Shown: positions 1 to 64,000 of the stretch, in pieces
How positions within the stretch are numbered: position 1 is the first letter of the stretch
Layout: each line of letters begins with the position of its first letter
NCBI RefSeq assembly: GCF_005771675.1
Contig: NZ_VAJM01000001.1
Coordinates: forward strand, 248,001 to 312,000
DNA: 64,000 nt
Reading direction: 5' to 3'
Source of the DNA: Hymenobacter jeollabukensis
GTDB lineage: Bacteria > Bacteroidota > Bacteroidia > Cytophagales > Hymenobacteraceae
Translations under genes and position numbers: made by a program
The notes under the pieces: generated by a model
Seen by the model: only the letters and a program-made list of their open reading frames with translations
The model's database searches: none
What the model was told of the DNA's origin: nothing

Positions 1-19
1 GCAATGCTTCGTCGGGGCG

Positions 20-538
20 TTATTCATTGTTCACGTCCAATTCTTCCCAGGTTTTGCGGCTGAGGTTAAGCTTGACGTTAAAATAACATATCCCGCCATC
101 CCACACTTGGATAATTCTCTTTTTCCAGCCGGAGCCATCCGCCCCACAAAATCCGTTAATCCAGACCCGCTTTTCACCAGCAGTATCGATGACGGCAATC
201 AACTGGCGTTTGTATCCTTTTGAATTCAGTAAAGGGCCAGTGTAGCCGTGCTGACGCTGGTACCGGTTCCAAGCCGCTACGCTCTGCTGCAATAACGAAT
301 CTGTTAGTACCAATTCACGTGGAGTTAACTCCAGATTGGTGGCGCCGCCGAATAATTCCTTGCGGCTATCCCGATAGAAGTACTCATCGGTTTTGTCGTA
401 TGAAAGGACAGCCATGGTGTCTAGGTCACGGGATGGTGATATTATTTCCCAGTCATCCACAGGCTGGGTCGACTGAGTCGGCTGAGTCGTCCGACAGTTC
501 ACCAGTAACAAGATTAGAATCAGAGCTACATATTTCAT
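20..538 (-). CDS. Small predicted lipoprotein
   Basis: The 172-residue product begins with a short signal peptide whose hydrophobic stretch ends in LLLVNC, a lipobox with the lipidated Cys at residue 15, followed by a T/Q/P-rich linker. A membrane-anchored lipoprotein, probably of the outer membrane, is therefore likely. I do not recognise the rest, which is mixed polar and aromatic with only two further Cys residues. It starts 7 nt after the stop of the upstream TonB-dependent receptor on the same strand, so the two are probably co-transcribed and this may be an accessory lipoprotein of that receptor. Its codon use is less GC-rich than that of the receptor. The function is unknown. Confidence 0.75.
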   Translation of the reverse strand: MKYVALILILLLVNCRTTQPTQSTQPVDDWEIISPSRDLDTMAVLSYDKTDEYFYRDSRKELFGGATNLELTPRELVLTDSLLQQSVAAWNRYQRQHGYTGPLLNSKGYKRQLIAVIDTAGEKRVWINGFCGADGSGWKKRIIQVWDGGICYFNVKLNLSRKTWEELDVNNE

Positions 539-545
539 TTCGTGT

Positions 546-3209
546 TCAGTTCAGCCCGTACGTTACCGAAAGGTAGTACAGCCCGCCCACGCTCGGGCCG
601 CCGAGAAAGGACACATAGTAGTCGTTCAGCACGTTGGTGGCGCCGAGCTTGAAGCGCAGGTCGGGCTTGGGCACGGTGTAGCTTAGCTGCGCATCGAGGG
701 TGCCGTAGGCCGGCACGTAGCCGGTGACCAGGAAGGTCTGCGAGTAGTAGCGCTGCTGCCAGCGGTAGTTCAGCCCGAAACCCAGGCCGCAGAAGGCGTG
801 CTCGTGGCCCAGGCTGAGGTTGTAGATCCAGCGCGGGGTGTTGAAGCCGTCTTCCAGCCCGTCGCCCGACTCGGTGCGGCGCAGGCGGGCGTAGGTGGCG
901 TTGGCCCCGGCCAGCAGGCCGCCGGGCAGCTCGTAGCGCAGGCCCAGGGAGCCGCCGTAGTTGCTCACGCGGCTCTGGGAGTTGGTCCAGAGACGGTAGC
1001 GGGCCTGGGTGGCGCGGGCATTCAGGGCGGTGGCCACGGCATTGGGGTCGGCGGCGGGGCTAAGGGGCTGGCCGGCGGCATCAAGCGGCACGTAGGCTTC
1101 CACCTGGGCAATGAAGTCCTGGTAGCGGTTGTAGTAGAAGTCCACGTCGAGCAGCAGCCGGCCGCCCGGCAGCAGGGCCGCCTTGTAGCCTAGCTCCAGG
1201 GAGCGGATGTGCTCGGGCCGCAGGTAAGTGTAAGGGTTCTTGCGCAGCAGGCCCTGGTTGTGCCCGATGGCGAGGCGGCGCTTGTCCGCCGCCGGGGCGC
1301 CGCTGGTATTGGCGTTGACTTCGGCCGTCACGGCGGCGTTGAACTGGTCGATGCTGCTGCGCAGGTAGCTGTTTTCGAACACGCCATCGGACATCACCCG
1401 CAGCCCGCCGATGCGCTTCACCTGCCCGCTGTTCACGTTCGAAAAGCCCTCGAACAGGCTCGGAAACCGGTAGCCGCTCTGGTAGCTCAACCGGAAGTGG
1501 TGCCGCGCGGTGGGCGACAGGACGGCCGTCAGCCGCGGGTTCAGGCGGACCGCGAAGTAGTCGTTTTTGTCGGCGCGCAGGGTGGCCGTGAGGCGCAGCC
1601 GCTCGCGCCAGAGCCGGGCGCCGGCCTGCACGAAGCCGCCGGTCTTGCCGTAGGTGAGCGGGCTGAACTGGTCCTTGCCCGGCTCGGGGTTGATAAAGTA
1701 ATTGCCGTCGGGCACGATGACGTAGGTGCGGTGGTCGAGGCCGGCGCGCAGGTCGTAGCGGGCGGGCAGGGCGGCCCAGGGGCCGCCGCGCAGGGCCTGG
1801 GCCACATCCACCTGGGTTTCGGCGTGGATGAGGTCGGCCCGCACCCGCAGCGCGGCGCCCTGGTCCCAGTTGTTGATGTCGGCCAGCTCCCGCAGTTTGG
1901 CCTCGAAGGCCGGCGTGCCGGGCTGCAGGCGGCCGGCATCGGCGGCCAGGCGGGCGGCAGCGTGGGCCTGCCCGACCGACTGCCCGGCCTGCACGGCGGC
2001 GTTCCAGGCGGCGGTGTAGTCGGTTTTCCACTGCGCGTCCGACTTGAAGCTGCGGTCCAGGTTTTCGGCGGCGGAGCGCAGGTTGTAGCTGCGGCCGGTG
2101 TTTTCGTGGGTGAAGTAGGCCCGGGCCTGCACCAGCGGTGTGGTCAGCGCCAGGGCGTGCTGCTGCAAGGTGTAGCCCGCCAGCCGAAAGCGGTTGGAGC
2201 GTTGGTACACGTTGTCGAGGCCGGCCACGCGGTAGGTGTAGGCCAGCTCGGTGCGGGCCGCGGGGCGGAAGTGCAGGGCCGCGTCGGCCTTGAGGTTGCG
2301 CAGGCGGTAGTCCACCACGTCCAGCTCGCGGTAGCCGGTGCGGGCCACGGTGTAGTCCTTGCCGCCCAAAGTGAACGTGGAGCGGTTCGACGACTCGTTG
2401 CCGTAGCCGCTCACCGGGTCGTAGGCCGGGTTCGAGGGGCCGCCGGGCAGCCCGGCCGAGGCATTGCCCTGCGGGTAAAGGTCCGTCAGGTCGCCTGCGA
2501 CCCAGTCGTAGCCGCGGGTGTAAGTACCGTTGACTTTGAACGCCCACTTCGAACTCAGCACCCGGGCGTAGCGCAGGCTGGTTTCGCTGAAGAGCCGGGC
2601 GGCGCTGTTGGGGTCGTTCAGGTGGTTGACGCCGGTTTTTTGCAGCCCGCTCAGCCCCTCGGAGCTGAACGGGCTGCGGGTCGTGAAGTTGGCCAGCCCG
2701 TTGATGGCGTTCAGCCCGTAGAGCGCCGCCGCCGTGCCCGGCACGATTTCCACCGCCGCAATATCCAGGTCACTCGGCCCGAGGGCATTGCCGATGGGCC
2801 CGCCGATGTGCGGCGCCTGGTTGTCGATGCCGTCGACCAGCTGGGCAAAGCGTACGTTGGTGGTATTGGCGAAACCGCGGGCGTTGATGACCTTGAAGCC
2901 CAGGCTGGGCGTAATCACCTGCACGCCCTTCACCCCCTCAATGGCCTCGAAAAACGAGGGCGCCGGCGTCAGGCGCAGAGCCCGGGCGCTTAGCTTCTCC
3001 ACCGTCACCGGCGACTGAAGGATGCTTTCCTCGACCCGCGAGGCCGCCACTACCACCTCGCCCAGGGCAATGGGCGCCCGGCGGGCGGTATCGGCCGGCG
3101 TGGCAGCACTAGTCGTCGGCACGGTTTGGGCCGTAGCCGCGCCGAGTGGCCAGGCCGTCAGGCAGGAAAGCGCGGCGGCGGGCCGCAACCAGCGTAGCAA
3201 TTCGCTCAT
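546..3209 (-). CDS. TonB-dependent outer-membrane receptor, candidate molybdate/tungstate uptake
   Basis: This is a TonB-dependent receptor of about 887 residues: signal peptide ending near ATAQ, a plug domain (SPVTVEKLS, then the GVKGVQVITP region and GTAAALYGLNAINGLAN around residues 60-180), then a long beta-barrel ending in aromatic/polar strands (YLSVTYGLN). The ATG at 3209 is preferred over an in-frame ATG 42 nt upstream because a normal signal peptide begins there (MSELLRWLRPAAALS). Such receptors import scarce ligands across the outer membrane using TonB energy. The upstream gene encodes a ModE-like DNA-binding protein, and a ModE-type operator overlaps a -7 box in front of this gene, so a molybdenum- or tungsten-containing ligand is inferred. 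No modABC genes lie in the window. Confidence 0.9.
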   Translation of the reverse strand: MSELLRWLRPAAALSCLTAWPLGAATAQTVPTTSAATPADTARRAPIALGEVVVAASRVEESILQSPVTVEKLSARALRLTPAPSFFEAIEGVKGVQVITPSLGFKVINARGFANTTNVRFAQLVDGIDNQAPHIGGPIGNALGPSDLDIAAVEIVPGTAAALYGLNAINGLANFTTRSPFSSEGLSGLQKTGVNHLNDPNSAARLFSETSLRYARVLSSKWAFKVNGTYTRGYDWVAGDLTDLYPQGNASAGLPGGPSNPAYDPVSGYGNESSNRSTFTLGGKDYTVARTGYRELDVVDYRLRNLKADAALHFRPAARTELAYTYRVAGLDNVYQRSNRFRLAGYTLQQHALALTTPLVQARAYFTHENTGRSYNLRSAAENLDRSFKSDAQWKTDYTAAWNAAVQAGQSVGQAHAAARLAADAGRLQPGTPAFEAKLRELADINNWDQGAALRVRADLIHAETQVDVAQALRGGPWAALPARYDLRAGLDHRTYVIVPDGNYFINPEPGKDQFSPLTYGKTGGFVQAGARLWRERLRLTATLRADKNDYFAVRLNPRLTAVLSPTARHHFRLSYQSGYRFPSLFEGFSNVNSGQVKRIGGLRVMSDGVFENSYLRSSIDQFNAAVTAEVNANTSGAPAADKRRLAIGHNQGLLRKNPYTYLRPEHIRSLELGYKAALLPGGRLLLDVDFYYNRYQDFIAQVEAYVPLDAAGQPLSPAADPNAVATALNARATQARYRLWTNSQSRVSNYGGSLGLRYELPGGLLAGANATYARLRRTESGDGLEDGFNTPRWIYNLSLGHEHAFCGLGFGLNYRWQQRYYSQTFLVTGYVPAYGTLDAQLSYTVPKPDLRFKLGATNVLNDYYVSFLGGPSVGGLYYLSVTYGLN

Positions 3210-3295
3210 GTAGTAACCCCAGTGAAGTCGTCGGCGGGGCGGCTCAGCCACCCGCTATGCCGGGAAAGGGCGCTTCGTTTGCAACCGCAACGATG

Positions 3296-3319
3296 CGTTA
3301 TTCCCGGTCAAACATAACG
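3296..3319 (-). promoter_or_regulatory. ModE-like operator overlapping a -7 promoter element
   Basis: The sequence shows an inverted repeat CGTTAT-N12-ATAACG. The E. coli ModE operator, as I remember it, has the same half-sites and spacing. Read on the minus strand, TATGTTTG (3316 to 3309) matches the Bacteroidota -7 consensus TAnnTTTG and overlaps one operator half-site. A bound regulator would block the promoter of the TonB-dependent receptor. No clear -33 TTG was found. The predicted leader is about 90 nt. Confidence 0.6.
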
Positions 3320-3341
3320 ACACTTCACCCGCTGGGTTACG

Positions 3342-3701
3342 CTAGCCGTGCAGGCGGGCGGTTTCGGCTTCCACAAAGGCCTGAAAGCGAAGCTGCAGCG
3401 CCTCGAAATCGGCTACGGCCTGCGCGCCGGCATCCGTCAGGTGCGCCCCGCCGCCGCGCTGCCCGCCGGTTTGGGTGCTCACCAGCGGCACCCGCGCCTG
3501 GGTGTTCATCGAGCTGACCAGCTCCCAGGCCCGCTTGTAGGACATGTTCATGGCCTGCGCGGCCTTGGAAATGGAGCCCAGCAGCTGAATGTGCTGCAGC
3601 AGCTCCAGCCGCCCGATGCCGAGGAATCGGTCCGCGGGGCCTTCGATCCAGAGGCGGCCGTTGACGCGGAAGGTGGCGGGGTCGGGAAAGACGTCTTTCA
3701 T
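3342..3701 (-). CDS. ModE-like winged-helix transcriptional regulator, no molybdate-binding domain
   Basis: The product is about 119 residues and corresponds to the N-terminal DNA-binding domain of ModE/LysR-type molybdate regulators: GRLWIEGP, FLGIGRLELLQHI, then the helix-turn-helix GSISKAAQAMNMSYKRAWELV, and the Gly-rich wing TGGQRGGGAHLTDAG. Full-length ModE also carries C-terminal TOBE/Mop domains that bind molybdate; they are absent here, as in many short ModE relatives. ATG at 3701 is chosen; a TTG three codons upstream is the alternative. It lies directly upstream of, and on the same strand as, the TonB-dependent receptor, with a ModE-type operator between them. It probably controls that receptor; how it senses metal is not visible. 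Confidence 0.85.
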   Translation of the reverse strand: MKDVFPDPATFRVNGRLWIEGPADRFLGIGRLELLQHIQLLGSISKAAQAMNMSYKRAWELVSSMNTQARVPLVSTQTGGQRGGGAHLTDAGAQAVADFEALQLRFQAFVEAETARLHG

Positions 3702-3988
3702 GGAAAACAACGAGCCGCAGGGTTCGGCTTTTCGGCAAAATACGCGCCCCTGCTCTTTCCGACGCCAAAATCAGCTCTGCTTCCGTTCCTTCACCGACCA
3801 TGAGAGTTGGCAGATCATCCAATTTGGAATCAATTTATTACCTTATTCAAGAATTATTTGTTTTATTTGACTAAAACAACCGCCGCGCACCACAGGTTGC
3901 CAGCCTCTGGAATACGCGTAGATTCTGCTTTATCAGCCGTTCGTCCACCATTTGCGCGGCTCTTTGGCCGCCGATAATCCTCTTTGCC
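3702..3988. other. Intergenic region between divergent genes
   Basis: This stretch lies between the ModE-like gene (minus) and the first GT-C gene (plus). Its middle (about 3815-3870) is AT-rich and probably holds promoters, but I could not find a clean TAnnTTTG element. On the minus strand GTATTTTG near 3733-3740 is one base from the consensus and could serve the regulator. No credible ORF was seen. Confidence 0.4.
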
Positions 3989-5695
3989 ATGCCGTTGCTG
4001 TTCAACGCCACTGCTCCGACGCAGGTGGCTCCCGCACGCGCGTCCCGGCCTCGCTCGGCTGCGGCGGCACTGCTCCCCTACTCCGGCCCGGCGCTGCTGG
4101 CGGTGCTGAGCCTGGGCATGCTGGTCAGGGTGTACCACTTCGCCTACGACCGGTCTTTCTTCATCGACGAAATCTACCTGAACGTCAACTTCGTGGGCCG
4201 CAGCTTCTGGCAGCTGGCCACCGAGCCGCTGCTCTACGAGCAGAAAGCCCCCCTGGGCTACCTCTGGACGGTAAAGCTATTCGCCGTGCTGTTTGGACCG
4301 GGGCAGCAGGCGCTGCGCCTGTTTTCGCTGCTCAGCAGCCTGGCCGCCTTGCTAGTGCTGGTGCCGGTGGCCCGGCACTTCCTGCGGCCCTGGGGCGTGG
4401 TGGCCGCCGTGGCCATGCTGGCCGCCTCCGATTCCTGCATCTATCACGCCCTGGAGGCCAAACAGTACGCCGTGGAGCTGCTGGCCACGCTGCTGGCCCT
4501 GTGGCTCTACATCCGCTACCAACCGGTGCCCAGCCTGCGCGGGCAGCTGCAGTGGGGGTTGTTCGGCGCGTTGCTGGTGTGGTTTTCCTTCCCGGTGATA
4601 TTCGTGCTGGCCGGCATGGCCGGGGCCCTGGGCATGGCCGCCCTGCTGCGCCGCGACTGGCGGCAGGTGCGGGCCTACGTGCTGCCCTTCAGCTGCTGGC
4701 TGCTGAGCTTCGGGCTGCAGTACGCGCTCTACATCAGCAAGTTTCCGCAGTCGGCCTGGCTGATGGACTTCTTCGACCAGCAGTACGACGCCTTCATGCC
4801 CTGGTCGCCGACGGCGCTGCTGCCCTGGCTGGCGCACAAAACCTACATGCTCACCCAGCACCCGTTGGGGCTGATGCCGCACAAGGAAGACTCCGAGTTC
4901 CTGCTGTTCTCGCCCTGGCGCTACGTGGTGAAGCTGGGCTGGCTGCACCTGGGCTTTCTGCTGGCCGGCGCCGCCCTGTTGCTGCGCGCCGACCGGCTGA
5001 AGTTCTTCGTGCTCACCCTGCCCATAGCCCTGATGCTGGTGGCCTCGGGACTAGGCGTGTACCCGGTTTTCGAGCGGTTTACGCAGTTTCTGGCCCCGGC
5101 CCTGATGCTGATGGCGGCCTACGGACTCGACCGCTTCCTCTACGCCGCTACGCCCCGCTTCCGGGCCGCGCCGCTGGTGCTGCTCGTCTTCTTCGCCCCG
5201 CCGTTTTACAACACTACGGCCCAGGCCCTGAACCCGAGCCGCTTCAAAAACCGCGAATACAACCGGGAGGTCATCATGTACGTCAACGCCCACTACCAGC
5301 CGGGCGACGTGGTGTACCTGTTCTGGAACATGCGCCACGTGTACGAGTACTATCAGGGCGCCTACGGCCTGCGCTTTACGCCCGTGAAGGGCAGCAACGT
5401 GAAAAACGAGTCGCACAATGCGACGGAGTTCATGCAGAAGCTGCAGCCGGATTTGGCCCGGCTGCAGGGCGCCCGCCGGGTCTGGTTCGTGTACGACTAT
5501 GTGAACCGGGACCCCATCGGGGACTACGCCAACCAGCCGGCCTGGTACCACGAGGACGCATTCAAGCCCACCCAACCGCTGGAAGACTACTTCGCGCAGC
5601 ACGGCCGCCGCATCGATTTCTTCCAGCTGGGCCCGCACACCGCCAGCCTCTACGAAATGCCCCGGCCGGCTGCCGCATCGAGCCCCAAGCCCTGA
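3989..5695 (+). CDS. GT-C membrane glycosyltransferase (ArnT/PMT-like), paralogue 1
   Basis: This polytopic membrane protein of 568 residues has about ten hydrophobic segments. The first loop after TM1 carries the acidic pair typical of GT-C enzymes (DRSFFIDEIYLNVN), followed by QKAPLGYLWTVKLF, as in ArnT and protein mannosyltransferases that use polyprenyl-phosphate sugars on the periplasmic side. A soluble C-terminal domain (YVNAHYQPGDVVYLFWNM onward) ends in a Pro/Ala tail. It is clearly paralogous to the protein at 7768-9531, with the C-terminal domains especially alike. The HAD phosphatase and UbiA genes between the two suggest that they share a donor substrate. Acceptor and sugar are unknown. 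Confidence 0.8.
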   Translation: MPLLFNATAPTQVAPARASRPRSAAAALLPYSGPALLAVLSLGMLVRVYHFAYDRSFFIDEIYLNVNFVGRSFWQLATEPLLYEQKAPLGYLWTVKLFAVLFGPGQQALRLFSLLSSLAALLVLVPVARHFLRPWGVVAAVAMLAASDSCIYHALEAKQYAVELLATLLALWLYIRYQPVPSLRGQLQWGLFGALLVWFSFPVIFVLAGMAGALGMAALLRRDWRQVRAYVLPFSCWLLSFGLQYALYISKFPQSAWLMDFFDQQYDAFMPWSPTALLPWLAHKTYMLTQHPLGLMPHKEDSEFLLFSPWRYVVKLGWLHLGFLLAGAALLLRADRLKFFVLTLPIALMLVASGLGVYPVFERFTQFLAPALMLMAAYGLDRFLYAATPRFRAAPLVLLVFFAPPFYNTTAQALNPSRFKNREYNREVIMYVNAHYQPGDVVYLFWNMRHVYEYYQGAYGLRFTPVKGSNVKNESHNATEFMQKLQPDLARLQGARRVWFVYDYVNRDPIGDYANQPAWYHEDAFKPTQPLEDYFAQHGRRIDFFQLGPHTASLYEMPRPAAASSPKP

Positions 5696-6011
5696 TCGGG
5701 CTTCGGCTGTACCGCAAGGATACGTCGACTGGCAGTTGCCTGCAGTAGTCCACATCAGGCTGTTAGCAGGGTACCGGGCGGGCCTGCCAGGGCAGCCGGC
5801 GACCAGCCGGCCCGGGGCCGGCTGCCCGGTGCTGAGCCTGACCACGGAGCCGAGCTGACCTACCAGGCGCTTGCCAGATCTTGATCAGTACTTCATTTCA
5901 GCCTGAATGGAGCCTATAACCGTCCCAAAAGCGGAATATATTTTTTCCAGTTTTTTATTTAACAATTCGAATAAATTCTATAACATTACATCGGACAATT
6001 AATACATCAAC
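5696..6011. other. Intergenic region with GC-rich hairpin and AT-rich promoter zone
   Basis: The first half holds an 11-bp inverted repeat (5790-5800 with 5817-5827, core GCAGCCGGC) without a T-tract. The second half (5930-6010) turns strongly AT-rich just before the HAD gene and probably contains its promoter, although no perfect TAnnTTTG was found. No ORF or RNA gene was recognised. Confidence 0.45.
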
Positions 6012-6725
6012 ATGGAATGGCAACATATCAAGGCCGTTATCTTCGATGTTGACGGGACGCTGTACACGCAGGGCAAACTCCGCCGGAAGATGCTGGTGGC
6101 GCTGCTGAGTCACTACGCGCTGCGGCCCTGGCGCCTGCGCGACATGCTGATTCTGCGCCGCTTTCGGCACGAGCGGGAGAAAAACCTGACCTACGCCGGC
6201 CCCAACTTGGAAGTGGACCAGTACGCCTGGTGCGCCGACAACCAGCCGGCGGCCATTCCGGCCATCCGCGAGGTGGTGGGCCGCTGGATGTTTGAGCACC
6301 CCAACCGCTACCTGGCCGGCTGCATGTACCCCGGCATCGACGCATTTTTCGCCGCGCTGCGGGCCCGCCGCATTCCCATCGGCATCTACTCCGACTACCC
6401 CGCCCACGCCAAGCTGGCAGCCATGGGGCTGGAGGCTGACGTGGTCATCAGCTCCACCGACGCGGCCGTCAACCGCCTGAAACCCAACCCGCGCGGCCTG
6501 CTGCTGCTGGCCGAAGAGCTGGGTTTGAGGCCCGAGGAATGCCTGTTCATCGGCGACCGGCCCGAACTGGATGGGGAGTGTGCCCGCCGCGCACATATGC
6601 CCTTCCTGCTGGTCGAGCAGAAACCCCTGCCGGAATTCGACTTCTACCACGGCCTCACGCGCCAGCTCCGGGCCACCCAAACCACCACTTCCCATGAACC
6701 AGACACCTGTACTCTCCAACGCTGA
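6012..6725 (+). CDS. HAD-superfamily hydrolase (phosphatase)
   Basis: This is a HAD phosphatase of 237 residues. Motif I is AVIFDVDGTLY (nucleophile Asp and acid Asp), motif II the serine in GIYSDYP, motif III the lysine in RLKPNPRGL, and motif IV GDRPELDGE. A helical cap fills residues 20-110. Its end overlaps the start of the UbiA-type gene by 32 nt, which implies translational coupling. HAD domains occur next to, or fused with, UbiA phosphoribosyltransferases in other bacteria, so removal of a 5-phosphate from polyprenyl-phosphoribose-5-phosphate is a reasonable inferred role; general phosphatase activity is the safe call. Confidence 0.85.
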   Translation: MEWQHIKAVIFDVDGTLYTQGKLRRKMLVALLSHYALRPWRLRDMLILRRFRHEREKNLTYAGPNLEVDQYAWCADNQPAAIPAIREVVGRWMFEHPNRYLAGCMYPGIDAFFAALRARRIPIGIYSDYPAHAKLAAMGLEADVVISSTDAAVNRLKPNPRGLLLLAEELGLRPEECLFIGDRPELDGECARRAHMPFLLVEQKPLPEFDFYHGLTRQLRATQTTTSHEPDTCTLQR

Positions 6726-7725
6726 AGAGACGCCACAGGCCATTATTCCGGCCGGCCTCAAGGACTACGTGGCCATTGCCCGCCCCGACAACTGGGTGAA
6801 AAACGTGTTTATGATGCCCGGGGTGCTCTTCGCCCTCATCGTGTTCAACCCTGCCATCGACGCGGCGCTGCTGGTGAAGGTGGTGCTGGGCATCGTGAGC
6901 ACCTGCCTGGTGGCCTCGGCCAACTACGTCATCAACGAGTACCTCGACGCGGAATTCGACAAGTTTCACCCGCTCAAGAAGAAGCGCACTTCGGTGGTGC
7001 GGGTGGTGAAGCCGGCCCTGGTGTACGCCGAGTGGCTGGGCCTCGCGCTGCTGGGCTTCGCCATTGCCTACCAGATCAGCATGCAGTTTCTGCTGGTGTC
7101 GATGTTTTTGCTGTTCATGGGCGTGATGTACAACGTGCGCCCCTTCCGCACCAAGGAGCGGGCCTACATCGACGTGCTGTCGGAATCGGTGAACAACCCC
7201 ATCCGCTTCGCGCTGGGCTGGTTTACGGTGGCGCCGGTGGTAGCCCTGGCCGACCTGGACTCGTTTCAGCTGCTGAACAGTTTCCCGCCGAGCAGCATCA
7301 TCGTGGCCTACTGGATGGGCGGGGCCTTCCTGATGGCCACCAAGCGCTTCGCCGAGTACCGCCTCATCGGCGACCCGGAGCGCGCCGGGCTGTACCGCCG
7401 CTCGTTTAAGTTCTACACCGAGCACAGCCTGCTCATCTCGATGTTCTTCTACGCCCTCACCTGCGCGTTTTTCCTGGGCATCTTCCTGATCAAGAACCGC
7501 GTGGAGCTGCTGGTGAGCTTCCCCTTCTTCGCCTTGCTGTTTTCGTGGTATCTGCGCATCGGCCTACTCAAGGATTCGCCGGTGCAGGGCTCCGAGAAGC
7601 TGTACACCCGCTACTGGTTTATGACCTACGTGGTGCTCTTCTGCCTGCTGCTGACGGGCCTGATGTTCATCAACATTCCGCCACTGCACAACCTGCTGCA
7701 GGACCACTACAACCTGGGCCGCTAG
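6694..7725 (+). CDS. UbiA-family prenyltransferase resembling decaprenyl-phosphate phosphoribosyltransferase
   Basis: This integral membrane protein of 343 residues has about nine TM segments. Characteristic motifs are ARPDNWVKNV at the N-terminus and the Mg-binding motif NEYLDAEFDKFHPLKKKR, which fits the NxxxDxxxD pattern with the HPxKxxR continuation seen in decaprenyl-phosphate phosphoribose synthases such as Rv3806c, more than in quinone or heme prenyltransferases. Such enzymes join PRPP to polyprenyl phosphate. The ATG at 6694 overlaps the HAD gene by 32 nt; it is preferred to an upstream in-frame ATG because the protein begins normally there. It sits between the HAD gene and the second GT-C gene, which starts 42 nt downstream. 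Confidence 0.8.
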   Translation: MNQTPVLSNAEETPQAIIPAGLKDYVAIARPDNWVKNVFMMPGVLFALIVFNPAIDAALLVKVVLGIVSTCLVASANYVINEYLDAEFDKFHPLKKKRTSVVRVVKPALVYAEWLGLALLGFAIAYQISMQFLLVSMFLLFMGVMYNVRPFRTKERAYIDVLSESVNNPIRFALGWFTVAPVVALADLDSFQLLNSFPPSSIIVAYWMGGAFLMATKRFAEYRLIGDPERAGLYRRSFKFYTEHSLLISMFFYALTCAFFLGIFLIKNRVELLVSFPFFALLFSWYLRIGLLKDSPVQGSEKLYTRYWFMTYVVLFCLLLTGLMFINIPPLHNLLQDHYNLGR

Positions 7726-7767
7726 CCCGCGGGGCCGCCGCATCCTCCACCTCCTGCCCTTCCCGCT

Positions 7768-9531
7768 ATGTCTGTTCTGTCCTTCGCGGTCAGCGCGCCC
7801 GCCCGGCCCCGGCCCGTCACCCCGGTGGCGGATTCCGGGCCGGCGCGGACCGGCCGCGTGTCCTGGCACCGCTTGCTGTACCTCGTGCTGGCCCTGGGCA
7901 TTGCGCTGCGGCTGGTGCATTTCTTCTACAGCCGCTCCTTCGTCACCGATGAGCTGTACCTCGGCGTCAACCTGATCCGCAAGGGCTACTGGGCGCTGGT
8001 GACCGAGCCGTTTGCCTACCAGCAGAAGGCGCCCATCGGCTACCTGTGGGCGGTGAAGACGGTGGCGCTGGTCTTCGGCTACGGCGAAAAGTCCCTGCGG
8101 CTGGTGTCGCTGCTGGCCGGTATCGGCTCCCTGCTGGTGCTGGTGCCCGTGGCGCGCTACTTCCTGAAGCCCAGCACGGTGGTGGTGGCCGTGGCCATTA
8201 TGGCATTTTCCTCGGCCTGCGTGTTTCATTCCATCGAGGCCAAGCAGTACGCCACCGAGCTATTCGCGGCCGTGGTGGCCGTGTGGCTCTACACCCGCTA
8301 CCGGGCCCGCACCGACGTGGGCTCCCTGCTAATCTGGGGGCTGCTGGGCAGTGCGCTGCTGTGGTTTTCGTTTTCGCTGATTTTCGTGCTGGCCGGCATC
8401 GGGCTGGGGCTGAGCGTGCACGCGGTGGCGCGCCGGCAGTGGCGCACGCTGTTCTTGTACGCCATTCCCTTCGGGCTGTGGGTGATTAGCTTCGGGGCGC
8501 AGTACCTGCTCATTACCAGCAAGTACCACGAGTCGGGCTGGCTGATTGACTACTTCGACCGGATGGATCAGGCCTTCATGCCCATGCCGCCCTCCCTGGC
8601 TAGCGCGAAGTGGCTGGCGCACAAGGTGTACCTGACCCTGCTGCATCCGCTGAGCCTCATGCTGGACCTCGACGGCAACCTTGACGCGCTCAATCACCAC
8701 CCGCTGCGCTACGTCTTCAAGATGGGCTGGCTGCACCTGATCTGCTTGGCCGTGGGCGCGGTGTATTTCGCCCGCAAAGACCGGCTGAACTTCGCCGTGC
8801 TGCTGCTGCCCATGCTGCTGGCGGTAGCCGCCTCCGCCGTGAAGGTCTACCCCTTCCACGAGCGGTTCACGCTGTTTCTGCTGCCGGCGCTCATCATCCT
8901 CATCAGCCTGGGCGTGGAGTACCTGCAGCGGCGCCTGAGCGGCCGCCCGGCCTGGTTTGGGCTGCTGCTGGCGTTATTCTTCGCCCCCACGGTCATTACC
9001 TCGGCCCGCGAAGCCGCCGACCCGCGCCTGGCCATGCACACCGAGTACAGCCGCGAGGCCCTCATGTACGTGAATGCGCACTACCGCCCCGGCGACGCGG
9101 TGTACGTGTTCTGGAACATGAACCAGAGCTACGAGTACTACCAGCTGGCCTACCCGCTGAAGTTCCGGGCCGTGACGGGCAGCTTCGTGAAGAACGAGGC
9201 CAGCAGCCCGGCCGATTACCTGCGCCGCCTGCAGCCCGACTTCGACCAGCTCAAAGGTGCCCGCCGCGTCTGGCTGCTCTACGACAACCAGAACCGCAAC
9301 GCCATCGGCGACTACGTGACCCTGCCCGCCTGGTACCACCGGGAAGACTTCAGTCCGCCGGGCTTGCTGCAAGGCTACTTCGGTACGCTGGGCCGCAAGG
9401 TGGAGCAGGTGCAGTACAACCGCAACACCGTGGTACTGTACCAGCTGCAGCCCCAGCCCGCCTCCCAGCCGACGCCCCGGCCGGCCCTTCGCCCGAAAAA
9501 AGCCGCCGCGAAGCCCGCGGTGAGGCGCTAA
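7768..9531 (+). CDS. GT-C membrane glycosyltransferase (ArnT/PMT-like), paralogue 2
   Basis: This paralogue of the 3989-5695 product has 587 residues and the same architecture: cytoplasmic N-terminus, TM1, first-loop motif SFVTDELYLGVNLIRKG with the acidic pair, QKAPIGYLWAVKT, many TM helices and a soluble C-terminal domain (YVNAHYRPGDAVYVFWNM). The tail is basic and rich in Pro/Ala/Lys (RPKKAAAKPAVRR), unlike paralogue 1. It follows the UbiA-like gene by 42 nt and is the last gene of the operon, before a strong hairpin at 9548-9597. Transfer of a polyprenyl-linked sugar in the periplasm is inferred from family and context. Confidence 0.8.
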   Translation: MSVLSFAVSAPARPRPVTPVADSGPARTGRVSWHRLLYLVLALGIALRLVHFFYSRSFVTDELYLGVNLIRKGYWALVTEPFAYQQKAPIGYLWAVKTVALVFGYGEKSLRLVSLLAGIGSLLVLVPVARYFLKPSTVVVAVAIMAFSSACVFHSIEAKQYATELFAAVVAVWLYTRYRARTDVGSLLIWGLLGSALLWFSFSLIFVLAGIGLGLSVHAVARRQWRTLFLYAIPFGLWVISFGAQYLLITSKYHESGWLIDYFDRMDQAFMPMPPSLASAKWLAHKVYLTLLHPLSLMLDLDGNLDALNHHPLRYVFKMGWLHLICLAVGAVYFARKDRLNFAVLLLPMLLAVAASAVKVYPFHERFTLFLLPALIILISLGVEYLQRRLSGRPAWFGLLLALFFAPTVITSAREAADPRLAMHTEYSREALMYVNAHYRPGDAVYVFWNMNQSYEYYQLAYPLKFRAVTGSFVKNEASSPADYLRRLQPDFDQLKGARRVWLLYDNQNRNAIGDYVTLPAWYHREDFSPPGLLQGYFGTLGRKVEQVQYNRNTVVLYQLQPQPASQPTPRPALRPKKAAAKPAVRR

Positions 9532-9547
9532 TCCGGCTCCTAATCGA

Positions 9548-9597
9548 CCAGACGCCCACGCAGCACCCCGGCACGAGGGTACCGCGTGGGCGTCTGG
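9548..9597 (+). terminator. 14-bp hairpin after the GT-C operon
   Basis: A perfect inverted repeat CCAGACGCCCACGC (9548-9561) pairs with 9584-9597 across a 22-nt loop. There is no clear T-tract, but its position 16 nt after the operon end suggests transcript termination or 3'-end protection. Confidence 0.6.
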
Positions 9598-9710
9598 CCC
9601 TTAACAGCTTCGCTTACAGCCGTGTGCCTCGATCTGCAACCCTACGCTATATCTACGGTGTCTATTACTTACCGACGGCCGCTCCGATTCCCGGCGTCGC
9701 GCTTCAGGCC

Positions 9711-10061
9711 ATGAAACGACTGTTGCTACTCGGGCTGCTGCTGGCGGCCGTTCCCGGCTTCGCCCAGTTCACCCGGCTGCCCGCGGAGGCGCCGGAGGTA
9801 TTTCCGGTCGACGTGCGGCGCGTGCCGGCTGATGCGGTCTGGGGCCTTACCACGCCGCTGCACCAGCCCCGCCGCGGCCCGCTGCTGGTCGTCGATGGCC
9901 ACGCGCTGCCCGACTCTGCTGACCTGCCGCTCCCCGACGATATTATCGGCCTGCGGGAGCTGGAGCCGGGGGAAGCGGTGAGGCGCTACGGCCAGCGGGC
10001 CAGCCGCGGCGCGCTGCTGATCGAAACAGCCAAACGGAATCGTTGGCTCAAACGCCCGTAG
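9711..10061 (+). CDS. Small secreted protein resembling a TonB-receptor plug fragment
   Basis: From the ATG at 9711 the product has 116 residues: a signal peptide (MKRLLLLGLLLAAVPGFAQ), then a short domain containing LVVDGHALPD, IIGLRELEPGEAVRRYG and ASRGALLIET. The last part mimics the end of a SusC/TonB-receptor plug (YGxRAxxGvvlIxT). No beta-barrel follows. The earlier in-frame ATG at 9624 would bury the signal peptide and is rejected. It precedes a second protein of similar design at 10258 on the same strand. The function is not known; a stand-alone periplasmic plug-like domain is all the sequence supports. Confidence 0.6.
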   Translation: MKRLLLLGLLLAAVPGFAQFTRLPAEAPEVFPVDVRRVPADAVWGLTTPLHQPRRGPLLVVDGHALPDSADLPLPDDIIGLRELEPGEAVRRYGQRASRGALLIETAKRNRWLKRP

Positions 10062-10257
10062 AAGCAGGCTCACCGGCTGCTGGCTGCCGGCCGATTATCC
10101 TGGCGCGAACGGTTCGACCACTAGCCTAACAGAGCAAACCCGGCTGCCAAATTCACGCGGAATCGGCGGGCTTACCCAACAAAACGCACATAGGCCGTGT
10201 GGAATTAGCTGCCTGCAGCATCTAAGTCGTATCATCCTCCATCTTCAGCTGTTTGCT

Positions 10258-10674
10258 ATGCCTCCGTTTCACCAGCACTTACTCGCATCCGCTATTCTCA
10301 GCCTGCTGGCATTGTCGGCCCGGGCCCAGGCGCCCGCCCAGGCCACCCAGCAAGCCACCCTGGCCCAGGAACCTCCGGCGGCGCGTCCGGTTGTAGTCCG
10401 TTGTCGCATGAGCCCTCCGCCCGGCAACAAGCCGCTTTATCTCATCGACGGCAGACCTGCCACAACGGAGCAATTTGCCAGTCTGAATCCTGAGAACATT
10501 CAGAAGATTGAGGTCCTTTCCGCTAAGCAAGGCACGGCGCTCTACAGCAGCCAGGCTCTCAACGGGGCGGTGCTCATCACCTCCAGGCCGCGGCGTAAGC
10601 AACAGGCCGCGCTGTTCAAGCAGCGGCAGCAGCAACCCACGCAGCAGCTGCCTAATGCGGCGCTGACGAAGTAG
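10258..10674 (+). CDS. Small secreted plug-like protein
   Basis: The 138-residue product has a signal peptide (cleavage near ARAQ), a Q/A-rich linker with the single Cys of VVRCRM, then PLYLIDGRPATTEQFASL, NIQKIEVLSAKQGTALY and ALNGAVLIT, again like the core of a SusC-type plug (iyvvDG, I-x-vLK, GvvlIT). A basic, Gln-rich tail follows instead of a barrel. It is related in design to the 9711-10061 product but not closely by sequence. A terminator follows at 10725-10755. The role is unknown. Confidence 0.65.
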   Translation: MPPFHQHLLASAILSLLALSARAQAPAQATQQATLAQEPPAARPVVVRCRMSPPPGNKPLYLIDGRPATTEQFASLNPENIQKIEVLSAKQGTALYSSQALNGAVLITSRPRRKQQAALFKQRQQQPTQQLPNAALTK

Positions 10675-10724
10675 AGGCGCTGCTTTTTTCGTTTGTCCCG
10701 CCACTACTTGCAATAGCCCACCAC

Positions 10725-10755
10725 GAAAAAATCCGGTCTTTCGACCGGCTTTTTC
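10725..10755. terminator. Bidirectional intrinsic terminator
   Basis: The hairpin CCGGTC-TTTC-GACCGG (10733-10748, 6-bp stem) is flanked by an A6 run on the left and a T5 run on the right, so it can end both the plug-like gene (plus) and porX (minus), which converge here. Confidence 0.85.
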
Positions 10756-10771
10756 GCTTCTACACTGCCGC

Positions 10772-12343
10772 TTACGCTCCTTTCGGGCTGAGCGTGATGT
10801 AGGGGATGATGCACTCCTCCAGGGAAATCCCGCCGTGCTGGAAGGTGTCCTTGTAGAAGTTCACGTAGTAGTTGTAGTTGTTGGGGTAGGCGAAGAAATA
10901 GTCGCCCACGGTGAAGACGTAAGCCGTCGACACGTTCTCACGCGGCAGAAACACCCGCTCCGGCTTGCGCACCACGTACACGTCGCGCGACTCGTCGAAG
11001 CCCAGGTTTTTGCCGTGCTTGTAGCGCAGGTTGGTGTTGGTGTTCCGGTCGCCCACGATTTTGTAGGGCCGCTTGCAGCGGATGGTGCCGTGGTCGGTGG
11101 TGATGATAAGCTTGCCCTTCTTGTCGGCAATGACCTGCAGCATCTCGTAGAGCGGCGAGTGGAGGAACCACGAGCGGGTGATGCTGCGGTACGCCGATTC
11201 GTCGGCCGCCAGCTCCCGGATCATGGCCATGTCGGTGCGGGCGTGGCTGAGCATGTCTACGAAGTTGTAGACGATGACGTTCAGCTTGTAGTTGTTGTGC
11301 AGGTTGGGCATTTTGCCCAGCAGGTCCTTGCCGGCCTGCAGGTTCGTGACCTTGTTGTAGCTGAACTTCTGCTTCTGGTTGTTTTTCTGGAAGTTGATTT
11401 CCATGAACTCGGCCTCGTGCAGGTTTTTGCCCTCGTCGTCGTCGTCCCACACCCACAGGTTGGGGTACTTCTTCTGAATCTCGCCGGGCATCATGCCCGA
11501 GAAGATGGCGTTGCGGGCGTAGGCCGTGGTGGTGGGCAGGATGGAGTAGTACATTTCCTCCGTGTCCACCGTGAACATTTCGGCAATGATGGGCTCCAGC
11601 ACCTTCCACTGGTCGTAGCGCAGGTTGTCGATGAGCACGAAGTACACCGGGGTATCACCAGTCTGCTTCATCAAGGGGAACACCCGCTCTTTGAACAGCT
11701 GGTGCGACATGAGCGGGGCGTCCTTGTCCTCGCCGTTCACCCAGTCCTCGTAGTTCTCGGTGATGAAGCGGCCGAAGTAGGTGTTGGCCTCGTCCTTCTG
11801 CATGTTGAAGACGTCGGCCATGCTCTTGCCCTCCGTCTCGTTGATTTCCAGCTCCCAGTAAGTCAGCTTCTTGTACACGTCGGCCCACTCGGCGGGGCTC
11901 AGCCGGTCCGACAGCTGCATGCCCAGCTGCCGGAAGTCGCGCTGGTAGCTGCTGTTGGTTTTCTCCGAGACGAGGCGCTTGTTGTCGAGCACCTTCTTCA
12001 CCGACAGCAGAATCTGGTTGGGGTTGACGGGCTTGATGAGGTAGTCGGCAATCTTGGAGCCTATGGCTTCCTCCATGATGTGCTCCTCCTCGCTCTTGGT
12101 AATCATGATGACCGGGAGCGTGGGCTTGGCGGCCTTGATTTCGGACAAAGCCTGCAGGCCGGTGATGCCGGGCATGTTCTCGTCGAGGAACACGAGGTCG
12201 TAGTTTTTCTCCTGGACCTCGTCGATGGCGTCGGCGCCGGAGTTGACGCCCGTCACGTCGTAGCCCCGCTCCTTCAGGAACAGGATGTGCGGCTTGAGCA
12301 GGTCAATTTCGTCGTCGGCCCAGAGGATGCTGTAACGTTGCAT
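10772..12343 (-). CDS. porX: PorX: response regulator with PglZ domain (type IX secretion control)
   Basis: The product has about 523 residues, close to known PorX proteins. Residues 1-120 are a receiver domain (SILWADDEIDLL acidic pair, phospho-acceptor Asp54 in VFLDENMPG, Lys in IMITKSEE). A helical linker follows, then a C-terminal PglZ domain of the alkaline-phosphatase superfamily with metal-ligand-like motifs (FVLIDNLRYDQW, TTTAYARNAIFSG, NVIVYNFVDMLSHARTD, LIITTDHGTIRC). In Porphyromonas, PorX with the kinase PorY regulates the type IX secretion system and acts with a sigma factor. ATG 12343 is chosen because the receiver starts there; the upstream in-frame ATG adds 21 non-homologous residues. 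PorY is not in the window. Confidence 0.92.
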   Translation of the reverse strand: MQRYSILWADDEIDLLKPHILFLKERGYDVTGVNSGADAIDEVQEKNYDLVFLDENMPGITGLQALSEIKAAKPTLPVIMITKSEEEHIMEEAIGSKIADYLIKPVNPNQILLSVKKVLDNKRLVSEKTNSSYQRDFRQLGMQLSDRLSPAEWADVYKKLTYWELEINETEGKSMADVFNMQKDEANTYFGRFITENYEDWVNGEDKDAPLMSHQLFKERVFPLMKQTGDTPVYFVLIDNLRYDQWKVLEPIIAEMFTVDTEEMYYSILPTTTAYARNAIFSGMMPGEIQKKYPNLWVWDDDDEGKNLHEAEFMEINFQKNNQKQKFSYNKVTNLQAGKDLLGKMPNLHNNYKLNVIVYNFVDMLSHARTDMAMIRELAADESAYRSITRSWFLHSPLYEMLQVIADKKGKLIITTDHGTIRCKRPYKIVGDRNTNTNLRYKHGKNLGFDESRDVYVVRKPERVFLPRENVSTAYVFTVGDYFFAYPNNYNYYVNFYKDTFQHGGISLEECIIPYITLSPKGA

Positions 12344-12694
12344 GCAGTGTAGTTCGGGTTGAGAGGATGCGTGGCGGGCAAAGGCCACTTGCGGCGCTTG
12401 AAACACGGCGCCCCGCCGGTTTTGCGGTGCGCAACCTAACGTATCAAAGCCGATTTATGATGCGGCCCCAATCGAAAAGGCGAGTGAGCTTCAAGCTAGG
12501 GTAACCCCAAACCGGGCCCCAGGGTTGCATTCGGCCCGCGCTATGTACCCGAAGCATCGACCAACGCCCGGCTTTTCTCGCCGATGCCGGCCGCTGTGGC
12601 GCCGGCCGGCTTTTTTCGCCCCGACCCGGCGCCCGTGCTTTCCGTACCACTGAATCCGACTACTTTTCGGCCCCCAAACCACCTTCCGCGCCCC
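12344..12694. other. Intergenic region between porX and the HD gene, with an orphan terminator
   Basis: On the plus strand an intrinsic terminator lies at 12586-12616 (stem GCCGGCC / GGCCGGC, then T6). No plus-strand gene precedes it for nearly 2 kb, so it ends either a short untranslated leader or a small RNA. Downstream, TACTTTTC at 12661-12668 is one base from the -7 consensus and would start transcription about 20 nt before the TTG at 12695. Confidence 0.5.
12586..12616 (+). terminator. Intrinsic terminator upstream of the HD gene
   Basis: Stem GCCGGCC (12586-12592) with GGCCGGC (12604-12610), followed directly by six T. It only works on the plus strand. It lies upstream of the predicted HD-gene promoter, which argues against the ATG at 12584 as that gene's start. 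Confidence 0.7.
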
Positions 12695-13933
12695 TTGAAC
12701 AAGCGAAAAATCCTGAACGACCCGGTTTACGGGTTCGTCAGCGTCCCGACCGAGCTGATATTTGACCTCATCGAGCACCGCTATTTTCAGCGGCTGCGGC
12801 GCATCAAGCAGCTCGGCCTGACGGATTTCGTCTACCCCGGCGCCCTGCATACGCGCTTTCACCACGCGCTGGGCGCCATGCACCTGATGTCGCTGGCCCT
12901 GCGCACGCTCAAGGACAAGGGCGTGCGCATCACGGCCCAGGAAGGCGAGGCGGCCCAGATTGCCATCCTGCTGCACGACATCGGCCACGGCCCGCTCTCC
13001 CACGCCCTGGAGCACGCCCTGTTCGAGGACGTGCCCCATGAGCGGATTTCCCTGCACCTAATGGAGCTGCTCAACCAGGAGTTCGGCGGCCGGCTGCAGC
13101 TGTCCATCGATATTTTCCAGGGCAGCTACCCGCGGCCGTTCTTCCACCAGCTCGTGTCGAGTCAGCTCGACATGGACCGGCTCGACTACCTCAACCGCGA
13201 CTCGTTTTACTCGGGCGTAAAGGAGGGCCAGCCCGGCGCCGACCGCCTCATCAAGATGCTCACCATCTCGGACGACGAGCGGCTGGTGCTGGAGGAAAAG
13301 GCGGTGTACAGCATCGAGAACTTCCTGGTGAGCCGGCGCGTGATGTACTGGCAGGTGTACATGCACAAGGCCGTCACCTCGGCCGAGCAGATGGTCATCC
13401 GCCTCATGGAGCGGGCCCGCGACCTGGCCCGCGCCGGCGTGCTGGTCCCGGCCTCGCCCGAGCTGAGCTACTTTCTAACCAACCCGGTGCGCATGCTCGA
13501 CTTCGAGGACGACCCGGCCATTATTCAGCGCTTCGTGCGGCTCGACGATACCGATATCTGGTCGGCGGTGAAAAGCTGGGCCGCGCACCCGGACTTCGTG
13601 CTGTCGTTCCTGGCCCACAGCCTGCTAGAGCGCCGCCTGTTCAAAATCACCCTCGACAACGCCCCCATCGACGAGGATTTTAAACTGGGCATCATCGAAT
13701 TGATAGCCGAGCACTTCAAGCTGCCCCTGGAGGAAGCCGCCACGCTCATGATTGCCGGCCGCATCAGCAACCACGCCTACGATACCTCGGGCGACGACAC
13801 CATCAACGTGCTCACCAAGCGCGGCCACGTCATCGACGTCGCCCAGGCATCTGACTTGCCGAATATTAGCTCCCTGAGCACGCGCGTGGAGAAATACTAC
13901 GTCTGCTACCCCAAGGAAATTACCGGGTTGTAG
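12695..13933 (+). CDS. HD-domain phosphohydrolase (dNTPase-like)
   Basis: From the TTG at 12695 the product has 412 residues beginning NKRKILNDPVYGFV. It carries the HD signature: R-F-H-H in TRFHHALGAMHL, then HDIGHGPLSHALEH with the metal-binding His-Asp pair, and DMDRLDYLNRDSFYSGV, typical of the HD families that include dGTPases and SAMHD1-like proteins. The TTG start is preferred over the ATG at 12584 because a terminator (12586-12616) and a -7-like box (12661-12668) lie between them. It is the gene before lpxD, an arrangement I associate with Bacteroidota. Substrate unknown. Confidence 0.82.
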   Translation: MNKRKILNDPVYGFVSVPTELIFDLIEHRYFQRLRRIKQLGLTDFVYPGALHTRFHHALGAMHLMSLALRTLKDKGVRITAQEGEAAQIAILLHDIGHGPLSHALEHALFEDVPHERISLHLMELLNQEFGGRLQLSIDIFQGSYPRPFFHQLVSSQLDMDRLDYLNRDSFYSGVKEGQPGADRLIKMLTISDDERLVLEEKAVYSIENFLVSRRVMYWQVYMHKAVTSAEQMVIRLMERARDLARAGVLVPASPELSYFLTNPVRMLDFEDDPAIIQRFVRLDDTDIWSAVKSWAAHPDFVLSFLAHSLLERRLFKITLDNAPIDEDFKLGIIELIAEHFKLPLEEAATLMIAGRISNHAYDTSGDDTINVLTKRGHVIDVAQASDLPNISSLSTRVEKYYVCYPKEITGL

Positions 13934-13984
13934 CAGCAACCATTCTGGCCGCTGTTGCGAGGAAGAATGACGGTAGCACTGGCA

Positions 13985-14162
13985 GTCATTGCGAGCGAAG
14001 CGCGGCAATCTTTCCCCTCGCGGCACAAGGGGACAACCCGCGCTACCCGCCGTAACAGCATCAGACGAAACCCCAGCTTGCGTTCTGGCGGTTGCTCGGT
14101 TGGTAAGCATTGCATCGGCGGTGCTACTAGAGAAAGGATTGCCGCGCTTCGCTCGCAATGAC
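13985..14162. repeat. Dispersed inverted-repeat element, copy A
   Basis: Two perfect 26-nt arms (13985-14010 and 14137-14162) form an inverted repeat; each begins or ends with GTCATTGCGAGCG or its complement. The 126-nt interior has no clear terminator in this copy. It starts 51 nt after the HD gene stop, and the gap 13934-14256 holds nothing else except the lpxD promoter. The same arms recur at 29517, 31703 and 47546. Confidence 0.9.
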
Positions 14163-14242
14163 GGCCGGTGTCACCCGCCCCACTTGCCCCATCAGTTTAC
14201 CGCGGGAAACCCCACATCAGCCACCCACAACCAAAAACCCGA

Positions 14243-14250
14243 TACTTTTG
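14243..14250 (+). promoter_or_regulatory. -7 promoter element of lpxD
   Basis: TACTTTTG matches the Bacteroidota -7 consensus TAnnTTTG. It ends only 6 nt before the lpxD ATG, so the transcript is predicted to be leaderless or nearly so. It also fixes the start at 14257, since the upstream in-frame ATG at 14158 would precede the promoter. Confidence 0.65.
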
Positions 14251-14256
14251 CCGCCT

Positions 14257-15306
14257 ATGGAATTTACGGTAGGCCAGATTGCGGGCGTTTTGAACGGCAC
14301 GGTGGAGGGCGACGCCTCCCTGCGCGTCGACCGGCTCGCCAAAATCGAAGAAGCCCGCGAGGGCGCCGTGGCGTTTTTGTCGAACCCCAAGTACGAGCCG
14401 CACCTGTACAGTACGGGTGCTTCGGCCGTTATCGTGAGCAAGACGCTGGAGCTGAAGCAGCCCGTGTCGGCGGCGCTGATTCGGGTGGATGATCCGTACC
14501 TGGGCTTCACCGCCCTGCTGGAGTTCTACCAGCAATTCACCCGCGCCGGCAAGCGCGGCGTGGAGCAGCCCAGCTTCGTGGGCCCGGGCTCCGACATCGG
14601 CGACGAGGGCTACCGCGGGGCCTTCAGCTACGTGGGCGACAACTGCCAGATCGGGCGCGGGGTGCTCATCTTCCCCCACGCCAGCATCGGCGACCGGTGC
14701 CGCATCGGCGAGGGCACCATCATCTACGCCGGGGCCAAAATCTACGCCGACACCGTTATCGGGGCGCGCTGCGTGGTGCACGCCGGCGCGGTCATCGGCT
14801 CCGACGGGTTTGGCTTCGCCCCGCAGCCGGATGGCTCCTACCGGCCCATTCCGCAGATCGGCAACGTGGTGCTGGAAGACAACGTGAGCATCGGCGCCAA
14901 CGCCACCATCGACTGCGCCACCATGGGCTCGACCATCATCCGGGAGGGCTCGAAAATCGACAACCTGGTGCAGATTGCCCACAACGTGGAAATCGGCCGG
15001 CACACGGTGGTGGCCTCGCAGTCGGGCATTTCGGGCTCGACGAAAGTGGGCAACTTCTGCGTGCTGGCGGGCCAGGTGGGCCTGGCCGGGCACCTCACCC
15101 TGGCCGACCGTACCACCGTCACGGCGCAGTCGGGCGTGGGCAAATCGGTAAAGGAAGAAGGCACCTTCCTGCAGGGCGCGCCCGCCTTCAACCTGCGCGA
15201 CTCGCTGCGGGCCAACGCGGTATTCCGTCATTTGCCGGAGCTGGAACGGCGCCTGCTGAAGCTGGAACGCGCCCAGGAGAAGCCAGACGCGGCGGAAAAG
15301 TCATAG
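14257..15306 (+). CDS. lpxD: UDP-3-O-(3-hydroxyacyl)glucosamine N-acyltransferase
   Basis: LpxD (349 residues) adds the second 3-hydroxyacyl chain in lipid A synthesis. The N-terminal uridine-binding domain (EFTVGQIAGVLNGTVEG, residues 1-100) is followed by a left-handed beta-helix of hexapeptide repeats (IGRGVLIFPHASIGDRCRIG and onward) and a C-terminal helical segment. The catalytic His lies in IAHNVEIGRHT. GSDGFGF is a family hallmark. It heads the lpxD-lpxC/fabZ-lpxA cluster, and its promoter lies 6 nt upstream. Confidence 0.97.
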   Translation: MEFTVGQIAGVLNGTVEGDASLRVDRLAKIEEAREGAVAFLSNPKYEPHLYSTGASAVIVSKTLELKQPVSAALIRVDDPYLGFTALLEFYQQFTRAGKRGVEQPSFVGPGSDIGDEGYRGAFSYVGDNCQIGRGVLIFPHASIGDRCRIGEGTIIYAGAKIYADTVIGARCVVHAGAVIGSDGFGFAPQPDGSYRPIPQIGNVVLEDNVSIGANATIDCATMGSTIIREGSKIDNLVQIAHNVEIGRHTVVASQSGISGSTKVGNFCVLAGQVGLAGHLTLADRTTVTAQSGVGKSVKEEGTFLQGAPAFNLRDSLRANAVFRHLPELERRLLKLERAQEKPDAAEKS

Positions 15307-15336
15307 CTTTGCAGGCGACTTCGGGAATCAGAAGCG

Positions 15337-15427
15337 AGGAGTTAGAAGCTAGGAGCTGGAATCGGGCTTGGTTCGATTCGGAGCGGCTTCCCCTCTCCTA
15401 GCTTCCAGCTCCTGACTCCTAGCTCCT
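15337..15427. repeat. Word-built inverted repeat between lpxD and lpxC/fabZ
   Basis: Arms at 15337-15360 and 15404-15427 pair over 24 nt with about five mismatches. Each arm is made of near-repeats of a 7-9 nt word (AGGAGCTGGA, GGAGTTAGAAG, GCTAGGAG). It fills most of the 125-nt gap, ending 4 nt before the lpxC start. No T-tract. Confidence 0.75.
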
Positions 15428-15431
15428 ACTA

Positions 15432-16826
15432 ATGTTCGACAAACAGCATACGATTAAGGCCCCGGTCACCGTGAGCGGCGTGGGCTTGCACACGGGCGTC
15501 CAGGCCACCATGACCTTCTGCCCGGCCCCGGTGGGCCACGGCTTCAAGTTTCAGCGCATCGACCTGGATGGCCAGCCCACCGTCGACGCCGACGTGGACA
15601 ACGTGGTGGACCTCTCCCGCGGCACGACGATTGAGCAGAACGGCGCGCGCGTCAATACCGTGGAGCACACGCTGGCGGCCCTGGTGGGCTTGCAGATCGA
15701 CAACGTGCTGATTCAGCTCGACGGCCCCGAGCCGCCCATCATGGACGGCTCCTCGCTGCCCTTCATTGAGGCGCTGCAGACCGTGGGCCTGGAGGAGCAG
15801 AACGCGCTGCGCAACTACTTCGAAATTCCCAACGAAATCCGCTTCGTCGACCACTCGCGCGGCGTGGAGCTGGCCGCCCTGCCGCTCAACGACTACCGCG
15901 TGACGGTAATGGTGGACTACAATTCGCCGGTCCTCGGCTCACAGCACGCCTCACTGACCAACATCACCCAGTTTCAGGAAGAAATTGCCGCCTCGCGCAC
16001 CTTCTGCTTTCTGCACGAGCTGGAGGCCCTCTACAAGTCGAACCTGATCAAGGGCGGCGACCTGTCGAACGCCATTGTGGTGGTCGACCGGGTGGTGAGC
16101 GAGGAGGAGTTGGGCGAGCTGGCGACCATGCTGGGCAAGCCCAAGGTGGCCGTGAAAAAGGAAGGCATCCTGAACAACGTGGACTTGCGCCACAAAAACG
16201 AGCCGGCCCGCCACAAGCTGCTCGACGTGGTGGGTGACCTAGCCCTGGTGGGTCGTCCGCTGAAAGGCCAGATTCTGGCGGCCCGCCCCGGGCACGCGGC
16301 CAACGTGGCCTTCGCCAAGAAGATCAAGAAGAAGATGCTGGAGGTGGACTCCTCCCCGGTGCCGCACTACGACCCCTCGCGCCCGCCGGTACTGGATATC
16401 AACCAGATAGCCGCCACGCTGCCGCACCGCTACCCCTTCCTGCTCATCGACAAGATTATTCACCTCGACGCCACCACGGTGACGGGCGTGAAAAACGTGA
16501 CGATGAACGAGCCTTTCTTCCCCGGCCATTTCCCCGGCAACCCGGTGATGCCCGGGGTGCTGCAGATCGAGGCCATGGCCCAGACCGGCGGCATCCTGGT
16601 GCTGCACACCGTACCCGACCCCGAGAACTACTGGACCTATTTCCTCGGCATCGAAAACTGCCGCTTCCGCCGCATGGTGAAGCCCGGTGACACCATCATT
16701 TTCAAGTGCCAGCTGATTTCGCCCATCAAGCGCGGCATTGCCAAGATGCGCGGCCAAGCCTTCGTCAACGGCAAAGTGGTGATGGAAGCCGAAATGTCGG
16801 CCAGCATCGTCCGGAAAGACGCTTAA
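15432..16826 (+). CDS. lpxC/fabZ: Bifunctional UDP-3-O-acyl-GlcNAc deacetylase / 3-hydroxyacyl-ACP dehydratase
   Basis: A natural fusion of 464 residues, usual in Bacteroidota. Residues 1-305 are LpxC, the zinc deacetylase that commits to lipid A: zinc ligands are the His of [12 protein letters not shown] and the His and Asp of [15 protein letters not shown], with the hallmark SGVGLHTG near the N-terminus. Residues 315-464 are FabZ, the hotdog-fold dehydratase of fatty acid synthesis: [13 protein letters not shown] with its His, and [23 protein letters not shown] region with its Glu. The start at 15432 directly follows an inverted repeat, and lpxA follows 112 nt later. Confidence 0.97.
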
Positions 16827-16837
16827 TTTTCAATTAT

Positions 16838-16940
16838 CAATGAACAATGAACAATTATCAATAACCGGTTACTCAGGCTGTTGTGGTCTGATCCTTGGTT
16901 CATTGCTCATTGCTCATTGTTAATTGTTCATTGCTTCAAT
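16838..16940. repeat. AT-rich word-built inverted repeat between lpxC/fabZ and lpxA
   Basis: The left arm (16838-16857) consists of repeats of CAATGAACAATGAACAATTA; the right arm, with several variants of TCATTGCTCATTG and TAATTGTTCATTG, runs to 16940 and touches the lpxA ATG at 16939. The composition differs strongly from the flanking genes. It fills the whole 112-nt gap. Confidence 0.75.
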
Positions 16941-17736
16941 GACCCAGCCCCTCGCCTACATTCACCCCGAAGCCCGCATTGCCCAGAACGTCGTGGTGGA
17001 GCCCTTCAGCACCATTGCGCACGATGTCGAAATCGGGGAAGGCACCTGGATTGGCCCCAACGTCACCATCATGGCGGGGGCCCGAATCGGCAAAAACGTC
17101 AAGATTTTCCCCGGCGCGGTGATTAGCGCCATTCCGCAGGACCTCAAGTTCGCCGGGGAGAAAACCACCGCCCACATCGGCGACAACACCGTCATCCGGG
17201 AGTGCGTGACGATTAACCGCGGCACCGTGGACCGCATGAAGACCGTGGTGGGCGCCAACTGCCTGCTGCAGGCCTACGTGCACATCGCGCACGACTGCGT
17301 GGTGGGCGACAACTGCATTCTGTCGAACACCACCCAGCTGGCCGGCCACGTGGTCATCGGCGACTGGGCCATTCTGGGCGGCACTTCGGCCGTGCACCAG
17401 TTCGTCAACATCGGGCAGCACGCCTTCGTGGGCGGCGGCTCCCTGGTGCGCAAGGACGTGCCGCCGTTCATCAAAGTGGGCCGCGAGCCGCTGACCTACG
17501 CCGGCGTCAACTCGGTGGGTTTGCGTCGCCGGGGCTTCTCCGAATCCGCCATTTTGCAGATTCAGCAGTGCTTCCGCCTCTTGTTCATGAGCGGGCTGAA
17601 CACCAGCGACGCCCTCGACAAGATCGAGCTGGAGCTGCCGCCCTCGCCCGAGCGCGACGAGGTGGTCAACTTCGTGCGCAATTCCTCGCGCGGCATCGTG
17701 AAGGGCTACTCGCGCAACGGCAACGGTGCAGATTGA
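16939..17736 (+). CDS. lpxA: Acyl-ACP--UDP-N-acetylglucosamine O-acyltransferase
   Basis: LpxA (265 residues) performs the first acylation of lipid A synthesis in the cytoplasm. Visible features are the hexapeptide-repeat beta-helix from residue 5 (IHPEARIAQNVVVEPFSTI), the catalytic His in AYVHIAHDCVVGDNC, the GDWAILGGTSAVHQFVNIGQHAF region, and the C-terminal helical domain (GLRRRGFSESAILQIQQCFR). ATG 16939 is chosen because the protein family starts at TQPLAYIHP; a further ATG lies five codons upstream inside the repeat. The 3' end overlaps the ABC ATPase gene by 11 nt. Confidence 0.97.
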   Translation: MTQPLAYIHPEARIAQNVVVEPFSTIAHDVEIGEGTWIGPNVTIMAGARIGKNVKIFPGAVISAIPQDLKFAGEKTTAHIGDNTVIRECVTINRGTVDRMKTVVGANCLLQAYVHIAHDCVVGDNCILSNTTQLAGHVVIGDWAILGGTSAVHQFVNIGQHAFVGGGSLVRKDVPPFIKVGREPLTYAGVNSVGLRRRGFSESAILQIQQCFRLLFMSGLNTSDALDKIELELPPSPERDEVVNFVRNSSRGIVKGYSRNGNGAD

Positions 17737-18352
17737 GGCCCGGGGGCTGGGCAAACGCTTCGGCCGCGACTGGATTTTCCGGGACCTGACGCATACGTTC
17801 CGCCCCGGCACGGCCACGGCCCTGCTGGGCCCGAACGGCTCGGGCAAAAGCACCCTGTTGCAGACGCTGGCGGCCTACACCCTGCCCTCGGCCGGGGAGC
17901 TGCACTACACGCTCGGCGGCACGGCCGTGCGTCCCGACGACGTGGCCCGGCACCTGGCCCTGTGCGCGCCCGCGCTGGAGCTGATTGAGGAGCTGAGCCT
18001 CGCCGAGCTGGTGCACTTTCACACCCGTTTCCGCCCGTTGCGGGCCGGTCTTTCGGCCGCGCAGTTCATCGAGTTGCTGCAGCTGCCGCACGCGCGCCAC
18101 AAGCTGCTGCGCGACTTTTCCTCGGGCATGAAGCAGCGCGTCAAGCTCGGGCTGGCCCTGTACGCCGAGGCGCCGCTGCTGCTGCTCGACGAGCCCACCA
18201 CCAACCTTGACCGCGCCGGCGTGGCCTGGTACCACGAGCACGTGGCGGCCACCGTGGCGGGGCGGCTGGTGCTCGTATCGAGCAACGTGGAGGAAGAATA
18301 TGCCTTCTGCCAGGAGCGCCTGACGGTGACGGATTTTGCCCCGCGACGCTAG
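17726..18352 (+). CDS. ABC-type transporter ATP-binding protein
   Basis: This short ABC ATPase of 208 residues starts at GTG within the end of lpxA (11-nt overlap). Walker A is GPNGSGKST, the signature FSSGMKQRVKLG, and Walker B LLLLDEPTTNLD. No permease lies next to it, so its partner is elsewhere. The coupling to lpxA suggests export of an envelope lipid or related cargo, but this is inference only. Confidence 0.9.
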   Translation: MQIEARGLGKRFGRDWIFRDLTHTFRPGTATALLGPNGSGKSTLLQTLAAYTLPSAGELHYTLGGTAVRPDDVARHLALCAPALELIEELSLAELVHFHTRFRPLRAGLSAAQFIELLQLPHARHKLLRDFSSGMKQRVKLGLALYAEAPLLLLDEPTTNLDRAGVAWYHEHVAATVAGRLVLVSSNVEEEYAFCQERLTVTDFAPRR

Positions 18353-18509
18353 GGGCAGCATTGCTGATTCCTGCTTAGATTCGAGAAGGTTCAACGGCTC
18401 CGTCTGAACAATTGAGCACGGCTGCGGCCCAAAAATCATTCCATGATCTTGGCCCAAAAATCCTTGTAACCCCGCTCATCCTGCCTGCGTTTGCGGGCTT
18501 AATTCGGCC

Positions 18510-18536
18510 TTGATTCGGTTCCAACGCCTACTTTTG
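18510..18536 (+). promoter_or_regulatory. Promoter of the Asp-rich protein gene
   Basis: A -33 TTG (18510-18512), 16 nt spacer and the -7 box TACTTTTG (18529-18536) fit the Bacteroidota promoter pattern; the ATG lies 33 nt downstream of the box. Confidence 0.65.
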
Positions 18537-18569
18537 CCACCGCTTTAACTTCTTACCTTACCCCCTCAC

Positions 18570-18944
18570 ATGAGAAGCTACGACGACTTCGACGACGACG
18601 ACCTGCTCGATGACGACGACGAGCTGGATACTCCCCCGGCCGGCGCCAAGTCGGCTCGCAGCGGCAGCCGCAAGGGTGCTTCCTCGGAAGACTCCCTGGG
18701 CGCCAAGTACGCCGATTACCTGATGTGGCGCGACACCGGCTCCTCGCACGACGAGGCGCTGGACCTGGCCAACCTGACCGAAGACGAATTCTCGGCCGCC
18801 GAAGCCCAGGAAGACCCCGAGGGCTCCAACCGCTACGGCGCCCTGGACGACGACGATGACGACCTGGGCCTGGACGACGAGGACAGCTACGAAGCCCAGC
18901 GCCGCAGCCGCCGCGGTGGCCGCGACGACGATGACGACTTCTAG
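18570..18944 (+). CDS. Highly acidic small protein with Asp-rich ends
   Basis: The 124-residue protein begins RSYDDFDDDDLLDDDDELD and ends RRGGRDDDDDF, with a further Asp run near residue 95. A short non-acidic core (SLGAKYADYLMWRDTGSSHDEALDLANLTEDEF region, residues 40-75) looks like a small helical domain. There is no signal peptide or TM segment, so it is probably cytoplasmic. A clear promoter lies upstream and a terminator inside an inverted repeat downstream, so it is a monocistronic gene. The function is unknown; disordered Asp-rich ends could bind metal or mimic nucleic acid. Confidence 0.7.
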   Translation: MRSYDDFDDDDLLDDDDELDTPPAGAKSARSGSRKGASSEDSLGAKYADYLMWRDTGSSHDEALDLANLTEDEFSAAEAQEDPEGSNRYGALDDDDDDLGLDDEDSYEAQRRSRRGGRDDDDDF

Positions 18945-18964
18945 GATTTAGTACTTGGAGCGTA

Positions 18965-19062
18965 GTGCCTCGTGCTTAGGCTTCGAGTAGCATCCAAAAG
19001 CAAAAGGCCCGCTGGACTATTCCAGCGGGCCTTTTTCGTTGCCAGATCTAAGCACCAGGCAC
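18965..19062. repeat. Inverted repeat bracketing a terminator
   Basis: Arms GTGCCTCGTGCTTAG (18965-18979) and its complement (19048-19062) pair with one mismatch. Left of the arm, more words of the same type (TTAGTACTTGGAGCGTAG) are present. A strong intrinsic terminator (19004-19030) lies in the loop. Confidence 0.75.
19002..19036. terminator. Bidirectional intrinsic terminator
   Basis: The stem AAGGCCCGCTGGA / TCCAGCGGGCCTT closes on a CTAT loop and is followed by T5 on the plus strand and preceded by A4 (T-tract on minus). It lies between the convergent Asp-rich protein gene and the DUF4197 gene. Confidence 0.9.
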
Positions 19063-19067
19063 TAAAA

Positions 19068-19817
19068 TCAGCTTTTCTTGCTGCCAAACACTTTCTTGAG
19101 CAGCTCGGTGGTGCGGGCCACCGGGTTTTCGCGGATGTTGGCTTCTTCCTGCGCGATGAGCGTGAACAAGCCGTCGACGGCCTTGCCGGTGGCGTACTCG
19201 TTCAGGTTGGGGTTGGCCTTTTTCACCAGCGGAATCTGGTTGTAGCGCGTCACCAGGCCGGTGTAGTACTTGGTAGCGCTGGTCTGGTCGAGGGCCTGCT
19301 GCATGATGGGCGAAAACGCCGTAACCAGCTGCGTGGTGGTGGTGCGCTTCAGGTACTGCGTGGCCGCGTCCTTCTGCCCGGTGAGGATGTTCCACACGTC
19401 GGAGAAGCTCAGGCTCTTGATGGCCGAAATGAAGATGGGCTTGGCCTTGATGGCGGCCTGCTCGGCGCCGCGGTTCAGCGCCAGCTCAAACTTATCGACC
19501 TCCGACCCCAGGCCGATGCTGCGCAGGGTGGTGGCCACGCGCTGCGCATCGGGCGGGAAGGGAATGCGGATCAGGCTGTTGAGGTAGAAGCCGTCCTGCT
19601 TGGAGGCCTGGTCGGCGCCCTTGCTGATGCCCTGGGTCAGGGCTTCCTTCAGGCCCATGGCGGCCTCCTGCTGCGTCACCGAGCCGCCAGTGGTAGTCTT
19701 AGTGGTCGAGGGCAGCTTGATGGTGCCCAGGCCGGGCAGCTTGATCTGGGCTTGGGCCGAGACGGCGGCCAGGGCCAGCGCGGCGGTGAGCAGGGCAACG
19801 GAGCGAAAGTTCTTCAT
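19068..19817 (-). CDS. DUF4197 family secreted protein, paralogue 1
   Basis: From the ATG at 19817 the product has 249 residues: signal peptide (MKNFRSVALLTAALALAAVSAQAQ) and a DUF4197 domain with LKEALTQGISKGADQAS, FYLNSLIRIPFPPDAQ, LNRGAEQAA and NEYATGKAVDGLFTLIAQEE. The family is periplasmic, helical and of unknown function. It lies downstream of a second DUF4197 gene on the same strand, separated by 87 nt; the pair looks like a tandem duplication. An upstream in-frame ATG adds six residues and is less likely. Confidence 0.85.
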   Translation of the reverse strand: MKNFRSVALLTAALALAAVSAQAQIKLPGLGTIKLPSTTKTTTGGSVTQQEAAMGLKEALTQGISKGADQASKQDGFYLNSLIRIPFPPDAQRVATTLRSIGLGSEVDKFELALNRGAEQAAIKAKPIFISAIKSLSFSDVWNILTGQKDAATQYLKRTTTTQLVTAFSPIMQQALDQTSATKYYTGLVTRYNQIPLVKKANPNLNEYATGKAVDGLFTLIAQEEANIRENPVARTTELLKKVFGSKKS

Positions 19818-19904
19818 AGCAGTAGTAAAACCCAAAACACGGTTTCGGTTCGGCCGAAGGCAGAAACCGGACCAAAAAATCGACCAACGGCGCGGATTCC
19901 CCGC

Positions 19905-20750
19905 CTACTGCTGGCCGAAGGCCCGCTTGAGGGTGTCGGTGCTGCGGGCCGAGGTGTTCAGGCGGATGCGGCTTTCCTCGTCGGCCACGAGCGTGAAGAG
20001 GCCTTCGGCCACTTTGCCGGTGGTGTAGTCGGTGAGGTTGGTGGTGATGGGGGTCATCAGCGGCACTTTCTTGTAGCGCAGCATCAGCTCCCCGTAGGCC
20101 TGCTTGGCGCCGGTCTGCTCCAGGGCGGCATCCACCAGGGGGCGCAGCTCCTGCTGCACCTGGGCCAGCTGCTGGGTCTTGAACTGGGTGGCAATCAGGC
20201 GGCTCTCGCGGGTGTTGACTAGCGCCAGGCCGTCGGCAATGGCGTAGCGCTGGGCGGCGCCGGCCAGAATGGTCTGGGCCTGCGGATTGGCCGCTACGGC
20301 TTCGGCGGCGCGGTTCATCTGCACTTCGAACTTGTCGATAACGGCGCCCATGCGCAGGCCGCGCAGGGTGGTGTTGACCAGCTCGGCCTCGGGCGGAAAC
20401 GCAATGCGGATGTCGGAGTTGCCGTTGAAGCCGTCGGCGGCGGCCCCGGCTTCCAGGGCGCGGGTGATGCTCAGGCTCAGCGCTTCCTTCACGGCGGCGG
20501 TGGCTTCGTCGGCCGTCAGCGGGGGCGGCGTGGCCACTACCGGCGTCGTGACTTTGGTGGTCGTGGTGGTGGTTTTGGTGGCCGGCTTGGTGGTCGTGGT
20601 CTTTTTGACGGGCGTGGTTTTCTTCGCCGTCGTGGTCTTCTTAGCCGTGGTGGTCGTAGTTTTCTTGGTGGTCTGGGCCTCGGCGGCGGTCGAAGCGGCG
20701 GTGAGCAGGCCCAGGGCCAGCAGGAAGGTGGAAAGACGGGGTGCGTTCAT
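19905..20750 (-). CDS. DUF4197 family secreted protein, paralogue 2, with Thr/Lys-rich linker
   Basis: From the ATG at 20750 the product has 281 residues: a signal peptide ending near AEAQ, then about 55 residues made almost only of Thr and Lys with some Val/Pro (KKTTTTTAKKTTTAKK type), then a DUF4197 domain parallel to paralogue 1 (FNGNSDIRIAFPPEAELVN, MNRAAEAVA, TDYTTGKVAEGLFTLVADEE). The basic low-complexity linker is absent from paralogue 1 and could contact peptidoglycan, LPS or nucleic acid. The in-frame upstream start at 20921 would place 57 residues before the signal peptide and is rejected. Function unknown. Confidence 0.85.
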   Translation of the reverse strand: MNAPRLSTFLLALGLLTAASTAAEAQTTKKTTTTTAKKTTTAKKTTPVKKTTTTKPATKTTTTTTKVTTPVVATPPPLTADEATAAVKEALSLSITRALEAGAAADGFNGNSDIRIAFPPEAELVNTTLRGLRMGAVIDKFEVQMNRAAEAVAANPQAQTILAGAAQRYAIADGLALVNTRESRLIATQFKTQQLAQVQQELRPLVDAALEQTGAKQAYGELMLRYKKVPLMTPITTNLTDYTTGKVAEGLFTLVADEESRIRLNTSARSTDTLKRAFGQQ

Positions 20751-20886
20751 GCGGGGAAGTTTAGAAAAGACGAGTGAGGGCGGCGGGAAAGGAATGGGAA
20801 TTGACAAACCAAAGCCGCGCGGCGTGGTCTTACAAACGCCGTGCGCAAATTGCGCCGAATTCCCGTCTCTCCCACTTTCTTTCGCC

Positions 20887-22146
20887 ATGCCCCATACCCC
20901 AGCCGTCGAAATCATCACCATCGGCGACGAACTGCTTTACGGGCAGGTCGTCGACACCAACTCGGCCTGGATGGGTCAGGAGCTGGGCAAAATCGGCCTG
21001 CGCATCCGCCAGATCAGCTCCGTGTCGGATCAGGCCGCGGAAATCGTGCGCGCCCTCGACGAGGCCCGAGGGCGCGCCCAGGTGGTGCTGATGACCGGCG
21101 GCCTCGGCCCCACCAAGGACGACTTGACCAAGCACGTGCTGGCGCAATACTTCAACTCCGAGCTAGCCCTGTATGAGCCCAGCCTGCGCGACGTGGAAGC
21201 CATTTTCGCCCGCTTCAACCGGCCCATGCTGGAAGTAAACCGCCAGCAGGCCTATTTGCCCGCGGCCTGCACCCCGCTGCGCAACACCGTGGGCACGGCG
21301 CCCGGCATGTGGTTCGACGGCCAGGACGGCGTGGTATTCGTCTCGATGCCCGGCGTGCCCTTCGAAATGAAGCACCTGATGACGACGCACGTGCTGCCCA
21401 AGCTGAAAGAGCAGTTCCAAGTGCCGCCCATCGAGCACGCCGTGCTGCAGACCGTGGGCCAGGGCGAGTCGTTTCTGGCCCAGCAGATTGCCGACTGGGA
21501 AAACCAGCTGCCCCCGAACATGAAGCTGGCCTACCTCCCGTCGTTTGGGGCCGTGCGCCTGCGCCTCACCGCCACCGACGACGGCCAGCCCGACCTGCGC
21601 GGCCGCCTGGAAGCCCAGCTGCCGGCCGTGCGCGCCCTCATCGGCCCCTACCTCTACGCCGAGGGCGAAGTCACCCTGGAAGCCGCCCTAGGCCAGCTGC
21701 TGAAGGAGCGCGGCCTGACCATCGGCACGGCCGAAAGCTGCACCGGCGGCACCATTGCCCAGCGGCTGACCAGCGTGGCGGGCTCGTCCGGGTACTTTCT
21801 GGGCTCGGTGGTGGCTTATTCGAACCAGGTCAAAGTCAACCAGCTCGGCGTCAGCCCCGACACACTGGAGCAGTTCGGGGCGGTGAGCGAGCAGACGGTG
21901 CGCGAAATGGCGGAGGGCCTGCGCCGCCAGCTCGACGTGGATGTAGCAATAGCCACCAGCGGCATTGCCGGGCCCGGCGGCGGCACCGACGAAAAGCCCG
22001 TGGGCACGTTCTGGCTGGCCTACGCCGACCGGCACCAGACGGTGGCGCGCAAGGTGAGCATGAACCGCGGGCGGGAGCTGAATATCAGCTACATCAGCAC
22101 CGTGGCGCTGGACATGGTGCGGCGCCATCTGCCGGCAGCGGAATAG
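20887..22146 (+). CDS. cinA: CinA-like protein (competence/damage-inducible protein A)
   Basis: The 419-residue protein has the two CinA domains: an N-terminal molybdopterin-binding-like/COG1058 domain (EIITIGDELLYGQVVDTNSAWM, TGGLGPTKDDLTKH, GTAPGMWFD) and a C-terminal PncC-type amidohydrolase domain (GLTIGTAESCTGGTIAQRLT, AIATSGIAGPGGGTDEKPVGT). In studied CinA proteins the C-terminal domain deamidates NMN and the N-terminal domain hydrolyses ADP-ribose, serving pyridine nucleotide recycling. The start at 20887 is set by homology. It is divergent from the DUF4197 genes. Confidence 0.95.
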   Translation: MPHTPAVEIITIGDELLYGQVVDTNSAWMGQELGKIGLRIRQISSVSDQAAEIVRALDEARGRAQVVLMTGGLGPTKDDLTKHVLAQYFNSELALYEPSLRDVEAIFARFNRPMLEVNRQQAYLPAACTPLRNTVGTAPGMWFDGQDGVVFVSMPGVPFEMKHLMTTHVLPKLKEQFQVPPIEHAVLQTVGQGESFLAQQIADWENQLPPNMKLAYLPSFGAVRLRLTATDDGQPDLRGRLEAQLPAVRALIGPYLYAEGEVTLEAALGQLLKERGLTIGTAESCTGGTIAQRLTSVAGSSGYFLGSVVAYSNQVKVNQLGVSPDTLEQFGAVSEQTVREMAEGLRRQLDVDVAIATSGIAGPGGGTDEKPVGTFWLAYADRHQTVARKVSMNRGRELNISYISTVALDMVRRHLPAAE

Positions 22147-22241
22147 CGGCGGCAAGCAGCTCCGGGCGTCCGGCAGGGCAGATTTTCTGCTCTAGCCTAA
22201 CAAGTGTTCGGATTCGATTACGCCGCAATTGGCAAATCCGC

Positions 22242-22249
22242 TACCTTTG
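22242..22249 (+). promoter_or_regulatory. -7 promoter element of the E2 gene
   Basis: TACCTTTG matches TAnnTTTG and lies 89 nt before the E2 start in the 192-nt gap after cinA. No convincing -33 element was found. Confidence 0.5.
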
Positions 22250-22338
22250 GCCCCGATTTCGGCCTCCCCAGCCGCTAGTCGACCCCGAACAGACCAAGCT
22301 TCCTTTCCCACCCCCGAATTCTTCAAAGCAACCTCCGC

Positions 22339-23727
22339 ATGGCACGAGTGGAAATGGTAATGCCCAAAATGGGCGAAAGTATCATGGAAGGCACCGTCCT
22401 GAAATGGCTCAAACAGGTGGGCGACACCATTGAGCAGGACGAATCGGTGCTGGAAGTGGCCACCGATAAAGTGGACACCGAGGTACCCGCCATTCACGCC
22501 GGCGTGCTGCAGCAGATTCTGGTGGAAGAAGGCCAGGTGGTAGCCGTGGGCGCCCCCATTGCCATCGTCGAAACCGATGCGGCCGCGGCTTCCAACGGCC
22601 AGGCCCCCGCTGCCGCAGCTCCGGCCCCTGCCGAAGAAGCCCAGGCGGCCGAAGCCGTGCCCTTCGTCCCGAATGCCGCAGCCGCGGCCAACGCCGGTGG
22701 CGCGCAGCTCGGCGAGGCCCAGCCCGGCCGCTTCTACTCCCCGCTGGTGCTCAACATCGCCCGCGAGGAAGGCATTTCGATGAGCGACCTGGAGCGCCTG
22801 CCCGGCACCGGGCAGCAGGGCCGCGTGACCAAGAAGGACATTCTCGATTTCGTGGCTAATCGGGGCCAGCAGCCGGCTCCGGCCGCCGCAGCGGCGCCGC
22901 AGGCTGCTCCCGCACCGCAGCAAGCGGCTCCGGCAGCTACCGCTCCCACCGCTCCCGCTTCCAAGCCCGCTGCGGCTCCGGCTGTGCAGGCCAGCAAGCC
23001 CGCGCCCTCGGTTTCGGGCGGCCAGGAGCTGATCGAAATGGACCGCATGCGCAAGATGATTGCCCAGCGCATGGTCGACTCCAAGCGCATTTCGCCGCAC
23101 GTGACCAGCTTCGTGGAGGCCGACGTGACCGAAATCGTGAACTGGCGCAACAAGCACAAGGACGCCTACAAGAAGCGCGAGGGCGAAAACCTCACCTTCA
23201 CGCCCATCTTCGTGCAGGCCGTGGCCCGCGCCATCCAGGACTTCCCGAACATCAACGTGTCGGTGGACGGGGACTACATCATCAAGAAGCGCGACATCAA
23301 CATCGGCGTGGCCGTGGCCCTGCCCTCGGGCAACCTCATCGTGCCGGTGATTCACGGCGCCGACCAGCTGAACCTGAATGGCCTGACCAAGCGCGTGAAC
23401 GACCTGGCCGCCCGCGCCCGGGCCAACAAGCTCAAGCCCGAGGACCTGGAAGGCGGCACCTACACGCTCTCGAACGTAGGCTCCTTCGGCAACGTGATGG
23501 GCACGCCAATCATCATGCAGCCGCAGGTGGCCATCATGGCCGTGGGTGCCATCAAGAAGAAGCCCGCCGTCATCGAGACGCCGCAGGGTGACCTGATCGG
23601 TATCCGCCACTTCATGTTCCTCTCGCATAGCTACGACCACCGCGTGGTCGACGGCTCGCTCGGGGGCCAGTTCGTCCGCCGCGTGGCCGACTACCTGGAG
23701 CAGTTCGACCCGAACACCAGCATCTAA
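22339..23727 (+). CDS. 2-oxo acid dehydrogenase complex E2 component (dihydrolipoamide acyltransferase)
   Basis: The 462-residue protein has one N-terminal lipoyl domain (lipoylated Lys in ATDKVDTEVPA), an Ala/Pro-rich linker, a peripheral subunit-binding domain (SPLVLNIAREEGISMSDLERL to GRVTKKDILDFV), a second Ala/Pro linker and the catalytic domain from about residue 230, ending in SYDHRVVDGSLGG with the active-site His and Asp. It transfers acyl groups to CoA in a pyruvate, branched-chain or 2-oxoglutarate complex. E1 and E3 genes are not adjacent, so the substrate cannot be assigned; a branched-chain or pyruvate type seems likeliest. Confidence 0.93.
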   Translation: MARVEMVMPKMGESIMEGTVLKWLKQVGDTIEQDESVLEVATDKVDTEVPAIHAGVLQQILVEEGQVVAVGAPIAIVETDAAAASNGQAPAAAAPAPAEEAQAAEAVPFVPNAAAAANAGGAQLGEAQPGRFYSPLVLNIAREEGISMSDLERLPGTGQQGRVTKKDILDFVANRGQQPAPAAAAAPQAAPAPQQAAPAATAPTAPASKPAAAPAVQASKPAPSVSGGQELIEMDRMRKMIAQRMVDSKRISPHVTSFVEADVTEIVNWRNKHKDAYKKREGENLTFTPIFVQAVARAIQDFPNINVSVDGDYIIKKRDINIGVAVALPSGNLIVPVIHGADQLNLNGLTKRVNDLAARARANKLKPEDLEGGTYTLSNVGSFGNVMGTPIIMQPQVAIMAVGAIKKKPAVIETPQGDLIGIRHFMFLSHSYDHRVVDGSLGGQFVRRVADYLEQFDPNTSI

Positions 23728-23750
23728 GCAACGACTTTCCCTGGTTGAAG

Positions 23751-23782
23751 AAGCCCGTCACCTCGGCGGGCTTTTCTTTTTG
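23751..23782 (+). terminator. Intrinsic terminator after the E2 gene
   Basis: The stem AAGCCCG (23751-23757) / CGGGCTT (23767-23773) is followed by TTTCTTTTT. It lies 23 nt after the E2 stop. Confidence 0.8.
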
Positions 23783-23796
23783 ACTTCCTTCTGGTT

Positions 23797-24015
23797 ATGA
23801 AAAATTTCATCACCCTCGGGGCCCTGGTCATTTCGCTGGCCCTGATTGTGTACCTCTACGTGCGCCTCTCCGCCGCCGAGCGGGAGCTGGCCCAGGCCCA
23901 GCGCCACGTAGCCGACTGCGAGCAGGTGACGTTTCAGCTGCAAAATCAGCTGACGGCCCAGGCCCGCGACAAGGCCGCGGCGGCCGGGCAGCCCGTGCCG
24001 GGCGAACAGGAGTAG
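23797..24015 (+). CDS. Small single-pass membrane protein with coiled coil
   Basis: The 72-residue product has one TM helix at residues 4-25 (FITLGALVISLALIVYLYV) followed by a probable coiled coil (RLSAAERELAQAQRHVADCEQ, on to LQNQLTAQARDK) and a Gly/Pro tail. It starts just after the terminator of the E2 gene, with GAGCTGG-type codon use like that of its neighbours. It resembles FtsB/FtsL-like small bitopic proteins in layout only; function unknown. Confidence 0.6.
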   Translation: MKNFITLGALVISLALIVYLYVRLSAAERELAQAQRHVADCEQVTFQLQNQLTAQARDKAAAAGQPVPGEQE

Positions 24016-24392
24016 CAGAACGCGACGGTCAGCCTTATCCGGCGTACTCAAAGCGTGGCAAAACAGTAGCGTTCCGCTACGGTCCAAAAACGGGTTTTGC
24101 ACTACGGTTCCAGCTCAGCCGCAGCGCGGCGCCATCCTGGTAGTTGCTGAATCGGAAGAGCGTTTTGAAGCTGCGGTGCAGCGGCACTGTTCTGCGCCGC
24201 GCGAACCTCAGCATCGTCAGCAAGGCAATGGCGCTGCGCTGCAGCTCATTCCGTGCGGGCGTTGGCCTTGCTACCAATATGGTGCCGCGCTGCGGCTGTA
24301 GACGAAACCGTATTGCGGAACACGCCCACAAAAGCAAAACCGGCTGCCCTCCGCAAGGAAGGCAGCCGGTTTCAGTATTGACAAACCGGGGG
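24016..24392. other. Intergenic region with valS terminator
   Basis: The right end carries the valS terminator (24338-24371). The rest has no feature I can support. A minus-strand ORF at 24077-24337 (86 codons, Arg-rich, no motif) was judged non-coding. Confidence 0.4.
24338..24373 (-). terminator. Intrinsic terminator of valS
   Basis: Stem AACCGGCTGCC (24338-24348) with GGCAGCCGGTT (24361-24371); the A4 run at its left end (24336-24339) gives a T-tract on the minus strand. It lies 20 nt after the valS stop. Confidence 0.75.
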
Positions 24393-27023
<2,631 letters not shown>

Positions 27024-27050
27024 AGTCAGGGGAAATCAGTTCGGAATCGG

Positions 27051-27058
27051 CAAAAGTA
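27051..27058 (-). promoter_or_regulatory. -7 promoter element of valS
   Basis: Read on the minus strand, TACTTTTG matches TAnnTTTG; it ends 27 nt before the valS ATG, giving a leader of about 20 nt. Confidence 0.6.
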
Positions 27059-27132
27059 GCTATTTCGGCCCGGTGCCGGAACTCCTGACGTTAATCACGT
27101 GCAACCAACTTGCATTTAATCCAGCTTTAATA

Positions 27133-27160
27133 TTGAACGCTACTAAGAATAGTAGTTTTG
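27133..27160 (+). promoter_or_regulatory. Promoter of the nitrilase-amidotransferase operon
   Basis: A -33 TTG (27133-27135), 17-nt spacer and -7 box TAGTTTTG (27153-27160) lie in the AT-rich gap between the divergent valS and nitrilase genes. The nitrilase ATG is 97 nt downstream of the box. Confidence 0.6.
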
Positions 27161-27257
27161 CCAACCTGCCCCACTCAAAGCTGAATTAGATTTGACACCA
27201 GTGGCGTACTTTTAGGTAGCAAAACTTGCCCTTTCGCCAACTTCCGCCCGTTACCTG

Positions 27258-28220
27258 ATGCCTTCTTTGTTCAGCCGCTGGAAGAAAACTGATGAGGCGC
27301 CGGCTGCCACTACCGCAGTTCCCGAGCGTGCCTTTTCCACCCCCACCCCGACCAACGCCGCGCACGCTGGCACCATCCGCGTCGGCATGGGGCAGCTGTT
27401 GGTGGAAGGCGGCGAGCCGCTGCGCAACCTGGAGCGCGCCGCCCGCATGATTGGCGAAGCCGCCGAGCAGGGCTGCGACCTGGTGCTGCTGCCCGAAACC
27501 CTGGACTTCGCCTGGACGCACCCCAGCGCCCTCACCGAAGCCCAGCCCATTCCGGGCCGCTTTTCCGACCTGCTCTGCCAGGAAGCCGCCCGCCACGGTA
27601 TCTACGTGTGTGCCGGCCTGACCGAGCGCGCCGCCGACGGGCGCATCTACAACGCGGCGGTGCTCATCAGCCCGGAAGGCGACATCCTGCTCAAGTACCA
27701 CAAAATCAACCTGCTCACGGTGGAGCAGCCGTTCTACGAAGTCGGCACCACGCTCAACGTCATCGACACCCCGCTGGGCCGGCTGGGCCTGAACATCTGC
27801 GCCGACAACTACATCGACGGGCTGCCCATCGGGCACACCCTGGCCCGCATGGGCGCCGAAATCATCCTCTCGCCCTCGTCGTGGACGGTGGACTACTCCA
27901 TCACGGAGGAAGACGACCCCTACCGCGAGAAGTGGATCAAGCCCTACCAGATTCTGGCGTCTTACTACAACGTGGTCGTCGTGGGCACCACTTCGGTGGG
28001 CTACATCGTGGGCGGGCCCTACGAAGGCAAGAAAAGCGTGGGCTGCTCGCTGGCCGTGGCGGCCGACGGCATCAAGGCCCAGGGCAAATTCAATGAGTTT
28101 GCCGGCGAGCTGATCGTGGCCGATTTGCCCCGGCCCCAGCGCCCCGAGCGCGGCACGGCCATTACGGCCCGGCTGCAGCGCCTCGGCTACCGGTTTGACG
28201 AGCTGCCCAATCCTGCCTAA
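27258..28220 (+). CDS. Carbon-nitrogen hydrolase (nitrilase superfamily amidase)
   Basis: The 320-residue protein carries the nitrilase catalytic triad: Glu80 in LVLLPETLDFAW, Lys149 in LLKYHKINLL and Cys181 in LGLNICADNY. The first 36 residues are a Ser/Thr/Pro/Ala-rich extension without signal-peptide character. Family members hydrolyse amides or nitriles and, when attached to ATP-pyrophosphatase synthetases such as NAD synthetase, supply ammonia from glutamine. The next gene, 58 nt downstream, is a PP-loop sugar amidotransferase, which makes that role plausible here. A stand-alone amidase such as an omega-amidase is the alternative. Confidence 0.87.
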   Translation: MPSLFSRWKKTDEAPAATTAVPERAFSTPTPTNAAHAGTIRVGMGQLLVEGGEPLRNLERAARMIGEAAEQGCDLVLLPETLDFAWTHPSALTEAQPIPGRFSDLLCQEAARHGIYVCAGLTERAADGRIYNAAVLISPEGDILLKYHKINLLTVEQPFYEVGTTLNVIDTPLGRLGLNICADNYIDGLPIGHTLARMGAEIILSPSSWTVDYSITEEDDPYREKWIKPYQILASYYNVVVVGTTSVGYIVGGPYEGKKSVGCSLAVAADGIKAQGKFNEFAGELIVADLPRPQRPERGTAITARLQRLGYRFDELPNPA

Positions 28221-28278
28221 CTTTCTTTTCCACCCACCGCCGCCCCTCACCCCTCGCCTATTGCCACAGCAGTACTCA

Positions 28279-29499
28279 ATGCCCTCTTCCCCCGTTAACG
28301 CCACCGTCGACTCACCCATCGACCAGCCGGCCCCCCACCCGGGCTACCAGTGCTGTACGCGGTGCATAATGGATACCACCGTGCCCGGCATCCGCTTTCA
28401 CCCCCACACCGGGGAGTGTAACTTCTGCGAGCTGCACGACAAGCTGGACCACGACAACCCGCTGGGCCCGGCGGGCCTGGCCTACGTGCGCGGCGCCGCC
28501 GAGGAGATGAAGCGCCTCGGTCGCGGTAAGAAGTACGACTGCGTGCTGGGTGTGAGCGGCGGGCGCGACAGCAGCTACACGCTTTGGTACTGCGTGGTGC
28601 AGCTGGGCCTGCGCCCCCTGGCCGTGCATTTCAACGACGGCTTCGGCAACCCCGTGGCCGGCGAAAACATGGTGAAGGCCTGCCGCAAGCTCGGGGTGGA
28701 GCTGCGCACCATCACCTCGGACTGGCGCGAGTCCAAAGACCTCAAGATTGCCTTTCTGAAAGCTTCCACGCCCGACATCGAGGAAGGCACCGACATCGGT
28801 ATTGCCACGGCCCTGTACGGGGTGGCGGCCAAGGAAGGCGTGCAGCGCATCATCATCGGGCAGTCGTTCCGCACCGAGGGCATTGCGCCCCTGTCGTGGA
28901 ACTTCCTCGACGGCAAGTACCTGAAGGCGGTGCACAAGCAGTTCGGCACGGTGCCGCTGCGCAAGTGGACGCCCAACGACCCGGGCTTTCACCTGGACGT
29001 GAAGGAAATGTTCTACTACACGGTGCTGCGCGGCATCAAGACCGTCACGCTGCTCTACCACCTGCCCTACGTGCGGGCCGAAGTCGACCCGCTGCTGGAA
29101 CGCGAGCTGGACTGGGTGAATCCCGGCGCGCACTATTTCGACGACCTGTACCAGAGCGTCATCTACTACCTGAACCGCGTTAAGTTCAACATCGACCGGC
29201 GCCTGTTCAACTACTCCGCCCTGGTGCGCTCGGGCCAGATGACGCGCGAAGAGGCCCTGGAACGCTGCCAGCACGTCAACGCCATCGAGGACGAGAAGGT
29301 CATCAGCCTCTGCATCAAGCGCCTGGGCCTGACCCGGGAGGAGTTTGAGCAGATTGTCAACGCGCCGGTGAAGACCTTCCGCGACTACCCCAACAACTAC
29401 TCGCTGATTCGCCTGCTGCGCTACCCCATCAAGCTGGCCAGCAAGCTGCGCCTGCTCCCCGAGTCGGCCTACGACAAGTACTTCAACTGCGGTACATAA
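28279..29499 (+). CDS. N-acetyl sugar amidotransferase (PP-loop, WbpG/PseA-like)
   Basis: From the ATG at 28279 the product has 406 residues. Two CxxC pairs (Cys26/Cys29 in QCCTRCIMDTTVPG and Cys47/Cys50 in ECNFCELHD) are the zinc-site hallmark of the family, followed by the ATP-pyrophosphatase loop GVSGGRDSSYT. Such enzymes adenylate an acetamido group of a nucleotide sugar and replace it with ammonia to make an amidino sugar for surface polysaccharides or flagellin. The ammonia normally comes from HisH/HisF-like partners, which are absent here; a nitrilase-type gene sits directly upstream. Earlier in-frame starts overlap the nitrilase and are less likely. Confidence 0.88.
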   Translation: MPSSPVNATVDSPIDQPAPHPGYQCCTRCIMDTTVPGIRFHPHTGECNFCELHDKLDHDNPLGPAGLAYVRGAAEEMKRLGRGKKYDCVLGVSGGRDSSYTLWYCVVQLGLRPLAVHFNDGFGNPVAGENMVKACRKLGVELRTITSDWRESKDLKIAFLKASTPDIEEGTDIGIATALYGVAAKEGVQRIIIGQSFRTEGIAPLSWNFLDGKYLKAVHKQFGTVPLRKWTPNDPGFHLDVKEMFYYTVLRGIKTVTLLYHLPYVRAEVDPLLERELDWVNPGAHYFDDLYQSVIYYLNRVKFNIDRRLFNYSALVRSGQMTREEALERCQHVNAIEDEKVISLCIKRLGLTREEFEQIVNAPVKTFRDYPNNYSLIRLLRYPIKLASKLRLLPESAYDKYFNCGT

Positions 29500-29516
29500 G
29501 ACGGTAACACTCCGCT

Positions 29517-29699
29517 GTCATTGCGAGCGAAGCGCGGCAATCGTTCCTCTCGCGGCACAAAGGTACCAGACATACTAACTCAAAAAGCCACCGCCCGAAA
29601 CCAAGTGAATCTGGTTTCGGGCGGTGGCGTTCTTGGGCTTCTGCTGGTTGAGCCGTCGTGCCGCGAGAGGAACGATTGCCGCGCTTCGCTCGCAATGAC
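29517..29699. repeat. Dispersed inverted-repeat element, copy B
   Basis: Perfect 42-nt arms (29517-29558 and 29658-29699) start with GTCATTGCGAGCG. Nested inside is a second hairpin with arms CCACCGCCCGAAACC and its complement, with A5 on the left and a T-rich right flank, which is an intrinsic terminator between the convergent amidotransferase and ferredoxin genes. It starts 17 nt after the amidotransferase stop. Confidence 0.92.
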
Positions 29700-29719
29700 G
29701 GCTAGGTCAACCGCCGTGC

Positions 29720-30070
29720 TTAGGCTACGTGCAGCCAGTCTTTCTTCTGCAGCAGGCGCTCCTGGGTTTCGCGGTAGTCGGGGTCGTCCACGCAGCAGTC
29801 GACGGGGCAGACGGCGGCGCACTGGGGCTCTTCGTGGAAGCCTACGCACTCGGTGCACTTGTCCGACACGATGTAGTAGTACTCGTCCGACACAGGCGTC
29901 TGGGGCGCGGTGGCGTCCACCTGCTTGCCGCCGTCGACGTCGACGGTGCCTTTCAGGGTGGTGCCGTCGGCCCAGCGCCAGTTGGCACCGCCTTCGTAAA
30001 TGGCGTTATTGGGGCATTCCGGTTCACAGGCACCGCAGTTGATGCACTCGTCGGTAATCATGATGGCCAT
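29720..30070 (-). CDS. Ferredoxin with two [4Fe-4S] clusters
   Basis: The 116-residue protein has the Allochromatium-type pattern: first cluster motif CINCGACEPECP, then an acidic middle segment with a long insertion, then CTEC-VGFHEEPQ-CAAVCP with extra residues between the second and third Cys, and a C-terminal helix. It carries electrons at low potential in the cytoplasm. It is divergently arranged with the LuxC-like acyl-CoA reductase gene (183-nt gap), which may be its functional neighbour. A -7 box lies about 110 nt upstream. Confidence 0.93.
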   Translation of the reverse strand: MAIMITDECINCGACEPECPNNAIYEGGANWRWADGTTLKGTVDVDGGKQVDATAPQTPVSDEYYYIVSDKCTECVGFHEEPQCAAVCPVDCCVDDPDYRETQERLLQKKDWLHVA

Positions 30071-30181
30071 GGCCGTAGGTCGTCAGTTGAGAGGTCGTGT
30101 GTAGCCTGATACGCAGGGGCGGGGGCCGCAGGTTAACTTAAATCGGCGGCGGCCGACGCCGCTGGCGTGCGTATAGCCGGG

Positions 30182-30189
30182 CAAAAGTA
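30182..30189 (-). promoter_or_regulatory. -7 promoter element of the ferredoxin gene
   Basis: TACTTTTG on the minus strand, preceded by GTAC, matches TAnnTTTG. The leader to the ATG at 30070 would be about 105 nt. Confidence 0.5.
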
Positions 30190-30253
30190 GTACCGGCGGC
30201 GCTTTCTTGCGAACTTTCGGCCCGCTTTCCCGCTTTCCCGCTTTTCCCCTCTT

Positions 30254-31270
30254 ATGACTCACGCCGAACGACTCGCCGCCTTCATCCGCCTGGGCCAGCG
30301 CCTGCGCACCCTCTCCGACGACGAGCTGTACTCGCTGGCCGCCCGCGCCCGCAACCACAACCCCTGGTTCGACGAAGCCAATGTGCGCGCCGCCTTCCTG
30401 GGCGTAGCCCACCTGCTCGACGCCGAGCTGCTGACTGCCTGGGCCGCCCAGTACCCGCCCGAGCCCCAGGCCGAACCGCGCCGCGTGGGCGTGGTCATGG
30501 CCGGCAATATCCCGCTGGTGGGCTTTCACGATATGCTCTGCGTGCTGCTCAGCGGCCACATCCTGCTGGCCAAGCTCTCCTCGGACGACAACATCCTGCT
30601 GCGCTGGGTGGGCCAGCAGCTGCTCGACATCGAGCCGCGCTTCGAGGCGCAGCTGCGGTTCGTGGACATGCTGCGCGAGGCCGATGCCTTCATTGCCACC
30701 GGCTCCGACAACACCGCCCGCTACTTCGAATACTACTTCAGCAAGAAGCCCCACCTGATCCGCCGCAACCGCTCGAGCATCGGCGTGCTGGCCGGGCTGG
30801 AGCCGCGTGAGGAGCTGGCGCAGTTCGGGCCCGATGTATTCCGCTACTACGGCCTGGGCTGCCGCAACGTGGCCAAGCTGCTGGTGCCCGTTGGCTACGA
30901 CTTTACGCCCTTTCTCGATTCGATGCAGAGCTGGGAAGCGGTGGACAACCACAACCGCTACCACAACAACTACGACTACCAGAAGAGCCTGCTGCTGGTG
31001 AACCGCGTGCCCCACCTCGACAACGGCTTCCTGCTGCTGACCGAGAGCATGCAGCTGGTCTCCCCCATTTCGGTGCTGCACTTCAGCGAGTACCAGGACG
31101 AGCAGGACCTGCGCCAGCAGCTGGCCGACGTGGCCGACAAAACGCAGGTGGTCGTGTCGGTGAACGGCTGGTACCCTGGCTCGGTGCCCGCCGGGCAGGC
31201 CCAGCAGCCGGGCGTGAACGAATACGCCGACGGCGTGGATACCATGGCCTTTTTGGCGTCATTGCCGTAG
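30254..31270 (+). CDS. Acyl-CoA reductase (LuxC-like)
   Basis: The 338-residue protein belongs to the LuxC-type acyl-CoA/acyl-protein reductase family, which makes fatty aldehydes with NADPH. Visible features: GVVMAGNIPLVGFHDML, VLLSGHILLAKLSSDDN, FIATGSDNTARYFEYYF and RYYGLGCRNVAKL, which holds the candidate catalytic Cys. It is shorter than LuxC of luminous bacteria. There are no luciferase genes nearby, so a role in fatty alcohol or wax metabolism, or in acyl chain salvage, is more likely. It is followed by a terminator and divergent from the ferredoxin gene. Confidence 0.87.
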   Translation: MTHAERLAAFIRLGQRLRTLSDDELYSLAARARNHNPWFDEANVRAAFLGVAHLLDAELLTAWAAQYPPEPQAEPRRVGVVMAGNIPLVGFHDMLCVLLSGHILLAKLSSDDNILLRWVGQQLLDIEPRFEAQLRFVDMLREADAFIATGSDNTARYFEYYFSKKPHLIRRNRSSIGVLAGLEPREELAQFGPDVFRYYGLGCRNVAKLLVPVGYDFTPFLDSMQSWEAVDNHNRYHNNYDYQKSLLLVNRVPHLDNGFLLLTESMQLVSPISVLHFSEYQDEQDLRQQLADVADKTQVVVSVNGWYPGSVPAGQAQQPGVNEYADGVDTMAFLASLP

Positions 31271-31305
31271 AAAGCTCAGCCGCACCCGTCGTTTTCCGAC
31301 GTTCA

Positions 31306-31332
31306 CGCGGCCTTCACCGGCCGCGCCGTTTT
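31306..31332 (+). terminator. Intrinsic terminator after the acyl-CoA reductase gene
   Basis: The stem CGCGGCC (31306-31312) / GGCCGCG (31319-31325) is followed by CCGTTTTT, 36 nt after the stop. Confidence 0.75.
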
Positions 31333-31381
31333 TGGCACGGTTGTTTGTTCTCCGTTTACCGAACCTTCCGATCTGACCCTC

Positions 31382-31681
31382 ATGCTAGTCGTCACTGAAT
31401 CGGCCGAAACCGTTGCCAAGGAAACGATTCCGACCCTCCACTTCCCTCAGGAAGACGTCCTCTCCACCCCCGAAGAGCGTAAGCTGCGCCGCTTCGATGC
31501 CGACCGCGCCTGCGCCCTCGGCAACAACGAGCACGGCAAGCTCGACATCTACTTCAAAACTGCCGACGGCTCCGCCAAGCGCGTGCAAACCACCGTCTGG
31601 GGCGTGCACGAAAGCTACCTCACGCTCAAAGCCGGCATCACCCTCCCGATTCACGCCATCATCGGGTTCGACTTCTATTAG
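31382..31681 (+). CDS. Conserved-looking small protein of unknown function
   Basis: The 99-residue product is soluble, with no signal peptide. The second half (LRRFDADRACALGNNEHGK, KLDIYFKTADGSAKRVQTTVWG, YLTLKAGITLPIHAIIGFDFY) looks like a compact beta-sheet domain. I do not recognise a named family. It stands alone between a terminator and repeat copy C, so it is monocistronic. Codon use matches the neighbours, which supports it as a real gene. Confidence 0.65.
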   Translation: MLVVTESAETVAKETIPTLHFPQEDVLSTPEERKLRRFDADRACALGNNEHGKLDIYFKTADGSAKRVQTTVWGVHESYLTLKAGITLPIHAIIGFDFY

Positions 31682-31702
31682 GTGACGGCGGTAGTGCCAG
31701 CC

Positions 31703-31889
31703 GTCATTGCGAGCGAAGCGCAGCAATCCTTCCTCTAGCAGCACCGCCGCCACAACTGGCAGAAGCCGAAAACAGCCCCGCCCGAAACCAGTATCTGTGG
31801 TTTCGGGCGGGGCTGTTTTTACGGTTTGTGCGATTGTAGCGGCGGCACGTTGGCCAGGACCGATTGCTTCGGCTGCGCTTCGCAATGAC
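31703..31889. repeat. Dispersed inverted-repeat element, copy C
   Basis: The left arm (31703-31728) matches copies A, B and D with one substitution; the right arm (31862-31889) is degenerate with a small insertion. Inside, about 31770-31821, a strong bidirectional terminator (CCCGCCCGAAACCA / complement, A4 left, T5 right) separates the convergent small-protein and phosphorylase genes. It starts 21 nt after the upstream stop. Confidence 0.88.
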
Positions 31890-31906
31890 GGCTGGTACTA
31901 CCGCTT

Positions 31907-32779
31907 CTACAGCCGTTCCAGCGTTTTGGCAATCAGGTCGTTGACGACCTGGTCGGCATTGTCGGCGAATTCGCCGGTGACGCGGTTGGCCACAATGGCG
32001 TTCAGCGACACGACTTCGTGGCCCAACATGCGGCCCAGGGCGTAGTAGCCGGCGGTTTCCATCTCGAAGTTGGTCAGGCGGAAAGTGCCCTCAGCGTTGC
32101 TGTACTGCACCTGGCCCAGGCGCTCAATGAGGTCGGGGAAGCGGGGCTGCAGGCGCAGGGCGCGGCCCTGGGGGCCGTAAAAGCCGGGGCAGGTGACGGT
32201 GTTGCCCGTAATCATGCCTTCGCCCAGCTGCTCGCGCAACAGGTCGGAGCCAAGCACGCAGTACGGGCGGTAGTCGAGGCCCACGGCTTTCTGCACGGCA
32301 GTGGCAAACTCCACTTCGGCACCGGTTTCCACCAGCGGGTAGAATTGCATCAGGGACTCCAGGCCCACGGCGTGCTCCGATACCAGGTGCGAGCCCACGG
32401 GAATATCGGCCTGCAGCGCGCCGCTGGTGCCCACGCGGATGATGCGCAGGTTGATGCGCTCCTCGATGGGGCACACTTCGCGAGTTACGAAGTCCACGTT
32501 GACCAGCGCGTCCAGCTCGTTGAGCACGATGTCGAGGTTGTCGGTGCCGATGCCGGTGGACACCACGGTGAGGCGCTTGCCGCGGTAGTAGCCCACGTGG
32601 GTCACGAATTCGCGCTTGCTGACCTGCGTCTCGATGGAATCGAAGTGCTGGCTGACCAGCGCCACGCGGTCCGGGTCGCCGACGGTGATGATGGTGTCGG
32701 AAATGTGGTCGGGCAGCAGGTTCAGGTGGTAGATGCTGCCGTCGCGGTTCAGGATGAGCTCCGACGAAGGTATCGGCAT
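31907..32779 (-). CDS. Nucleoside phosphorylase (uridine phosphorylase-like)
   Basis: The 290-residue protein is of the PNP/UDP family: TIITVGDPDRVAL (phosphate-binding region), VVSTGIGTDNLDIVLNEL and IIRVGTSGALQADIPVGS, with YYALGRMLGHEVVSLNAIVANR near the end. Such enzymes split nucleosides with phosphate for salvage. The length and the GTDN motif (GPSS in E. coli Udp) indicate the uridine phosphorylase-like clade seen in Bacteroidota; substrate specificity is inferred. Confidence 0.88.
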   Translation of the reverse strand: MPIPSSELILNRDGSIYHLNLLPDHISDTIITVGDPDRVALVSQHFDSIETQVSKREFVTHVGYYRGKRLTVVSTGIGTDNLDIVLNELDALVNVDFVTREVCPIEERINLRIIRVGTSGALQADIPVGSHLVSEHAVGLESLMQFYPLVETGAEVEFATAVQKAVGLDYRPYCVLGSDLLREQLGEGMITGNTVTCPGFYGPQGRALRLQPRFPDLIERLGQVQYSNAEGTFRLTNFEMETAGYYALGRMLGHEVVSLNAIVANRVTGEFADNADQVVNDLIAKTLERL

Positions 32780-32825
32780 GGCAGTAGGGGTTCGGGTGAG
32801 AGAAAAAGTGGGAAAAGGGCAGTGA

Positions 32826-33518
32826 TTATGTTCGGGCGAAGCGCGTACCGCGCAACTCGATTCCGAGGTAATTGATACGGTCCTGCAGGTCGCGCTTCCG
32901 CATTAGAAAGTCTTTCAAGGCCAGCTTTCCGGCAGCTCGTTCGTCTAACAACTGCTCGAGCTGCTGGCGGACTCGTGCCTGGTCCAGCATCAGCTGGTAT
33001 AAGCGCCAAATGTTTGTTTTACGGAACTCCGCAAAGTTGAAGGCATCGGCCTGCACTTCACCGGTGACTCTTTCAAACGAGTTTCCAGCGCGGTTTGGAT
33101 ACGATACCTGCTGGCCAAATTCAAAAGAAGGCGCTTTGCGAATGTACTGGGAGAAGCCCGTCGCCGTGAAGCCAAGGTATCCGTTGTGAAACTGAATGGT
33201 CCACTCGTTCGGCGTTTCCAATTCAAGGCTATCTATTTCGAGAGCAGCTGCTTTAAATGGCTCCGTCCCGATGAAATCGAAGTCAAATTCCACGTTCTGC
33301 ACCTCGTGAAAGACGAGTGTAGCTGGTGCTACCCAGAATGTAAAGCTGGTGCCTTCTACTTCGGGCTGATTCCACTGGAATATGTAGTCGATATCCATCA
33401 GTAGTTCCGAGCCCTGCAGGCGCCATGCATACACCGAAGCGTCGTGCCAGCCCATGGTTTCGAAGTCGGCTTCCGTCCAAAGCCACTTTTCCAACTCATA
33501 ACCGTCCAATGCGTCCAT
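32826..33518 (-). CDS. Unrecognised protein, less GC-rich than its neighbours
   Basis: From the ATG at 33518 the product has 230 residues, begins MDALDGYELEKWLW and is soluble. An immunity- or barrel-like first half (WHDASVYAWRLQG, LLMDIDYIFQWNQPEVEG, TFWVAPATLVFHEVQNVEF) is followed by a helical, charged C-terminus (LMLDQARVRQQLEQLLDERAAGKL). I do not recognise the family. Codon use is visibly less GC-biased than in flanking genes, which can mean recent transfer. An upstream in-frame ATG would read through the terminator at 33546-33574 and is rejected. Confidence 0.65.
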   Translation of the reverse strand: MDALDGYELEKWLWTEADFETMGWHDASVYAWRLQGSELLMDIDYIFQWNQPEVEGTSFTFWVAPATLVFHEVQNVEFDFDFIGTEPFKAAALEIDSLELETPNEWTIQFHNGYLGFTATGFSQYIRKAPSFEFGQQVSYPNRAGNSFERVTGEVQADAFNFAEFRKTNIWRLYQLMLDQARVRQQLEQLLDERAAGKLALKDFLMRKRDLQDRINYLGIELRGTRFART

Positions 33519-33545
33519 AGGCCTGCAAACGTCGGCTAAAAAACG

Positions 33546-33574
33546 AAAAAAGCCCGGCCGCGGCCGGGCTTTTT
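33546..33574. terminator. Bidirectional intrinsic terminator
   Basis: A perfect palindromic stem AGCCCGGCCG / CGGCCGGGCT flanked by A5 and T5 lies between trhO (minus) and the unknown gene (minus), ending trhO transcripts. Confidence 0.88.
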
Positions 33575-33610
33575 GGCAACATTCCGGTAACAAGCTTCGC
33601 CGCGAGGCGC

Positions 33611-34567
33611 TTAGGAGCGCACCGGCGCGCGGTACGACGAGAGGCCCTGCTCCGGGTTGTAGTGGTTGCTGAGCTTGGGGTAGTTGCCAGTGCCATCGTA
33701 GGGACGCTTGTCGGGGTGCTGCTGACAGGCGTCGGAGCAGGCGCCTGCGCGCTGCTCGGCGCAGGTCTGGCAGAGCACCACGTGGGCGTTGCAGTGCGGG
33801 TTGGCGCAGTTGACCATACGCTCATCGGGCCGGCCGCAGCTGATGCACTGGGCCACCACGGTGGGATTTACGGTGTTGACGTCGACGGCCACGCGCCCGT
33901 CGAAGACGTAGCACTTGCCCTCAAAATCCTCGCCGCCGGCTTCGAGGCCATACTTGATGATGCCGCCGTGCAGCTGGTACACGTTTTCGAAGCCCTGCTC
34001 CAGCAGGAAGGCCGAGGCTTTTTCGCACTTGATACCGCCGGTGCAGTAGGTCAGGATTTTCTTGTCCTGGTACTGGCGCAGCTCCTCCACCTTGTCCGGA
34101 AACTCGCGGAAGTTGCCGATGTCGAGCGTCACGGCGTTTTTGAAGCGGCCGAGGTGGTGCTCGTAGTCGGAGCGCACGTCGAGCACGATGACGTCGTCCT
34201 GGTCCTTCATCTGCCGAAACTCCTCGGGCGAGAGGTGTACGCCGGTCCGCTCGTAGGGCTTGATGGCGGGCAGGCCCACGTGCACGATTTCGGGCTTGAC
34301 GCGCACGTGCAGCTTCTGGAACGTATGCGCCGGCGCCTCCTCCACCTTAAACTCCAAGGCCGCGAAGCGCGGATCGGCCTTCACCGCCTGCATGTAGGCC
34401 GCGCAGTCGGCCACGGTGCCCGACACGGTGCCGTTCAGCCCCTCTTCGGCCACGATGATGCGGCCGCGCAGGTTCAGGCTAAGGCACAGACGGTGGTGCT
34501 CCTCGCGGAAGGCCTCGGGGTCTTGCAGGTGCGTGTAGCAGTAGTAAAGCAGGACGCGGAAATCCAT
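33611..34567 (-). CDS. trhO: tRNA uridine 34 hydroxylase, rhodanese-like (TrhO/YceA)
   Basis: The 318-residue protein has the TrhO layout: N-terminal UPF0176 domain (residues 1-100, FRVLLYYCYTHLQDPEAFR), a rhodanese domain with active-site Cys in YCTGGIKCEKASAFL, and a Cys-rich C-terminal region (ISCGRPDERMVNCANPHC, LCQTCAEQRAG) that may bind zinc. TrhO makes 5-hydroxyuridine at the tRNA wobble position. It lies behind an AT-rich inverted repeat that separates it from the acetyltransferase gene. Confidence 0.92.
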   Translation of the reverse strand: MDFRVLLYYCYTHLQDPEAFREEHHRLCLSLNLRGRIIVAEEGLNGTVSGTVADCAAYMQAVKADPRFAALEFKVEEAPAHTFQKLHVRVKPEIVHVGLPAIKPYERTGVHLSPEEFRQMKDQDDVIVLDVRSDYEHHLGRFKNAVTLDIGNFREFPDKVEELRQYQDKKILTYCTGGIKCEKASAFLLEQGFENVYQLHGGIIKYGLEAGGEDFEGKCYVFDGRVAVDVNTVNPTVVAQCISCGRPDERMVNCANPHCNAHVVLCQTCAEQRAGACSDACQQHPDKRPYDGTGNYPKLSNHYNPEQGLSSYRAPVRS

Positions 34568-34577
34568 TCTTTTTTAA

Positions 34578-34680
34578 TTCTGAATGATGAATTCTGAATT
34601 ATGAATTGGCCATTCGGGCAGTCGTTTTACGCCCCTGCTGGAGCTGAAATAATTCAGCATTCATAATTCAAAATCCAGAA
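34578..34680. repeat. AT-rich word-built inverted repeat upstream of trhO
   Basis: Arms at 34578-34607 and 34651-34680 pair over 30 nt with about six mismatches. Each arm repeats the word GAATTATGAATT / GAATGATGAATT. It fills the 120-nt gap between the acetyltransferase stop and the trhO start. Confidence 0.78.
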
Positions 34681-34687
34681 CTAGGTC

Positions 34688-35320
34688 TTAAACCTTCGTC
34701 GCCGGGTTGCCGAATACCGTTTGGTTCGCGGGCACGTCGGCCACCACCACGGCGCCGGCACCCACGCGGGCCTTGGCCCCAATTTTGACGCCCGACACCA
34801 CCACGGCGCCCGAGCCGATGAAGGCCTGCTCCCCGATTTCAGCGTCGCCGTTGATGATGGCGCCGGCACCCACCACCACGTAGTCGGCCAGCTGGGCGCG
34901 CACGTCCACCACGGAGCGTACGCCGAGCAGGCAGCCGTTGCCCACCTTGGCATCGGAGGCGACGACGGCGCCGGCCGAAATCAGGTTGCCGTGGCCCAGC
35001 CAGGCGTGCTCTGAGACGCTGGCGGCCTTGTGGATGGCGTTGACGGGCACCTGCTCGTATTCCTGGCGCAGCATACTGGTCAGGGCCTTGCGCGAGGCGG
35101 TGTCTTCGGTAGCCACGAACACCTCGCACTTCTTGCCGAGCAGCTTGAGCATTTCCTCGTCGTCGGTGGCGCCCATGATGGGCACGTCGTGCAGGTCGGT
35201 GTCCTTGAGCTTGGGGTTGTCGTCGAGCAGGCAGTATACCACCACGTCGTTGCTGGTGAAGGCGTCGAGGGCGGCGGTGCCGACGGTCTGGGCACCAAGG
35301 ATGATTACGGGATTTTCCAT
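34688..35320 (-). CDS. NeuD/PglD-like acetyltransferase (sugar O- or N-acetyltransferase)
   Basis: The 210-residue protein has an N-terminal Rossmann-like nucleotide-sugar-binding domain (PVIILGAQTVGTAALDAF) and a C-terminal left-handed beta-helix of hexapeptide repeats (HGNLISAGAVVASDAKVGN, VVVGAGAIINGDAEIG, AFIGSGAVVVSGVKIG), as in NeuD sialic acid O-acetyltransferase and PglD. The GHGNLIS segment occupies the position of the catalytic His. It probably decorates an envelope sugar. No other polysaccharide gene is adjacent, so the substrate is unknown. Confidence 0.85.
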   Translation of the reverse strand: MENPVIILGAQTVGTAALDAFTSNDVVVYCLLDDNPKLKDTDLHDVPIMGATDDEEMLKLLGKKCEVFVATEDTASRKALTSMLRQEYEQVPVNAIHKAASVSEHAWLGHGNLISAGAVVASDAKVGNGCLLGVRSVVDVRAQLADYVVVGAGAIINGDAEIGEQAFIGSGAVVVSGVKIGAKARVGAGAVVVADVPANQTVFGNPATKV

Positions 35321-35408
35321 GCGCGAATCTATCGGGAAACGGCGCCCGCGGCGGGGCGCACTAAGCCGTAAAGATACGGCACCGGGGGCGGAAAAATGTC
35401 GTCCGGGC

Positions 35409-36689
35409 CTAAGCAGGCGTGAGGATGCGCAGGCGGCGCAGCAGCCCGGCGGCGGTGGGCTGGGCCAGCAGCAGGTACACCAGCAGCGGCAGCCACGGCG
35501 CCCGGTAGCGGCTGAGCGTGCCGAGGTTCGGAGTGCTCAGGCCCACCAGCGCGGCCATCAGCAGGCAGTACAGCAGCAGCCCCAGCGCCACCAGGAAGGG
35601 CAGCGGGGCCCGGCGGCGGTGCGCCCAGTCCCAGGCCGCCAGGGCTGCCAGCAGCAGCAGGCCCAGGTTTTCGAGGGCCGCAAAGCCGTAAAACACGGTG
35701 TCGCCTTCCCAGGCGAAGGGGCGGAACAAGGTGCTGGCAATGGCCTTGGGCGTGTGGCGCAGGATGCTCTCGGCCGTGGGCGCCAGCTCGGGCAGCGCCA
35801 CGTGCGGCCGCCCCAGCGACTTTTGCCGCAGGGCTGAATAGGTGCGCGTCAGCTGGCTGGCGAACTTGTTGAAGCGAAAAACCGGGCTGACTTCGCCCGC
35901 CCCCCAAGCCCCCGCACCCAGCAGCCCAATCAGCAGCAGCGCCTGCCAGCGGCGCCGCCGCAGCGGCCCGCCCAGCTGACTCACGACGTGTACCGTCGCC
36001 AGAGCCAGCAGCACGGCCAGCAGCGCCCCACCGAAGAAAAAGCGCATCTTAAAACTCAGCCAGGTGCCCAGCAGCGCCCCCGCAGCCCACAGCCAGCGCC
36101 GCGTACCGGCCGGGCCATACAACAGCATGAGCACCGAAGCCAGCAGCAGGGCACTGCCCGCCAGCAGCAGGCTTTCCTTGGTCACCCCGCTCGACCAGTA
36201 CAGCGCCGAGGGCCAGAGCAGCAGACTCACCACGGCCGCGCCGCGGGTGCCCGGAAATAGCTGACTCAGCACGCGCACCAGCGTCCAGCACGCCCCGAAG
36301 GCCGCCAGCGAGAGGTACAGCGCCTGCAGCAGCAGCGAGTCGCCCGTCAGCCAGCCAAAGGCCGAGAGCAGCTTCATGAAGAAGAAGGTGTTGGAATAAC
36401 CGTGAAAGACCAAGTGCCGCTCGCCGAAATGAAACTCGTCGGTGGTCAGCATCTGCAGCCACTGGCCCGGCGCTGCCCACAATTGCGCCGCCATTTGCCC
36501 CGACCAGAGATGGTAGTACCACGCGTCGTCGGTGGGGCGGATGGTGCTGACCGCGCCGGCCAGCAGCCGCAGCGCCAGCGTAGGCACCACCAAGTAGCCC
36601 AGGCCCGCCACGCGACGCTGGGCCCGCAGCCAGCGGTACAGCCCCCCGAGCACGGCAGCATTGGCAACGAGCAGGAGCAGAAGCTTCAC
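35409..36689 (-). CDS. Polytopic membrane protein, probable GT-C-type glycosyltransferase
   Basis: The predicted 426-residue protein starts at a GTG whose sequence GTGA overlaps the DUF2851 stop by 4 nt, so the two genes are translationally coupled. About ten TM segments are present. The first large loop contains STIRPTDDAWYYHLWSGQMA with an acidic pair after TM2, as in GT-C glycosyltransferases, and VTKESLLLAGSALLLAS follows later. The reading frame stays open far upstream inside DUF2851, but that part lacks membrane character, and an ATG at 36740 is the only other reasonable start. The sugar and acceptor are unknown. Confidence 0.7.
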   Translation of the reverse strand: MKLLLLLVANAAVLGGLYRWLRAQRRVAGLGYLVVPTLALRLLAGAVSTIRPTDDAWYYHLWSGQMAAQLWAAPGQWLQMLTTDEFHFGERHLVFHGYSNTFFFMKLLSAFGWLTGDSLLLQALYLSLAAFGACWTLVRVLSQLFPGTRGAAVVSLLLWPSALYWSSGVTKESLLLAGSALLLASVLMLLYGPAGTRRWLWAAGALLGTWLSFKMRFFFGGALLAVLLALATVHVVSQLGGPLRRRRWQALLLIGLLGAGAWGAGEVSPVFRFNKFASQLTRTYSALRQKSLGRPHVALPELAPTAESILRHTPKAIASTLFRPFAWEGDTVFYGFAALENLGLLLLAALAAWDWAHRRRAPLPFLVALGLLLYCLLMAALVGLSTPNLGTLSRYRAPWLPLLVYLLLAQPTAAGLLRRLRILTPA

Positions 36690-37996
36690 GAAGCGGACGG
36701 GGGCACGTTGCGTTGGAGGATGCGGCTGCCGATGGCGCATTGCAGGCAGCGGCGCGGCTGGCAGTAGCCGCGCTGCAAAGCTAGCAGCCCCTGCGAGTCG
36801 GCCGCGCTGCGGTGCTGGAAGCGCAGGGCTTCGTAGGGCGCCAGCACGCTGTTTCGCTCGCGCGGCAGCTGGGTGAGCAGTTCCACGGCCGCCTCCACGC
36901 CTTCCCGGTTGCCGAGGCTGAGGGCGTGGGCCACGCGCAGGGGCACCACGGCGTTGATGATGAGCAGGTGGGCACTGCTGCGCCCCAGCGCCGGCACCGG
37001 GGCCGCGGCGGCCACGCCGGGCCGGTAGTGCCGCTGCCAGTACTTTCCCACCGGCGCCAGTAGCATGCGCTCCAGCGTGGGCACGTCGGGCGCATCGAGC
37101 AGGGGCTGAAACAGGCGCGGCTGGGCGTGCACCAAGGCGGCCAGCTGGGCCAGCCGCACCGTGGGGAAGTTGGCGGGCCTGAGGCGCAGGAAATTCCACT
37201 CGTGCGCGGCCATAGCCGAGCTAGTCAGGTTGTACTTGTGCGCCAGAAAGTCGTACTCGCGGCGCAGCTCGGCGCAGTAGGCATCCGGCGCCTCGGCCGC
37301 CGCCGGCAGCAGCCCGGCCTGCCCGAACAGCAGGGCTTCGGTCGGGCGCGCCTCGTGGCGGTGGCGGCGCAGCACGGCCAGCGTCAGGGCCTGCGCCAGG
37401 CGGGTCAGCGGCTCCGAGTTCTTCTTGAAGCCGAAGCCGGCCGCCAGCACCTGCCAGGCCGTGGTTTCCCAGTCGTGCCCGGAACGCTCGTGCACCTCCT
37501 GTACGGCGGCGGCTTTCTGCTCCACGCGCTCCAGCAGCACCCGCTCCACCATCATCAGCCGCGTCACCTCGGGCACGGTGGAGAGGGCGCCCGCGCAGGG
37601 CAGCAGCTGCGGGTTGTCGGCCGCCATCAGGGCTTCGTAGGCGTAAAGCAGGCTGGGCACCAGGCGCGGCTGCAGGGTCAGGGCGGGCACCTCGCTGCCA
37701 TTGGTGCGGCGCACGGGCTGGTCGGCTACGTGCACCACGTGCAGGATTACCTGGTCGTACTTGCGGTCGGTCTGGTGCTGGTGGCGGTACCAGTCGGAGG
37801 CGCGCAGGTGGATTTCCACCGCGCCGTTCCACTCTACTTCGCCGATCATCAGGCGGGCGCCGAGGAAGTCGGGGCCGGCGTCGGCGTTGCGGAAACCGGG
37901 CTTGAGCACCACGATAGGCTCGCCCTGCTCGGTGCACAGGCTGGCTTTGTCGAAATACTGGTGCTGCCAGACGTAGTGGAGAAAATCTTCCTGCAT
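36686..37996 (-). CDS. DUF2851 family protein
   Basis: The 436-residue cytoplasmic protein matches DUF2851, a Bacteroidota family of unknown function: N-terminal EDFLHYVWQHQYFD, then KPGFRNADAGPDFLGARLMIGEVEWNGAVEIHLRASDWYRHQH, conserved as a nuclease-like beta-sheet core, and a Cys cluster at the C-terminus (CQPRRCLQCAIG) that looks metal-binding. ATG 37996 is chosen over the TTG two codons upstream. Its stop overlaps the next gene (GT-C-like). Confidence 0.88.
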   Translation of the reverse strand: MQEDFLHYVWQHQYFDKASLCTEQGEPIVVLKPGFRNADAGPDFLGARLMIGEVEWNGAVEIHLRASDWYRHQHQTDRKYDQVILHVVHVADQPVRRTNGSEVPALTLQPRLVPSLLYAYEALMAADNPQLLPCAGALSTVPEVTRLMMVERVLLERVEQKAAAVQEVHERSGHDWETTAWQVLAAGFGFKKNSEPLTRLAQALTLAVLRRHRHEARPTEALLFGQAGLLPAAAEAPDAYCAELRREYDFLAHKYNLTSSAMAAHEWNFLRLRPANFPTVRLAQLAALVHAQPRLFQPLLDAPDVPTLERMLLAPVGKYWQRHYRPGVAAAAPVPALGRSSAHLLIINAVVPLRVAHALSLGNREGVEAAVELLTQLPRERNSVLAPYEALRFQHRSAADSQGLLALQRGYCQPRRCLQCAIGSRILQRNVPPSAS

Positions 37997-38087
37997 GATC
38001 AACGAACTAAGGATGAGGACTAAACTATGAGGCTAAATATAGACCTCAACCGGTAACTTGGCCTTCCCAACTGCTCAGTGATTTTTA

Positions 38088-38927
38088 TTGCGCGCGCCTT
38101 TTGATTCGCATGTTGCGGCCGAGCCGACCCGCCGGGCGCTGCTATTCCTGTTTCGGGCCCGCTTCGCCTGCAACTACAGCTCTCGTTACGCCCGCCGGGC
38201 CCTCGAAATGCTGCACCAAGCCGCCGAAGCCGGTAATATCAGCGCCGCCGGTCTGCTGGGAACCGCCTACGGTGGATATTGGGGCGTAGCAGAAGACTAC
38301 GCGCAGGCTGTCCATTGGCTACAAGTGGCCGCTTCGGCCGGACACCGCCTGGCGTGCTACAACCTGGGCCTGTGCTACGACAATGGCTACGGGGTTGGGA
38401 AGAGCTACGCCCAGGCATTCCGCTATTACCGCCGGGCCGCCCGGCTGGGCGACACCGAAGCCATGCAGGCGGTGGGCAGCTTTTACGCCCGCGGTGAGGG
38501 AGTAACGCAGAATTATGCCCGGGCCCGCCGCTGGTACCGTCGCAGCGCCCGGCACGGTCAGGCCGAAGCCATGTGCGAGCTGGCTTACTGCTACCAGCGC
38601 GGCCGGGGTGGCCCGCGCCACCATGGCAAAGCTGTGCGCTGGTTTCAGGCTGCCCTGGCGGCTGGCTGTACCCGGGCACACGTGGGCCTGGGCCTCGAAT
38701 ACATTCACGCGGACTGCCAAGACTGGCAGCGGGCACGCTACCACCTGGAGTTGGCTGCCGAAGCTGGGGAAGCCCATGCCATGTACCTGCTGGGACGGTG
38801 GGCAGAAGAGCAATGGGACGGCGCCGGCAACCAAGCCGATGCCCGGTTCTGGCTTGAAAAAGCCGCCGCCCATCAGCACCAGTGGGCTATGTTACGCCTG
38901 GCCAAACTGCTCGGTGAGGAATTCTAG
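38088..38927 (+). CDS. Sel1-like repeat protein
   Basis: A helical-repeat protein of about 279 residues if read from the TTG at 38088; an internal ATG at 38209 is an alternative. It has about five Sel1 repeats of 36 residues (AAEAGNISAAGLLGTAYGG, ASAGHRLACYNLGLCYDNG, ARLGDTEAMQAVGSFYARG, ARHGQAEAMCELAYCYQRG, AALAAGCTRAHVGLG). Such repeats form a solenoid for protein-protein contact. There is no signal peptide, so it is probably cytoplasmic. The start is uncertain. Confidence 0.8.
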   Translation: MRAPFDSHVAAEPTRRALLFLFRARFACNYSSRYARRALEMLHQAAEAGNISAAGLLGTAYGGYWGVAEDYAQAVHWLQVAASAGHRLACYNLGLCYDNGYGVGKSYAQAFRYYRRAARLGDTEAMQAVGSFYARGEGVTQNYARARRWYRRSARHGQAEAMCELAYCYQRGRGGPRHHGKAVRWFQAALAAGCTRAHVGLGLEYIHADCQDWQRARYHLELAAEAGEAHAMYLLGRWAEEQWDGAGNQADARFWLEKAAAHQHQWAMLRLAKLLGEEF

Positions 38928-38946
38928 GATTCACGACAAAACACCA

Positions 38947-38981
38947 CGGCCCGCCTCCGCCAGAGTGGCAGAAGCGGGCCG
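38947..38981. terminator. Hairpin between convergent Sel1 and lolA genes
   Basis: CGGCCCGC (38947-38954) pairs with GCGGGCCG (38974-38981) across a 19-nt loop. No T-tract, so terminator function is only likely from position. Confidence 0.5.
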
Positions 38982-39001
38982 CAAATTGTAGTAATCCAGG
39001 C

Positions 39002-39649
39002 TTAGCGCAGGTCGATAACCTTCACGCCCTTGTACTTGGCTTTGTCGAAGGTGAACGTCGAGGCATCCACCAGCGCGTTGGGCTCGAACTTCTTGATGGC
39101 AAAGGTGTAACGGTTGCCATTCTTCTTGAACATCTTCCAGCTCTTCACAGATTTGTCGGCCTGGCTCACGTTCAGGCGCACTTTGTACACCTGGTTGTTG
39201 TGGTCGTCGGGGGCCAGCTCAATCACGTCGCAGGTGACGCCGCCTTCCTTGGTGGTGCCGGCGTAGGTATACTTGTAGCCCTTTTTGTAGAGCGTGTAGA
39301 TCTGCGAGGGGTTAATTTCCTGGTCGTCCGACGGGTCGTACTCCGAAATGTTCACCTCGTTTTCGGCCTTCATGTAGGTCCACATGGTCTTGCCGTCGTT
39401 GATGACTTCCTGACCGTTGACCTTGAGGCGAAATTTGGTACCGCTCACCAGAATGTCGCCGCTCATGTTTTCCTTCACCTTGGCCGTCTGGTTTTCCAGC
39501 GTCTGGGTGAACGAGGCCTTGAACGCCTTCATGGCCTGATACTTGGCGCTCATCTGATCCAGAATCTTGCCGGCTTTGGGGTCCTGCTGCGCGGCGGCCG
39601 GCTGTACAAACGAGGCGGCCAGGGCCAGCAGGGCAATGATTTTTTTCAT
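39002..39649 (-). CDS. lolA: Outer-membrane lipoprotein carrier protein LolA-like
   Basis: The 215-residue protein has a cleavable signal peptide (MKKIIALLALAASFVQPAAAQ) and the LolA fold sequence: LDQMSAKYQAMKAFKASFTQTLEN, SGDILVSGTKFRLKVNGQEVINDGK, TMWTYMKAENEVNISEYD, ending with the beta-strand ADASTFTF-like segment (VDASTFTFDKAKYKG). LolA ferries lipoproteins across the periplasm; Bacteroidota normally lack LolB. The gene follows ftsK by 115 nt on the same strand. Confidence 0.9.
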   Translation of the reverse strand: MKKIIALLALAASFVQPAAAQQDPKAGKILDQMSAKYQAMKAFKASFTQTLENQTAKVKENMSGDILVSGTKFRLKVNGQEVINDGKTMWTYMKAENEVNISEYDPSDDQEINPSQIYTLYKKGYKYTYAGTTKEGGVTCDVIELAPDDHNNQVYKVRLNVSQADKSVKSWKMFKKNGNRYTFAIKKFEPNALVDASTFTFDKAKYKGVKVIDLR

Positions 39650-39764
39650 GGGAGAATTGGAGGGAGTTCGGAAAGGAACTGCGCCTATGAGACGTACAAA
39701 ACGCGGGATTGTTTAAAAACGCTCCCCAAATCTTCATTTTGTCATTTCGCAGGCCGCAGGCGGC

Positions 39765-42700
39765 TTACTTGGGGAGCGTATTCAACAACTGTTCCAAAGC
39801 GTATTCGTCCGGAATAAGTACCTCCCGCGCTTTGCTGCCCTCGAAGGGCCCCACAATGCCGGCGTGCTCCAGCTGGTCGATGAGGCGGCCGGCGCGGTTG
39901 TAGCCCAGCTTGAGCTTGCGCTGAATCAGCGAGGTGCTGCCCTGCTGGTGCAGCACGATAACGCGGGCAGCTTCCTCGAACATGGAGTCGCGGTCCGTGG
40001 GGTCGAAATCGGAGTCGGCGCTGCTGTTGTCGCCATCGGCGCCGGCTACTTCGGGTAGCAGGTAGGCGTCGGGGTAGCCCTGCTGCTCGCCCACAAAGTC
40101 GCAGAGGCGGTCCACCTCCGGCGTGTCGATGAAGGCGCACTGCACGCGGATGATGTCGGAGCCCTGGGAGATAAGCATATCGCCTTGGCCCACCAGCTGG
40201 TCGGCGCCGCCGGCGTCGAGGATGGTGCGCGAGTCGATTTTGCTGGTAACCTTGAAGCTGATGCGGCAGGGGAAGTTGGCCTTGATGATGCCGGTAATCA
40301 CGTTCACCGAGGGCCGCTGGGTGGCCACGATGAGGTGAATCCCGATGGCGCGGGCCAGCTGGGCCAAGCGGGCAATGGGCGTCTCGACTTCCTTGCCGGC
40401 CGTCATCATCAGGTCGGCCAGCTCGTCGATGACCAGCACGATGAAGGGCATGAAGCGGTGGCCCTTCTTAGGGTTTAGCCGCCGCTCGATGAATTTGCGG
40501 TTGTATTCCTTGAGGTTGCGGCAGCCAGCATCCTTGAGCAGGTCGTAGCGCCGGTCCATTTCCATGCACAGGGAGTTGAGCGTGTGCACCACCTTCTTGG
40601 TATCGGTGATGATGGGCTCCTCGGTGTCGGGCAGCTTGGCCAGGAAGTGCCGCTCGATCTTGTTGAAGATGCTCAGCTCCACCTTCTTGGGGTCGACCAG
40701 CACAAACTTCAGGTGGGCGGGGTGGCGCTTGTAGAGCAGCGAAGCCAGAATCACGTTCAGGCCCACCGACTTACCCTGGCCCGTGGCGCCGGCCATCAGC
40801 AAGTGGGGCATCTTCGCCAGATCGACCACGAACACCTCGTTGGTGATGGTGCGGCCGAAGGCGATGGGCAGGTCCATTTCGGTATTGGCGAACTTCTCGG
40901 TGGCAAACACCGAGCGAATCGACACCATTTCCTTCTTGGTGTTCGGCACCTCGATGCCGATGGTGCCCTTGCCCGGAATCGGGGCGATGATGCGGATGCC
41001 GAGGGCCGCCAGGCTCAGCGCAATGTCGTCTTCCAGGCTCTTGATTTTCGAGATGCGCACCCCGGCGTCGGGCACGATTTCGTAGAGCGTGACGGTGGGG
41101 CCGATGGTGGCTTTGATGGAGGCGATGTTGATGCCATAGTGGCCCAGCGTCTCCACGATGCGGTCCTTGTTGGCTTCCAGCTCCTCCTTGCTCACCTGGG
41201 CCTTGGGCACGCCGTAGTCGTTGAGCAGCTCCAGCGTGGGGTACTGGTAGCGCGAGAGGTCCAGCGTGGGGTCGTAGTTCACGTTGGGCATCTGCTCGGC
41301 ATCCTCGTCTTCCTCCGAAATGACGGCCATGTCGGCGCCGGCGGCGGGGTCCAGCTCGCCCGGCTTGGTCGTTTCGATGCGTAGCTCCGGTTCAGGTGCC
41401 ACTTCCACCTCGAACGAGGGCCCTTTAGCGGGCACAGCCGGAGCGGTAGGGGCGGGCAGCGGCGCGTCGTTATCGGCCAGATCAGCCAACGACAGCGGCG
41501 TGGGCACCGAGGACACGCGCGGCGTCGGGGCTGCTACCGGCTCGGTCGTCGGGGCTTCGATGGAGAAGCTGGGGCCGGCGCTAAGGGCCGCGGCAGCCGT
41601 GGTAGCAGCAGCAACGGCCGGGGCCGTAGCGGCGCTGGCAGCGGTGCCCAGTCCGCCCATGGCCAAGGAAGCGGCGGCGGTAGCCACGCTGCCGGTGCTG
41701 GCGGCCGGGCTGACTTCCCAGGGCGGGGTGCCGTCGTCGTCGCCTTCCACCGTCAGGGCGACGCTGGGGCGGGCGGGAGCGGTTTTGGTGCCGGCGGCGG
41801 GCTTGGTTTCGGCCGGAGCCGGAGCCGCCGGCTTCGGTACTTCCGCTACCGGCCCGATGTTGCGCACCGTGAAGCCCAGGTCGCTTTCGGCATCCTCTTC
41901 TCCCTCGGCCTCATCCTCCGCCGCTACGGCAGCGGCTTTGGTCGAGCGGTTGGCGCCCGTCTGGGTGGCCGTGGCCGGCTCCAGCTCGTCTTCATCGTCC
42001 AGGCCGGCGTTGCGGCGGGGCAGGTTGATGGTGGTGACGTTGAAGAAGCCGACCACGAAGGAAATCAGCAGGAAGGCCAGCAGCAGCACCGTACCCCAGC
42101 CGATGAGGCTGTCGAGCCACAGGGCGGCCTCGTAGCCCACGCGGCCGCAGAGGAAGTCGAGGCTGTGGGCGGCGCGCGGGTCGGTGCCGGGCGTTTGCAG
42201 CGTCAGCACCAGGTAGCCCAGCAGCATGCTCAGCCAGAGCATAGCGAAGAGGCACACGGCCGAGACGAAGCTCAGCGAGACTTCCTGGCGCCGGAACACG
42301 ATTTTGTAGCCGGCGGCAAAGGCCACCGGAATCAGGGCAAAAGCGGCAATGCCGAAGCCCTGCTGAATCAGCTTGTGGGACAGCCAAGCGCCCATCAGGC
42401 CCAGCCAGTTGCCGGTTTCCTGGCCGGCTTCCTTCACCGTGGTCTGGCCCATGCCCTCCACCACGCTCTGGTCGGCGTGGCCGGTGAAGAGGTAGGAGAA
42501 GAAGGCAATGGTGAGAAACAGCGAGAAGATCAGGAAGCCGAAGCCGGCAAACAGCTGAAAGCGGCGGTCCTGCAGAAAGCTCAGGGCACCGCCGAAGTTG
42601 GGCAGCTTCAGGGGCTTGCGCGGGGCTTTGGGCGCGGCGGGCGCGGCCGGACGGCGCGGCTCCCGGCCGGGCGCCGGCGCCGGGGCGGCTTCAGCCCTCG

Positions 42701-42779
42701 GTTGATTGCGCGCCGGGCGGGGTTCGTTCGTGGCGCGGGGAGCCGGGCCGCTGGCGGGTTTGTAGGTATTCTTTGCCAT
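39765..42779 (-). CDS. ftsK: DNA translocase FtsK
   Basis: FtsK (1004 residues) has four N-terminal TM helices (residues 70-240), an Ala/Thr/Pro-rich acidic linker (about 250-500), the motor domain with Walker A GATGQGKSVGLN and Walker B VLVIDELADLMM, and the C-terminal gamma winged helix (IVLHQQGSTSLIQRKLKLGYNRAGRLID) that reads KOPS-type polar sequences. It pumps the chromosome termini at the division septum and activates XerCD. A xerD-type recombinase lies 2.3 kb away. On the minus strand TAATTTCG near 42802-42809 may be the -7 box (one mismatch). Confidence 0.97.
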   Translation of the reverse strand: MAKNTYKPASGPAPRATNEPRPARNQPRAEAAPAPAPGREPRRPAAPAAPKAPRKPLKLPNFGGALSFLQDRRFQLFAGFGFLIFSLFLTIAFFSYLFTGHADQSVVEGMGQTTVKEAGQETGNWLGLMGAWLSHKLIQQGFGIAAFALIPVAFAAGYKIVFRRQEVSLSFVSAVCLFAMLWLSMLLGYLVLTLQTPGTDPRAAHSLDFLCGRVGYEAALWLDSLIGWGTVLLLAFLLISFVVGFFNVTTINLPRRNAGLDDEDELEPATATQTGANRSTKAAAVAAEDEAEGEEDAESDLGFTVRNIGPVAEVPKPAAPAPAETKPAAGTKTAPARPSVALTVEGDDDGTPPWEVSPAASTGSVATAAASLAMGGLGTAASAATAPAVAAATTAAAALSAGPSFSIEAPTTEPVAAPTPRVSSVPTPLSLADLADNDAPLPAPTAPAVPAKGPSFEVEVAPEPELRIETTKPGELDPAAGADMAVISEEDEDAEQMPNVNYDPTLDLSRYQYPTLELLNDYGVPKAQVSKEELEANKDRIVETLGHYGINIASIKATIGPTVTLYEIVPDAGVRISKIKSLEDDIALSLAALGIRIIAPIPGKGTIGIEVPNTKKEMVSIRSVFATEKFANTEMDLPIAFGRTITNEVFVVDLAKMPHLLMAGATGQGKSVGLNVILASLLYKRHPAHLKFVLVDPKKVELSIFNKIERHFLAKLPDTEEPIITDTKKVVHTLNSLCMEMDRRYDLLKDAGCRNLKEYNRKFIERRLNPKKGHRFMPFIVLVIDELADLMMTAGKEVETPIARLAQLARAIGIHLIVATQRPSVNVITGIIKANFPCRISFKVTSKIDSRTILDAGGADQLVGQGDMLISQGSDIIRVQCAFIDTPEVDRLCDFVGEQQGYPDAYLLPEVAGADGDNSSADSDFDPTDRDSMFEEAARVIVLHQQGSTSLIQRKLKLGYNRAGRLIDQLEHAGIVGPFEGSKAREVLIPDEYALEQLLNTLPK

Positions 42780-42974
42780 TCAGACGCACTAAAGGGCCGA
42801 AATTACGGGTTTGGGAGGCAATGATTGAGTTGTTGCGTGACGGAATGATCATCCGGACGCGGATAGTCAGACACTTGCGAAGCTAAGGTTTTTAGCGCCG
42901 GCAGCCGTAACGGCTGCTTCAGCAACGTTATTGCCACCTCGGGTCTTGTCTGCCCCACCCCACTATTCCGGCAT

Positions 42975-44699
42975 TCACTCCATCATTTCATAAATATACA
43001 AGCCCCAGTACGCCACGGGCGCGGTGAAGTAGCCCACCGGCCGCAGCCCCGCCCCTTCCGGCCGCGCCAGCCGCACCGCCGACAGCACGTAGCGCCCGCC
43101 CAGCCGCCGGAACGCCCGGGCATCGAAGCGCCAGTGCTGCACCGTGAGGCTGTCGTGGCGGGACACGCGGAAGTTGCGGCCCAGCTCGGCTGAGAAGAGG
43201 TAGCAGCGGCTGCCCCAGTCGTCGAAGTAGCGCCGCAGCTCGGGGCTCTTGGCCAGTTCGCCGGCAATCAGCGGGCGGAACTGGTGCTTGTAGCTGAGCG
43301 GGTAGGTGCTCTGGTAGCTGTCGAGGGTGTAGAAGCCGCTGAGCTGGGCCACGGCGGGCGGCAGGCCCAGGCAGGCCACGCGCCACGCGCGGGCGGGCTG
43401 CCCGCTGCGCTGCTCCAGGCGCTGCCGCACCCGCGTCAGCAGCTCTGGGGCTAGGAACTGCTGCCAGCTGGGCTCGTGCGCATCGGCCCGACCGGCCCAG
43501 CGGCGCAGGTTCTGGCTCCACTCGGGGTTCTGGCCCAGGCCTAGCAGCAGCTGCAACGCCACCAGGCCGGTGCGCAGCGGGCCGGCGGGCAACTCGCGCA
43601 GCGCCAGCACCCAGAGGCCGAACCAGAGCAGCGGCGTGAGAAAGTGGAAGCGGCTGAGGTTGAAAGCCCCGAGTGAAGGCGCCAGGCGCTGCACCGGCCC
43701 CATCAGCTGGGGGTAGAAGCCGCAGAACACGGCCAGCAGCAGCAGGCCGGCCAGGGCGCTCATGGTGCCGGCTTCCCAGCCCCGGTCGGTTTCGCCGCGG
43801 CGCCAGCGCCACCACGCGGCCACGGGCAGGGTGAGCAGGATGACGCCGCGGAAAAAGCGGCTGGCGTGGTACTGGCCCCACATAAAGTACTGCCAGGAGC
43901 TCAGGATGCCCGCTTTCAGGCCCTTGGGCGTCAGCTCGGCCAGCCGGAATTCCACCCGGTGCGGCACATACTGCGGGTGCAGCAGGGTGCTGCTGAGCAG
44001 CGGCCACTCCACCACCACGTAGCCCAGGGCCAGCACTCCTACCCCACCCCAGGCGGCCAGCGGCAGGCGGCGCTTCAGCAGCAGGTCGGCCAGCAGCAGC
44101 AGGCCAAAGGCGGCCAGCAGGAAGAAGCCCGCCAGCACCAGCATCGACCAGAGCGGGAACAGGGCCAGCGTCAGCCAGTCGTACCACCGGCCGCGGCCGG
44201 CACGCAGGTTCAGCAGGGCCAGCGCGGGCCAGGGCGTGCCCAGCGCCGAGAGGCCGTACATCGAGTGCATGGGCAGCACCGCCCAGGCCAGGGCCACGGC
44301 GGCGGCCAGCGGGCGGTCAGTGGGGCGGCGCAGGGCGTAGCGGCGCAGCAGCAGGTACAGGCCCAGCAGGGCGGCGGCGCGCACCAGCAGGTCGTTGGTC
44401 CAGTAGGCGGCCAGCGGGGGCAGCAGGCCGAAGAGGCCCACGGTCACGTTCAGGCCCGGGCGCTGGGCGCTGCGCGGCAGCCCGTTCATGATGGCCGGAA
44501 TGGTGGCCTCGGGGCGGTAGTCCAGGGCCACGCCGAAGCGGTGCAGCAGCACCGGCACGCTCACTTCGGCGTCGAGGTTGTCGTCGAGGATGACGTAGCT
44601 ATCGGGGCCGCGCAGCAGGACGGGCAGCCACAGCAGCAGCAGGGCCAGCAGCGCCCAGACGACGGGACGGCGGAAAACGGGCGGATTCGGGGCACTCAT
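42975..44699 (-). CDS. DUF6044-like polytopic membrane protein
   Basis: From the ATG at 44699 the product has 574 residues, with about ten TM helices. An Asp-rich first loop (GPDSYVILDDNLDAEVSVPVL) and a conserved globular tail (RFDARAFRRLGGRYVLSAV) match DUF6044/YkoS-like proteins, a GT-C-like family. The start at 44699 is favoured because GACCTTTG (minus, 44713 to 44706), one base from the -7 consensus, ends 6 nt upstream; an ATG at 44708 would lie inside it. Function is unknown; a polysaccharide or glycolipid role is inferred from the fold. Confidence 0.75.
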   Translation of the reverse strand: MSAPNPPVFRRPVVWALLALLLLWLPVLLRGPDSYVILDDNLDAEVSVPVLLHRFGVALDYRPEATIPAIMNGLPRSAQRPGLNVTVGLFGLLPPLAAYWTNDLLVRAAALLGLYLLLRRYALRRPTDRPLAAAVALAWAVLPMHSMYGLSALGTPWPALALLNLRAGRGRWYDWLTLALFPLWSMLVLAGFFLLAAFGLLLLADLLLKRRLPLAAWGGVGVLALGYVVVEWPLLSSTLLHPQYVPHRVEFRLAELTPKGLKAGILSSWQYFMWGQYHASRFFRGVILLTLPVAAWWRWRRGETDRGWEAGTMSALAGLLLLAVFCGFYPQLMGPVQRLAPSLGAFNLSRFHFLTPLLWFGLWVLALRELPAGPLRTGLVALQLLLGLGQNPEWSQNLRRWAGRADAHEPSWQQFLAPELLTRVRQRLEQRSGQPARAWRVACLGLPPAVAQLSGFYTLDSYQSTYPLSYKHQFRPLIAGELAKSPELRRYFDDWGSRCYLFSAELGRNFRVSRHDSLTVQHWRFDARAFRRLGGRYVLSAVRLARPEGAGLRPVGYFTAPVAYWGLYIYEMME

Positions 44700-44816
44700 G
44701 CGGCGCAAAGGTCGCAGCCGGGGCGGGTAATTGCGCCGAAGGACATCGGAAATGGATCTGCAGCCGGCCGTCTATTGAGCCTCGTATCGATACGCAAGCA
44801 AATCGGGTGTCGACAT

Positions 44817-44908
44817 TCAGTTGAGCGTGACACCAATCGGTTGGGCGTGGTGAAGCTCGGTTGACCGTGGCGAAAGTCGGTTGGGCGTGATGATGCTCGG
44901 TTGCCCCT
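44817..44908. repeat. Degenerate tandem array with 20-nt period
   Basis: Five units beginning TCGGTTGGGCGTGRTGAAGC-like (TTG at 44821, 44841, 44861, 44881, 44901) repeat every 20 nt exactly. Units differ at about 20-40% of positions. The period is not a multiple of three, so it is not a coding repeat. It abuts the 21-nt array that follows and lies in the 429-nt gap upstream of the DUF6044-like gene. Confidence 0.85.
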
Positions 44909-45082
44909 GGAAAACCGCCGCGCATGGATGGAAACCTGAGCCGCACGGGTGGAAACGTCCCGCGCATGGCTGGAAACGCCGCCGTTACCCCCGGAAATGC
45001 GCCGGCCACAGCTGGAAATACGGCGGTTAGGCGGGGAAATCTGGCGGTCAGGGCTGGAGATGCGGCCGACAGGGTCGACAAT
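44909..45082. repeat. Degenerate tandem array with 21-nt period
   Basis: About eight units start with GGAAA (44909, 44930, 44951, 44972, 44993, 45014, 45035) or a variant (GGAGA 45056; GACAA 45077), spaced exactly 21 nt. Units share a GC-rich, otherwise variable remainder. Open frames exist on both strands (Gly-Asn heptads on plus, Phe-Pro heptads on minus), but none has a start or context that supports coding. It ends close to the xerD 3' end. Confidence 0.85.
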
Positions 45083-45128
45083 GCCTCGGACACGCCTGCC
45101 GACGGGTCCGTTAGCCCTGGTTTCGGCC

Positions 45129-46034
45129 CTAGCTGCGCGGGTGAAACGCCGTGATGACCTGCCGCAGGTAGTCGCGGTCGAGGTGGGTGTAGATTTCGGT
45201 GGTGGTGATGCTTTCGTGACCGAGCATTTCCTGCACGGCGCGCAAGTCGGCCCCGCCCTCGATGAGGTGGGTGGCGAAGGAGTGGCGGAAGGTGTGCGGG
45301 CTGATGACCTTGTCGATGCCGGCCTTCACGGCGGTGTCCTTGATGATGTTGAACACCATCACCCGCGAGAGGGCGCCGCCCCGGCGGTTCAGGAAAATGA
45401 TGTCCTCGGAGCCGCGCTGCACCTCTAGGTGGCAGCGCACGCCTTCCAGGTACAGGCCCACGTGCTTGAGCGCGTCGCGGCCGATGGGCACCAGGCGCTC
45501 CTTCGAGCCCTTGCCCATGACGCGCACGAAGCCCTGGTCGACGTACATATTCGAGAGGCGCAGCCCCACCAGCTCCGACACGCGCAGGCCCGAGGAGTAG
45601 AGCACCTCCAGCATGGCGCGGTTGCGGGTGCCCTCGTTGGTGCTCAGGTCGATGGCCGAGAGCAGCCGCTCGATTTCCTCGTAGCTGAGCGTGTCGGGCA
45701 GCTTGCGCCCCAGCTTCGGCGACTCCACCGTGTCGGTGGGGTCCTGCTGGGCCAGGTCTTCGATGAGCAGAAACTTGTAGAAGGCCCGCAGGCCCGAGAG
45801 GGTGCGGGCCTGGGAGTTGGCCGTCAGCTCCAGCTCGCTGAGCCAGGCCAGAAAGTCGCGCACGATGCCGCTGGTCACCTGCTCGGGCCGGGCGGGCAGC
45901 TTGCGGATTTCCAGGTACTGGCGCAGCTTGTCCACGTCGCGCACGTAGGCCTCGATGGAGTGGCCCGACAAGGACTTTTCCAGCCGCAGGTAGCCTTCAA
46001 ACTGTTTCAGGGCAAGGTTCCAGGTAAGCGCCAT
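45129..46034 (-). CDS. xerD: Tyrosine recombinase XerD-type
   Basis: The 301-residue protein has a SAM-like N-terminal domain (residues 1-90) and a tyrosine recombinase catalytic domain. Catalytic residues are the Arg of SSGLRVSELVGL, Lys of VMGKGSKERLVP, His and Arg of HTFRHSFATHLIEGG, His of LGHESITTTEIY and Tyr of EIYTHLD. It resolves chromosome dimers at dif with FtsK. The start lies 5 nt after TAACTTTA (minus, 46047 to 46040), one base from the -7 consensus, so the mRNA may be leaderless. Confidence 0.95.
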   Translation of the reverse strand: MALTWNLALKQFEGYLRLEKSLSGHSIEAYVRDVDKLRQYLEIRKLPARPEQVTSGIVRDFLAWLSELELTANSQARTLSGLRAFYKFLLIEDLAQQDPTDTVESPKLGRKLPDTLSYEEIERLLSAIDLSTNEGTRNRAMLEVLYSSGLRVSELVGLRLSNMYVDQGFVRVMGKGSKERLVPIGRDALKHVGLYLEGVRCHLEVQRGSEDIIFLNRRGGALSRVMVFNIIKDTAVKAGIDKVISPHTFRHSFATHLIEGGADLRAVQEMLGHESITTTEIYTHLDRDYLRQVITAFHPRS

Positions 46035-46059
46035 ACCCGTAAAGTTAGCCTGAAAACGC

Positions 46060-46240
46060 GCTGGCGCCGGTTTAGCGAGCGAAGCGCGTGTAACCGGTGC
46101 CCGGCATAAAGCAGGTTTTCAACCTGCGTGGAACGTTGTCGGATCGGAGCAGCCGAATTGCGCAGGTGCTGCCCGCAGGCTGAAAGCCTGACTGATGTTG
46201 GGCACCGGTTACGCAACTCCGTTGCTAAACCGGCGCCAGC
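46060..46240. repeat. Long inverted repeat upstream of xerD
   Basis: Arms 46060-46102 and 46200-46240 pair as GCTGGCGCCGGTTTAGC... with GTAACCGGTGCCC at their inner ends, broken by a small mismatched central segment. Two smaller hairpins sit in the loop (GCAGGTT-TTC-AACCTGC at 46111-46127, and GCAGGCTGAAAGCCTG at 46176). It starts 26 nt before the xerD ATG and ends 9 nt before the stop of the upstream lipoprotein gene. Confidence 0.85.
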
Positions 46241-46248
46241 CGACCAAC

Positions 46249-46839
46249 CTAATCGGCCGGGTCCACGTCGAAGCGGCCCGACTCCACCCGGATTTTGCCG
46301 CCGCTGGTCGAGGTGGCCGTGAAGGCGAAGGTACCTGACACGATGGTGTAGGGCACCACCTGCCCGGTGAGCGAGCCGGTGCGGGTGCGGTGCTCCACCT
46401 TGGTGATGATGAGCTGGCCCTGGTCGGCGGGCCCGGCGGTGAAGGTTTCCATGTTGGCCCCGTCGTTGTCGCGGCGCCAGTAGCTGGCCGTGAAGCCGCT
46501 GCCCAGCGCGTAGGTGCCCGGCACGATGTCGGGGGCGCTGACGGCGAGGTTGAATTCCTCCCAGCCGGGGGCGTCGTCGTGGTCGTCGGAGGCGCGCAGG
46601 GTGAAGCTGCCGGGGTTGTAGTCGGGGTGCAGCGGGGGCAGCAGCGCGTGGTCGGAGCGCGGCAGCCACACCTTGTCGTCGAGCAGGCAGCCGAAGGTGC
46701 CCTTGCCCTCCTGGGTTTCGGCGGGCAGCTTGGGCTTGATGGCATCGGCGACTTTCTTGCAGCCGCTGCCCCCCAGCAGGGCCAGCGTGAGCAGGGGCAG
46801 AAGGAGCGTACGGCGCAGGCGCGGGGCGGGCAGATTCAT
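46249..46839 (-). CDS. Predicted lipoprotein
   Basis: The 196-residue protein has a long basic n-region, hydrophobic stretch LLLPLLTLALLGGSGC with the lipobox Cys (about residue 27) and then KKVADAIKPKLP. The rest is beta-rich: TFGCLLDDKVWLPRSD, GSFTLRASDDHDDAPGWEEFN, GTYALGSGFTASYWRR and IRVESGRFDVDPAD, a layout seen in DUF6252-like Bacteroidota lipoproteins. The -7 box TACCTTTG lies 5 nt upstream, so the transcript is probably leaderless. Function unknown. Confidence 0.78.
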   Translation of the reverse strand: MNLPAPRLRRTLLLPLLTLALLGGSGCKKVADAIKPKLPAETQEGKGTFGCLLDDKVWLPRSDHALLPPLHPDYNPGSFTLRASDDHDDAPGWEEFNLAVSAPDIVPGTYALGSGFTASYWRRDNDGANMETFTAGPADQGQLIITKVEHRTRTGSLTGQVVPYTIVSGTFAFTATSTSGGKIRVESGRFDVDPAD

Positions 46840-46844
46840 GGCCT

Positions 46845-46852
46845 CAAAGGTA
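46845..46852 (-). promoter_or_regulatory. -7 promoter element 5 nt before a start codon
   Basis: TACCTTTG on the minus strand is a perfect TAnnTTTG match and ends five bases before the ATG at 46839, which predicts a leaderless mRNA. Confidence 0.6.
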
Positions 46853-47069
46853 GGACGGCCGGCACCGGGCCCAAATCACATCTTCGGGTGGCCTGACTTT
46901 ACAACGCCCGCTTCCGGGTGCCCGGCCCGTAAACAAATCGGGCCTGGCAGCGTCCCCAACGCAGTTTTGGCGCCGGTCGGGCTTAGACCTGAAGCCTGCC
47001 TTTCTTCTGCAAGCGCCGGGTTGGTCCGGCGGGTTAGCGAAACCGCCGCCCGCGCTGCATCTTCGCCCC

Positions 47070-47522
47070 ATGCAAATCCTGATCATCAACGGCCCCAACC
47101 TGAACCTGCTCGGCCGCCGCGAGCCGGGCATCTACGGCACGCGCTCCTTCGAGGACTACCTGCCCGAGCTGCAGGAGGCCTTTCCCGACTTCGCCATCGA
47201 GCATTTTCAGAGCAACCACGAGGGCGCGCTCATCGACAAGCTGCACGAAGTGGGCTTCGCCTACCACGGCATCGTGCTGAACGCGGGCGGCTACACCCAC
47301 ACCAGCGTGGCCCTGGCCGACGCCATTGCCGACATCAACACGCCCGTGGTCGAAGTGCACCTCTCCAACCTCGCCGCCCGCGAGGAGTTCCGTCAGCGCA
47401 GCCTGATCGGGCGGCACTGCGTGGGGAGCATCAGCGGCTTCAAGCTGGAAAGCTACCGCCTGGCCCTGCAGTACTTCCAGAACCTGCGCCCCCGGCGAGT
47501 GGGGTTTAAATCGGGGAATTGA
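47070..47522 (+). CDS. aroQ: Type II 3-dehydroquinate dehydratase
   Basis: AroQ (150 residues) converts 3-dehydroquinate to 3-dehydroshikimate in the shikimate pathway. Typical motifs: IINGPNLNLLGRREPGIYG with the catalytic Tyr, QSNHEG-like FQSNHEGALIDKL, LNAGGYTHTSVALADA and EVHLSNLAAREEFRQRS, and the substrate His in GRHCVGSISGFK. It is a complete homododecamer-type subunit. Repeat copy D follows its stop by 23 nt. Confidence 0.97.
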   Translation: MQILIINGPNLNLLGRREPGIYGTRSFEDYLPELQEAFPDFAIEHFQSNHEGALIDKLHEVGFAYHGIVLNAGGYTHTSVALADAIADINTPVVEVHLSNLAAREEFRQRSLIGRHCVGSISGFKLESYRLALQYFQNLRPRRVGFKSGN

Positions 47523-47545
47523 GCAGGCTGACGGCAGCACCCGCA

Positions 47546-47730
47546 GTCATTGCGAGCGAAGCGCGGCAATCGTTCCTCCAGTAGCACCGCCGATAACATG
47601 CCCACTGACCGAAAGCGCCCCCGCCCGAATCCGCACAGCGACGGGTTTCGGGCGGTGCCGTTTTTGGTTTCTGCCGGTCGTACCGTTGCTGCTGCTGGAG
47701 GAAAGATTGCCGCGCTTCGCTCGCAATGAC
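47546..47730. repeat. Dispersed inverted-repeat element, copy D
   Basis: The 26-nt arms (47546-47571 and 47705-47730) match copies A and B. Inside, an inner hairpin (CCCGCCCGAA with its complement) followed by GCCGTTTTTGG forms an intrinsic terminator. It begins 23 nt after the aroQ stop and occupies most of the 325-nt gap 47523-47847. Confidence 0.9.
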
Positions 47731-47812
47731 GCCACCCGCACCGGCGGCATGGATTACCGGCGGCACGAATCCGTTCCTGTTATCCGTTAGCTATCCGTTC
47801 AACTCCCCGATC

Positions 47813-47820
47813 TACCTTTG
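47813..47820 (+). promoter_or_regulatory. -7 promoter element of the class V aminotransferase gene
   Basis: TACCTTTG matches TAnnTTTG and ends 27 nt before the ATG at 47848, giving a leader of about 20 nt. Confidence 0.6.
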
Positions 47821-47847
47821 CCGCTCCTCTCCTAGCCTTTCGCACCT

Positions 47848-48912
47848 ATGTATACATTCAATCCCGGCCCGTCGCAGGTATACCCGGCCATTCGGCAGTA
47901 CCTCACGGCCGCTTTCGACGAGGGCTGGCTCTCGGCCCCGCACCGCGGGGAGCGGTTTACGGCCCTGGTCCGCCAGACGGTGGCCGAGCTGAAAACCAAG
48001 CTCAACATCCCGCAGGACTACTTCGTGTTCTTCACCAGCTCGGCCACCGAGTGCTGGGAAATCCTGGCCCAGAGCCTGACCAAGCAGCGCAGCTTTCACC
48101 TCTACAACGGCTCGTTCGGCGAGAAGTGGCTGGACTACGCCCAGGCCATTCACCCGGCCAGCTCGGGCCACCAGTTCGGCCTGGAGGAAGTGCCCGACGC
48201 CAGCCTCATTCCCGCCGACGCCGACCTGGTCTGCATCACCCAGAACGAAACCAGCACCGCCACCCAGCTGCGCGACGGGGCCGTGCTCAACCTCTTCAAC
48301 CGCTGCCAGCAGACCGGCGCCCTGCTCTGCGTCGACGTCACCTCCTCGCTGGCGGGCATTCAGCTCAAGCACATCAAGGCCGATGTGTGGTACGGCTCGG
48401 TGCAGAAGTGCTTCGGTATGCCGGCCGGCCTGGGCCTGCTCATCTGCTCGCCCCGGGCCATTGCCCGCGCCCGCGAAATCGGTGAGAAGGGCCACTACAA
48501 CTCGCTGGTGAGCATGTACGAGAAGATGCTCAACCACCAGACCACCCACACGCCCAACGTGCTGGCCATCTACCTGCTCTGCCGCGTACTGCTCGACCGC
48601 GCCCCCATCAAGGCCATCGACCAGCACCTGCGCGAGCGGGCCCAACGGCTGTACCAGTTCCTGGAGGAGCACCCGCAGTTTCAGCCCCTGGTGCAGAACC
48701 CCGAGACGCGCTCCACCACCGTCATTGCCGTGCAGGCCGCTCCGGCCCTCATCGACGAGGTGAAGAAGCGCGCCGCCGCCGCCGGCCTCACCCTGGGCAG
48801 CGGCTACGGCAACTGGGCCAAGAGCACCTTCCGCATTGCCAACTTCCCCGCCCTGCCCGACGTGGCCTTCGACCAGCTGCTGCAGGTGCTGAGCGCGGTG
48901 CCGGCGGCTTAA
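47848..48912 (+). CDS. Class V aminotransferase (SerC-like phosphoserine aminotransferase)
   Basis: The 354-residue PLP enzyme starts MYTFNPGPSQVYPAIRQYL, the NPGP motif typical of SerC and alanine-glyoxylate aminotransferases. The PLP-binding Lys is in GSVQKCFGMPAG; VDVTSSLAG contains the cofactor-binding Asp. Substitutions relative to E. coli SerC and the Bacteroidota context fit phosphoserine aminotransferase of the serine pathway, but class V members with other substrates cannot be excluded. Element E follows 28 nt after its stop. Confidence 0.85.
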   Translation: MYTFNPGPSQVYPAIRQYLTAAFDEGWLSAPHRGERFTALVRQTVAELKTKLNIPQDYFVFFTSSATECWEILAQSLTKQRSFHLYNGSFGEKWLDYAQAIHPASSGHQFGLEEVPDASLIPADADLVCITQNETSTATQLRDGAVLNLFNRCQQTGALLCVDVTSSLAGIQLKHIKADVWYGSVQKCFGMPAGLGLLICSPRAIARAREIGEKGHYNSLVSMYEKMLNHQTTHTPNVLAIYLLCRVLLDRAPIKAIDQHLRERAQRLYQFLEEHPQFQPLVQNPETRSTTVIAVQAAPALIDEVKKRAAAAGLTLGSGYGNWAKSTFRIANFPALPDVAFDQLLQVLSAVPAA

Positions 48913-48940
48913 CGGTCTTCCTTCACGGCCACCATGGGCC

Positions 48941-49056
48941 GTCATGTCGAGCGTAGTCGAGACATCTCGCGTGCTGACTCCTGCTAGTACCTTTGTGGCT
49001 CAACGAAGAAGATACTACCAGGAGTCAGCACGCGAAATGCTTCGCCTCTGCATGAC
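48941..49056. repeat. Inverted-repeat element E upstream of the MarC gene, with a promoter in its loop
   Basis: Arms 48941-48990 and 49012-49056 pair with several mismatches; each carries CTCGCGTGCTGACTCCTG-like words and ends in GTCATG. The arms are related to copy F (49666-49791). The loop contains TACCTTTG (48988-48995), a perfect -7 box that would start the MarC gene transcript about 75 nt before its ATG. Confidence 0.8.
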
Positions 49057-49077
49057 GGGCTGGAGTATATTACGCTC

Positions 49078-49659
49078 ATGCCTGACTTTGCCACCCTGTT
49101 CTCGCTGAAGCAGATTTCGTCGGTGACGCTGACGTTGTTTGCCATCATCGACATCCTGGGCTCCATTCCAATCATCATCCAGATCCGCCAGCGCGAGGGC
49201 CGCATCAACTCCGAAGTGGCCACCCTGGTGGCGGGCGTGCTGATGGTGGTGTTCCTGTTCCTAGGCCAGAGCATCCTGGCCCTGTTCAGCGTCGACCTGG
49301 CCTCGTTTGCCCTGGCCGGCTCGCTCATCATCTTCTTCATCGCGCTGGAAATGGTGCTGGGGGTGCAGATTTTCCGCCACAACCCCACCACCAGCGGCAC
49401 CGGCTCCATCGTGCCGCTGGCCTTCCCGCTCATCGTGGGGGCCGGCACCATGACCACGCTGCTGTCGCTGCGGGCCATCTACTCGCTGCCCAACGTGCTG
49501 GTGGGCATCGTGGTGAACCTGGTATTCGTGTACCTGGTGCTCAAAAGCAGCCACTGGATTGAGCGCAAGCTCGGGCAGGCCGGCGAAGACATTCTGCGCC
49601 GCGTGTTCGGCGTCATCCTGCTGGCCATTGCCATCAAGCTCTTCAAACAGAATTTTTAA
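49078..49659 (+). CDS. MarC family integral membrane protein
   Basis: The 193-residue protein has six TM helices and matches the MarC (UPF0056) family: SVTLTLFAIIDILGSIPIII with the conserved DxxGS-type motif, LIIFFIALEMVLG, PLAFPLIVGAGTMTTLLSL and VFGVILLAIAIKLF. The family's transport substrate is unknown; E. coli MarC is not needed for multiple antibiotic resistance. The gene is bracketed by inverted-repeat elements E (upstream) and F (6 nt after the stop). Confidence 0.9.
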   Translation: MPDFATLFSLKQISSVTLTLFAIIDILGSIPIIIQIRQREGRINSEVATLVAGVLMVVFLFLGQSILALFSVDLASFALAGSLIIFFIALEMVLGVQIFRHNPTTSGTGSIVPLAFPLIVGAGTMTTLLSLRAIYSLPNVLVGIVVNLVFVYLVLKSSHWIERKLGQAGEDILRRVFGVILLAIAIKLFKQNF

Positions 49660-49665
49660 TTTTCA

Positions 49666-49791
49666 GAACGTCATTCCGAGCGAAGCCGAGGAATCTCGCG
49701 TGTTTAGCTGGATAGTAATTTTCTCTAAAAAAAGAATGTACTACCTGCCATCAGCACGCGAGATTCCTCGACTTCGCTCGGAATGACGTTC
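49666..49791. repeat. Inverted-repeat element F downstream of the MarC gene
   Basis: 37-nt arms (49666-49702 and 49755-49791) pair with one mismatch, beginning GAACGTCATTCCGAGCG. The outer part resembles copies A-D (GTCATTGCGAGCG); the inner part (CTCGCGTG) matches element E. The loop is AT-rich. It lies 6 nt after the MarC gene stop and 19 nt before the rnhA start. Confidence 0.88.
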
Positions 49792-49810
49792 TAATTTCTC
49801 CTTTTGCCCC

Positions 49811-50278
49811 TTGATTCACCTGTTCACCGACGGCTCGTCGCGCGGCAACCCCGGGCCCGGCGGCTACGGCGCCATTCTGCGCTTCGGGCCGCACGAAAAA
49901 GAACTTACCCAGGGCTTCCGCCTGACCACCAACAACCGCATGGAGCTGCTGGCCGTCATCATTGGCCTGGAAGCCATTACCCGCCCCGAGCTACCCATCA
50001 CCGTCGTAACGGACTCCAAGTACGTGGTCGACGCGGTGGAGAAACGTTGGGTATTCGGCTGGGAAAAGAAGCCTGACTTCGGCAAAAAGGCCAACGAGGA
50101 CCTTTGGCGCCGCTTCTTGAAGGTGTACCGCCAGCGCAAGGTGCAGTTCAAGTGGGTACGCGGCCACAACGGCCACGCCGAAAACGAGCGGTGCGACCAG
50201 CTGGCCGTGGGCAGCGCCACCCAGGGCCGCTTGTTGGTCGACGAGGGCTACGAGCTGATCGAGGCCCGGCGGGCTTAG
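49811..50278 (+). CDS. rnhA: Ribonuclease HI
   Basis: RNase HI (155 residues) cuts RNA in RNA-DNA hybrids. Carboxylate residues: Asp of FTDGSSRGNPGPGG, Glu of NNRMELLAVI, Asp of VVTDSKYVVDAV, and the Asp in ERCDQLAVGSA, with His in VRGHNGHAEN. The likely start is TTG at 49811; TCCTTTTG (49799-49806), one base from the -7 consensus, ends 4 nt before it, so the mRNA may be leaderless. trmN6 follows 24 nt downstream. Confidence 0.95.
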   Translation: MIHLFTDGSSRGNPGPGGYGAILRFGPHEKELTQGFRLTTNNRMELLAVIIGLEAITRPELPITVVTDSKYVVDAVEKRWVFGWEKKPDFGKKANEDLWRRFLKVYRQRKVQFKWVRGHNGHAENERCDQLAVGSATQGRLLVDEGYELIEARRA

Positions 50279-50302
50279 TCCGGCTGCCTTTTCTCCCGCG
50301 CC

Positions 50303-51031
50303 GTGCCCAACGACTACTTTCAGTTCAAGCATTTCCGCATCGAGCAGGCCGCCTGCGCCATGAAGGTCAGTACCGACGCCTGCGTGCTGGGCGCGGCAGC
50401 CGGGGTAGCCGGTGCCGCGCGCATCCTGGACGTGGGCTCCGGCACCGGCCTGCTGGCCCTGATGGCCGCCCAGCGCAATCCTACGGCGCGGATTGAAGCC
50501 GTGGAAATCGACGCGGCGGCGGCGGCCCAGGCGGCGCGCAACGTGGCCGCCTCGCCCTGGGCCGCCCGGATTCGGGTTCACGCCCTAAGCCTGGCCGATT
50601 ACGCGGCTACCGCGCCCGGGCCGTTCGACCACATCCTGAGCAATCCGCCGTTTTTCCGCCACTCCCTCCGCTCCCCCGACGCGCAGCGCACCACCGCCCG
50701 CCACGCCGCCGCTGATACGCTGAGCTTCGCCGAGCTGGCCGCCTTTGCCGCCGCACACCTCACGCCCGCCGGCCGCCTCACGGTGCTGCTGCCCCCGCCC
50801 GAGATGCGCGAGTTTGAGCAGGAAGCCGCCCGCGCTGCCCTCTCCCCCATCAGTCACCTGATTCTGCGGCACCGCCCCGGCAGCAAGCCGCTGCGGCACG
50901 TGACAACGTTCGGCTTGGCCGCTGGTCCGCAGCCGACACCAGTAGAGTCGCCGCTGACCATTCACGCCGCCGACGAGTCGTATTCTGCCGAATTCCGCAC
51001 CTTGCTGCGAGACTTTTACCTGGCCTTCTGA
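50303..51031 (+). CDS. trmN6: tRNA1(Val) (adenine-N6)-methyltransferase (TrmN6/YfiC-like)
   Basis: The 242-residue SAM-dependent methyltransferase begins at GTG (50303). It has motif I ILDVGSGTGLLALMAAQ, the acidic EAVEIDAAA loop and the catalytic NPPFF motif (SNPPFFRHSL) of N6-adenine methyltransferases, as in E. coli YfiC acting on A37 of tRNA-Val. It lies directly after rnhA and is probably co-transcribed. A different RNA or DNA target is possible. Confidence 0.9.
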   Translation: MPNDYFQFKHFRIEQAACAMKVSTDACVLGAAAGVAGAARILDVGSGTGLLALMAAQRNPTARIEAVEIDAAAAAQAARNVAASPWAARIRVHALSLADYAATAPGPFDHILSNPPFFRHSLRSPDAQRTTARHAAADTLSFAELAAFAAAHLTPAGRLTVLLPPPEMREFEQEAARAALSPISHLILRHRPGSKPLRHVTTFGLAAGPQPTPVESPLTIHAADESYSAEFRTLLRDFYLAF

Positions 51032-51510
51032 TGCCCTGGCGGCGCGACGGTACTGATAAGCCCGCGGGAGCCTCAACCACGCCCCGGTCGCACCAGTAGC
51101 AAGTCGCAGACGGTTTTGCGCTGCCCGGCGTGGCCAATGCGCAACGTATCGACCAGGGCCAGCAGTGCATGCATGGTCGTGCAGACGGGCGGTGGGCACA
51201 CCGGGGCTGAAGGTGCAGGGGTGGGCCTGAAACATGTAGGACCGCACCGTAGACCAGCAGGCCGGCGACGCAGGACGTCGGAAATTTTGGCGGAACTGAT
51301 GAGGAAGAAGGCGAGGCTTTTGCCTTGCCGGGGCAAGGCGCCTGGGTCGTAATCTTCAGCAGCCCAAGCCCGCGTCCTGGGGCCGCATACCGCTGTGCTT
51401 TCACATGTCCCCACGGGAACGAGCTGACGCGCGCTTCATCAACCGCGAATCCAGGACGAAATAAGGGTTATGGTGGCGAAGCTAGGGTTGATTGGTGAGA
51501 AAAAGCGAGT

Positions 51511-51592
51511 TTATTTAAAATTATTCTAAATAATTCTTGCAGGACAAGATTCCAGAATTACTTTTACCACTGTTTAGAAATTATCTAAACAG
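51511..51592 (+). promoter_or_regulatory. Promoter flanked by two similar operator-like palindromes
   Basis: Palindrome 1 TTATTTA-N9-TAAATAA (51511-51533) and palindrome 2 CTGTTTAG-N7-CTAAACAG (51570-51592) have nearly identical cores. Between them lie a -33-like TTG (51537-51539) and TACTTTTA (51559-51566), one base from the -7 consensus, separated by 19 nt. Palindrome 2 would cover the transcription start. The TTTAGAATNATTCTAAA-like core resembles metal-regulator (Fur- or DtxR-type) boxes; the regulator is not identified. The downstream gene starts at 51773. Confidence 0.6.
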
Positions 51593-51670
51593 CGCTGCGG
51601 GAACAGCGGTGCGGCTGCCACGGGCCGGAAGGACCGGCGGCAGCCCCCCCCCGCCGCTGCCATTTCATGC

Positions 51671-51755
51671 GGTTGTCAGTTGTCAGTTGTCAGAAAATAC
51701 GCTGCCTGACCAGTACCGGGCTGACACTTGCCCTACCAACTCGCAACTGACAACC
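51671..51755. repeat. Word-built inverted repeat before the Cys-rich small gene
   Basis: GGTTGTCAGTTGTCAG-type repeats (51671-51693) pair with AACTCGCAACTGACAACC (51738-51755) with two mismatches. The same words occur in the inverted repeat at 55336-55423. It lies in the leader of the downstream gene, which starts 18 nt later. Confidence 0.8.
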
Positions 51756-51772
51756 ACCAAAACTCCACAACC

Positions 51773-52093
51773 ATGCACCGGTGCCTTCATTCCAACGAGT
51801 TCGGCTGTGCCCTGCGCTGCCCGGGTGGCTGCTGCCTGCACGTCTATTTCGGCAACGTAGCCCTGGCTCTGAAGCCCCACGAGCTGGCTCCCTGGCTCGA
51901 TACCGTCCATAATCTGTACAACGGCTACGCCCTGGAATCGGCCCAGGAGCCCGATATGCGCCGCATCAGCCTGCGCAGTCCCGTCGACAACCTCACGCTG
52001 CTGTTCAGCCTCAATGAGCTGATGTGGCTGAACGATTTGCTAACCAGTTCCAAGCTGCTACTGGAGGTGGAGCAGATTCTGGAAGATTCGTAA
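51773..52093 (+). CDS. Small Cys-rich cytoplasmic protein (DUF6686-like)
   Basis: From the ATG at 51773 the product has 106 residues, beginning MHRCLHSNEFGCALRCPGGCCLHVYFGNVAL, with five Cys residues clustered in the first 21 positions, followed by a helical region (LNELMWLNDLLTSSKLLLEVEQIL). I associate this pattern with DUF6686, a Bacteroidota family of unknown function, from memory. Its long leader starts at a promoter flanked by two operator-like palindromes, so expression is probably tightly regulated, possibly by iron or another metal. Confidence 0.75.
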   Translation: MHRCLHSNEFGCALRCPGGCCLHVYFGNVALALKPHELAPWLDTVHNLYNGYALESAQEPDMRRISLRSPVDNLTLLFSLNELMWLNDLLTSSKLLLEVEQILEDS

Positions 52094-52310
52094 CGGGCTT
52101 CCGGCGCCGGTAAAAGGCTGGCCATTCTGAGCGCAGCAAAAGACCTTCCTCCTACCCTGTACCAACTGTAAAGTGCAGCCACCAACGCCCAATTGTCAGG
52201 GCGAAGCGGCTGCGCTTTAGCGTTCCAGAAGGCTGGCGGCGGTGCAGGGTGCGAGAAGGGTCCTTAACCTTCAGCTCGGCTGGGCGCAGGGTGACGGAAA
52301 ATCTACTTTC

Positions 52311-53012
52311 CTACCGCTCCGGCAGCAAGGTCTGCAGCCGTTGGAGCTTGTGCTGGTGCAGGGTATCGAGCAGGTCGGCGGAAAGGGCCCCGAACTCCGT
52401 TTGGGCGTAGTGGCGCAGCACCCGGCCGTCGGCCAGCACGGTTATTTCGTCGCAGAGCTCGGTGAGGGAGCCCAGCAGGTGCGAGGTCAGCAGCAGGCCG
52501 GTGCCCTGCCGGCGCAGGCGGCGCAGCATTTCCATCAGCAGCAGGTTGGCGCCCAGGTCAAGGCCGTTGAAGGGCTCGTCGAGGATGAGGTAGCGGAAGG
52601 GCTGCACCAGCAGCGGCAGCAGCGCCAGCTTCTTTTTCATGCCGGCCGAGTAGGTTTCGGCGTACTGATCGAGGGGCAGCTCCAGCAGCTCGTTCCAGGC
52701 ATCGAGGCCGCGCACGGGCTGGCGACGGGCCTGCAGACAGAAGGTGACGTACTCGCGGCCAGTCAGGCGCGGGTAGAAAAACGGCTCGTAGGGCAGCAGG
52801 CCGGCGCATTCGCGGATGGCCTGGCCGCTGGCTTCGCGCACCTCGCCCTGGTAATCGGCCAGCAGTCCGTAGAGGCAGCTCAGCAGGGTGGTTTTGCCGG
52901 CCCCGTTGGCGCCCACCAGCCCATGAATGCTGCCGGGCCGCAGTGTCAGGCTCACGCCGCGCAGCACCTCGTGGCGGCCGTAGCGGTAGTGCAGGTCGCG
53001 GATGTTAATCAT
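52311..53012 (-). CDS. ABC transporter ATP-binding protein
   Basis: The 233-residue ATPase has Walker A GANGAGKTT, signature YSAGMKKKLALLPLL, and Walker B YLILDEPFNGLD, as in the ABC-2 family ATPases that pair with one integral-membrane protein. It overlaps the start of the upstream permease-like gene by 8 nt, so the two are one transport unit. The cargo is unknown. Confidence 0.92.
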   Translation of the reverse strand: MINIRDLHYRYGRHEVLRGVSLTLRPGSIHGLVGANGAGKTTLLSCLYGLLADYQGEVREASGQAIRECAGLLPYEPFFYPRLTGREYVTFCLQARRQPVRGLDAWNELLELPLDQYAETYSAGMKKKLALLPLLVQPFRYLILDEPFNGLDLGANLLLMEMLRRLRRQGTGLLLTSHLLGSLTELCDEITVLADGRVLRHYAQTEFGALSADLLDTLHQHKLQRLQTLLPER

Positions 53013-53946
53013 AGCGGTAGGTGCGGAGGCGGTAGCGGCTGCGCCAGACGAGGCCCACCAGCGCGGCGGCCAGCAGGGCCGCGTACACCGAATGGACCAG
53101 AATGAGGAAGCCCAGCGCCACCACCGCGCCCTGGGCGTAGCGCATGATGGTGACGTGCGGGTAGAACGTGTATTTAGCCAATATCACCAGGGTCAGCACC
53201 GTCAGGCACCAGAGCAGCAGCGCGGCGGCCCCACCCCAGCTCGCGGCGCCCAGCCCCAGCAGGACCAGAAACGGCGCGGCCGTCAGCCCGAAGTACAGGA
53301 CGGCCCAGCCCAGGCGGCCGCGCAGCCACTGCCCGGGGCTGCGGGCCGCGCTCAGCAGCATCTCCACGGGTTCGGGCACGTCGTAGAAGCTGGTGACGAG
53401 CAGTAGCCACGCGACCAGGCACAGCGCGGGCGCAGCGCTTTGCTCGCGCTGCCACACGGCTACGGCCAGCAGCACCAGCCACAGCAGCCAGCCGGTCCGG
53501 CGGCGCAGCCCGCTCACCCATTCGAAGGCCTCGGCCCGCACCAGGCTGCGGCGGGTGCGGGCGGTGCGCTCGGCCGCAGGGGGCAGCAGGACGGCCAGCG
53601 GCGGCAGCAGCACGGTGAGCAGGGCACTCCACCAGTAGCCGAAGGGCAACAGCCAAGCGGCCCCTAACAGCCCAAGCACCACGTACTCCCCCATCAGCCA
53701 GCGGCGGTACTGCGGCGCTGTGAGCTGCAGAAACGTCAGGTCAGCGCGCTGGCGGTGGCCCCCCACGACGGCCAGGGCCAGCAGCGGCGGCACGGCCCAT
53801 TGCGCGGCGGGCTGGGTGGCCAGCACCAGCCACAGCTGCCGCCCGGCCGCCGCCAGCAGCACCAACAGCAAGGCCGCGCGCCACCAGCCCAGCTCGGCCC
53901 ATTGGCGCGTTTGGGTGCGCAGGCGCAGAAGCAGGTAGTCTTTCAT
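53005..53946 (-). CDS. ABC transporter permease-like membrane protein
   Basis: The 313-residue protein has about eight TM segments after a short cytoplasmic N-terminus (MKDYLLLRLRTQTRQWAELG). It has no periplasmic domain, as for ABC-2-type permeases. It overlaps the ATP-binding protein gene by 8 nt at its 3' end and follows the saccharopine-dehydrogenase-like gene by 21 nt. Sequence conservation to named permeases is weak, so the assignment rests mainly on the partner. Confidence 0.75.
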   Translation of the reverse strand: MKDYLLLRLRTQTRQWAELGWWRAALLLVLLAAAGRQLWLVLATQPAAQWAVPPLLALAVVGGHRQRADLTFLQLTAPQYRRWLMGEYVVLGLLGAAWLLPFGYWWSALLTVLLPPLAVLLPPAAERTARTRRSLVRAEAFEWVSGLRRRTGWLLWLVLLAVAVWQREQSAAPALCLVAWLLLVTSFYDVPEPVEMLLSAARSPGQWLRGRLGWAVLYFGLTAAPFLVLLGLGAASWGGAAALLLWCLTVLTLVILAKYTFYPHVTIMRYAQGAVVALGFLILVHSVYAALLAAALVGLVWRSRYRLRTYRYD

Positions 53947-53967
53947 CGGGCCGATAACGCGGCGGGG

Positions 53968-55320
53968 CTAGGCCAGCGCGTGTTCCGATTCCACAAACCG
54001 AATGTTGTAGTCGATTTCCAGCTCCCGCAGAATGGGCCGGTATAGGTCGGCGTGCACGGGCACCACCACGCCCTGGTGGGCCACCTCGCCCCGGGCCAGA
54101 CGGCGCACGGCCATGCCCAGCGGCAAACCCACGGTCTTGGCCATGGCCGTGTGCACCGCGTCGTCGCCGGTAACCACCAGCGAGGAAGTGCGCTGCTGCG
54201 CGGGGCCACCCTCGGCCGGCTCGTACTCAAACAGGTGCTGCATCACAATCATGTCGTGGTCGTGGGGTTGCAGCTGCCATTTGGCGGTCAGCAGGCGCTC
54301 CAGCAGCTGCGCGGGCGTGGCGTCGGGCAGGCCCACGGGCGCGGGGCCGAACAGCCCGGCCCAGGCGAGGCGCTGCATTTCTTCGCCGGCGGGGTCGAGG
54401 CCGAGGTAGGCGGCCACGCGCGCGGGCAGCGCCAATTCGGCGGCCGGCGGCAGGAACGACTCGATCAGGCTGGCCCAGGGCAGCTCGGCGGCGTTGCCGA
54501 GGTGATAGGAGTCGTCAGTGAGGCCCAGCGCGACCAGGGCGGCCCAGGCGGCGCAGTAGCCGGGACGGCGCAGGGTGCCGCGCAGCATGGTCGGAATGTC
54601 GTCGAGGCCGTAGAGCGGGCGGTAGCTCAGGGAGTCGCGGTTGGCGTAGCCCTCAAACTCGCCGTAGCCCGGCACGCTTAGCCGCTCGGTGCGCCGAAAC
54701 AGCTGCTGGTACGGGATGAAGCGCGGGTGCCCGCCCTCGATGTAGCGGGCCGTGCCCTGCCCGGCCACCACCACGTTGCGCGGGTTCCAGGTGAACTTGT
54801 AGCGCCACGGATTGTCGCCCTCCGAGTCGGGCGCCATCAGCCCGCCGCAGTACGACTTAAACGACGTCAGCCGCCCGCCCTGGGCCCGGATTTCCTCGAT
54901 GACGGGCAGCGCCGACATGTGGTCCAGCCCCGGGTCGAGCCCGCATTCCATCAGAAACGTCAGCCCCTGCGCCTTGGCCTGGGCATCGAAGCCGCGAATT
55001 TCCTCGGTGGCGTACGAGGCCGTGGCCAGGTGCCGGCCGTGGTGCAGGCAGGCCTGGGCCACCAGCGGGTGAAACAGCGCCGGCAGCATCGAAATGGCCA
55101 CTTCGTGCGCGGCCACCAGCTCGTGCAGCCGCTCCGTCTGCCCGATTTCGAAGGCTACGGCCCGGGCCCGCTCGCCGTGCGCGGCCACCACCGGGCCCAG
55201 CGGCTCGGGGTTCACGTCGGCAATGGTGAGCTGCCAGTCTTCGGTGGCGAGGTGGCGAAGCAGGTACTGAATCAGGGACGAAGCCGAGCGGCCAGCGCCG
55301 AGCAGGAGGATGCGGGTCAT
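53968..55320 (-). CDS. Saccharopine dehydrogenase family protein
   Basis: The 450-residue protein has an N-terminal Rossmann fold (ILLLGAGRSASSLIQYLL; TIADVNPEPLG) and the saccharopine dehydrogenase C-terminal domain with FLMECGLDPGLDHMSALPVI and SYCGGLMAPDSEGDNPWRYKFTWNPRNVV. The GLDPGLDHM and CGG motifs are typical of saccharopine-forming or splitting enzymes of lysine degradation or 2-aminoadipate metabolism. No partner lysine genes are nearby, so the direction of the reaction is uncertain. The ABC genes follow on the same strand. Confidence 0.88.
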   Translation of the reverse strand: MTRILLLGAGRSASSLIQYLLRHLATEDWQLTIADVNPEPLGPVVAAHGERARAVAFEIGQTERLHELVAAHEVAISMLPALFHPLVAQACLHHGRHLATASYATEEIRGFDAQAKAQGLTFLMECGLDPGLDHMSALPVIEEIRAQGGRLTSFKSYCGGLMAPDSEGDNPWRYKFTWNPRNVVVAGQGTARYIEGGHPRFIPYQQLFRRTERLSVPGYGEFEGYANRDSLSYRPLYGLDDIPTMLRGTLRRPGYCAAWAALVALGLTDDSYHLGNAAELPWASLIESFLPPAAELALPARVAAYLGLDPAGEEMQRLAWAGLFGPAPVGLPDATPAQLLERLLTAKWQLQPHDHDMIVMQHLFEYEPAEGGPAQQRTSSLVVTGDDAVHTAMAKTVGLPLGMAVRRLARGEVAHQGVVVPVHADLYRPILRELEIDYNIRFVESEHALA

Positions 55321-55335
55321 GCAGGTGGGAAAGTG

Positions 55336-55423
55336 AGTTATCTGTTGCGAGTTGTCGGTTGTCAGGGGGCTGGTGCTGCCAATTTTTCAATGACTGACAA
55401 CCCACAACTCGCAACTGACAACT
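55336..55423. repeat. Word-built inverted repeat between divergent genes
   Basis: 30-nt arms (55336-55365 and 55394-55423) pair with three mismatches, consisting of GTTGTCAGTTGCGAGTTGT words, the same vocabulary as at 51671-51755. It separates the saccharopine-dehydrogenase-like gene from cdd. The gap 55424-55525 otherwise contains only likely cdd promoter sequence. Confidence 0.82.
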
Positions 55424-55525
55424 GATTCCTGCCCGAAATGTACTATTTTCGTCCCCCGTGGCCCAACGGGGCCACCGTTCAGGTGGCTGCATTCCCTTCT
55501 TTTCCCGCCGTTTTTGAGCCTTCTG

Positions 55526-56014
55526 ATGGCCCAAACCCTGAACCTTACCATTACCGCCGACGTGCTGACGCCGGCGGAACTCTCCGCCGACGAAGCCCGC
55601 TGCTGGCAGGCCGCCCAGGCCGCCACCGACCACGCGTACGCGCCTTACTCCCACTTCCACGTCGGCGCCGCCCTGCTGCTTGATGACGGCAGCATCACCT
55701 GGAACACCAACCAGGAAAACGCTGCCTATCCCTCCGGCCTCTGCGCCGAGCGCACCGTGCTCTTCGGCCTGAACGGCCAGCCCGGCCGCACCGTCAAGCT
55801 GATGGCCGTGGCCGCCCGCCCCCAAAACGGCGAGTTCGTGGCCGTCACCTCCTGCGGCGCCTGCCGCCAGGTGATGGCCGAGTCCGAAAGCCGGCAGGCC
55901 GAGTCGATTCCGCTGCTGCTGCCCGGCCCCAACGGCACCATCTGGCGCTTCCACAGCCTGGCCGACCTGCTCCCCTTCCAGTTTATGTCGGACGTGCTGC
56001 CGGCCCGCGGCTAA
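55526..56014 (+). CDS. cdd: Cytidine deaminase
   Basis: The 162-residue protein deaminates cytidine/deoxycytidine for pyrimidine salvage. Zinc motifs: SGLCAERTVLFG (His/Cys-Ala-Glu, with the catalytic Glu) and TSCGACRQVMAE (CxxC pair). YAPYSHFHVGAALLLDDG precedes them. ATG 55526 is preferred to 55514, which would add four residues. It has its own promoter region opposite the saccharopine-dehydrogenase-like gene, and the esterase gene follows 48 nt later. Confidence 0.95.
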   Translation: MAQTLNLTITADVLTPAELSADEARCWQAAQAATDHAYAPYSHFHVGAALLLDDGSITWNTNQENAAYPSGLCAERTVLFGLNGQPGRTVKLMAVAARPQNGEFVAVTSCGACRQVMAESESRQAESIPLLLPGPNGTIWRFHSLADLLPFQFMSDVLPARG

Positions 56015-56062
56015 CCAAACGGGCGGGCGGTGGTTATTCGCCCGCCCGCTCAGTTGCCCGCT

Positions 56063-56719
56063 ATGGAAGCCCACGAACACCGCCTGCAGGTGCCCCGCAC
56101 CGCCCGCTACTACCAGCTCGGCGAGCTGGCCACCGCCCGCCAGCTCTTCGTGGTTTGCCACGGCTACGGACAGCTGGCGGCGTATTTCATCCGCCACTTT
56201 CGCCTGGCCGTCGACACCGTGCCCGGCACGGTCGTGGTAGCGCCCGAAGGCCTCTCCAGGTTCTACCTGCAGGGCAACAGCGGCCGCGTGGGCGCCACCT
56301 GGATGACGAGCGAGGACCGCCTCACCGAAATCGAGGACTTCTCGGCCTACCTTGACACCCTGCTTCAGCAGCTGCTGGCCGCCGCACCCGCCGATGTCGC
56401 GGTGACGGTGCTCGGCTTTTCGCAGGGTGCCACCACCGTCAGCCGCTGGCTGCTGCGCAGCGGCTTCACGCCCGCGCACCTGGTCCTCTGGGCCGGCACC
56501 TTCCCCGCCGACGTCGACCCCACCGCAGCCACCGCCCTGCTCACCCGCGTGCCCCGCCTCACCGTCGTCTGCGGCGACTCGGACAGCTATTTGCCCGAGG
56601 AGCGCGTCAACGAGCAGCTGGCCCTGCTGCGCGGATTGGGCGCCCAGCCAGACATGATTTGGTTTGAAGGCAACCACGAGATGAAGCCGCCCATCCTACG
56701 CCGGCTGGCGCAGCACTAA
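56063..56719 (+). CDS. Alpha/beta-hydrolase esterase (carboxylesterase/phospholipase family)
   Basis: The 218-residue protein is a compact alpha/beta-hydrolase: oxyanion loop LFVVCHGYGQLAAYFI, nucleophile Ser in VLGFSQGATTVSRW, acid Asp in VVCGDSDSYLPEE and His in FEGNHEMKPPIL. It resembles phospholipase/carboxylesterase family members that hydrolyse small esters. ATG 56063 follows the family; the earlier ATG at 56030 overlaps the probable cdd leader. No signal peptide, so cytoplasmic. Confidence 0.88.
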   Translation: MEAHEHRLQVPRTARYYQLGELATARQLFVVCHGYGQLAAYFIRHFRLAVDTVPGTVVVAPEGLSRFYLQGNSGRVGATWMTSEDRLTEIEDFSAYLDTLLQQLLAAAPADVAVTVLGFSQGATTVSRWLLRSGFTPAHLVLWAGTFPADVDPTAATALLTRVPRLTVVCGDSDSYLPEERVNEQLALLRGLGAQPDMIWFEGNHEMKPPILRRLAQH

Positions 56720-56734
56720 TTCAGGCAAAAGCAA

Positions 56735-56758
56735 ACGGCCCGCTGAGTAGCGGGCCGT
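56735..56758. terminator. Hairpin between convergent esterase and SDR genes
   Basis: ACGGCCCGCT (56735-56744) pairs with AGCGGGCCGT (56749-56758), a 10-bp stem with a 4-nt loop, flanked by AAA on the left and TTC on the right. It likely serves both genes. Confidence 0.7.
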
Positions 56759-56786
56759 TCGTCTTGTGGCGCTAATGAAATGAGGG

Positions 56787-57539
56787 CTACCCCGGCTGCT
56801 TGACGATGGTCGTAGCGGCGGCCTGGGCCCCGGCCAGGATGGTGACTTCCGAAATGGTCACGTGCGGCGGGCGCGTTACAATGAACTGGATGACTTCGGC
56901 CACGTCCTCGGGCTTGAGCGGCTCGAAGCCCTGGTACACCTTGGCCGCCCGCTCCGCGTCGCCCTTGAAGCGCACCGCCGAAAACTCCGTTTCCACGGCG
57001 CCGGGGTTTACCTCCGCCACCCGGATGCCCAGGCTGATCAAATCCAGCCGCATGCCCTTGCTGAGCGAGGCCACGGCCGCCTTGGAGGCGCAGTACACGT
57101 TACCGTTGGCGTAGGCCTCGTGTCCGGCAATGGAGCCGATGTTGACGATAAAGCCGCTGCGTCGTTCCTGCATCACCGGCAGCACCGCGTGGGTCACGTT
57201 CAGCAGCCCGCGCACGTTGCTGTCGAGCATCAGGTCCCAGTCGTTCGGGTCGCCGTCCTGAATCGGCGCCAGGCCGTGGGCGTTGCCGGCATTGTTGACG
57301 AGCACGTCAATCTGCCGAAAAGCTACCGGCAGGCTGTCGACGGCCGCGATGGTAGCGGCCCGGTCGCGCACGTCGAAAGTCAGAATATGGACCGGCGCGG
57401 GGCCCAGCGCGGCGGCCAGCTCCTCCAGCCGCTCCCGCCGCCGCCCCGTCACGACCAGCTGGAAGCCGACCTGCGCCAGCGCCACCGCCGTAGCCCGCCC
57501 GATACCCGACGAAGCGCCGGTTACAAGTGCTGTTTTCAT
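56787..57539 (-). CDS. SDR family NAD(P)-dependent oxidoreductase
   Basis: The 250-residue protein is a classical short-chain dehydrogenase: cofactor loop VTGASSGIGRATAVAL, NNAGNAHGLAPI, catalytic Ser in IVNIGSIAGHEAY and YxxxK in VYCASKAAVASL. ADP-ribose-binding Arg in VTGRRRERLEELA suggests NADP preference. It most resembles YdfG/serine dehydrogenase-type 3-hydroxyacid dehydrogenases. Substrate unknown. Confidence 0.9.
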   Translation of the reverse strand: MKTALVTGASSGIGRATAVALAQVGFQLVVTGRRRERLEELAAALGPAPVHILTFDVRDRAATIAAVDSLPVAFRQIDVLVNNAGNAHGLAPIQDGDPNDWDLMLDSNVRGLLNVTHAVLPVMQERRSGFIVNIGSIAGHEAYANGNVYCASKAAVASLSKGMRLDLISLGIRVAEVNPGAVETEFSAVRFKGDAERAAKVYQGFEPLKPEDVAEVIQFIVTRPPHVTISEVTILAGAQAAATTIVKQPG

Positions 57540-57545
57540 CTTGCG

Positions 57546-57625
57546 AAATGGTTAAATGGCTGAATGGTCAAACGGTTGATTGTTCTGTTACCAGAACGAC
57601 CAGCCATTTATCCATTCAGCCATTT
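57546..57625. repeat. Word-built inverted repeat between porT and the SDR gene
   Basis: AAATGGCTGAATGG (57554-57567) pairs perfectly with 57612-57625; flanking AAATGGTTAAATGG-type words extend the arms. It fills most of the 98-nt gap between the stop of porT and the start of the SDR gene. Confidence 0.8.
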
Positions 57626-57637
57626 GACAGTCAAAAC

Positions 57638-58438
57638 TTATTCAAACGTGAAGTACAGCGTCACCGTGTTGCTGCGGATGCGCTGAAAGCTGCGCGAGTA
57701 CACGTCGGGGGCACCCGGCTGGGCCAAGTTGGTCAGCCCGTGCGAGAAGCGCAGTTCGGGCGCAAACTTGAAGAACGGGTAGAACAGGTCCAGCCCCACC
57801 CCGTACTCGATGGCGAAGTCCGAGGTGCCCACCTGCATCTGGTTGCGCTCCGGGTCGCGGCGGCGGTTGCCGATGTTAAAGCTCTGCCGCACGCCGCCCA
57901 CCAGGTACATGCGGGTGTTGCGCCGCCGGTCCGACTTAAACTTGATCAGCAGCGGCACATCCAGCTGCGTCGAGCCGATTTCCTGGTTGTTGATTTCCTC
58001 CGTTGCGTTGCCCACTTTCTCGAACTCCACCTGCCGCGTCAGAAACGACACGCCGGGAATAAAGCGCAGGTTCCAGTGGTCGGCCAGGCGCACGTCGTTG
58101 ACGAAGCCCACCGCGAAGCCGGGGGCCACCTTGGCGTTGGCCGCAATACCGGTGCCGCCCTTGATGCGGTCCACGTAGTACTGCGAGTGCTCCAGCCGGT
58201 AGCGCGACATGTTCAGGCCAATGTTGAAGCCCGGGCGGTACCACCGCTCGTCGTAGCCCGGCAGGTTGTTCACCGTCACCGATTTCACCTGCCCGTTCTT
58301 GCCGCGCTTAGCTTTGGTGTAGCTTTTATTCTGGGCCAGGGCCGCCGTGGGCAGGCCCAGCAGTAGCAGCGCCAACAGGCGCAGCGTTACTTGGTGGCGG
58401 TGTAGATGGAGCTGATGCCGAAGGTGAGCGGTTGCCAT
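57638..58438 (-). CDS. porT: PorT: type IX secretion outer-membrane beta-barrel protein
   Basis: The product is up to 266 residues: signal peptide (LRLLALLLLGLPTAALAQ) and an eight-strand beta-barrel with RWYRPGFNIGLNMSRYRLEHS and a C-terminal aromatic residue (VTLYFTFE). PorT is part of the Bacteroidota type IX secretion apparatus, and its gene commonly follows ubiE, as here. The ATG at 58438 overlaps the ubiE end by 52 nt and gives a long n-region; a TTG near 58377 would give a shorter normal signal peptide, so the start is uncertain. Confidence 0.85.
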   Translation of the reverse strand: MATAHLRHQLHLHRHQVTLRLLALLLLGLPTAALAQNKSYTKAKRGKNGQVKSVTVNNLPGYDERWYRPGFNIGLNMSRYRLEHSQYYVDRIKGGTGIAANAKVAPGFAVGFVNDVRLADHWNLRFIPGVSFLTRQVEFEKVGNATEEINNQEIGSTQLDVPLLIKFKSDRRRNTRMYLVGGVRQSFNIGNRRRDPERNQMQVGTSDFAIEYGVGLDLFYPFFKFAPELRFSHGLTNLAQPGAPDVYSRSFQRIRSNTVTLYFTFE

Positions 58439-59112
58439 TGGGGAGAAGTAAATCCGACCTCGCGCAGGATGGTCAGAAAATCCGGACCGTCGGGGAAGGC
58501 CTGCACCGATTCGGGCAGGTAGGTGTAGGCCGCGCGGTCCTTGGAAATCAATTTGCCGAATACCGGCAGCACGTGCCGGAAGTAGAAGTTGTAGGCCTGC
58601 TTGAAGGGAAACTTGCGGGGCTTGGAAAACTCCAGAATCACCACTTTACCGCCCGGTCGCAGCACGCGCTGCATTTCGGCCAGGCCCTGCCGCAGGTTTT
58701 CAAAGTTACGCACCCCGAAGGAAGCCGTCACCGCGTCGAAGGTGTTGTCCTCGAAGGGTAGGTTCTCCGAGTCGCCCAGCTGCAGCTCCACGCGGTGGCC
58801 CAGGCCCCGGTCGCGCACCTTGCGGCGCCCCACCTCCAGCATGCCCTCCGAAATGTCGACGCCCGTCACGTGGGCCTGCTCGCCCAGCTTCAGGGTTTCG
58901 AAGGCGAAGTCGCCGGTGCCGGTGGCAATGTCCAGAATACGGCTCGGGTGCAGGGCTTTCAGCTCGCCCACGGCCTTGCGGCGCCAGTAGATATCGGTGC
59001 CGGCGCTCAGGAAGTGGTTCAGGAAGTCATACTTGCCCGCGATGCTGTTGAACATCTGCGCGACCTGCGTCTTCTTGCCGGTGGGGTCGTCTTTGTAGGG
59101 TACTACGGTCAT
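58387..59112 (-). CDS. ubiE: Demethylmenaquinone methyltransferase (UbiE/MenG)
   Basis: The 241-residue SAM methyltransferase makes menaquinone. Motifs: QVAQMFNSIAGKYDFLNHFLSAG, motif I RILDIATGTGDFAFE, PFEDNTFDAVTASFGVRNFEN and RPGGKVVILEFSKPRKFP, all hallmarks. Start at 59112 is set by homology; the earlier ATG at 59235 would lie in the terminator of the OmpA-family gene. It overlaps the porT start. Confidence 0.96.
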   Translation of the reverse strand: MTVVPYKDDPTGKKTQVAQMFNSIAGKYDFLNHFLSAGTDIYWRRKAVGELKALHPSRILDIATGTGDFAFETLKLGEQAHVTGVDISEGMLEVGRRKVRDRGLGHRVELQLGDSENLPFEDNTFDAVTASFGVRNFENLRQGLAEMQRVLRPGGKVVILEFSKPRKFPFKQAYNFYFRHVLPVFGKLISKDRAAYTYLPESVQAFPDGPDFLTILREVGFTSPQWQPLTFGISSIYTATK

Positions 59113-59185
59113 GGTGCGGTGGGCGTACAAACGGCCAAAGGGGCCGCAAATTGCCCAATAACAACGGAGCCGCCCGCATAATGTT

Positions 59186-59224
59186 AAAAAAAAGCGGGTC
59201 GGACCACTGGTCCGACCCGCTTTT
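59186..59224 (-). terminator. Intrinsic terminator of the OmpA-family gene
   Basis: A 13-bp perfect stem (59193-59205 with 59209-59221, AGCGGGTCGGACC) with a 3-nt loop, preceded by A8 (T-tract on minus). It also lies upstream of ubiE on the same strand. Confidence 0.88.
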
Positions 59225-59246
59225 CGGGCTGCCAAAACCGGCTAGG

Positions 59247-61517
59247 CTATTCGGTTTTGGTTTTCACTTTGGTTTTGTCGCCGGTGGCGTCCTTGGCTTT
59301 GCCGTCCAGTTCCCCGTTTTTGGTCGTGGTCTTGGTCTTGGAGTCGTCGGCGCCTTTGGTTTTCACCTTCACTTTGTCGCTGTCCTCGTCCACCTTGGTT
59401 TTCACCTTGGTGCCGTCGGCCGTTTTAGCCTTGGTTTTGCCGGGCTGCAGCGGGGCCGTGGTGCGGCTCGACGTGCCAGTGGTCGTAGTAGTCGTACCAG
59501 TAGTGGTGGTGGTGGCACCGCCGCCGGGGGTCGTCATTACGTCGTTGATGGTCTGGCCTTCCTTCAGAATCGGCTTGAATTCCACACGGCGGTTGAGCTG
59601 CATGTTCTCCGGCGAATCGTTCGGGGCAGCCGGGCGACGCTCGCCGTAGCTAACCGTTACCATGCGGGTATCCGTCACGCCATTCTTCTTCAGGAAGTTG
59701 AAGGCCGAGTTGGCGCGGTTCTGCCCAAGCACCATGTTGTACTCGTCGGTGTTACGCGAGTCGCAGTGGCCCTCGATGGAGATGTTCAGCCCGGGGTTCG
59801 ACTTCATGATGCCGGCCACGTTGTTCAGCTGCTTCACCGATTCAGGACGCAGGTTGTACTTGTCCGTATCGAAGTAAATCGGCTTCATGTTCACGCCCGC
59901 CAGGGAGGTCGTGTCCACGTACGGGATGTAGAAGTTCTTGGTGATGGTGGTCGAATCGTTCGTTACCACCGGTACGGCAAACTCCTCTGTCGTGATGTTC
60001 TTACCGTCTTTCGACAGCGCCACCTGGTACGAACGGCCCGACAGCACGTTCACCTGGTAGTTGCCCGAGTCGGGCTTGGTCACGTCGCGGAAGCTGATAA
60101 CCTCTTTCGAAGCCGTCTGCCCGTTGAACACCAGCTCTACCCCCGGAATGACCGTCGTCGAGTCGCGGGAGGAGAAGACCTTGCCCTTGATGTTGACGTT
60201 CTTGATGTAGTTGATGGTGTAGATGTCCTTTTCCCCGTAGCCGCCGATGCGGTACGACGACAGGTAGGCGTACGAGCCGTCGGGCGAAAGGCGGTAGTAG
60301 GTGTCATCGTCCGGCGTGTTCACCGGGTAGCCCATGTTTTCGGGGCGGCCCCAGGCGCGGGCCGCCTCGTCCCAGCTCGACTTGAAGATGTCGTAGCCGC
60401 CCATGGTGTTGTGACCACGCGAGGCGAAGTACATCGTCTTGCCGTCGCGGCTCAGGTAGGGGCTGTCGTCGTCGAACTTGGTGTTGATCTGGTTGCCGAT
60501 GCTCTTGGCCGGGCCCCAGTCGCCGCCGGGCTGGCGGGTGGCGTAGTATATGTCGAGGGTGTTGTCCTCGGAGTACTTGCTGGTCGAGAAGTAGATGGTC
60601 AGCCCGTCCGGGGTGATGTAAGCATCCGACTCGAAGGCTTTCGAGTTGATGTTACCGTTCAGCTTCTTCGGCTCCGACCAGTCAGCACCCGTCTTCTCCG
60701 AGTAGAAGATGTCGCCGTTCTCGTCGTTGCGGTACATCAGCAGCTTGGTGTCATTATCGAACACCTGAATCGAGGCGTCGTGACCCTTGCCGTTGAGCGC
60801 ACCCGACAGCGAGCGGGGCTTCTCCCACTCGTCTTCGCCCAGGCGCTTCGACTCGTAGATATCTTCGTAGTACTCGCCGTCGGCGGCTACTTTCTGCTTG
60901 CCGCTCGGGGTGGCGTTGTTTGGGTCGGCACCGCGGGCTTCGCCCGAGCGCGAGGTGAACAACAGCACTTTGTCGTCGGCCGAAATAACCGGGCTGTGCT
61001 CCGAGTACGAGGTATTCACCGTCGGCCCGAGGTTCTTCACGAAGATGTCCTTGGGCGAGTTGAACTGAATCTTAGCGTTTTTGGCGTGCTGAATCAGCTG
61101 GGCCAGCTGGGCTTTGCGGGTGTCCTTCTTCTTCAGCGTGGCGTTGTACGCTTGGAAGTGGGCAATGGCCTCGTCAAAGTTATAGTTCAGGTGGTCGACG
61201 CGGCCGAGCCAGTACTCAACGTCTTTCGAGACTTTCGGCTTCAGTTTCTGCGCCTTGTAGATGTAGTCGCTGGCCTTCTCCTTGTCGAACGACATGTACG
61301 AGATGCCGGCCCGGAACAGCGCCAGGGCGTTGTTGGGGTCTTTGGCCAGTACTTGCTCGTAGTAGGGAATGGCGGCGCGGTAGTTCTCCTGGTCAAAGAA
61401 CTTATTGGCGGTCTTGAGTTGCTTTCGGGTGCCTTGGGCCATCGAAGGCTGAGCCACCGCAGCAGTCAGGGCCATGGCCACCGAAGCCTGTAGTAACCTT
61501 CTGACGAAGTTGTCCAT
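59247..61517 (-). CDS. OmpA-family protein with TPR and PD40 propeller (PorE-like)
   Basis: The 756-residue protein has a signal peptide ending SMAQ, TPR repeats (about 30-150: KTANKFFDQENYRAAIPYYEQ), PD40/beta-propeller repeats (200-410: SPVISADDKVLLFTSRSG, SPDGSYAYLSSYRIGG), a carboxypeptidase-regulatory-like domain (410-500) and an OmpA peptidoglycan-binding domain (535-640: ISIEGHCDSRN, GQNRANSAFNFL), followed by a Thr/Lys/Asp-rich tail. PorE of Porphyromonas has this domain order but is a lipoprotein; here no lipobox is present. It probably links a secretion or envelope complex to peptidoglycan. Confidence 0.85.
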   Translation of the reverse strand: MDNFVRRLLQASVAMALTAAVAQPSMAQGTRKQLKTANKFFDQENYRAAIPYYEQVLAKDPNNALALFRAGISYMSFDKEKASDYIYKAQKLKPKVSKDVEYWLGRVDHLNYNFDEAIAHFQAYNATLKKKDTRKAQLAQLIQHAKNAKIQFNSPKDIFVKNLGPTVNTSYSEHSPVISADDKVLLFTSRSGEARGADPNNATPSGKQKVAADGEYYEDIYESKRLGEDEWEKPRSLSGALNGKGHDASIQVFDNDTKLLMYRNDENGDIFYSEKTGADWSEPKKLNGNINSKAFESDAYITPDGLTIYFSTSKYSEDNTLDIYYATRQPGGDWGPAKSIGNQINTKFDDDSPYLSRDGKTMYFASRGHNTMGGYDIFKSSWDEAARAWGRPENMGYPVNTPDDDTYYRLSPDGSYAYLSSYRIGGYGEKDIYTINYIKNVNIKGKVFSSRDSTTVIPGVELVFNGQTASKEVISFRDVTKPDSGNYQVNVLSGRSYQVALSKDGKNITTEEFAVPVVTNDSTTITKNFYIPYVDTTSLAGVNMKPIYFDTDKYNLRPESVKQLNNVAGIMKSNPGLNISIEGHCDSRNTDEYNMVLGQNRANSAFNFLKKNGVTDTRMVTVSYGERRPAAPNDSPENMQLNRRVEFKPILKEGQTINDVMTTPGGGATTTTTGTTTTTTGTSSRTTAPLQPGKTKAKTADGTKVKTKVDEDSDKVKVKTKGADDSKTKTTTKNGELDGKAKDATGDKTKVKTKTE

Positions 61518-62001
61518 TGGAAGGGGAGTTTGGAATATGGAGTTGCAGAGAAGGGTTGTGCGGTGCTTTGCGTACTCCCGAAAAACGGGGCTAGGGTTAG
61601 CAAAAGCGTCCCTATATACTCAAAAGCTGCCTTAAGGTTAGTTTGCCGTCGGGTAATTTTGCGGAGAAGCCGGCTCTTCTGTCGAAAGTCGGCTTCCTTC
61701 TAACCCCCGCGGAGACACCCGAAAACGGGTTTACCACGGGCAAAGATAAAAATTTTATAATACGACCTTCGCCGTATCCAATCCGCTGGCAAGCTGACAC
61801 CCAAGAGTTTCGTGATTTTGCCGCTTGCAAAAAAGTGTGAAAAACCCACTTGGAGCCGCACAAATATAGACGCACAATAATAATAGCAAGGGGGCCAGCC
61901 AAAAATTTAATACGAACCCAGAAAAAATAGGACTTCTAATCCCTAATCCGCGGCCCCGTACTTTTGCGGGCGTAATTCACCTAATTCAAGGCCCGGTAAA
62001 T
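61518..62001. other. Intergenic region with engB promoter
   Basis: An AT-rich, divergent promoter region between the OmpA-family gene and engB. TACTTTTG at 61959-61966 is a perfect -7 box for engB, 35 nt before its ATG. For the minus strand GCTTTTGC near 61594-61602 is a weak candidate. A minus ORF at 61612-61902 is judged non-coding because of its composition. Confidence 0.5.
61959..61966 (+). promoter_or_regulatory. -7 promoter element of engB
   Basis: TACTTTTG, perfect TAnnTTTG match, 35 nt upstream of the engB ATG. Confidence 0.6.
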
Positions 62002-62619
62002 ATGCACATTCGTGACGCCCGTTTTCTGACCAGCAACACCGAAGTAGCCAAGTGCCCGCCGGCCACGCTGCCCGAATATGCCTTTATCGGACGCTCCAAC
62101 GTGGGCAAATCCTCGCTGATCAATATGCTGACTGCCCGCACCGGGCTGGCCAAAACGTCATCGTTGCCGGGCAAAACCCAGCTGATCAACCATTTTATAA
62201 TTAACGAGCAGTGGTACCTAGTCGATTTGCCGGGCTACGGCTACGCCCGCGTGAGCAAGGAGTCGCGCGCCAAATGGCGCAAAATGATTTGGGCGTATTT
62301 GTCGAAGCGCGAAAATCTGACCTGCGTATTTGTGCTCATCGACTCGCGCCTGCCCCCGCAGCCCGTTGACCTGGAGTTTATTAGCGAATTGGGCGAGCGG
62401 GGCGTGCCGTTCGTGCTGGCCTTCACCAAGGCCGATAAGCAGTCGACCGGCAAAACCCAGCAGAACGTGGACGTGTTCCTGGCCAAGATGAGCGAAACCT
62501 GGGACGAATTGCCGCGCTGGTTTATCACTTCGGCCTCGGCCCGGGAGGGGCGCGACGCGGTGCTGGCCTTCATCGAGGAGGTGAACGGGCAGATGCGCGA
62601 AACGGAAGGGAATGCGTAG
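62002..62619 (+). CDS. engB: Ribosome biogenesis GTPase EngB (YsxC)
   Basis: The 205-residue GTPase has G1 GRSNVGKSSLINML, G2/G3 region KTQLINHF and DLPGYGYARVSKESRAKW, and G4 TKADKQSTG. EngB/YsxC assists 50S subunit assembly. It has its own promoter and is divergent from the OmpA-family gene. Confidence 0.96.
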   Translation: MHIRDARFLTSNTEVAKCPPATLPEYAFIGRSNVGKSSLINMLTARTGLAKTSSLPGKTQLINHFIINEQWYLVDLPGYGYARVSKESRAKWRKMIWAYLSKRENLTCVFVLIDSRLPPQPVDLEFISELGERGVPFVLAFTKADKQSTGKTQQNVDVFLAKMSETWDELPRWFITSASAREGRDAVLAFIEEVNGQMRETEGNA

Positions 62620-62697
62620 ATTGGCAGCGTAATTGCCAAGCCGGAACGCGCGCTGCGCACTCGTTTTGTTTCCTTCTCTTTTCCACCCCTCCTCACC

Positions 62698-63174
62698 ATG
62701 AAAAAGACCACCTTCACGCTGGCCCTGGCCCTGTCGGCGCTGGTTGCGCTGCCCGCCCTGGCTCAGCAGAAAGTGAAAGTGAAAACCGAAGGCACCGCGC
62801 CGGCTCCGGAAGTAGCCCCCGCGCAGGACCCGGTTACCAAAATTGCCACGGCCGCTCCGAAATCCATTCCCGTCGCCGAGTACTACGAAGGCGGGCAGCA
62901 GGCCATGTACGACTTCATCTACAAGGAGCTGAAGTACCCGCTGATGGCCCGTCGCAACCGCATTCAGGGCACCTGCATCGTGAGCTTTACCCTGACCCCG
63001 GACGGCACCATGAGCGGCGTGAAGCTCGTGAAGCAGGTCGGCGGCGGCACGGGCGAAGAAGCGCTGCGCCTGGTGAAGCTGCTGCAATTCAAGAAGCCCG
63101 AATACCCCATTCTGACCAGCCTGCCCATCAGCTTCAAGCTGGGCGCTGCCGGCGCCAACACGACCGCCGAATAA
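62698..63174 (+). CDS. Secreted protein with TonB C-terminal domain
   Basis: The 158-residue protein has a cleavable signal peptide (MKKTTFTLALALSALVALPALAQ), a short Pro/Ala-rich segment (KVKVKTEGTAPAPEVAPAQ) and a TonB C-terminal domain (MYDFIYKELKYPLMARRNRIQGTCIVSFTLTPDGTMSGVKLVKQVGG). A normal TonB keeps its TM anchor and Pro-rich spacer; this one is predicted to be released into the periplasm. It probably binds TonB boxes or another partner. It follows engB and precedes the DUF5606 gene. Confidence 0.85.
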   Translation: MKKTTFTLALALSALVALPALAQQKVKVKTEGTAPAPEVAPAQDPVTKIATAAPKSIPVAEYYEGGQQAMYDFIYKELKYPLMARRNRIQGTCIVSFTLTPDGTMSGVKLVKQVGGGTGEEALRLVKLLQFKKPEYPILTSLPISFKLGAAGANTTAE

Positions 63175-63210
63175 CCCCGCTTTTTTCTCACATCCCATTC
63201 CCCGCTCTTT

Positions 63211-63753
63211 ATGCCCTACGACCTGAGGGAAATTGCCGCCATCAGCGGTATGCCCGGCCTCTACCGCCTCGTGCGCCCCGCCAACAACGGTGTGCTGGTG
63301 GAAACCCTGGACCCGCAGGCCCGCCGCTCCGTAGCTTCGGCCCGCAACAAAGTTTCGCTGCTGCACGAAATCAGCATCTACACCGAAGACCCGGACTACA
63401 CCGTGCCGCTGACGGAGGTGTTTGACCGCATCTACCAGAAGCACGGCCAACAGCTGCCCGTGACCAACAAGTCGACCGACAAGGAGCTGACCGGCTTCCT
63501 GGGCGACATCATTCCCGACTTCGACCGCCAGCGCGTGTACCTCTCCGATATCAAGAAACTGGTATCGTGGTACGCGGCCGTGAGCAGCCGCCTGCCCTAC
63601 CAGGAAGCGGCCGCCGAAGACGCTGGCTCGACGGATGAGCTGAGCACCGGCGGCGCCGTGCCCACCCAGTCGACGGAGGCCGATGACGCGGCCGGCAGCC
63701 CCGAAGCCGCCACGGAAGATAAGCCCAAGCGCAAGAGCAAGAAGGCAGAGTAA
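63211..63753 (+). CDS. DUF5606 domain protein
   Basis: The 180-residue cytoplasmic protein has a conserved N-terminal part matching DUF5606, a Bacteroidota family (MPYDLREIAAISGMPGLYRLV, RSVASARNKVSLLHEISIYTED, PDFDRQRVYLSDIKKLVSWY), and an acidic, Ser/Thr/Ala-rich disordered tail ending in KPKRKSKKAE. Function unknown. A strong terminator follows. Confidence 0.85.
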   Translation: MPYDLREIAAISGMPGLYRLVRPANNGVLVETLDPQARRSVASARNKVSLLHEISIYTEDPDYTVPLTEVFDRIYQKHGQQLPVTNKSTDKELTGFLGDIIPDFDRQRVYLSDIKKLVSWYAAVSSRLPYQEAAAEDAGSTDELSTGGAVPTQSTEADDAAGSPEAATEDKPKRKSKKAE

Positions 63754-63770
63754 TCAGGCCTGACTCGCAC

Positions 63771-63806
63771 AAAAAAGCCCCGCTGATTGCTCAGCGGGGC
63801 TTTTTT
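63771..63806. terminator. Bidirectional intrinsic terminator
   Basis: The stem AAAAAAGCCCCGCTGA (63771-63786) / TCAGCGGGGCTTTTTT (63791-63806) with a TTGC loop serves the DUF5606 gene on plus and fbp on minus. Confidence 0.92.
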
Positions 63807-63877
63807 ATTGTGTTTCATGATGACCCATCAGGTCGGGCGCAGCCGAGGCACGACGGGCTTATCGCGCTGTTGCCGGC

Positions 63878-64000
63878 CTACGCCTCGCGGGCGGCTACGG
63901 CTTCGGCGGGCTCGGGCGAGAGGAAGGACTCGGCTTTGTCGACCAGCTCCGTCGAGCCGATGTAGAGCGGGCAGCGCTGGTGCAGCGAGGTCGGCTCGAT
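63878..64000 (-). CDS. fbp: Fructose-1,6-bisphosphatase class I, C-terminal fragment
   Basis: Only the last 40 codons lie in the window. They read IEPTSLHQRCPLYIGSTELV then DKAESFLSPEPAEAVAAREA and a stop, which matches the C-terminus of class I fructose-1,6-bisphosphatase (EPTSLHQRxPLxIGS). The gene continues beyond base 64000. It is transcribed toward the terminator at 63771-63806. The enzyme is the key step of gluconeogenesis. Confidence 0.8.
   Translation of the reverse strand: MEPTSLHQRCPLYIGSTELVDKAESFLSPEPAEAVAAREA

Follow-up and report, generated by a model that had tools for sequence, protein, structure and literature searches.

Background

Porins are usually credited with letting molybdate through the outer membrane. 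The TonB-dependent receptors (TBDRs) characterised for metals serve iron-siderophore complexes, zinc, copper and manganese; they mostly take chelates, and azotochelin is an example of a siderophore that binds molybdenum (Mo). Regulators of the ModE family usually do not tell tungstate and molybdate apart. In Bacteroidota, the -7 consensus is TAnnTTTG. Some of the characterised metal TBDRs are named in a review (PMC8602904), and another paper gives the sites of the single-domain ModE of Desulfovibrio as CGGTCACG-N14-CGTGACCG (PMC545781). Among open-licence PMC full texts (that is, without subscription papers or RegPrecise), no TBDR for molybdate and no ModE-controlled TBDR is named in titles or the beginnings of abstracts, and novelty can be claimed only within that scope.

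Here we have analysed a 64-kb stretch of the Hymenobacter jeollabukensis genome, referred to as the window, in which a TBDR gene and a ModE-like gene flank a ModE-type operator. Judged from sequence, this locus is quite probably a molybdenum-responsive outer-membrane uptake unit, in which a Mo-repressed TBDR would serve the outer-membrane step of molybdenum uptake.

Organisation of the locus

The features are as follows.

20..538, minus strand: small open reading frame (ORF) of 172 aa, beginning 7 bp past the TBDR stop
546..3209, minus strand: TBDR of 887 aa, clade A (PF00593 and PF07715)
3296..3319, no strand: ModE-type operator CGTTAT-N12-ATAACG (exact sequence match, matrix score, conservation at orthologous TBDR loci)
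3309..3316, minus strand: TATGTTTG, a Bacteroidota-type -7 box within the receptor-side operator arm (sequence)
3342..3701, minus strand: single-domain ModE-like regulator of 119 aa, without molbindin/TOBE domain (Pfam, NCBIfam and PDB matches)

The operator lies between the ModE-like gene and the TBDR gene, and the gene starts given in an earlier note on this DNA (ATG at 3209 for the TBDR and ATG at 3701 for modE) agree with the sequence. modE adjoins the TBDR gene in 18 of the 20 20-kb regions examined. Neither Pfam nor NCBIfam gives a match (E ≤ 0.001) for the 172-aa ORF, whose relatives occur in 4 of the 19 further regions that were compared; the ORF is possibly a lineage-specific operon partner of the TBDR.

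That note had also described the regulator as a ModE DNA-binding domain without molybdate-binding domains. This is confirmed by the matches to Pfam HTH_1, to ModE_repress (TIGR00637; E = 1.6e-21, 76.2 bits, below the curated cut-off of 98.5) and to the PDB entries 2ijl (E = 1.9e-18), 1o7l (E = 3.6e-12) and 1b9m, with NF007957 reaching 61.8 bits, below its curated cut-off of 369. By Pfam, the 119 residues include no C-terminal molbindin/TOBE domain, and no TOBE domain is found in the whole genome at E ≤ 0.001. Hence there is no known Mo sensor in this genome, and a Mo signal would have to be read some other way.

In the receptor, barrel (PF00593, E = 1.8e-31) and plug (PF07715, E = 5.7e-11) domains are both recognised, and this family membership suggests TonB-energised transport of a substrate. 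The receptor reaches no curated NCBIfam TBDR cut-off. We have rejected its assignment as a haem/haemoglobin receptor (TIGR01785, 89.5 bits against a cut-off of 316.85) and as a B12 receptor, for which it also falls below the curated cut-offs. The PDB search gave no close solved relative, its best match being the colicin I receptor (E = 4e-4, residues 52–179). Since the AlphaFold model, computed with 10 rows, has a mean pLDDT of 56.6 and a plug mostly below 50, nothing is built on it. Clade A is set apart by a branch of SH-aLRT 100, and its occurrence in the phylum is patchy, with a match above 1,100 bits in only 13 of the 395 sampled genomes (9 outside the window's family).

The operator in its own genome

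The palindrome CGTTAT-N12-ATAACG had been placed over the -7 box of the TBDR gene, and CGTTATTCCCGGTCAAACATAACG at 3296–3319 indeed matches it with 0 mismatches. The overlap of the -7 box with one half-site stands as well: TATGTTTG reads on the minus strand from 3316 to 3309, inside the arm facing the receptor. Inspection by eye showed no clear -33 TTTG. Among the 72 aligned loci, the receptor-side arm contains TAnnTTTG in 31, and the far arm, read on the reverse strand, in 5.

By count within the window, the palindrome exceeds chance expectation only slightly: two sites with at most 2 mismatches are present against 0.65 expected, and 17 of 100 shuffles reach two. The exact palindrome is the only copy in the 6.18-Mb genome. 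Genome-wide, sites with at most 2 mismatches number 38, compared with 96 for the reversed control. That is, the bare pattern is not enriched, and the case for an operator rests on conservation.

We have used a scoring matrix trained on 26 sites, all from Bacteroidota. The window operator, itself part of the training set, scores 30.6 and is the only site of at least 6 in the 64-kb window, and the sole 1-mismatch site elsewhere in the genome (C1:692748) scores 12.2. On this Bacteroidota-only matrix the E. coli modA operator obtains 25.1 bits, against -0.5 for the runner-up in the same 4 kb, a gap of about 25 bits, which upholds the ModE-type identity claimed for the palindrome.

Concerning the Mo machinery of this genome, ModA was not found, and ModB reaches only 23.4 bits against a cut-off of 182.6, which is not convincing. 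A MOT1 permease (PF16983) lies within the Moco cluster, and there are four xanthine-dehydrogenase-type (XDH-type) Mo subunits. No operator was found in the Moco/MOT1 region or in the genome's four molybdoenzyme loci (3.7 kb each).

Conservation of operator, regulator and receptor

All genome and locus counts are raw, with kinship ignored. A search for the operator before homologous receptors elsewhere had been proposed in the earlier note, and its result is positive: at 71 of the 80 named loci, the 900 bp preceding the TBDR match contain a site of at least 20, and 66 of these 71 also have a flanking modE. Thus, these 80 loci divide into 66 with modE and operator, 6 with neither, 5 with the operator only and 3 with modE only. 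For 30 modE loci, taken from the 109 genomes with a modE match, the best core site has at most one mismatch in 26 and two mismatches in 2 (L024 and L036); at L037 and L038 the operator precedes the TBDR and is separated from modE by ~2.3–2.5 kb. Extended sites with at most one mismatch amount to 75 in 72 of 200 genomes, 71 of them beside modE or the TBDR by coordinates, compared with 4 sites in a reversed-pattern control.

At the best 30 TBDR loci, a site of at least 25.7 is located 49–168 bp from the match in 23 of 23 with modE and in 0 of 7 lacking an intact modE. That is, the operator goes with the regulator. Across 132 genomes of three genera, 108 contain both modE and the TBDR, 1 modE only, 7 the TBDR only and 16 neither. 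Certain loci depart from this pattern. No site of at least 12 is found near the TBDR at L298–L303 and L252, and among these L299–L302 (family f7) do have the modE-TBDR pair. G164 carries a partly changed site (score 25.5) without a modE match, and at L228, where the flank was searched and lacks modE, there is a site of 27.8. A single deletion may have removed both the operator and the 3' part of modE in G015.

Association with molybdenum genes

The molybdenum association proposed earlier is supported in relatives, where the same operator precedes modABC and molybdoenzyme operons, and where TBDR/modE in some cases stands beside modABC or moa/moe genes. Of the 75 extended sites in the 200 genomes, 4 lie away from modE/TBDR: G009 and G003 have one each before an Oxidored_molyb-modA-modB-modC operon, G145 has one before a molybdoenzyme operon, and a further one in G009 precedes a CCP_MauG peroxidase and a second TBDR. 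In G399, modE-TBDR-TBDR2-CCP-Oxidored_molyb-modA-TOBE-modB-modC are arranged on one strand. Upstream sites of at least 10, mostly weak and ~100–250 bp before the ModA match, were detected in 24 of 30 modA loci (0.7 kb before the match in the G009 locus), and these loci show no site match outside the upstream position. Six other sites with a score of at least 20 were found over the 1,048,981 positions that flank the 80 named loci, and each lies 261–284 bp before the [2Fe-2S] gene of an XDH-type operon. moaA occurs in the flank of 9 of the 80 loci, with moeB alongside in 8.

For the 109 modE genomes, MOT1 (E ≤ 2e-26) is present in 77 and ModA (E ≤ 5e-50) in 30, neither in 2 and both in 0. In 12 MOT1 genomes the best ModA-family match is a tandem SBP_bac_11 pair (best E 2.1e-42 to 2.9e-41). 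In the three of these genomes that were checked (G026, G162 and G043), it comes with no relative (E ≤ 1e-3) of the ModA, ModB or ModC of G009, and an operator is likewise absent; on this basis we have left the pair out of the ModA count. Overall, at the level of sequence, a single-domain ModE-like protein and an E. coli-type operator over a TBDR -7 box are both tied to Mo genes in several Bacteroidota.

Proposed function and alternative explanations

We propose that with sufficient Mo (or W) the ModE-like protein would bind the palindrome and block the sigma factor, and that under Mo scarcity it would leave the operator and the receptor would be made. The receptor would then drive Mo over the outer membrane with TonB energy, and the inner-membrane step would fall to the MOT1-type permease here and to ModABC in relatives, leading on to Moco synthesis. 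If this is true, a Mo-repressed TonB receptor in several Bacteroidota families means active outer-membrane molybdenum uptake, and the locus is a clean case of a ModE-like regulator without a molbindin in its genome. Counting against this reading are the regulator's score below the TIGR00637 cut-off, the lack of a TOBE domain in the genome, the loci that depart from the pattern (L298–L303, L252, G164, L228 and G015), the seven genomes with the TBDR but no modE match, the absence of operators from the genome's own molybdoenzyme loci and Moco/MOT1 region, and the patchy occurrence of the receptor.

The form in which Mo would be imported divides our reading. Receptors of sister clade B are placed in sulfate-assimilation clusters (cysDNH/TauE genes), which hints at an oxyanion receptor family. 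Tentatively, clades A and B may form a TBDR family for tetrahedral oxyanions, A for molybdate under single-domain ModE and B for sulfate or a related sulfur oxyanion. If so, TonB energy would concentrate bare inorganic oxyanions in the periplasm, and MOT1, needing no binding protein, would be the inner-membrane partner here. For clade C, seven neighbour genes scanned in four loci (L315, L319, L321 and L323) suggest no common substrate. A variant that is not exclusive of Mo-responsive uptake, and that we regard as possible if somewhat doubtful, is import of a Mo-chelate, such as a catechol-type metallophore or another organic chelate, instead of bare molybdate. The habit of most metal TBDRs and the existence of Mo-binding siderophores such as azotochelin speak for it, and the setting of the sister clade and the lack of chelator genes among the identified neighbours against it. 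The conserved columns specific to clade A are not enriched in K, R or H (3/30 vs 21/201, p = 0.64), which, on the sequence side, gives no advantage to a bare anion either.

Import of a molybdoenzyme's organic substrate through the receptor, with ModE merely matching uptake to enzyme competence, is unlikely. Twenty of the 80 named loci (one distant, L226) do have at least two XDH-type subunits in their flank, and six of these 20 carry their own operator before the enzyme; but all 20 are from Hymenobacter, with modABC or moa genes as the partners elsewhere, and modA is another gene preceded by the operator. Tungstate as the true signal or cargo seems very unlikely: ModE-family regulators would hardly distinguish it from molybdate, but the linked enzymes are XDH-type molybdoenzymes, accompanied by Moco genes. 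As for a chance palindrome with a coincidental modE neighbour, the window shuffles (17 of 100 with as many sites at ≤2 mismatches) leave room for it, but because 71 of the 80 named loci have the site, and because all 7 of the best 30 TBDR loci that lack an intact modE also lack the site, the probability of such a coincidence is negligible, and we have rejected it on conservation across relatives.

Comparison with known systems

The Mo-responsive unit proposed here shares with the E. coli ModE regulon (modE, modABC) the operator half-sites and spacing, a related DNA-binding domain and, in relatives, mod operons among the targets. It differs in that there are no molbindin domains and no ModA in the genome, and in that the only clear target here codes for an outer-membrane receptor. 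The single-domain ModE of Desulfovibrio (PMC545781) and the protein of PDB 2ijl likewise consist of the DNA-binding domain only; unlike the Desulfovibrio case, the present genome keeps an E. coli-type site. An outer-membrane partner for molybdate is also described for the ModA-IcmP pair of the P. aeruginosa H2-T6SS (PMC8602904). MOT1 (PF16983) molybdate permeases, one of which is present in the genome's own Moco cluster with no operator seen there, would concern the inner-membrane step. With the characterised metal TBDRs, the receptor has in common the plug and barrel architecture and, as predicted here, production when the metal is scarce, whereas its regulator and gene neighbours point to molybdenum.

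Layout of the locus

Read on the minus strand, the locus consists of the following features:
3701–3342, minus strand: gene of a ModE-like regulator of 119 aa (modE), first in minus-strand order
3319–3296 (minus-strand reading): palindrome CGTTAT-N12-ATAACG, 22 bp past modE and ahead of the receptor ATG
3209–546, minus strand: TonB-dependent receptor (TBDR) of 887 aa
538–20, minus strand: ORF of 172 aa after the TBDR

The receptor-side arm of the palindrome holds TATGTTTG, which fits the consensus of the Bacteroidota -7 box; inspection by eye revealed no clear -33 element at this promoter. Among 72 aligned loci, TAnnTTTG lies in the receptor-side arm in 31 versus the opposite arm in 5, which favours a promoter situated within the operator and firing towards the receptor. 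Repression would act by occlusion of the promoter. At 10772–12406 (minus strand), the window also encodes a protein with a response regulator and a PglZ domain, the domain composition of PorX-type regulators.

Conservation of the operator with receptor and regulator

The case for a non-chance operator is weak from the 64-kb window by itself, where 2 sites with at most 2 mismatches are found versus 0.65 expected, and 17 of 100 shuffles equal that. In its own genome (GCF_005771675.1), the window's operator is the only exact site, and at no more than 2 mismatches the pattern has 38 sites, fewer than the reversed control (96). It is conservation, rather than such single-genome counts, that decides that the operator is beyond chance. 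The regulator is matched in 109 of 200 family genomes, including a decayed remnant in genome G015, and the extended form CGTTATNTTTNNNNAAANATAACG, at no more than 1 mismatch, gives 75 sites in 72 of the 200 (reversed control: 4). The window's site, too asymmetric for this form, is not one of the 75, and neither are the sites of other genomes of its genus. By coordinates, 71 of the 75 adjoin modE or TBDR matches.

The training set of the scoring matrix consists of the 26 sites in 30 modE loci that have no more than one mismatch, and the window's site is one of them. Among the best 30 TBDR loci, the 23 from modE genomes all score 25.7 bits or more at a site 49–168 bp before the match, although some of these sites belong to the training set and close kin occur among the genomes. 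The other seven, of which six come from genomes that lack modE and one from the genome with the decayed copy, show no site above 1.4 bits; they are not independent losses, and the counts are not corrected for relatedness. G015 seems to have lost its operator along with the 3' part of modE. Beyond the best 30, there is a counter-example in G164, where a site of 25.5 bits with changed half-sites occurs with no modE match, while in G175 the TBDR has its own operator and modE lies on a separate contig.

The earlier note suggested looking for the same operator before homologous receptors in other Hymenobacter genomes, and it does occur before such receptors. Of 145 loci found, 80 named ones were kept; in 66 of these, modE in the flank goes with a site of at least 20 bits, whereas 6 show neither, 5 just the site, and 3 just modE (best sites 15.2, 5.0, and 19.6). 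Loci L299–L302 of family f7 keep the modE-TBDR pair with no matrix site of at least 12 bits near the TBDR. Overall, the operator follows both the receptor and the regulator, and the original observation of operator, modE and TBDR together is confirmed, conservation across relatives being decisive.

The TBDR adjoins modE in 18 of 20 fetched 20-kb regions (19 of the 109 modE genomes), in which most other neighbours vary between lineages; the exceptions are the regions of G003 and of G029's second modE, and at L046 the TBDR is broken into two. For 132 sampled genomes of the three system-bearing genera, both genes are present in 108, modE only in 1, TBDR only in 7, and neither in 16, if TBDR orthologues are taken to be matches at E=0, genus g4 matches of 52–54%, and fragments of either kind, with 44–46% paralogues excluded. 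The named hosts are chiefly Hymenobacter, and also Solirubrum, Adhaeribacter, Ferruginibacter, Chitinophaga, Pseudarcicella, and a Sphingobacteriaceae MAG. A receptor at the level of clade A (the window's TBDR and its relatives; >1,100 bits) occurs in 13 of 395 genomes of the phylum-wide sample, 9 of them outside the window's family, so its distribution is patchy.

Link to molybdenum

In 4 kb around modA of E. coli K-12, the matrix built on Bacteroidota sites finds the modA operator at 25.1 bits, with the rest no higher than -0.5; the site is thus of the E. coli ModE type. The four extended sites away from modE and TBDR lie in G009 (two), G003, and G145. One in G009 is ahead of an Oxidored_molyb-modA-modB-modC operon and the other ahead of CCP_MauG and a second TBDR; that of G003 precedes a like mod operon (genes identified by likeness to those of G009), and that of G145 a molybdoenzyme operon. 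Of 30 modA loci, 24 score 10 bits or more upstream of modA, in most cases less than at the TBDR, with no matrix match elsewhere in these 3.7-kb loci; the other six have no upstream site, G096 and G024 among them being from genomes without modE.

The 80 named loci contribute 1,048,981 flanking positions outside the receptor promoter, in which 6 sites of at least 20 bits are observed. Each lies 261–284 bp upstream of a [2Fe-2S] gene that belongs to a xanthine-dehydrogenase-type operon, as identified by Pfam on L190 and by tblastn for the other five. In addition, moaA is in the flank of 9 of the 80, with moeB too in 8. Genome G399 (same class, other family) carries on one strand modE, TBDR, a second TBDR, CCP_MauG, a small Oxidored_molyb protein, modA, a protein with two TOBE stretches, modB, and modC; the TOBE protein aside, these are the gene kinds that G009 holds in three operator-marked places, and the second TBDRs of the two genomes look alike, as judged without alignment.

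The second TBDR and the di-haem cytochrome c peroxidase (CCP_MauG) are seen at L299:5146-7140 and 3969-5072, and at L130:5065-8179, where the receptor gene runs through two reading frames. In G399 the pair adjoins modE/modABC, and in G009 it is served by a ModE-type operator of its own.

Crossing the inner membrane

Four XDH-type Mo subunits are encoded in the own genome, which hence needs Mo. No ModA was found in it, and ModB is matched only below the cut-off; its Moco cluster on contig 26 (XdhC, MoaE, MoaA, MoeB, FdhD) includes a 387-aa MOT1-family permease (E=2.7e-55). At thresholds that we chose at gaps in the scores (MOT1 E<=2e-26, ModA E<=5e-50), MOT1 is present in 97 of 200 genomes, ModA in 33, and both in none. 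For the 109 modE genomes, the numbers are 77 with MOT1, 30 with ModA, and 2 with neither, namely G191 (ModA in two pieces) and G197 (82% complete). With curated cut-offs instead, MOT1 is in 127 genomes and ModA in 81, and the weaker matches overlap. The biggest weak ModA-type group is a tandem SBP_bac_11 pair, seen in 12 MOT1 genomes; the three loci checked show neither a ModABC relative nor an operator. With this reserve about thresholds, the same regulated outer-membrane step goes with one or the other of two unrelated routes across the inner membrane, as would be expected of a Mo receptor.

The tandem SBP_bac_11 pair, with near-equal scores, is found in many g5 genomes (G107:C29:12671-14189 and like places; L349–L351).

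A sister receptor clade

The nearest TBDR paralogue in the own genome (42%; L304:7107-10016, contig 12) lies beside cysH, cysD, cysN, a DUF2490 protein, and a siroheme/TauE fusion, as named from Pfam domains and order. In its clade, B, cysDNH or TauE-fusion relatives are near 12 of 16 loci, and a thirteenth, L330, has a chromate-transporter-family gene (L330:11546-12913) near the receptor and a DUF2490 relative. Lying inside sulfate-assimilation clusters at those 12 loci, the clade B receptors are candidate TonB receptors for a sulfur oxyanion or an organosulfur compound. In a quick phylogeny that covers 71 receptors, the 39 clade A rows all fall on one side of a branch (SH-aLRT 100), with B beside A and the rest (C) outside, the root being midpoint only; L314, assigned to C by identity cut-off, groups with B. 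Molybdate is a tetrahedral oxyanion like sulfate, and this shared form makes it attractive to read A and B as one oxyanion receptor family, but the clade A-specific residues are not enriched in basic residues.

Sensing of the signal and comparison with known systems

The regulator was described as a ModE-like protein without molybdate-binding domains, and molbindin is indeed absent from the 119 aa. No TOBE/molbindin domain was found in the own genome at E<=0.001, although the same search was positive in 12 of 14 control genomes. The Mo signal must here be read by the small ModE domain itself, by an unrecognised partner, or through Moco. The genome without a TOBE match does contain Moco genes, as well as its four XDH-type Mo subunits. 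Taken together, the prediction of a TBDR repressed by Mo, as made in the earlier note, is well supported by comparative genomics.

Single-domain ModE genes have been reported in Desulfovibrio, where the operator is a different one and the MOP-bearing genes are separate (PMC545781). The open-licence literature searched yielded no described TBDR for molybdenum. The one outer-membrane molybdate partner met in that literature, IcmP of P. aeruginosa, is not a TBDR (PMC8602904).
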